Below the pieces are notes generated by a model. The model ran no database searches. It was not told the origin of the DNA and was given only the letters and a program-made list of their open reading frames with translations. Of a DNA stretch of 30,984 nt, positions 1 to 30,984 are shown one piece after another; position 1 is the first letter of the stretch; each line of letters begins with the position of its first letter. Both the position numbers and the translations under genes were made by a program. Source of the DNA: Saccoglossus kowalevskii. Its lineage: Eukaryota; Hemichordata; Enteropneusta; Harrimaniidae. The stretch is from the NCBI RefSeq assembly GCF_000003605.2, contig NW_003134369.1, positions 98,888 through 129,871 of the forward strand, given 5' to 3'.

Positions 1-136
1 TACCACTATGTGATCATTCTGCTGAACTGTGTATCTTGGCACTTCAACTGACACATCCACTATGTAGGGACCTAACACTGAGTACAAACTAAATGCTTTA
101 TCTCCTCCACATGGCTGCACTGTATCAGCAAAGCAC
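1..136 (-). CDS. WSC-domain protein, exon 4 (partial, continues off the left edge)
   Basis: Fourth coding exon of a minus-strand gene. On the minus strand it follows the acceptor tattgttttgacag and opens with one base that completes an Arg codon begun in exon 3; the frame is then open for 45 codons to the window edge. It supplies the last two WSC cysteines (residues 102 and 110 of the joined protein), with the family's closing CGG-type motif (PCGGD) and a following aromatic (FSLYS). After that comes a beta-rich stretch, GPYIVDVSVEVPRYTVQ, which looks like the lead-in to a PKD/Ig-like domain. WSC followed by PKD-type domains is known from polycystin-1-like proteins, so that is one possible identity; other WSC receptors or enzymes remain possible. 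The exon assignment is strong; the family name is an inference. Confidence 0.82.
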
Positions 137-234
137 CTGTCAAAACAATACAAATTACAATATAAAATGCAGAGTTACATTTTTTTCCAAGAAAGGAATT
201 CCCACAGGATTTACAACAAAATATAATGGTCTGC

Positions 235-400
235 ACTGTAAAATCTGTATTACCCCGGTAGAAGCTGCAGTTTCTATTAAAATAGTACAATGCAACAGAG
301 GGGATGCGGTTTCTATTAGAACATCTACACAAATTAGAATTCAAAAAAAAATATTGGTGACTTCTATTAGGAATGCGGCTTCTAATACAGATTTTACAGT
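235..400. mobile_element. MITE-like element with 18-bp terminal inverted repeats (copy 1)
   Basis: The left end actgtaaaatctgtatta (235-252) is the exact reverse complement of the right end taatacagattttacagt (383-400). The 166-bp element contains two internal near-repeats of gcggtttctattag-type sequence followed by catctacac, and no coding capacity. A diverged copy lies at 6268-6446, so this is a dispersed family. I could not identify a clear target-site duplication, so the superfamily is left open. Confidence 0.7.
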
Positions 401-419
401 AATACTGTGAAGGGATTAA

Positions 420-800
420 TTATTCAATGGGTTTTAATTTTGCTTACCGGTATTTTGCTGACTGGAAAATGCGCTAATTGAAAACCCAGTGAATATGTAA
501 AATTTAGCATAGAACACATTATCTAAATGATAAAACTATGAATTTAAAACTCACTGAATATGCCTGAAATGGTAAATCAGCGAAATTTAAACCCAGTGAA
601 AATTAATAAGTAATACTTTAAAGTCATTTATTTGTACTATTTTGATGTTTTGAGCAACTTCACTGGGTTTTAATTTCACAAACTTGGCAGAGAAACAATT
701 AGTTTTATTGTTATTTTATATGTTCACATGGATTTGATTAAGGAAGGAATTTAACTAATCGGCAAAATTAGCAAAATTAAAAACCAGCAAATAAGTAATG
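420..800. repeat. Cluster of the AAAACCCAGTGAAT / CACTGGGTTTTAATTT motif
   Basis: Near-copies of one motif recur here in both orientations: around 425-440, 481-494, 546-560, 586-602 (plus sense) and 659-676 (inverted). A longer block at about 655-800 resembles about 5705-5850, with the same landmarks in the same order: CACTG.GTTTT, acaat.agttttatt, acatgttcac-type and aaaattaa. Further single copies occur near 3434, 6507, 12295, 15704 and 15760. It looks like an old interspersed repeat, not a gene. Confidence 0.6.
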
Positions 801-1975
801 TTTACAGTATTATAATAATGATATAGCCAACAGTTGTTCACAGTCAGTATTCACAACAAAATGATACTTGATCTTATCATTCTTATCATATATTTAGTTT
901 ATTTATTGTATATTGTGTCAGGTGATGTTAAATATCCCATCATATACTAATCTTTCATATCACTTGGTATGCTATGATGAAGTCATGTTGACCTTCAAGA
1001 AAACATTCCATTTTATATTTGTCGAAATCTTGCACATTGTATTTTGGTGTAAAAAGCATTTTTTGTCTCCTTAAATATTTCACTCTGACCATCTTGATAT
1101 TTTGTAAGACATATTCCCCACATGGTTGTATAATATTGAGACATAATACTGTAAATCACAATTTTGGAAAATACATATCTTCAAGAATTTCAAAATTTCA
1201 TAGCAATTTACATTTATCAGGGATCCTATGACTCAGAGTATCAGTGACTTTCGTGAAATTCTCTGACTTTATTAATGCCATAAAATCTTTAAATGTCATA
1301 AAATTTCTAGCAATGCAAAATAAACATTTTACAGTATTTCAAAGTAACAGTACCTCCTAGATACAACTATACATATAACTATGTGAGTGTACAATTTGTG
1401 TCAAAGTGTGAAGCAGTGAAAATTAAATGGTTTACAATACAGGTCACAAGGTTTGTAAAAAGTTCTTCTTTACATTTTATACTTGTACTGAAATAAAGTT
1501 TCAAACTCTACAAAATCTCTCATAAAGTCTACCAACAGATCACAGTCAAAAAAGCACTTGAATTAAGCATGCAACTGTCTCAAAACTTTATGTGTAGTCT
1601 TAAAATCTAAAATTTCTAGGATAAAACTTCTGAGGATAAAACTGATTCTTTCTTTGCCCTGGTCATTGAAATGATTTTTGATTATTTTATTCATAATGAA
1701 ATCATCGTTGACAAAAATATAGTATTAAACAGATACAAAATATATGTGACTGTACAGGCAAAAGTTTGCATGGTGTAAGATGTACCATATTTTTAATATC
1801 AATTAAAAAACTCAACATAATGATATAAACATTGTCAAATACAATGTGCCAATTAAACTTATGCAGCAACTGCAAAGAATACTAAATTTTAGTTTTAGCT
1901 CATTTGCATATCAGAGTGGTGATATATGAGTGAGTGATTCGCAAGTACAGATCATGATGTAATGATGTAGATTAC

Positions 1976-2074
1976 CTTGCATGGCACAATTCCTCATCTA
2001 ATGGAGTTAATGTTGAATAAAAGGAATAACCACAAGAACATTGAGTACCATTTAATATGCCAGCATATTGGTAT
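1976..2074 (-). CDS. WSC-domain protein, exon 3
   Basis: This 99-base exon reads on the minus strand between the acceptor gtttgttttcag and the donor AAG|gtaat. It opens with one base completing a Gly codon from exon 2, has 32 whole codons, and leaves two bases that join exon 4 as Arg; all three phases agree. Residues 68-100 of the joined protein carry the WSC signature YQYAGI...GTQCSCG, matching the family pattern (aromatic)xYAGhxxGxxCxCG, and then the cysteine of ELC. An N-glycosylation sequon, NGT, lies at residues 76-78. The exon is too short to stand out as an open frame, and the domain match plus phase agreement is what identifies it. Confidence 0.88.
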
Positions 2075-4124
2075 CTGAAAACAAACATAGAAATATGTTA
2101 TACATGTAATCGGTTGATATTAGAAAATGCATTTTCATCCTCGTATATTATATCACAGATTTTCTCTATTATAGTAGCACACACATTGTAGGGGATTATG
2201 TAACAGGGGTGTACCTATGGTCAAAATATCTTTATGTACAGTGTGCATGCACATGACTATGAAGCAATGAAAGATTCTTGCAAACTGAAAGACCTTTGGT
2301 TGAGTGTTGTCAGCGTGTCTTCCCAACCGTATTCATAGCAATTGTTCATCGTTGGCTTCAATATTTGCAGTATTCTCTTTAAAGTTTTTGCATTTTTTAC
2401 ATTGAAATTCACTCTTTGCTTCCAACTTTAGCTCACTGCTCCAAATTTTTTACAAAATCTGAAATATTCATTCACTTTAATACATTTTATGTGTGATGAT
2501 ATACATAAATTTAAAATTGCTATTGATAATATGTACAAAACTAAAGCTCTGCATAAAATCATTGTCAAATGTCTTTTTAATTTATTACTCATTTTCTTAC
2601 TTTTAGTGATGTCATAATAGAAATTATTATTTATATAAACTGAGTTGATTACACTGTAAGGCAGTGTTAATACACACAGTCAGGTCTTTCCAGGGAACTT
2701 TAGCAAAGACTGCCAGCCATCCAAACCTTGCAACTTGCAACAGACAGCATAGATACGTATGCTAACTTGTATAATGAGTAGCATATATAAAGTAGAGCCA
2801 GAGCAATAAACATTTTAAGTGATGCATGTGTAAATTACAATTATTGTTTCATAGCAATCTTCAATGTTATGTAAATACAGCAATCAAAACATGCCCAGTT
2901 AGAATCATTCACTGTGATAAAAATAACAACGCACAGCAGGAACTATATCAAGTGTTCACAGAACATGTGTTGAGTAGACTGGATTTCATATCAAAGTAAG
3001 GAAAACAACATGGTTTCCCTACTAATGTAATAAGGTACAATTGTGTCAAACACTGCCATCTGTACAGGATTTAGGGCAATAAGTCACAAGGTCAAGCCTG
3101 ACATGTTATATAAACTTATCCATTGCTAACTTTTATATAGTCTGTACATGTACATGTACTATATAGAATGGGAAATATTCACCAAGTTTAATTTTAGTTG
3201 ATATGACCAAGAATTAAATAGATTTGTTTCTGGTTTAAGGTTTCTAAAAAATGAAGCAGTCTTGCATTTTATTTTTATTTTAAGTTAACATGCACACAGA
3301 CCAAATACAGATACACTGGGGGGGGGGGGGGCATATCCCTAGGTTTTAAAAATACGGATTTGTGAAGGACACAATAAATTCAACACATTAAGTTGAATTT
3401 AGCATAGCTAGCTATCAGTGAAATTAGCGAACATAAAACCCAGAGAACTCTGTACAGTACTTCTATTTGAATATTACATTGTATACCTAGCAGCATTCTG
3501 CCCAAACCAATAAATTCCCTACTTACAGTTTATTATTAGGCAAAATATTATTATCCTGGAATACATATTTTTTGTAATTTTCATTACATTTTAATACTTA
3601 TATTTAACCTATAAATATCTGAAACCTAAAATAGCAGATGTTAAAAATATCTGTACAACAATGATATTAGTGTTATTACAGATTAACTTCCTCTAATAGG
3701 TGATTTTCCATTCAACTGTGGAATCTCGCGAGTTGCATGAAAGATGGGCACCGAACGTCTGCCACAAAAATCAAACGATTTGATTTTGAACTCAAATTTC
3801 TTTATTTCGTAACTCACATCAAAAGGCTGATCTTTGACAGGGGAATATTGCGTTTGAATACCATTACTTCATCGAAATTGACCATCATCAAATGTGTACA
3901 GCACATTATTAAGCATGGAAATACCCCCCAAAATACTTTTGCGTTTGTCGAATCAATTATGATGTTTGTCTCCACTACGACGCTATGACCTTTGTTTGTC
4001 CTGTTTTTATGTTCAATTTCAAACATAGCACAGGATCTTGCAGTGAACAGAAAATGGTCCATTAACAAATTGTATCAAGGGAATGGAGAAATATTCTCAG
4101 GGAGTAGTTGCATGGTAAACTCAC
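2075..4124 (-). other. Intron 2 of the WSC gene
   Basis: A 2,050-base AT-rich intron from the donor GG|gtgag of exon 2 to the acceptor tttcag of exon 3. It includes a 14-base G tract at 3318-3331 and palindromic acatgtacatgt at about 3146-3160. The open frames at 3737-3988 and 3814-4068 show no family features and overlap each other on opposite strands, so I read them as chance. Confidence 0.65.
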
Positions 4125-4248
4125 CCTCTTTGTCTGCATTGATTACAACAAATGGCAGCTGTCAATTCATTACTACTATCTATAATTGTGTAGGTCAAAA
4201 CAAGAGATGATTCTTGTTCAGAATAACATCCCTGATACCAAACAGGAT
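4125..4248 (-). CDS. WSC-domain protein, exon 2
   Basis: A 124-base exon on the minus strand. The acceptor has a strong pyrimidine tract (tctgttttctttaatttcag) and the donor is GAGG|gtgagt. It starts with AT, which joins the single G left by exon 1 to give Asp27, has 40 whole codons, and ends with GG, joined by A from exon 3 to give Gly68. It encodes the front half of the WSC domain: the opening WYQGCY (Cys34) and a central ICCNQC (Cys60, Cys61, Cys64), leading into the aromatic-YAG motif of exon 3. The typical WSC domain has eight cysteines; nine are visible here, the doubled Cys60/Cys61 being the extra. Such domains are extracellular and often carbohydrate-binding. Confidence 0.88.
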
Positions 4249-5699
4249 CTGAAATTAAAGAAAACAGAGATGTACATGTATTATATAAAAATGACACAAT
4301 TGTTTATGATTTGTGGGCATGCATAGGGACTGGTTGAAATGATAAAATAACAGTAATATATTGCAATATATTGTCCTCCACACCAGGCTGTAAATGACAA
4401 ATTTAACCCTTTTGGAAAGCTAGTGTACTGCAATTCAGTAGATTATTTACTAACAGGTGAATCATAATGTACAGATCTCAAACAGAGTATGAGGTTTTGA
4501 CAAGGTTACACCGCAGAACAACTAATTTATAACAACTTGCTGGAATTTATACGATAATAGGTTTCATCTCTGAGCAAATCATCTCTTTTCGTCTCTAATA
4601 TGAAAACGGAAAAGGAAGAATCATTATACTTTTAGGAGCTAATCAGCGACAGCCTTGTATTCGAATAGGTGAAGTGTTCTATGTTCGTATGCAATGAGGT
4701 GTTTGTATGCAAGGGATTTTCCAGCAAATCACCTTTGAAATGGGAAATCCCAGACATGTGCCAGACAGAAAGCATTATGTGTTCCCTACTGCAATACAGA
4801 CTGTGGATGCGGCTGAAAGTAGCTACCAGTGATTGGCTGCCCCATTATTTCTGAGACTTGCTGTAAGCCACTGGAATCAAGTCATCATTTTTTTTTTTCC
4901 TTTAGTTACATGACATTGTATTAAATTTATATTTACTGTTGTAATGTATTTACATTTTACCATACATTACATCCAGATTGTTCTTCTAGAGTTAAAAAAG
5001 TTACTAATATTATTAATTGACAATATATATTTCATATAAGTTTTTATCAACTTTATTTATTTTACTGGTTTGATTCATTAAATTCATGAACTTATTTTCT
5101 TGTTTTCAAAGTTTAATGACTTGGGCAAATGCCAGTAGCACATGCCACAATTAATGTCATACTTCTTATTAAATGTATATACTTCATTGCTAAAATATCC
5201 AATACTTAAGGATATACTTATAAGGATATACTTTTGTAGTAGGCACCAAAATTATGGTCCAATATTTTGTATATTTACAGATATTTTTCTATAAATTATT
5301 GTAATTTTTGTTGAAATTGATCAGAATTTTTCATTGACTACTGTGAAAGGTGGGAAAAGCTTTTTGTTCAAAGGGTTAAGGTCTCTCTGATTAAATTTGA
5401 AGAAATTATACTTTGCAGACGTAAATATATCAATGGTAAGCAAAAAAGAAATCCAAAATACACATAACACAGTCACTGTCTTCATAGGCCATGAAACTAT
5501 AGCAGCTACAGCATGTATGGTTAAATCTTCAATAATCAAACTTTAACGTAAATTGAACTTTAAGCCCTGACAGATACAAGGATACAAACTGTGTGGTGAT
5601 AAAGCCACAGTGCTTTGCTTTACCAGCACACAGGTGTAAATGTTACAATAGTTTATTGTTTGTTTGTTTCAAAAGTACAATAAAACTATTTATTTTCAC

Positions 5700-5850
5700 T
5701 ATTTAAGTTTGAGCATATTCACTGTGTTTTTCATAAATTCGTCAAGAAAACAATGAGTTTTATTATTATTTTACATGTTCACGTAGATTTTATAATTAAG
5801 AGGATTTTATTAATCAACAAAATTTAAACCCACTGAATAATGAATGCATC
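5700..5850. repeat. Second copy of the CACTGGGTTTT interspersed repeat
   Basis: The block resembles 655-800 with the same landmarks in the same order: ttcactg.gtttt, acaat.agttttatt, acatgttcacgt and a right end aatttaaacccactgaata. It is diverged, and its ends are not defined precisely by eye. Confidence 0.5.
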
Positions 5851-6267
5851 TACAGTATGTTAATCATTACAACTTCTTTTGGGAATAATTATGTAAAATA
5901 GTGTATTTAAATTATTAGCACCATAGTGGTTTAAATTAAAAAGCAGGTGGTTGGCAAAGGTATGAGACCTGTATCAACTTTAAACTAGTGACTTTGATTG
6001 TTGCTCAGATCAACATGTACGAAGAGAAAGCATCTAGTTCAATTAGGAAAGTGGTGGAGTGATTGTAATACACTAATATTTCAGTATTTGGTGCAGATCC
6101 TATAGGGTTGTGGGCACATATATAATGAGAAAATTAATACCCATTCATACGCATTTGTAGATAGGACTGGAAGATTACCACTGGTACTACATGTATATAT
6201 GAAACCAAAAGAGCCAATCAACAAATACTGTAAATGTATTAATTAAATAACCATATTTACTCTATGT

Positions 6268-6446
6268 ACTGTAAGATCTGTATTGGAAGCTGCGGTTTCT
6301 ATTAAAATGGTACAATGCAACAGACGGAAAGCGGTTTCTATTTGAGCATCTACACGCATGAGAAATGTTGATTTTTTTGTTCTCAAATGTTCAAAAAAAA
6401 TGGTGCGATTTCTATATGAGATGCAGCTTATAATACAGATTTTAGG
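6268..6446. mobile_element. MITE-like element (copy 2)
   Basis: The left end actgtaagatctgtatt and right end taatacagattttaggt are inverted and match the ends of the 235-400 element with a few substitutions. The interior keeps the same order: gctgcggtttctattaaaat, gtacaatgcaacaga, gcggtttctatt and gcatctacac. It is about 179 bp with no coding capacity. Confidence 0.65.
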
Positions 6447-7334
6447 TACGTGCGTCTATAGTCAAAATAAGTCATATATTATGAAATATAATATTTTGAT
6501 CATATTCACTGGGTTTTATTGTGATTACTGATTCCTCATTAAAAGAATGAACTACATGTCTATTGTAATTTCACATTATTACAAGGAGTTTTCAATAAAA
6601 AAGAAAACCAAATAAAAGTTTACTGAATGATAGATGAGGATGGGTAGTCGCACCCAAACTATGACAATGCTATCGGTGTTTAACACATATTTACAAACAA
6701 TATACTATTATATTGAATGTTTAATACATCCACTGATAACTTGAGATTGTTAAACAAGGTGGAAAAATTGTCAATTTTCTATGTGTGTAAATCAAACAAC
6801 ATTTTGAATGAAAAAAATGTTAAATACTTTAAAATTGCACACATTTGGAACAGGTAAAACGTCCTCCATTAGGTAATGGATATCTACATTAACACATTAT
6901 AACACCCCTTGTGATATTCACCCAGAATGCATAGCAAACAGAATTCTATGGCTTGGTCACATACTACTGATAACTGATACTTGATAGCATAGAGTCTAGT
7001 ACAATAGCGTAGTAAAACGCTTTGTACAATGTTAAGAGTACAATGCACCCAATTGTAAGTCTAAAAGTACTATCCAATCAAACACAGAATACTAAAACTC
7101 ATCAGGTTTGCATATTAAGTACAGTATCACTTCTTGTTTAAGATACTACATTTTTTTTTTTTTTTTTTTTTTGCAATATTTAAATCTAATGGTTGCTATG
7201 GGTAACATGTGACTAAACTAAACCTGAGTAAACTGGATACATGTCTACATAGAAGGTCAGACATATCCATTTTAAACACAAATTAAATAACTACTAGTAG
7301 TTGACCAATAATCAACTCAATAACCACACTATCA

Positions 7335-7715
7335 TCATCCAGAATACACTGTGGAAAAAAAACAGTTGGAAAGGTTATAAATTGGGATTGTCATACTTGA
7401 GGGGTTCCAACAGCTTACTTTAAATGATGCAGATACATTCAAGACACTATAACTAGGGGACATTATCTCAATCTTGGGCATATAACACACAATATTGACA
7501 AGAAGGAACAATTCACAAGTGTGGTTACGCAGCCCTGCATCAAATGCTGAATAGAAAACAATTAAGTATGACTGTGGTAGCGCTAGCAACCATCGATATC
7601 TACTTGACATTTGCCTTAACTCTCGAACCTTCGCAATAGTGGTATATTTAACCCAATGTGGTGCAAACTCTCTCACATGCTGCCACACGTAGAAAAGAGA
7701 TTGTCTATAAAACAT
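7335..7715 (-). other. Unrecognised 126-codon open frame with exon-like borders
   Basis: I do not recognise the product. On the minus strand the frame stays open for 126 codons in AT-rich DNA. It includes an acceptor-like ggttccatgttttatag just inside the 5' end and a good donor-like AAA|gtaagc about 90 codons later. The segment between them is richer in CG dinucleotides than its surroundings. The translation has hydrophobic runs (YLIVFY, LFLLVNIVCYM) but no domain I can name. It could be an alternative or nested exon, a decayed transposon ORF, or chance. Confidence 0.2.
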
Positions 7716-8037
7716 GGAACCAAAACCGTATCCAAAATTCAGTTTCAGAAAAATAAAGCCATTTAATTAAATTCTATTGAATTACATAATATTCAAATAA
7801 AGATTTATTCATTATTATATTATAGAATTATCAATACCAGTGGATTTTATTTCGTCATTGCAGCAGATTATTCACAATAATGTATCCCATTATTGAGCAA
7901 CAAGGCCCTATGCCATGGATATGAATACAATGTTGTTTTTGAAAACAAATAAAGAAGAAATTATTTAAAAAGAGAGGAAATTGTTAGATAACAAGTATTT
8001 AATACTAAAATCAACATCAAATAAAACGGTCTATTGC

Positions 8038-8720
8038 CAATAACAGTGGAGTTCAATATCAAAATCAGACAATTTTGTGAGGATATCATCGTCTACTCTG
8101 AGCGTTCCATCTAGTACACGCGCCTCTAGATTTTGCAACCTATGCCCTGTCCAGGTGGCCTCCAGACTAGGTCACCCTGTTAACCGGGGGCGATTTATCC
8201 AAGCAAATGCGACAAATGAAATGGGGGTATGTCTACCATCCCAGAGAGATAAATTTGTTCTGATTTTGTAGTGAGTAGTACTACACAATTTTCAAAACGA
8301 GATCGATGCAAGACCGGCATGACTTGTATTTCCTCGGTGCCGACTTAACCCCGTAAATGTCACAGTCTGGGGCACAGTTTGCATAAACAAATGAAAGAAT
8401 CTGTGTTCTTTGGGTGTTTTTTTTAATTTAAAATCACTGTTGTTTCTCCTAGAATAGCTAAGACCCACTAGCTTTCTGGCCATGTTTGTTTGCTCACTAC
8501 GCCTGTAAGTTTCATTTGGTATTTGTATTTGGTACATTGTATAAGTATTCGTCAAATCATCGGCATCCCGTAGAATTTGAAAATAACTATTACACAGACA
8601 GGACATTTGCCATGATGGTTAGAAAAAAGACTTTTGGGATAGGGTAACGATCTAGCGTAGCGTAGTGTAAGGCCGCAGTAGACACCCAGACGGCATACCA
8701 GTTACGGTGTATCGTTCGCT
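8038..8720. other. CpG-richer patch inside intron 1
   Basis: CG dinucleotides and overall GC rise here against the flanking AT-rich intron, most clearly at 8090-8360 and 8640-8720. Two short frames lie inside. One is minus, 8292-8606 (104 codons). The other is a minus frame ending in a stop near 8038 with about 45 open codons and a coding-like composition (DGTLRVDDDILTKLSDFD). No family is recognised and no splice chain can be built. It may be a nested gene or promoter, or the relic of an insertion. Confidence 0.25.
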
Positions 8721-9063
8721 CGGGCAATTACTACAAAGCTACTTCACATCAAACATCAGTCACTCGTTCATTCGCAATGTAAATGATTTAAATACAATAA
8801 TATTTGTTGGTTAAAACTAGTTTCTTTCGTAGTTTGCCATATTAGGTTGTGGAAACAGATTCAGATTCACAGGCCAGTGACTGTGAAACTGTTCTGTTCA
8901 CTGTGGATTCGTTCATTATTGTTTAATTATTTATTTTATTAATTTATTCAAGTCAATTAAGTAATAATAGTATTCTAAAAATGAACATAGATCAAAGTAC
9001 AATAAAGCATGGTTGTCATTCCATGTCAAAAACAATCAGAAGAAGAAACAAAACATACACTAG

Positions 9064-9094
<31 letters not shown>

Positions 9095-9322
9095 TGCCCG
9101 CAAATGGGTTATAAATGCACACATGTATTCATAAAGTAAATGTATGGATTACTTATTTAGATATATGTGAGGCAGTTGTTTTTTTAATTTGCAATGCAGA
9201 AGAAGACTATGAAGAAATTTAAAGACTTTTCAAAGATTTTTTTATTTTTCCTGTAATTTAAAGACAACTCAAAGACTTTCCAGACCTCAAAAAATCCAAA
9301 GACTTTCAAAGGATTTTCCAAA
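9064..9322. repeat. Poly(A) run and degenerate AAAGACTTTC repeats
   Basis: A run of 29 A occupies 9064-9092. Further on, 9219-9322 contains imperfect direct repeats of an aaagactttcaaag-like motif. Neither has coding potential. I saw no retrocopy sequence upstream of the A-run. Confidence 0.6.
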
Positions 9323-9365
9323 CGCTATGGATCCTGCAACTTTATAACATGTTTGTTATTTAGAA

Positions 9366-10010
9366 ATGTGTGTTTAATATATTATGTTAAACAGTATTTA
9401 TGACACAAATCTCGCTAGATTCTCACGTGACTTTTTATTCACGTGACTTCATAGTTCATTGTTGTTTTCTTTCGGTGCCATTTTAAAGTCAATTTTAAAG
9501 TCAAAGTATTTTATTCGTTGATCTTTCACTACAAACTCTTCCACGTGAATTCACCATGCAACGTAACATTGTAACTACTCGAAGCAGAGGCAGGAAACGT
9601 AAGGCATCCGCCGTCTCGACTGCAAATTCGCCTACGGAGGCTATTGATAACGGTACAAGCAGTCAGCCATCTACAAGTACGCGATCTCGGAGACTTGATT
9701 CAGACAACCCCGCAAATTGGACTGCGTCTACCCTGCGTGACAAGCTCTCGCAACTCGGGATAACGATGCTGACGAACATGACCAGGAAGAGTTTGCTTCA
9801 AGTTTTTGAACTCAATCACGGCTCTAATGTCACGTCAGGCCGTATGCCCAACATTCCGGCCAGAGAAGTGCGTTCACATGATGGGGGCTCATGACATGTC
9901 CATCCTGGTATGTTTCTTGTAAGCCAATGGATTTCGTTGTGTGCCCCCCTGTTTTGCCAAAGTAATAAACTTTATTTTTCATGTGTACCTATCTGTGTTT
10001 GTGTCATAAA
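9366..10010 (+). mobile_element. Composite element, unit 1 (carries the SAP-like ORF)
   Basis: The first of two head-to-tail units that share both ends. The 5' block A1 (about 9366-9525) and 3' block B1 (about 9870-10010) recur in unit 2 as A2 (about 10011-10180) and B2 (about 10590-10732). B1 and B2 differ at only about three positions over about 140 bp; A1 and A2 are somewhat more diverged. A1 contains two CACGTGAC-type E-box sites. B1 contains the poly(A) signal AATAAA (gtaataaactttattt). The middle of unit 1 is the ORF at 9556-9894. The layout A-ORF-B-A-x-B could be tandem copies of a non-autonomous element or split direct repeats of a tyrosine-recombinase retroelement; the class is unresolved. 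Confidence 0.65.
9556..9894 (+). CDS. Small basic protein with a SAP-like motif, encoded by the composite element
   Basis: A 112-codon ORF starting at ATG in a good context (ttcaccATG), followed 3' by a poly(A) signal. Residues 10-16 are a basic nuclear-localisation-like patch (SRGRKRK). Residues 17-50 are Ser/Thr-rich and probably disordered. Residues 54-86 look like a SAP DNA-binding helix-turn-helix: NWT, then L60-R61, L64, L67-G68-I69, T73-N74, R77-K78 and L80-L81 with family-like spacing. The last 8 or so codons lie inside repeat block B1, which also occurs without this ORF in unit 2, so the reading frame may have lost its original 3' part by deletion. A role in DNA binding for the element is inference. 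Confidence 0.55.
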   Translation: MQRNIVTTRSRGRKRKASAVSTANSPTEAIDNGTSSQPSTSTRSRRLDSDNPANWTASTLRDKLSQLGITMLTNMTRKSLLQVFELNHGSNVTSGRMPNIPAREVRSHDGGS

Positions 10011-10738
10011 TGTGTGTTTAATATATTATGTTAAACAGTATTTATGACGCAAATCTCGCCAGATTCTCATGTGACTTTTTATTCACGCGACTTCATATTT
10101 CATTGTTGTTTTCTTTCGGCGCCATTTTAAAGCCAATTTCCCCGTTGTTGCTACCTAAATAAGTATTTTATTCGTTGATCCCACCACCATCCCCAAACAC
10201 ACCTCCTCGAGACTTCGCCATAGTTTCATGGGGCTCATATCCCCCCAAGATAATATTTTTACTTAGTTATACTGTTATCTATAGTTGTACTTTTATCTAG
10301 ATAGAGATTTATGTATTTTATTAATACCTCATTAACCATCCATTTGCAGCCATGCTGCTTCAAACAGCTAACTTCGGTAGTTCGCAGCCACGCTGCATCT
10401 ACATTTTTTTTGTACCATAACTACTAACTTCTTGCAGCCAATGCTGCTCCTCCACAGTATAGCCACATCCTTCGCTGTCTATACCTCAAATTGCAGTCAT
10501 GCTGCAATCTCTCATTACACTACAGCCCCAGCGGCTGAAGCTTCATAACTAACACAGATTTTTGAGTTGCGTATTATTTCAGAGTTCTTGCGTTCACATG
10601 GTAGGGGCTCATGACATGTCCATCCTGGTATATTTCTTGTAAGCCAATGGATTTCGTTGTGTGCCCCCCTGTTTTGCCAAAGTAATAAACTTTATTTTTC
10701 ATGTGTACCTATCTGTGTTTGTGTCATAAATGTAAAAT
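10011..10738 (+). mobile_element. Composite element, unit 2 (different interior)
   Basis: This unit begins with the same tgtgtttaatatattatg block as unit 1 and ends with the same AATAAA-containing block. Its middle (about 10181-10590) is unrelated to that of unit 1 and has no ORF, but carries a series of GCAGC...GCTGC hairpins. The right end runs into the N gap, so the true terminus and any flanking target duplication are not visible. Confidence 0.6.
10346..10537. repeat. Series of five short GCAGC/GCTGC palindromes
   Basis: Short stem-loops occur at 10346-10358 (gcagccatgctgc), 10384-10396 (gcagccacgctgc), 10434-10447 (gcagccaatgctgc), 10493-10505 (gcagtcatgctgc) and 10523-10537 (cagccccagcggctg). 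Stems are 5 bp with loops of 3-5 bases, and the sequences between them are unrelated. This sits in the interior of unit 2 only. It may form structured RNA or serve as protein-binding sites; the function is unknown. Confidence 0.7.
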
Positions 10739-10788
10739 NNNNNNNNNNNNNNNNNNNNNNNNNNNNNNNNNNNNNNNNNNNNNNNNNN
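10739..10788. other. Assembly gap (50 N)
   Basis: Fifty N bases follow directly after block B2 of the composite element. The round number suggests a placeholder, so the real distance is unknown. Repeats probably broke the assembly here. Confidence 0.95.
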
Positions 10789-13700
10789 AAAATGGAAAAC
10801 GGAAACCGGAAAATGGACATTTGACATAACCTGAATTATAAGTCCCCTTTTCAGATATAAACAGACTCAAATTGTGATTTATGTCAATTGCCTTTGTAGA
10901 AAGTTTGAATAAATTTTAGCATCCTCAATGCATAAGCATAAATGACCAATAATTATTTTAAATTTTTAAACTGGCCACCAGTTGGCCATTTTGAATTGCT
11001 TGAAACAAATTCAGATCATATGTATACTATCAAGTATCAACTACATGCATGTACAAAGTTTCAAAATAATAGATTTAGGAACTTCCAATAAAATACAACG
11101 GATATACAAACAAACCCCAATTCATAAGTAACTGAAATGTGTCAAGTTGGGGAGCTAATATATTCTGAATAACATGTTCACCAGTGATCTGCTCTAGATT
11201 ATGAATTCACCAATCCCCTAAAATTACACATTACTTACATATGCTTTAAGAACTAAAAGGTTTTGAGGTGAATTTGACTAAAATTATATTTTGATATTTT
11301 AATTGATATCAAATTACAGAATTTTAATTTGCCAATAAGGTCTTTGTCAAAACATTGTATTGGCTCACCTACATGTAGTAGCTTTCATAAATGACAGAGG
11401 TTTAATAGTATTCGGTCATAAACATTCATTTTAACAAACCAGTATATACATAAATGCAACTGTTGATTTACATACACTTCTATTGGAGATTTGATTCTGA
11501 TCCCAACATTCAAATTTCCTGTTGAAATTTGTTTTAATAAATTCCACAATAAATTACGATTAAGAGGAAATATCTCTTTAAGTTAAACCTTTGATGACAA
11601 TTCCACAATTAATTTGAATATCAATAATTCATGACAATATCGATTGCAGTATTTAATTTTAAAGTAGTTGAAACACCTGTCATTTCACAAAGCAGCAATG
11701 CATATCACTAAACCCAGTACAGTTCCATTATAAGGTCAAATACAAAATACATATACATGTAGCATACACAGTTGAAAAAACTATTAATAATTCTGGTGAA
11801 TAAATTTAGTAAAAATAGAAATATGAAATTGTACACAGAAATATTAACTTATATGCAAATATATTTTTCCATCCACATTCTGAGTCATGTCTGTCTCAAC
11901 TGTGATTAAGACATAGACTGAAAAGTAACCTTCTGATAAATGATGTCTACAAGATTGTATTATGATGTTTACATTAGGCAGAATAACATATAAAGTGACA
12001 CTATCAGCTGTATCATGCATGGGGGGGGGGGGGTCTTATTATCTCAAATGAAATTCTATTAATAATGATTTTTGCAATACCTCTCACTTATTTAGTTATG
12101 GATTTAAAGTCACTTTTTTTGGTACAAGCACAAAGAGAATTCAAGAATATTGTTATGTACATTAATTAAGTTCATTAGGTTTATAAAGGTAGATACTTTA
12201 TTTTAGCTAGGGGACATTTTGACTGTTTTTTATTGGGTTTAATCTCACTGATTTTTTTGTGTTGAATGTAAAATATTGGAAAAAATGTATTTTCAATGGG
12301 TTTTATCTTCACTAATTCGCTTAGTTACTGACTGGTTTGTTATACACGACTTGAGATCATTACATGGTTAGCACTGGTTAGTTCACACCAATTTTACGAG
12401 GGTGAACCAATCGGCTAAACACACTTATTTATAAGCAATATGACATACACCAGACATACCATTGACTGTGTCCTGACATTTCATACTGTTTCAGTACAAA
12501 CATTTTGTTTGAATAAATTTGCCATTTATGATATACAAATTTATACAATTGAATGAAATAAATTGAATGGCAATCGTATCATGATATTCTTTTTATATTC
12601 AACATGTCAAAGTACCACACTAATAGTTTGAATCCCCTGTTCAACTTGTTTGGGAACACATAGCAAACCAGTCAGCAACTTAACTGGCAAGTTGCTATTT
12701 TGGTCTTGGGAACAATATGGTGGTGACAGTAATATTTATAAAATAATAAAATAAAATAAATTTTATTGGATTTTAATTCAAAACTGATTCAATAGAATAA
12801 AATTATGCACGTCACAGTGTATATGTGTGTTAACGCAAAGCATCTAAACTCTATCACAGGGCTCTGTCAGATTAAAATATTACCTATGAAAATCACATGG
12901 CGTGAAATGTCAAGCAATCATATGGCTTCTAACAAACTAAATTATTCTGCTCATGACACTTGTAACTGGAGTTCTGATTGGTTATGCTTCATATTTGTAC
13001 ATTATATTCATGTATATGTTATGTGAGGAAAGTTGAGGCTGAGGTGAGTTACAATAAACAACGAAAAGCCAACAAAGCAATAGGTATCAGATTTTAATCA
13101 GATTTTCGGCAAGTTTTTCTAACCCATGGGCTGGACTCAATCACTCAGTGTTCCATGGACAGTGAAATTACATTGCATTGTAATGCAGCTATTGAAAGCA
13201 TTGAATTTTTTGAGAGCATTGGCCTTTGGTTTGCTGTTTGACGCAAACAATGACGTTGTGGTCAGTATGCTCATACAAAGGTCACTGTTTGGTAATCTCC
13301 AGAGATTTAATTGTTAGTGAATGAAATACTTCATCATGATAAAAAAAAAATATCAGCAGAGTTTAAAATCTATCCAACTTTTGTACGAAAGTAAGTGAGT
13401 AACCATAGTTTCAAAGCAACATTAAACATTTATTGAAATTTTATTACAACGTCTACAATCTACAACAGTACATGTACACGAGAGCTTGCATTTATCACCA
13501 AAAGCTGTCATGGAACAATAGATTTGGCATTCAGTATATTTTAATCTACTTTCCCTGTCTTCTAATTAAAATTACCTAGCTCTAGCTTTTCAAAAATGGT
13601 GACAGCACCCACATGTAGCATGTATTTTTCTCCCATTTCTGATTTGTTTATTATTTTCACTACTTTGAATCAATTAAATTGAAACTTTGTTTGACAATGT

Positions 13701-15202
13701 TGTACACATGTACTTGTCATGTTGTTCTTACTGTTACACTAACAAACCCCTCTCGAGATTATTAAACAATTGAATGCAATATTTCTCATCAATGTTTTTG
13801 TTCAATATTTTACAAACTCTCATGTATTTTATTAATTTTTTTGTTTTAATTTTGGGCCACATGTACATAATTTTCTAATGCCTACAGGTCTTGATAAAAA
13901 TCTGTTTATTTTTTGTGATGTTTGTGACACAAGTTGTTTTCAAAGGGTTAAAGTTGAAATTAAATATGAAGAAGTTACATACTAGAATATATTGTGATCA
14001 CAAAAATTACCTACATTCAGATGTATTTTGATGCTTTAAAATAGAAGGATTATGAACATACATGATACATGTGGTTCTTTGATCCTACAGTAAAATATTA
14101 CCCCATATTGGAAGACACATAAAATATTTTGTTACTGTGTCGCTTTTCTATTTATTTGTTACATACATGTACATGTAAAAACATGACTAAAGGGAGTTTC
14201 AAAGTTGTTCTAACTAATCAAAAGTGTATATGTTGTGTACTTTGCATTTTTTAGTTGGCCTTCCATGGTCAACTGAGAACAAGTACTAATAATCAAACAG
14301 AAAACACCAGTTTGCAGAGGTTGAAAATTGAACAGCGCAAACTACTGGGATTATTAGTTATAACTTTGTATCCACTTTCACCCAGACATTCCATTGCCCA
14401 GTTAGGTATATCCAAACAGCGTATCGACATGCAAACAGAATTATTTTGTTTCAGACCAATTTAACAACAAAAATTTAATAATTTAAAATAATAACTAAAT
14501 GTCATAAGCACTCATGATTAGCCGAATTGCATAGCTAGTTTTAAATTGAGTTATGTAATATCATAGTTCCCCCATAAACTATGAAGCGTTCCACGAACTT
14601 TGACTTGAGCATGTATATCTGTGTGTCATTCCCATTATGCTTTGAGTGCACTAATCAAGCAGTGCAAACATCCAAATAAGATAAGAAACAAATCACATAT
14701 AGATCAAGAAAGCATGTATATTGTAGAGGTTATCACAAACTAAATCTGACCTGTTCTAGACCCTTAGCAAGAGCTGACAAATTGAGAGCAAACTATTAGC
14801 TTGGAATAAGAGTCTACTGGGATGAAACATGGCAAAAGAACACCACTGTATTTAACACTAATGTTTATAACTATTCATTTGGGTACTACATTTCATTTTT
14901 GGCATGACAAGTAACGTCAGCACATCTAAAGATACTGTTCTCAAAAAAGAAAGGTTGACCATAGAGCCTTTCCCATGTCCATGAGATTCCTGTTATTTAA
15001 TTTCAGAATTTCTTTGCATTGTTTTTATTTTATAATTGGGTAACTATACTGGGAAATCAAAGTTAAAAGTACTGGAATGTACATAAGTTTTGTTGTTATT
15101 GAGTCCATAATAAATGTAGGTTCCTGGCATGGGAGAATGCAACTGGGTTTAACTAATATGCAAACATACATTGTATGGGATTAACTTTAGTCTTAGTCTG
15201 TA
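10789..15202. other. Intronic AT-rich DNA, nothing assignable
   Basis: I find no gene, exon or structured RNA. Visible items are a G13 tract at 12021-12033, a CACTGGGTTTT-type motif near 12295-12320 and several acatgta palindromes (for example 13471 and 14163-14180). Open frames here (12805-13026, 13126-13317, 14255-14464) are short and lack family features. Confidence 0.55.
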
Positions 15203-15487
15203 TTTGGTGTAGCCTGAACACAATATATGAATAAATATTCTGTATTGGTTATAGTACAGTTTGGTGTAGCCTGAACACAATATATGAATAAATATTCTGT
15301 ATTGGTTATAGTACAGTTTGGTGTAGCCTGAACACAATATATGAATAAATATTCTGTATTGGTTATAGTACAGTTTGGTGTAGCCTGAACACAATATATG
15401 AATAAATATTCTGTATTGGTTATAGTACAGTTTGGTGTAGCCTGAACACAATATATGAATAAATATTCTGTATTGGTTATAGTACAG
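15203..15487. repeat. Perfect tandem repeat, 5 x 57 bp
   Basis: Five copies of a 57-bp unit starting tttggtgtagcctgaacaca lie end to end at 15203, 15260, 15317, 15374 and 15431. I see no differences between copies. Because 57 is a multiple of 3, the minus strand shows a 19-residue repeat in an open frame (15149-15607), but the repeated peptide is a by-product of the DNA repeat with no other sign of a gene. Perfect identity suggests recent expansion. Confidence 0.95.
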
Positions 15488-15536
15488 TTTTACAATAAAA
15501 ACTAAAACTCTAAGTAATAGTAGTGAATAACATGTC

Positions 15537-15590
15537 TTTTTAGCTAGAATCTCGTTTTTAGCTAGAATCTCATTTTTAGCTAGAATCTTT
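15537..15590. repeat. Tandem repeat, 3 x 18 bp
   Basis: Three copies of tttttagctagaatctcg, the last two slightly changed at the end, lie 50 bp beyond the 57-bp array. The unit is again a multiple of 3. Confidence 0.9.
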
Positions 15591-15689
15591 GCTAATTCAA
15601 AAGACAATTATATTCTCACAATGAGAATGTTGGCACATCAGCTAAATTAATATTCTTTAACTCATGGCAAAATGGCAAGTAGCTGACAT

Positions 15690-15832
15690 GTGCTAAATTA
15701 AAACCCAGTGAAAATGCAAAGTTAACAATAGATTGTTTTTTTTTCTCTCAAACCAGTGAATTTAAAACCTAGTGAATATACCTACTACAGTGCAACATCA
15801 TATGCACTGAAAAGAAAACCCAGTAAATATTT
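15690..15832. repeat. AAAACCCAGTGAAT motif cluster
   Basis: Three to four near-copies lie close together: attaaaacccagtgaaaatg, aaaccagtgaatttaaaacc, tagtgaatat and aaaacccagtaaatat. This is the same motif as at 420-800. Confidence 0.55.
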
Positions 15833-16818
15833 CCCCTATACAGAATTTCTTTCTCCAAACAAAGATCTTATCATCTTGTGTACATACAGCATAATGGTTT
15901 AGCAAAATACTTTTCTATCATTCATGCTGTAAATAACCAAATAATGGAGCTGAAATGTCAAATGGTTAATTGTCAGTTTAGACAATAAGAAACTAATGGG
16001 TTATGAGTTATATATAATATTAGCATTTATTTAAATTTATAAAAAAATTGAACTTATTATTGAACTTTAAAATTGATTAACACTGCAGACTGAAATATTA
16101 ATCATGTAGTAACAAACAAATTACTACACAAAACAAATGTTTTGCCATTGGATACCGACTACCGACATTTAAATATTACTACAGTATATGTTGCTGACCT
16201 GTTGTGGTAAACAATTTGGTATAAAATAATTATTTTTTAACAAATTATTATGATGCAGACTGTAGACGTTATTATGTCTTGAATTTCAACCTGTGATTTT
16301 TATTATTACAAATAATTTTCTTTCCCCAATAAGTTTATCAATTGTGTGACCACTATAACATCATCAGACGAAGTTGTATGTACAGCCAGTCAAACCTCAA
16401 ATTATAAATATTTTATAATATAGAAAATTTAAAAAAGTAAAAAACTAGTAAAATGAATAATACCGTTTAAGTAGTAGTATATGCATGTTCCTAAAAGCTG
16501 GTTGTCCTTTCCGACTATATCATCTTGCAGGAGAACACGGACACAACCATTGAACTAGCCGTGTCCAGCCTGCAGTCTATGATTATACGTTAAGTGGTCC
16601 ACGGTCAACGCACATGTCGGCGCTATTAATTTTGATGATAACTGGGAATACTACACGCTAATTGACATAACAAAGTGTAGTTTAGGCACGACATAGCACA
16701 ACGTACAAAAAAATCATTTTTAAATGTTCACATATATCGACACTGAAAAGCCAGCAAGTAAGGGACCGATCATGACGACACTGTACTGGGACGTAAACAC
16801 CAGAAGTTTGGTACGTAC

Positions 16819-16897
16819 CTGCCGCCGAACCGTTGACTAGAAGCGACACCAATATAATACAGACTACAGTTACACACTTAACTGCCCAGTAAGACAT
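16819..16897 (-). CDS. WSC-domain protein, exon 1 (start codon and signal peptide)
   Basis: On the minus strand the ATG at 16897 opens 26 codons plus one base and ends at a consensus donor, CAG|gtacgt. The peptide is a typical secretory signal: a short N-terminus with Lys7, a hydrophobic core VTVVCIILVSLLV, and a small-residue cleavage region NGSAA before Asp27 (the codon shared with exon 2). The mature protein would start just before the WSC domain (WYQGCY). Joined with exons 2-4 it gives 146 residues so far. The frame read without splicing continues 45 codons into the intron, which is not expected to be used. The product should be secreted or a type I membrane protein. Confidence 0.85.
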
Positions 16898-17842
16898 GTT
16901 TTGAACTCCAGAATAATATTCATGTCAATAAATTCTTAGATCCAGCGATCGATACAACCACAACTGCCTTCTAAACTTTCTCGTCATTTCATTTCTTTAG
17001 TACACTATACTTACTTTTCAAAAATCCTTCCGCGGGTGCAGTGGACTATTTTTCTATAACGAAAATACAAATTCAAGTGAAAATGTAATAAAATCAAATC
17101 TAAAGATGTTGATTTTTGTATTATCGTTTCTTTTCAATTCAGTGATAGTATTTACAAGGATGAAATGTTAGCGCCACAAAGGAGCGCTTAGTTTCAGATT
17201 GCAGTGATGCGGTTCAATTTATTTGCATACAAACGGGATGAATGAAAGTGGCGAGGAGTGTCAATAACAAAAGCTAAACTTCCTGCATGCACTGATTGCC
17301 TCGCAAGTCCGATTGCCTGTATCGATCAAATGGAGTGCGCTAATTTCAGAAAATATGCTGGTATTCGGGAAAAAAGCATTAATTATATTATTTACATAGC
17401 TCCATGTTATAAGATTTATTCTCATTGATACATGGAAGTGTTGTTAAATTTACTAAAAAATGAAGTGTTGGCCAAACATTTGCCACAAACAATTAATGAG
17501 TTACCGGTAGTTAAAAAAAAAAATGTTTGCCATTTTTTCATCAATGTGTTTCATACGCCAAATTATATGTACATGTATGCACATTCTTATACTATATCTT
17601 CGCTAGCTATGGGTCGCTCACTCAGTCATCGCCCGAGTCAGTGTGCTACACCACGAGTACGCGTAACAGTGCGATTTGGATGATGTTCTTAAAATATTAT
17701 AACGGATACTACATGTATCGACTCGTATAACATCAACATATTCTATACAATTTATGAAATTTTTGGTAATATATTAGTTTATGAAATTATTTCTCTGCAT
17801 CGCATCATTTCGCAGTATGGCAGAATAAGCCAGGGCGTGGAG
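16898..17842 (-). promoter_or_regulatory. Probable 5' UTR and promoter region of the WSC gene
   Basis: The position upstream of exon 1 (minus strand) makes this the likely promoter. I see no clear TATA box at a suitable distance. CG dinucleotides are moderately frequent at 17020-17340 and 17600-17680. The open frames 17432-17683 and 17527-17730 overlap each other and show no family features. Confidence 0.35.
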
Positions 17843-18009
17843 CAGTGGCGGATCCAGAGGGAGGGCAGGGGGCATGGCCCCTCCCAAACGTATGACGATT
17901 CATATAATCTGGATTACGCATAGTTTCTCTGCGATTTACGCTCCGTGTATCTTAAGCGAAGCTTGGACGACCCCCCCCCCCCCAATACATTTTGCTGGAT
18001 CCGCCACTG
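17843..18009. mobile_element. hAT-type MITE with intact target duplication
   Basis: A 167-bp element with perfect 15-bp terminal inverted repeats, CAGTGGCGGATCCAG at 17843-17857 and its complement at 17995-18009. It is flanked by an exact 8-bp duplication, gcgtggag, at 17835-17842 and 18010-18017. The 8-bp duplication and the CAGNG-type terminus are hallmarks of hAT transposons. The interior has a C13 run (17971-17983) and no transposase. It is non-autonomous. Confidence 0.92.
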
Positions 18010-18017
18010 GCGTGGAG

Positions 18018-20870
18018 GTAACAAATAATAATACCAATATGTCTTCTGTGCTACCTTTACAACCCTGCCTCTTTCCTAGTAGAAATAATGTGAAAGTTGA
18101 TTACCTTTTTAGACAACCTATGTATGCCCTTCTCTTTCAACATGAATTATAGTGAGATATAGCCAACCATAAGTGTAAATTAAACTTGTGACAACCTTTT
18201 ATGAGAGAAATTAAGAACAGAAGTCGAGCGGCATAATGCTCAAAATGTTCGTTCTGTTGCACTCCTTCCCCCTGTGAGAAAAGGCACACCATATTTAATA
18301 GTTAGTTATTATATTTACCACTCCAAAAATGCATGTCGTGAAGCTGGGTTGATGATAGATCTCGTGGTATGAGCCTTTAATGTTTAATTTGATGATATTC
18401 AGGTTGACACATTGTTATATTTAATCATCAATTTTAATGTTTTTTCATGTAGCACTCAATTTTGAAATAAAATCATTGACAAAATGAGTTATCATTTATT
18501 TTGTTATGAAATTTGGTCATTTTTTACTTGTTTCATGAATTATTAAATTCATGTAATTTATTCACACTATACCTAACACCAACATATTATATATCAAAAT
18601 AAAGGTAATTTATGCATAAATGTATTCTGAAAAAAGATTTACAATTAGACAGTTGGTTCTCGTAATACGAGTATTAATATTAGGGGATGTCATATTTTCA
18701 TATTATGTGCGTAAGCACAAACGATGGCCAATAGGCTACATAAGGTTTCAATAAAATCGTTCTTCATACCTTTGATATTGGTATTTTAAGGTCTATTATA
18801 TGTAAAATTTTAAAATAAATCGGTAGCACACCCATAATTTGCATATTAACCTAAATGAACGACGTAATCATATTGATCACTTTAAAAATTCAGCACGGGT
18901 GCAATTTAATGCTTTAGAATAACATCATGTTCTATTTTAAATGAAAGATATTTTATTGTAAAATTATATTGGAGATTTTGTTGTTGCATTTTAAGAAATT
19001 CGATTTTTACGTACCTAGCCAACATTCGAGATTTTGAGAATCGAATGAACCCTAGCGCCCCCAAGTGACCAGTTCTATTTTTTTTTTTTTTTTTTTTTTT
19101 GCCATTTTGGAAACAACTTGATTGGGGGAAGGGGTAAGGTAAGTATGACTTTACGCTATGTAAAATTATCTCTGGGGGAATTTATGTACTTACTACGCTC
19201 ATTCATACCCGTGATTTGTTTTTAAATACTTAATACCACAAACTAACTTTCGTTGAGTGAATCTATGATCTGGTGTCTAAAGGTATAAGTTAAATAAACC
19301 TATATATCTTAGCACATGTTGGTAAATTGCATAATTAATGATTGTTGTTAAGTTAGTGAATATTTCAATGCAGTGTTTGGTATGTACTAATATAAGACCT
19401 TTGTATTACCCACTGCAATACCAAATATGGCCAATCCTAGACCAAATGTAAAAAATCGCTGCCTACATATTACACATTTTAGACCAACATGATAATCGTA
19501 GACTAAATGTTGCCAATCTATAGCCCTATATCAATCAAATGGCGCCAATTGCATACCAAACGTTCCAGACCAAGTGTGGTCTATCCAGGACAAAATGTGG
19601 TGAGTCATACACCATAAATTATGTGTAAAATATGTCATTGTTTTCGTTCATTAAATAGCAGCATAACTTATCAAATAAAATACACCATTATCTGCCAGTA
19701 TATTTCCAAAATAACCTTCATCAAACCCTTCGCATGTTCCTGTAGTTCAGCTAACATCTTTTAAAAACCTCGACCGCCTACATGTTTATTTCTGTTATTT
19801 TATTTTCAATTCAGAGTGCTTGTACAAAAGATGACCTTGATATATTAATACAAAATATGTTATGAATTATGTGCCAGTATTGTCGGTAAAGTCTTTGACA
19901 AGTTACGTTAATGGTTTACTGTAATAAATGCAACAGCTGCGGTATTTGCCTTACTAACATCCATACATCAACCAACAGTTCTCTAGACTTGTTTGTGATT
20001 TGTCATCTTCGGGTGTTATCAATTCGTCGAATCTCAATTAGTGGGTTTCTCTGTTCGATGATCGGAGATGGACTATATTACAAAATTCCTACTCAATGAG
20101 AAAAATTATCGACTGAGATTCTTGAGTTGATTTACTTGTATATACATTAAATCCCTCCTCTTCGAATTTATAGACAGACTATTTTACTCATGTCAGAGCA
20201 AACGCCAAACATTGAATATTACGTACGAGTTATTTGTGTTTAGCACGATGCAAATATAGAAATCGAACAGCAAGGCATAACAGATATATTGCAGTGAAGT
20301 AAAGTAACTATACATAAGGTTCCAATCCAGATAACATACAAATGTTAGTAATTTATTTGGTAATGTATTGACCTGGTTTTTTAGGTGCTGCATATATTCA
20401 TACAGTCTCTATTACCCGAATAATATAAGTACGAATAATTGGCGCATATAAAACCTTCAAAACACTTGTCTTTTTCTTTATCCTATTTTAATGAGAGTTG
20501 TTTATCATCTTGCCTGCTACTCCTGTTTTTATCTTTTTTGGTGAATTTCTTCCATAATAACCGAATTAATACAAATGGGCTGTTTTTGTGTTTTCCATCC
20601 ACTACTATATGTGTTTCTCTGCTGAGGGTGAGTGCGGCGTATGCTTGCTTCGTTCAGTTGAACCAATCAACATACACGCCAAGTGACGTTATAGCAAAGA
20701 AATTATATTTACTTATAATGAATAATGAAATGAGTCATATCAGATGATAGAGATTTAACCATACTCTGTTGACATTGATATAAAACTATGATGCAAAATG
20801 GAGATGAAATGAAAAATTATAATTTTACGATATTTATCATGGTAATTGGTGACTGACGATATGATATGAT
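18018..20870. other. Intergenic DNA, nothing firmly assignable
   Basis: AT-rich, with T23 at 19078-19100. At 19385-19610 there is loose repetition of an agaccaaatgt / ggccaat-like phrase. Open frames (17874-18152, 19911-20099, 20193-20393, 20439-20747) have no recognisable features. Confidence 0.5.
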
Positions 20871-21290
20871 ATGTGTTATGATATTGCTCTGTACTTCTCC
20901 CAAATAATGATTTTTTTTCTGCAGAAATTTGGCAAAGAATTCTGCTTATGGCCATCGACCGCTAGAGGGCGCAGCCATGGTTGTAAACCTCCCAATAAAA
21001 CCGGGCCCTTTTGCTGAGTTCTTATCTCGCTATGCCACCGAATCACTAGGATATGTATAAAATCGTCCAGTAATCAATACATTACATGTTTTTTTAAAGT
21101 AATTAACTAGTTTGCAGAGTTATTTATTGTAGTGTTCAAATTGTTATGTACTTTTCCCAAATAAAATTATTTAAAAAAAAAAGTTCCAAGTCACGCAGGG
21201 TGTCCCTGGAGAATTTGGCAAACAAATTTCTGCTTATGGCCATCGGCCACTAGAGGGCGCAGCTATGGCTGTGAACGTTCCAATAAAACG
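20871..21290. repeat. Duplicated block with GCTAGAGGGCGCAGC-like core
   Basis: Copy 1 (about 20871-21000) and copy 2 (about 21130-21290) share gttatg.t...gtacttctcccaaata, then aatttggcaaa, ttctgcttatggccatcg, ctagagggcgcagc and ccaataaaac. Copy 2 contains extra sequence between the first and second shared parts. Both copies carry AATAAA. It looks like a tandem duplication of part of an interspersed repeat. Confidence 0.65.
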
Positions 21291-21294
21291 AAAC

Positions 21295-22028
21295 GTTTGC
21301 CAAAATGTGTTGCATCTTTTTATTCTCAACGATTTTCTATTTTAAATGTTCAATATTTTTAGTTTCAGAATTTTCAATGTTCTCCCAAATATGATGAGAA
21401 AAATACTACAATAGTTCATTCTAACGCGACATGGATAGAAGCCATCCGTGAATCGATCTAAAAACACTTATTTTCACCGTAACATGAGTCAAGACCGTCC
21501 ATGAATCGTACTAAAACACAGCCCATTATAGTTTATTTTATCTTAACATAGAGCTAAATGCTATTAAATATTATATTTATTCCTTGAAAATCTTCACACT
21601 ATTTTGAAATAGATCTGAAAGCTAAAATGCATTGAGAATTACATAATAAAATTTTGCTTCATACACAATGGCTACAAATTATAACATTAGTCGTGTTGTT
21701 TTTACATAGCAGAACCAGACGGTCGCAATGTCTATGTTTCTGATGTAATGTTTGTGTCTTTTTGTAAACTTGCGTCACTGAAATTCACAACAGTCATGCG
21801 ATTTATTGAAACCTACAACATGTCAGAAAACCGGTAGCGTTGCTGGACAAATAAATACCGTTTTTTGGTAAACTTGTATTATACGTGGGGATGACGAAGC
21901 CTACGTGATCGACAATCGACGAAAACCCTCACTGTACTGGCCGATACGCAGCTTAATATTTTATCAAAGTCTAGTTCTTCCTCGGTAGGTTATCCGCAGA
22001 CACCGTAGTTGTTATTATATCATAACTG
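21295..22028. other. Intergenic DNA, possible promoter near its right end
   Basis: Mostly AT-rich. CG density rises at about 21885-22005, just upstream of the candidate exon at 22029. No TATA box is evident. Confidence 0.3.
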
Positions 22029-22285
22029 GGTAGATTTTATGTCAAAACCATCTTCACTTGGAAACGGTGATGAGCCATTTCTTCTCTTCACGCGCGACAG
22101 CTTTCAAATGAGAATTGCGCCACCACAGCTCAACACCAACAGTTCTTCTTTGGTGTTTTTATTCCAAGATCACATATTGCGCAAATACAGGGGAAAGTAT
22201 GAACTACAAAATGAACAACTTCAGAAGCTGGATAGTCAACAAATCAGTATGCAAATTAAATCCTTCAGTCTGTCACTCAACATGA
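22029..22285 (+). CDS. Candidate coding exon, unrecognised protein
   Basis: From the ATG at 22029 the frame runs about 85 codons with mixed, protein-like composition. The start MSKPSSLGNGDEPFLLF is followed by a Gln/Glu/Lys/Leu-rich segment (ELQNEQLQKLDSQQISMQ) that could form a short coiled coil. CG-richer sequence lies upstream, as expected of a promoter. I do not recognise the family. Possible donors near the end are weak (ATCA|gtatgc, ATAT|gtaaat). Past about 22290 the same frame runs into decayed mariner sequence in the wrong frame, so the exon either ends there or was cut by the insertion. It could also be chance. Confidence 0.35.
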
Positions 22286-22310
22286 TATGTAAATGTATGG
22301 AGGACAAAGC

Positions 22311-22755
22311 GTACCACAATTACAGGAGCCTATTATGCTTCACTTTTGATGAAATTAAGAGAACCTATCAAAATCAAGAGCCTGTAGGACAATGCTCCGG
22401 TCCACAACTCGCACGTCGCCAAATCAGAATCACGGGTGCGTGGCTATGAAATCCGCCCCACCCCCTTACTCTCCTGACCTTGCACCCTCTGACTTTTATC
22501 TCTTCCCACCCATGAAGTTGTTTTTGAAAAAAAAACGTTTCCCAGATGATGCAGCCTTGATTTCTGAAGTAACGACGTGATTGGAGGACCAACCTGGGGT
22601 TCTACAAAAACGGTGTCCAGAGCTGCATCAAACGATGGGAGAAATGCATAACTCTGGGTGGTTCATATGTATAGAAAGACTAATAACTGTGCAAAGTTTC
22701 ATTAATCTCCTGCTATGAGAAATGGGTCAGGGGCATCACTTATTGAACGCCCTCG
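22311..22755 (+). pseudogene. Mariner transposase C-terminal relic with 3' terminal repeat
   Basis: Motifs typical of mariner transposases occur in order but in shifting frames: TITGAYYASLL-like (about 22330), DNAPVH (22388), YSPDLAPSDF (about 22465-22496), then RWEKCI and GGSYV near the C-terminus (about 22635-22665). The Asp codons of DNAP (22388) and PSDF (22491) are 103 bases apart; a DD34D enzyme needs 105, so a 2-base deletion fits. At least one more frameshift, several stops and a deletion before DNAP are visible. The sequence acttattgaacgccctcg at 22738-22755 looks like a mariner 3' inverted repeat. The 5' half of the element and its first catalytic Asp region are missing. Inactive. 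Confidence 0.8.
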
Positions 22756-22885
22756 AATATGCCAACGACTTAGATCAAATATACAAATACATCTACCAAC
22801 TTTGCAATCACTTTGCACCGTGTTTTAGCAGCCTGAAACCACGATGTGCCGGCAGCATCTACACAAAATTCCACAAGCTGGCTTA

Positions 22886-22939
22886 CTCAGGCAGTATCGC
22901 TTGCAAGTACTAACCACGCCCGATTTAACTTTACTTTAG
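22886..22939 (-). pseudogene. 5S rRNA-derived fragment (copy 1)
   Basis: On the minus strand it reads a box A-like ctaaagtaaag, then atcgggcgtggttagtact, then tgcaagcg in place of the usual ttggatgggag. It covers the internal-promoter part of an animal 5S gene only; the 5' and 3' stems are missing. Confidence 0.7.
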
Positions 22940-23800
22940 ACATCGGTAGATCACCTTACCTCACTGCTGTATGAATAATTTGAAATTGGTTCGAATTGAT
23001 ACTATTTCATGCTAAGGCATTCTCTACAATTGATATCGTTTGCACATTAATTACTTGAATTGACCTATGACCTCTACATGATTCTAGTAACACTACGCTA
23101 GTTTAACGGCAATTTACGAAATATTCATTCACATTTTCAAACTCTTAACTATGGGTCCCGTCAATATAATATCGTATGAAAATATTACCAAATGAATCTA
23201 CTAACTTTGCAATCGCTTTTTACAACTTTATCGACCGTTTTTCGGTTCGCTGTTGAGATGATCTACTTACATATTGGACATTTTATAAACATTTACCTGA
23301 TGTTTTCAAAATTTAACTGCGGGGTTTCCATGACAATGACTTAGGTTAAATATACAAGCAACTCCGCCAACATTTAAATCGCCTTTTCCAACTTTGCATG
23401 CTGTTTTCTAACATTTTGCAGTCAGCTCATGTGAAGATTTATAGGCTGCTTTCAACTGGCTTTTATTGAATTTGTCGACTTTACAACTGCGCGTTTATAT
23501 ATGTAAACAACTTAAGTCATATAAAGAAATACATCTACCAAGTTTGCAATAACTTTGCACATCTATGCAATCACTTTGAACAACTTTGCACGGTGTGTTA
23601 ACCCACTAAGTGCGACAGCATTGACAACTTGTTCTTGAAAATTATAAAGCATTTGAAAACTTTCCATTAATTAAGAAGATTACAAAAATTCTTCGATTCT
23701 GCACTATAAATGATTGACATCACAGTAAGAAAGAACACCTTATATCTTTTCCATGTGTGTGATGAAAAAAAAAACGAAAGAAACAACAACAGCTCGTTTA

Positions 23801-23852
23801 CTCAGGGTGTCGCCCATGCAAGTACTTAGAACGCCCGACTGTGCTTTACTTT
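23801..23852 (-). pseudogene. 5S rRNA-derived fragment (copy 2)
   Basis: The minus strand reads gtaaagtaaagcacagtcggg, then gttctaagtacttgcatggg. It is the most diverged around the ggtt of box C. A run of A at 23765-23774 means T10 just downstream on the sense (minus) strand, a Pol III-type stop. Confidence 0.65.
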
Positions 23853-24290
23853 ACACATTTGTCGGCCAACTAACTAAACAGCTGCATGGATTATTTAAAA
23901 TTGAGACGAATTGGCGGCTATTTTTTTTTTTTTTTTAATGTTTTATAATCGATATCGCTTGCACAAGTACCTTCTAAAATTTACCTATGACCTCTACATT
24001 CTACTGGTAACACTATGATAATTTTACAGCAATTTACGAAATATTTATTCTCATTTACGATCTTTTAACCATATAACTTGTTAACATTATATCACAGGTA
24101 ACAATCCCGATAACAACTACCAACTTTGCAATCGCTTTTCACAACTTTGCGCGGTGTGTTAACAGCTTAAAACCTACTACGTGCCGACAGCATCAACAAA
24201 TTGTTCTTGAAAATTAGAAGGAATTTGAAAACGTTCCATTAATTTAAAAGATTTCAAAAATTCGACGATTCTTCATTATATATGATTGAC

Positions 24291-24565
24291 ATCAGTACCA
24301 GCTTTTTCGTTTCATCGCACACATGGACAAGATATGTGGCAACGTTTGTGCAATCTTGTTTACTATGATGTAAGTCGTGGAGATTTTTGTATTTTTTAAA
24401 TTCATGGAAAGTTTTTAAATGCCCTATAATTTGCAAAGAACACGTTATTGATCCTGCTAAAACACGGTGCAAAGTTGTGTATTTGTTCAGTTGACCTAAG
24501 TTGTTGGCATATAGAAGTCGAGAAAATTAATAAAAGCCAGATGAAAGCAGCCTATATTAGCACAT
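24291..24565 (+). repeat. 5S-derived repeat array, block 2 (forward orientation, short)
   Basis: The orientation flips near 24290. From here the sequence follows the forward units: gtttcatcgcacacatgga, gatatgtggcaac, cgtggagatttttgta, tgacctaagttgttggcata and aaagccagatgaaagcagc. It stops near 24565 within the unit. Confidence 0.7.
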
Positions 24566-25259
24566 AGTCACATAGTCCAGTCACTCTAGCAAAACCCGTC
24601 ACAAATTGCAACAGAAAATAATTTCTTCACATTGCTTTTCGGAAAGGTATCTAGATTGACATGCTAAACGTCTAGGATAATCTAGGCTTTCGAAATATAC
24701 CTAATTTGCATATATTCAAAATGGCCGTTTTGCACATTTTTACAACATGGAAATATAACTATTTGAACATATCTTTAATTCTAGTTGAAGTATTTTAAAA
24801 TTCATAATGCTATTGTACTGTTTTGAGTAGGAGAAGGTATGAGAGTGCCAAATGTGTTGATTGGGTAGATGAAAATTACCCTAAATCCAATATGGCCACG
24901 ATAATATATTTTTTTAGTGTAACTTCTTGTCCGGCTTCTCTTTTGTGTGGCATAAATAATAAGTTTAAGATGCTAGAATACAATTTTAAACAGAATCGTA
25001 CAGTAAGAAAACATGTAAATAAATGGTTTCCCGGAAAGACAGATGTTATCTGCATAAATCCAACATGGCCGTCACATTAAAAAAAACTAAGAGGAATGAA
25101 ACACCTTGGTTGGATTTACAATCTGCTATACTATATACATAATAGACTATTTAAACGTAAATTTTCAACTCTATAAACTATATTATTGATTTAACTGTAT
25201 TAAATAGTTATAATTCTGTCCAAAAGTTTATTGTTTGATTAATGTAATTGCTAATAGTC
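24566..25259. other. Unassigned DNA between the repeat array and the DIRS relic
   Basis: AT-rich sequence with aatatggccacg / caacatggccgtc / caaaatggccgtt phrases. The open frame 24823-25080 has no recognisable family. Together with the DIRS relic it interrupts the repeat array. Confidence 0.4.
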
Positions 25260-25875
25260 ATCACTATCTTCATTAGATATCTGAACTACATTTGTGCATC
25301 CAGATCATCGACATTGACCACAAACTGCAGAACAGTCAAGGTTGTGCTTTCTGCAGGTACATCTGAGACTGCGACAGTCTGTGGAGCAGTTGCATCTCAC
25401 TATCCTCAAGATCTTCAGGTGCTGCCTCCTTGTTAGTAATTACAGGAATGACGATCGGTTGTGGATCGCGTCCTGGCATTTGCTTCCTGGCGAGAAAGCT
25501 GATTCGTGTCTTTATCATGACTTGATTGCCCATAAAGGCGACAGACCCGTGGAGATGGACATGGCCCCTAGTTCAGCCCAACGTCAACCTGGGGCGGGGG
25601 TGAGTAGGAAGACTGTTTTCCACGTCAAAAGTTTGAGTGGTGCTGATCGGAGAGGCTCAAAGGGCAGTCTGCTTAGAGCGGCCAACACAACCGATAAGTT
25701 CCAATTGGTTGGTTCCCTCGTTTGGGGTCTAGCCTTCTGATTAAACAGTAAACAGTCTTCTAATGGAAGGATAACCGGCTAGCCTCGTCCTCGGACAACC
25801 CCAATGGTGGATGACAAGGAAGACCTATAGCCAACAATCGCTGAAAGGACAAGTCCATTTCGTTCAAAAGATGGA
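25260..25875 (-). pseudogene. DIRS tyrosine recombinase (partial, decayed)
   Basis: Minus-strand motifs typical of DIRS recombinases: LSAIVGYRSSL (about 25825-25860), WNLSVVLAAL followed by PFEPL (about 25651-25710), KTVFLL (about 25602-25619) and RWAEL (25566-25586), in which the Arg matches the first catalytic Arg of the family. A degenerate FLARKQMPGRDPQPIVIP stretch follows, then MYLQKAQP resembling the (RAL)xxYLxxT element. A stop codon lies directly before the catalytic Arg. The C-terminal catalytic His/Arg/Tyr region is not found below about 25260, where the sequence turns AT-rich. Confidence 0.75.
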
Positions 25876-26079
25876 CGAAAAGTCAGCTGTCTGGCCAACA
25901 AAGGGATGGCATGGAACTCCCTTCCACTACACTAATCGGTGTACGCACATCATTTTGAGGTGTAGGCTGTGTTGATGGGATCCCTGTTCACCCTGGCCAG
26001 GACGTTGGCAGCCCACTCAGACAAAATCTGAGTGAGTCAACTGAGAGCCTCAATGCGTGTAAGTGGTACACCACTGGGC

Positions 26080-26400
26080 TCAAAGGCAGTGCACCGCCTG
26101 GTTGGGACAGCACATCTGGAACTCCGGAAGGACCCCTGGTGTTTCGACTACCATTTCAAACAGTAGTGGAAACCAGACCTTGCTTGGCCTGTTGGGCATC
26201 ACCTGCATCAAAGTGCAGATGCGCTCCTGTCGAAGTTTCTCCAGTACCCAGTGAATAGCGGGAAGGGAGGAAAGACGTACACGTCCATCTGGGTCTATGG
26301 GAGTCGACAAAGTGTCCCTGGCCAAGGCTCCTGGAGTCAGCAGGAAGTACGTCAAAAGCTTGGCGTTCCAGATGTGCTAAATATGTCTAACCTTAAAGTG
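26080..26400 (-). pseudogene. DIRS RNase H to recombinase connecting region (decayed)
   Basis: The minus strand reads FLLTPGALARDTLS (about 26315-26350), a degraded PPF-like SLPAIHWVLEKLRQE (about 26235-26280) and RPSKVWFPLLFEM (about 26150-26190). These match the conserved region downstream of RNase H in DIRS elements (PGALAxDAL, AFPPF..I..VL.K.RQE, W..RPWFP.LL). Several substitutions hit the conserved positions. Confidence 0.7.
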
Positions 26401-26475
26401 TGCCAATGCTAAAACAGTCTGGAGGTTACCCATAGAGGTTATTCACCACTCAACGTTCTGGAGACAGAGCCGCCA

Positions 26476-27000
26476 CGAGAGGGCGTCCACTTGACTGTTT
26501 CTTGCCCCTGGAAGGTGGTGTGTGACTAGCTCCACATTGTATTCCAGGTGCCAAAGGGAAATTTGTTTCGCTATGACTTACAATGATGGGAATTTGGTTC
26601 CCCTCTCCTTGTAGCTATAGGAGACCACTGCTGTGTTGTCAGTATGAAGCAAGACTCTGTGGTCTTGAACTATGGGTGGAAAGTGAAGTAGTGCTAAGCG
26701 CACTTCTTTAAGTTTGACCGTGTATCGCCACCTAGAGAGTCCAGGGATCAGTTACGCACTGCCTATAAACCGAAATACACTGGTGCAATCAGTGTGACAG
26801 AGATGTGTGGGTTCAGCGGTTACACATCATGTGATCTCCTCCGCTGAGGTGAGACCCCACAAAGCCTGAAGAAATCCATAGGTTCCGACTCTGCCTCCCG
26901 CCGAACATATGCCCATCCCCTTGTCGCTGTACAGCCCCTGTCACGAGAGCCAGATGACATCGCAGAACATCCCGCTTAGCTTTGTGGTGTCCCACCAATG
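26476..27000 (-). pseudogene. DIRS RNase H domain (decayed)
   Basis: Minus-strand landmarks run in order: SHWWDTTKLSG (26971-27000), HTDCTS (about 26780-26797), LKEVRLALLHF (26680-26712), HTDNTAVVSY (26617-26646), then HLPGARN and VDALS (26476-26517). The Asp of TDCTS, Glu of LKEV, Asp of TDNT and Asp of VDALS correspond to the four acidic catalytic positions. Stops and frameshifts separate the parts. Confidence 0.78.
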
Positions 27001-27330
27001 GCTGAGTCTGCTGGTCTAGGAGGCTGGTGCATTCCGCCATTGAGACATGAGAGTGCTGGCAGAGCAAAACAGTTTGTTCCAGTGGGCTGGCCACAACTCG
27101 AAGGTTTCAGGTCGCCACTCTGCCACCAGACGAAATATTCCATGAACGCAGCCACCCCCTTTGTCATCCCACAAAACCAAAAAAAAATTGTGGTACCGGG
27201 GTCTGGAGAGGAACCGAAGGATCCGATCGGGTGCATTATTTGACTCGCGGCTCTGCTGGCTCCCATTGCAAACACCACTCGATCAGGTAGCGCTTGATCC
27301 ATCAAAAAAGTTTGAGCATAAAATTGAACT

Positions 27331-27477
27331 ATCCTAAAGACTTAGGCCTCTATCTCGCGGGGACCAAGGTCTGCCCATCAACACCGTCTGTGCGCTCCCC
27401 ATGGCGGGATCCAAAGCAATACCGAATGCAGGACTCTGGATCCCGGAAGTGACCGTTTCAGGATCGAAGGTGGGGGT
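27331..27477. other. GC-richer edge of the inserted segment
   Basis: This stretch continues the GC-rich composition of the DIRS relic up to the exact point where the 5S-derived array resumes. I could not match it to reverse transcriptase. It may be decayed element sequence. Confidence 0.4.
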
Positions 27478-28477
27478 ACATTAAGTACATTTTCTGAGAA
27501 TGCCTCATATATAAGCAGATTATCACAACAGTCAACGAAAAGTCGACAACAAACCGCTTACAAAGTTGTGAAAAGCGATTGCAAAGTTGGTAGTTTCATT
27601 CGGGAATGTTTTCTGTGATATCGTATTAACAAGTCCCATACGGCAACAGTTCTGCATTATTTCTTCCTGTGATGTCAATCATTATAGCAGAAAATCGTGG
27701 CATTTTTGTAACGTTTTTAACTAATGGAAAGTTTTGAAATTCCTTCTAATTTTAAAATACAAGTTGTTGATGCTGCCGGTATGTAGTGGGTTTTATAAGT
27801 TGTTAACGCACCGTGCAAAATTGTTCAAAGTCATTGCAAAGATATGCAAAGTTATTGCAAAGTTGGTAGATGTATTTGTATAAATGACCTAAGTTGTTGG
27901 CATTTAGAAACGCGCAGTTGTAAAGTCGACAAATTCAGTAAAAGCCAGTTGAAAGCAGCTTATAAATGTTCACGTGAGTTGACTGTAAAATGTTAGAAAA
28001 CAGCGTGCAAAGTTAGGTAAAAAACGTAAGAAATGTTGGCGGAGTTGCTTGTATACATAACCTCAAGTCATTATCTTAACAACCCCGCAGTTAAATTTCG
28101 AAAACATTAAGTACATGTTCCGAGAATGCCTCATATTTAAGCAGATTATCACAACAGTCACCGAAAAGTCGACAACAAACTGCTTACAAAGTGAAAAGCG
28201 ATGGCAAAGTTGGTAGTTTCATTCGGGATTGTTTTCTGTGATATCATATTAACAAGTCCCATAGTTAAAAGTTCGAACATGTGAATAAGTATTTCGTAAA
28301 TTGATGTTAAATTAGCGTAGTCTTACTCCAAGTATGTAGAGGTTATATGTCAATTGTAAAAGATACTTGTGTAAACGATATCGGTTTTAAAACATCACAA
28401 AACCTGAAATAGCCGCGAATTCGGCTTAATTTCGAATGATCGATGCAGTTGTGTGGTTATGTGATCGACAAATGTTT

Positions 28478-28514
28478 AAAGTAAAGCACGATCGGGCGTG
28501 GGAGACTCACTGAG
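28478..28514 (+). pseudogene. 5S rRNA-derived fragment (copy 3, internal deletion)
   Basis: Reads aaagtaaagcacgatcgggc followed directly by gtgggagac; the gttagtacttgcat part of box C has been lost cleanly. Followed by T8 at 28531-28538. Confidence 0.7.
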
Positions 28515-28530
28515 TAAACGAGCAGATGAA

Positions 28531-28538
28531 TTTTTTTT
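28531..28538 (+). terminator. T8 run, possible Pol III terminator
   Basis: Eight T lie 17 bases after the 5S-like fragment of copy 3. RNA polymerase III stops at runs of four or more T. Whether the unit is transcribed is unknown. Confidence 0.35.
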
Positions 28539-29275
28539 GTTTCATCACAAACATGGAAAAGATATACGGCAACATTTCTACATTTTTTCTTCCTGTGATG
28601 TCAATGATTTATAGTAGAAAATCGTGGCATTTTTGTAACTTTTTTAACTAATGGAAAGTTTCGAAATGTATTTGTATAACTGACCTAAGTTGTTGGCATA
28701 TAGAAACGCGCAGTTGTAAAGTCGACAAATTTAATAAAAGCCAGTTGAAAGCAGCTTAATATAGATGTTCACGTGAGTTGACTGTAAAATGTTAGAAAAC
28801 AGCGTGCAAAGTTGGAAAAAACGAAAGAAATCTTGACGGAGTTGCTTGTATATATAACCTAAGTCATTATCATAATAACCCCGCATTTAAATTTCGAAAA
28901 CATTAATTACATGTTCCGAGAATGCTTCATATATAAGAAGATTATCACTACAGTAACCGAAAAGTCGACAACAAACTGCTTACAAAGTTGTAAAAAGCGA
29001 TTGCAAAGTTGGTAGTTTCATTCGTGATTGTTACCTGTGATATCATATTAACAAGTTCCATAGTTAAAAGTTCGAACATGTGAATAAGTATTTCGTAAAT
29101 TGATGTTAAATTACCGTAGTCTTACTCCAAGTATGCAGAGGTCATAGGTCAATTGTGAAAGATACTTGTGTAAACGATATCGATTTTAAAACATTCCAAA
29201 ACCTGAAATAGCCGCGAATTCGGCTTAATTTTGAATGATCTATGCAGTTTTTGGTTAGGTGACTGATAAATGTTT

Positions 29276-29330
29276 AAAGTAAAGCACAATCGGGCGTGGT
29301 TAGTACTTGCATGGGAGTCTCCCCGAGTAA
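29276..29330 (+). pseudogene. 5S rRNA-derived fragment (copy 4, best preserved)
   Basis: Reads aaagtaaagcacaatcgggc, then gtggttagtacttgcatggg, then agtctcc. This aligns with animal 5S from box A (agctaagcag) through the intermediate element to box C (ggttagtacttggatggg) with few mismatches and correct spacing. The 5' region of 5S upstream of box A is not recognisable. Confidence 0.82.
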
Positions 29331-29348
29331 CCTGAGCTGTTGAATTTA

Positions 29349-29356
29349 TTTTTTTT
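29349..29356 (+). terminator. T8 run, possible Pol III terminator
   Basis: Eight T lie about 20 bases downstream of 5S-like copy 4, at the same relative place as in copy 3. Confidence 0.35.
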
Positions 29357-30079
29357 GTTTCATCACAAACATGGAAAAGATATACGGCAACATTTCTGCA
29401 TAATTTCTTCCTGTGATGTCAATCATTAAAGTAGAAAATCGTGGCATTTTTGATTGCAAAGTTGTGCAAAGTAAATGCAAAGTTGGTAGATGTATTTGTT
29501 TATATGACCTGAGTTGTTGGCATATAGAAACGCACAGTTTCAAAGTCGACAAATTTAATAAAGGTCAGTTAAAAGTCTATAAATATTCACATGAGCTGAC
29601 TGTAAAATGTTAGAAAACAGGGTGCAAAGTTGAAAAAAGCGATTTCATGTTGACGGAGTGGCTTGGATATTTAACCTAAGTCATTGTCATGGCAGCCCCG
29701 CAGTTAAATTTCGAAAACATCAGATAAATGTTCCGTGAATGCCTCATATATAGGCGTATTGTTACATGGACAGTAAACTGCTTACAAAGTTGTGAAAAGC
29801 AATTGTAAAGTTGGTAGTTTCATTTTAGGCTCGTTACTTGAGATATCATATTAACAAGTTCCATGGTTAAAAGATCGTAAATGTGAATAAGTATTTTGTA
29901 AATTGCTTTTAATTTACCGTAGTTTTACTCATAGTATGTAGAGGGCATAGGTCAATTCTAGAAGGTACTTATGCAAGCGATAGCGAATTTAAAACATTCA
30001 AGAACATGAAATAGCCGCCAATTCATCTCAATTTCAAACAATCCATGCAGCTGTGTGGTTAGGTGGCCAACAAATGTTA

Positions 30080-30129
30080 AGATATAGCACAATCGGGCGT
30101 GGTTAGTACTTGCATGGGGGACTGAGTAA
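30080..30129 (+). pseudogene. 5S rRNA-derived fragment (copy 5)
   Basis: Reads gatatagcacaatcgggcgt, then ggttagtacttgcatggggg and actgagtaa. It is well preserved through box C. A T5 run follows near 30146. Confidence 0.78.
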
Positions 30130-30205
30130 ATAAACTGTTGGAATGTTTTTCCTTTTATTTCATCATATAGATATAAAGCAACGTTACTGCGTTCTTTCTT
30201 AATAC

Positions 30206-30577
30206 ATGTACTCAGGCAGCATCCCATGCAAGTACTAACCACGACCGAATTAGCTTTACTTTAGACATCGGTCGATCACCTTGCCTAACTGCTGTATGAA
30301 TAATTTGAAATTGCTTCGAATTGGTGACTATTTCGTGTTTGGATATGCTTTGATGCATAATTCGAGTAACACTACGCTAGTTTAACGACAATTTGCGAAA
30401 TATTTATTCACATTTTCGAACAATGTGTCCCATTAATATAATATCATATGAAACATCATCAAATGAATTTCTCTACTTTGCGACCGCTTTTTCGCATCTT
30501 TGTAAGCGGCTTGTCGTCCGTTTTTTCAGCTCGCTGTTGAGATAATCTTGGCATGACAATGATTTAGGTCAAATATT
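30206..30577 (-). repeat. 5S-derived repeat array, block 4 (reverse orientation)
   Basis: The orientation flips again near 30205. This segment matches block 1 (22886-23345): the ctcaggcag...gcaagtactaaccacg phrase, gacatcggt.gatcacctt, ctgctgtatgaataatttga, taacactacgctagtttaac, ctgttgagat.atct and catgacaatgatttaggt. It ends near 30577. Confidence 0.8.
30211..30264 (-). pseudogene. 5S rRNA-derived fragment (copy 6, inverted partner of copy 5)
   Basis: The minus strand reads taaagtaaagctaattcggt, then cgtggttagtacttgcatgg, then gatgctgcctgag. It retains slightly more of the 3' side of 5S (gcctga resembling the gcctggg after box C). It faces copy 5 about 80 bases away. Confidence 0.78.
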
Positions 30578-30629
30578 GTCGGAAAATTGAGCTTGAGTAC
30601 AATTTAGGATTCTGACTGAGATTTAGCCA

Positions 30630-30790
30630 GCCAATGAGATTGTTTTTCTTTCAACCAATCAGCTCCTTTATCTTTTCACCAATCGTGTACAAGGCCATAT
30701 TCATTGTAACCATTCATGAAAAAGACCAATATTTACTTTGATAATATAAATAGGAGACGAAACGTCTCTCCTTCAGTTCGTCTTCAGTTC
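30630..30790 (+). promoter_or_regulatory. TATA/CCAAT promoter with TCAGTT initiator
   Basis: CCAAT boxes lie at 30631 (gccaatgag), 30655 (aaccaatcag), 30679 (accaatcg) and 30726 (accaatat). They precede TATAAATAG at 30745-30753. An initiator TCAGTT follows at 30774, with its A (30775) exactly 30 bp downstream of the first T of the TATA box; a second cttcagttcg copy follows at 30782-30791. Spacing and order are those of a strong animal RNA polymerase II promoter. The gene lies to the right. Several CCAATCAG boxes with a TATA box are common in histone-type promoters, but nothing here shows which gene it drives. Confidence 0.7.
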
Positions 30791-30976
30791 GTTTTTGGTA
30801 ACTGCTTAACTGTACGCTTGATTACATCGGAGCTCTAGTCTGACACGTCCATTCTTTAATAGTATTGCTGTAGGCCTAATATAATCAAAATATAATCAGA
30901 ATTATCGTCTGACATCTTGAGTTCAACAATGAGCATAGTTACGCAGAACATTTTGTTTACGTGAAGACGTTTTAAG
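30775..30976 (+). other. Probable 5' UTR exon of a plus-strand gene, ends at a donor
   Basis: From the predicted start at 30775 the sequence runs to TTTTAAG|gtaaca, a plausible splice donor at 30976/30977. It holds one short upstream frame (ATG at 30929, 11 codons) and no long ORF. The coding part would lie beyond the window. Confidence 0.4.
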
Positions 30977-30984
30977 GTAACATG

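Follow-up and report, generated by a model that had tools for sequence, protein, structure and literature searches.

The repeat array and its 5S-derived fragments

The window, that is, the whole stretch of DNA analysed, comprises 30,984 nucleotides of the Saccoglossus kowalevskii genome. Positions 22757–30577 hold a repeat array that lies partly on the minus and partly on the plus strand and encloses a foreign insert:

22757–24302, minus strand: left part of the array, satellite units (BLAST unit mapping and alignment), with a partial unit at 22757–22865 and further pieces at 22866–23776 and 23777–24302
24303–30208, plus strand: inverted segment with plus-oriented units and the foreign insert (score gain on reverse-complementing); unit pieces at 24303–24554 (partial), 27472–27852 (rearranged), 27853–28538, 28539–29356 and 29357–30208
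28539–29356, plus strand: reference unit, at 818 bp a shortened version of the ∼941-bp unit found across the genome
24555–27471, no strand assigned: decayed 2.9-kb insert without unit homology (unit homology comparison)
30209–30577, minus strand: right partial unit, which starts at the 5S tail (BLAST unit mapping and alignment)

Cores of 5S-derived sequence are spaced about 800–915 bp apart in the window, and the longer matches between the reference unit (28539–29356) and the units of contig C1338 are 87–92% identical. The insert at 24555–27471 may be retroelement-like; the scanned pieces of the insert and of a mariner-like flank gave no Pfam match above the cut-off.

The two strand switches, located at 24302/24303 and 30208/30209, are the two ends of a single ∼5.9-kb inversion. 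When 24303–30208 is reverse-complemented, the best scores of the joints to an intact unit are 135 (versus 111) and 140 (versus 90). The original prediction placed strand switches near 24290 and 30205; these are real, but its description of the array as orientation-switching was overstated, since there is one inversion only. In the stretches read of nine other contigs (seven of satellite and two of 5S genes), the cores of each contig all lie on one strand.

The 5S-derived fragments of the window, with their alignment scores against human 5S and the animal's own 5S, and the longest T-runs that follow them are:

22888–22923, minus strand: 5S fragment, score 42 (human) and 58 (own)
23803–23846, minus strand: 5S fragment, score 38 (human) and 44 (own)
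23765–23774, minus strand: T10 run (sense strand) after fragment 23803, candidate Pol III terminator (sequence)
28480–28519 (about), plus strand: 5S fragment with a 15-bp deletion (alignment), score 21 (human) and 26 (own)
28531–28538, plus strand: T8 run after fragment 28480, candidate Pol III terminator (sequence)
29282–29317, plus strand: 5S fragment, score 47 (human) and 62 (own)
29349–29356, plus strand: T8 run after fragment 29282, candidate Pol III terminator (sequence)
30079–30122, plus strand: 5S fragment, score 46 (human) and 57 (own)
30213–30248, minus strand: 5S fragment, score 42 (human) and 63 (own)

Five copies score 38–47 against human 5S, compared with 26 for the best of 60 dinucleotide shuffles of the whole window, bearing out the predicted match to animal 5S rRNA. 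The expectation of at least six units with a stretch from box A through box C becomes five plus one, because the copy at 28480 carries a 15-bp deletion that, in the alignment, removes the linker together with the end of the IE and the beginning of box C. The Rfam 5S model calls none of the window copies: two of them reach 11.5 and 12.5 bits (threshold 38; E values of 6.9 and 3.4), and the remaining window scans give no 5S match. The copies are thereby distinct from functional 5S genes, which score 44–94 bits in the gene array. Matches to Rfam sRNA, miRNA, snoRNA and lincRNA families were all far below threshold and were set aside; the miRNA matches of one scan arise from two 5S cores that face each other across an inversion joint.

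Origin and genomic distribution of the satellite

The 572-Mb genome carries its own 5S gene arrays with a 216-bp repeat, and 10 kb of such an array contains 46 Rfam matches above threshold. All six window copies score higher against this own 5S than against human 5S in the same comparison, and the source is therefore this lineage's own gene. By these alignments, the satellite unit holds a degenerate copy of the animal's own 5S rRNA gene. At the level of sequence similarity, all that can still be clearly recognised of that gene is box A, the IE, box C and a T-run further downstream. With human 5S as the reference, its first 52 nt cannot be recognised in the unit; with the own 5S they are weakly recognisable (18 and 80 of 2000 shuffles align equally well), in a comparison that includes a few conserved bases adjoining box A. 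Direct descent from a 5S rDNA repeat together with its spacer was considered and is unsupported, because the spacer has no similarity to the satellite unit. The unit contains subrepeats that are ∼62% alike. We infer that a copy of the 5S gene joined a repeat made of ∼175-bp subrepeats; the composite unit would then have spread via unequal exchange and similar tandem amplification rather than retroposition, and small arrays may have been seeded elsewhere and later decayed.

Across the genome the main unit is ∼941 bp long and arranged head-to-tail, and a 728-bp subfamily is 67% alike. Contig C1338 (47 kb) is satellite array from end to end, with 48 cores on one strand; the 36 kb of array read in C324 (42 kb) run head-to-tail with 39 cores on one strand; C115 has 19 cores, mostly in 728-bp units, and C124 has six, again on one strand each. 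Core spacing is largely regular in these four contigs, and mean divergence within arrays is 3.6–6.9%. Exact patterns find 755 satellite-type cores and 891 cores of the 5S-gene type, the latter pattern missing diverged 5S copies; the exact-core patterns have no matches in the prokaryote and viral collections.

The 5S segment is, with few exceptions, a constant part of the unit, as the original prediction required of a 5S-bearing family. Units located through a pattern outside the 5S part carry both the fragment and a T7 or longer run in 10 of 10 cases; these loci were drawn from 63 places in 11 contigs. Eight contigs supplied one locus each, C4655 supplied two, and C324 and C1338 supplied none; C2490, which holds most of the 63 places, is among those that supplied one. 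Fragment and T-run thus accompany each other in nearly all units read. The few units lacking an intact core are represented by two places in C1338 where the spacing is doubled, the window copy with the deletion and a copy in C346 with 10 changes in 30 bases of the core. Long head-to-tail contigs, two length subfamilies and the 10 of 10 units with a 5S part support the satellite reading proposed at the outset. The best explanation, to which as a whole we assign a high probability, is an abundant satellite whose unit includes a degenerate own-5S copy, with the array in the window as a small, old, decayed and partly inverted outlier of the abundant arrays.

Predicted Pol III signals and conservation of the core

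The layout of a type 1 Pol III promoter is present in the satellite: box A, IE and box C, then a run of T4 or longer. Both satellite consensuses match the own 5S at 11/15 positions of box A, 6/6 of the IE and 15/18 of box C, with the boxes placed at their customary coordinates, making box A the weakest of the three. The predicted runs of 8–10 T downstream of three window copies are indeed there (T8 after 28480, T8 after 29282 and T10 after 23803). Among the other copies, 30079 is followed by T5 and 22888 by T4, and 30213 has lost its tail to the inversion, its partner at 24303 having T5. As background, T5 or longer runs occur in 9.5% and T8 or longer runs in 2.2% of 40-nt sense windows of the array. 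A T5 or longer run lies within 75 nt of the core in 66/66 units of the 941-bp set, which came from a narrower search of three contigs where a looser one finds 93 cores (48, 39 and 6), and in 10/10 units of the 728-bp set, which covers 10 of 19 cores. The predicted RNA folds no better than shuffled sequence (z −0.81; 42 of 200 shuffles fold as well).

Pol III transcription of the satellite is plausible on these sequence features. Copies with intact boxes could be bound by TFIIIA, TFIIIC and Pol III, with a predicted start ∼50 nt upstream of box A and a stop at the T-run, which would give RNAs of roughly 125 nt. The satellite might even be kept as functional, its promoter copies recruiting TFIIIC and Pol III and being selected, e.g., in heterochromatin, at the centromere or as a boundary. 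The T-run is present in all sampled units, and no 30-nt segment is more conserved between the subfamilies than the core (0.90 versus a mean of 0.68, rank 1 of 171), a comparison built on 42, 37, 5, 16, 2, 3 and 1 regular-length units from seven contigs, with other units dropped. Inside the window a 26-nt core likewise ranks 1 of 317, closely followed by a non-5S stretch. However, both tests are biased: an exact match to the core decided which contigs entered the first, and the window had drawn attention through its similarity to 5S. In a blind ten-unit sample, most of it from one close group, the core shows no excess (0.894 versus 0.893, rank 379 of 806). Nor is the core unusually uniform within arrays: 197/912, 277/914 and 314/699 windows are as uniform or more so, in scores that leave out C124. 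The case for selection on the core thus looked strong at first and came to nothing in the blind sample; its top rank in conservation is confined to copies that were selected by, or came to notice through, the core itself. We consider a selected function unlikely. A more elaborate version seems to us decidedly doubtful. In it, the arrays would be densely loaded with the 5S machinery: promoter copies in their hundreds to thousands would bind TFIIIA, TFIIIC and Pol III, act as competitors or as a buffer for the true 5S genes and yield ∼125-nt RNAs of satellite and 5S 3′-half, and selection would preserve promoter and terminator as the remainder of the unit varies in sequence and length. Most likely, the promoter is inherited baggage that would support low transcription at most.

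Mobile elements and known 5S-derived repeats

A 5S-type promoter followed by a T-run, and the position of some copies within larger contigs (C6, C203, C346 and C2620, the contig of the window), recall a 5S-derived SINE of the SINE3 type, with dispersed retroposed copies, a 5S head and a LINE-like tail. However, the 728–941-bp units run head-to-tail along long contigs, the copies in C6, C203 and C346 themselves stand in rows of 2–4 cores, and their borders fall at differing unit positions, none at the 5S part. In the loci read, which cover a small part of the genome, no isolated dispersed copies were seen that shared their start and end, or that combined a common 5′ end at the 5S head with target-site duplications; the SINE-like reading offered by the original prediction is accordingly very improbable. 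A mobile element with fixed ends was also rejected, as the 5′ borders, read in four cases (window, C346, C203 and C6), do not all agree in position and are too few. The window and C346 5′ borders lie within a few bases of one unit position and those of C203 and C6 elsewhere, and the window 3′ border falls on the corresponding point of a different subrepeat. The window 5′, C346 5′ and window 3′ borders are at a TGACCTAAGTCA-like motif; an apparent border at this motif position in C324 is a run of N.

A further candidate is a TRIM whose LTR contains a 5S promoter (Cassandra or Ajax type) and which became amplified in tandem, as plant Cassandra reportedly did. Ajax has a promoter-only 5S fragment (PMC10886601), Cassandra makes tandem arrays of LTR plus internal domain (PMC7215508), and its quoted 565–860 bp overlap the 728–941 bp of the unit. 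Against this, the borders read have no common element ends, and no LTR pair is seen, because the longer direct repeats within the unit reach a similarity of only ∼62% and exclude the 5S part. Two LTRs bearing the 5S part around an internal domain were not found; there is one 5S part per period. We regard a TRIM origin as improbable, and in the copies read the satellite is neither SINE- nor TRIM-like.

PcP190 of hyloid frogs is a tandem satellite in which unrelated variable sequence adjoins a segment whose most likely source is 5S rDNA; its unit is ∼190 bp, 120 bp of which are similar (∼70%) to the 5S transcribed region, and RNA reads were found in two species (PMC11675491, PMC4201667). The present satellite shares this joining of a 5S-derived segment to unrelated sequence, but its unit is 728–941 bp and only the promoter region and T-run are clearly recognisable. 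5SHindIII-DNA of the fish Hoplias malabaricus is a centromeric tandem satellite in which, likewise, 95 of 360 bp come from part of a 5S gene; the rest of its unit resembles the 5S spacer (PMC2713275, PMC11369246), whereas the S. kowalevskii unit has no similarity to the spacer of its own 5S genes. Ajax, a TRIM of two nemerteans, also carries no more of 5S than the promoter (box A, IE and box C). As described, however, it is an LTR retrotransposon of 421–434 bp that has a primer-binding site and is flanked by target duplications of 5 bp (PMC10886601), whereas none of these traits was noticed in the satellite. Tandem arrays of plant Cassandra have one 5S-type promoter and terminator per period (PMC7215508, PMC10853983), as each period here has one such promoter and a T-run, but Cassandra has an LTR plus internal-domain structure and plant hosts. 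The closest known systems are the 5S-derived satellites PcP190 and 5SHindIII-DNA, of which the present satellite is a long-unit variant.

Satellites derived from 5S were thus already known in many frogs, in a fish and, by title, in a plant. The plant is Plantago lagopus, whose B chromosome reportedly has satellite DNA derived from 5S rDNA. For annotation the satellite is a warning: an 18-base segment taken from the 5S core has 3,936 matches in this genome, whereas the longer exact 5S-gene-type pattern occurs only 891 times. With its long unit, a visible promoter and T-run and at least two length subfamilies in one genome, the satellite offers a natural test of whether a Pol III promoter benefits satellites.

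The window array and its inversion

The array consists of diverged copies of a single unit type, and intact neighbours on the same strand lie 803 and 915 bp apart, core to core, the core being the 5S-derived piece with box A, IE and box C (the internal Pol III promoter). The features of the window are as follows.

9499-9894: open frame of 131 codons, presumably SAP-domain-like in appearance; no Pfam match
15203-15490: 57-bp repeat in tandem (5.1 copies, 100% matching); two frames of the minus strand are open
22440-22756: decayed stretch with a presumed likeness to the C-terminal portion of mariner transposase; at the left edge of the array it stops next to a TA, and its pieces gave no match when scanned against Pfam
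22757-30577, both strands: satellite array
24303-30208: inverted part of the array
24555-27471: 2.9 kb within the inverted part, no unit homology; a minus-strand stretch presumably looks like a DIRS- or Gypsy-type RNase H region (Pfam negative)
28539-29356, plus strand: reference unit, 818 bp
29231-29356: segment of the predicted RNA

Against human 5S rRNA, five copies score 38–47, where the best of 60 shuffled windows reaches 26; the original prediction of at least six units running from box A through box C holds for these five, but the sixth lacks 15 bp, a gap that reaches from the end of IE into the first bases of box C. In human 5S it is nt ~53–97 that match strongly. Support is weak for the 3′ tail (24/2000 shuffles equally good) and absent for the first 52 nt in the window copies (1060/2000). 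The predicted runs of 8–10 T behind three copies are present as T8, T8 and T10, and two more copies are followed by T5 and T4.

The array does switch strand at both joints, as originally described, but its 'orientation-switching' character reduces to one event. Reversing 24303-30208 restores continuity, with best joint scores to an intact unit of 135 and 140 vs 111 and 90 as found, so a single inversion explains both switches. GTAC is present at both joints. Stretches of nine further contigs were examined, seven with satellite and two with 5S genes; each has all its cores in the same orientation, and inversion is therefore not habitual for the family within this sample. Separately, three array borders (window 22757, window 30577 and position 3518 of contig C346, locus L049; three borders only) coincide with, or fall close to, a TGACCTAAGTCA-like subrepeat motif.

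The satellite in the genome

Long arrays of the unit, each with its cores on one strand, occur elsewhere in the 572-Mb assembly that holds the window. The unit fills all 47 kb of contig C1338, with 48 cores on a single strand, mostly ~941 bp apart, and two double spacings without a recognised core. C324 has 39 cores at ~943 bp spacing (40 kb examined), C124 six in 5 kb, and C115 19, mostly 728 bp apart. The 728-bp consensus is 67.0–67.5% identical to the three 941-type consensuses; mean pairwise divergence within these four arrays is 3.6–6.9%. Outside its 5S part the unit contains ~175-bp subrepeats, ~62% alike. Exact matches number at least 3,936 for an 18-base core, at least 755 for the core with satellite-type 3′ flank, at least 891 with 5S-gene-type 3′ flank and at least 17 for a 728-type variant; these are lower bounds because diverged copies escape exact patterns. 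The reversed-pattern control for each gave 0 places.

The 5S-like segment is a constant part of the sampled units. Searching with 26 bases from the non-5S portion of the unit gave 63 places, and all ten loci examined carry the core (0–6 changes per 30 bases) and a run of 7–9 T. The array on C2490 (L059), found through this non-core pattern, spans 54 kb at ~936 bp; the core of its single examined unit differs at two places (CATGG, TACTCGC).

A possible sign of selection on the core comes from contigs picked by exact core match, where no other window is as well conserved between subfamilies (0.90 vs a mean of 0.68, rank 1 of 171). Ranked by conservation among the window copies, a 26-base core comes first of 317, a non-5S stretch being nearly equal. 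The ten blind-sampled units show no excess core conservation (0.894 vs a mean of 0.893, rank 379 of 806); in nine of them the core is nearer the C1338 consensus than is the rest of the unit.

Relation to the species' own 5S gene

The genome's own 5S genes form ~216-bp arrays on C111 and C242 (10 kb of each examined), the C111 stretch giving 46 Rfam 5S matches of 44–94 bits. Aligned to this gene, all six window fragments (6/6) fit better than to human 5S. They share its variant bases (TTGCATGGG, GGCGTGG), and the gene and the 941-type consensus have 31 consecutive identical bases. The downstream part also aligns to the own 5S (26 and 11 of 2000 shuffles equally good for the 941- and 728-bp forms) and the upstream part more weakly (18 and 80 of 2000); these alignments suggest that the unit may once have held a nearly complete 5S gene.

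The own 5S arrays are themselves diverged: the exact 30-base core occurs in 3/47 copies on C111 (L045) and 10/47 on C242 (L055), and is rarer there than in the satellite arrays C1338 (20/48) and C324 (20/39). Three spacings on C111 are 118 bp, i.e. the gene without spacer.

Predicted transcription and known relatives

Nearly every examined unit bears the 5S-derived promoter and a T-run. Type 1 Pol III transcription of the unit would yield a predicted RNA of ~125 nt, whose fold stability is unremarkable (z −0.81).

The nearest relatives in kind are PcP190 of frogs (PMC11675491, PMC4201667) and 5SHindIII-DNA of Hoplias (PMC2713275, PMC11369246); among retroelements, Ajax (PMC10886601) and Cassandra (PMC7215508, PMC10853983) come nearest. 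A ~941-bp 5S-bearing satellite is not described in titles or abstracts among the matches listed from the open-licence PMC literature, which does not prove its absence in print. The satellite is well supported and of a known kind, with an unusual unit.
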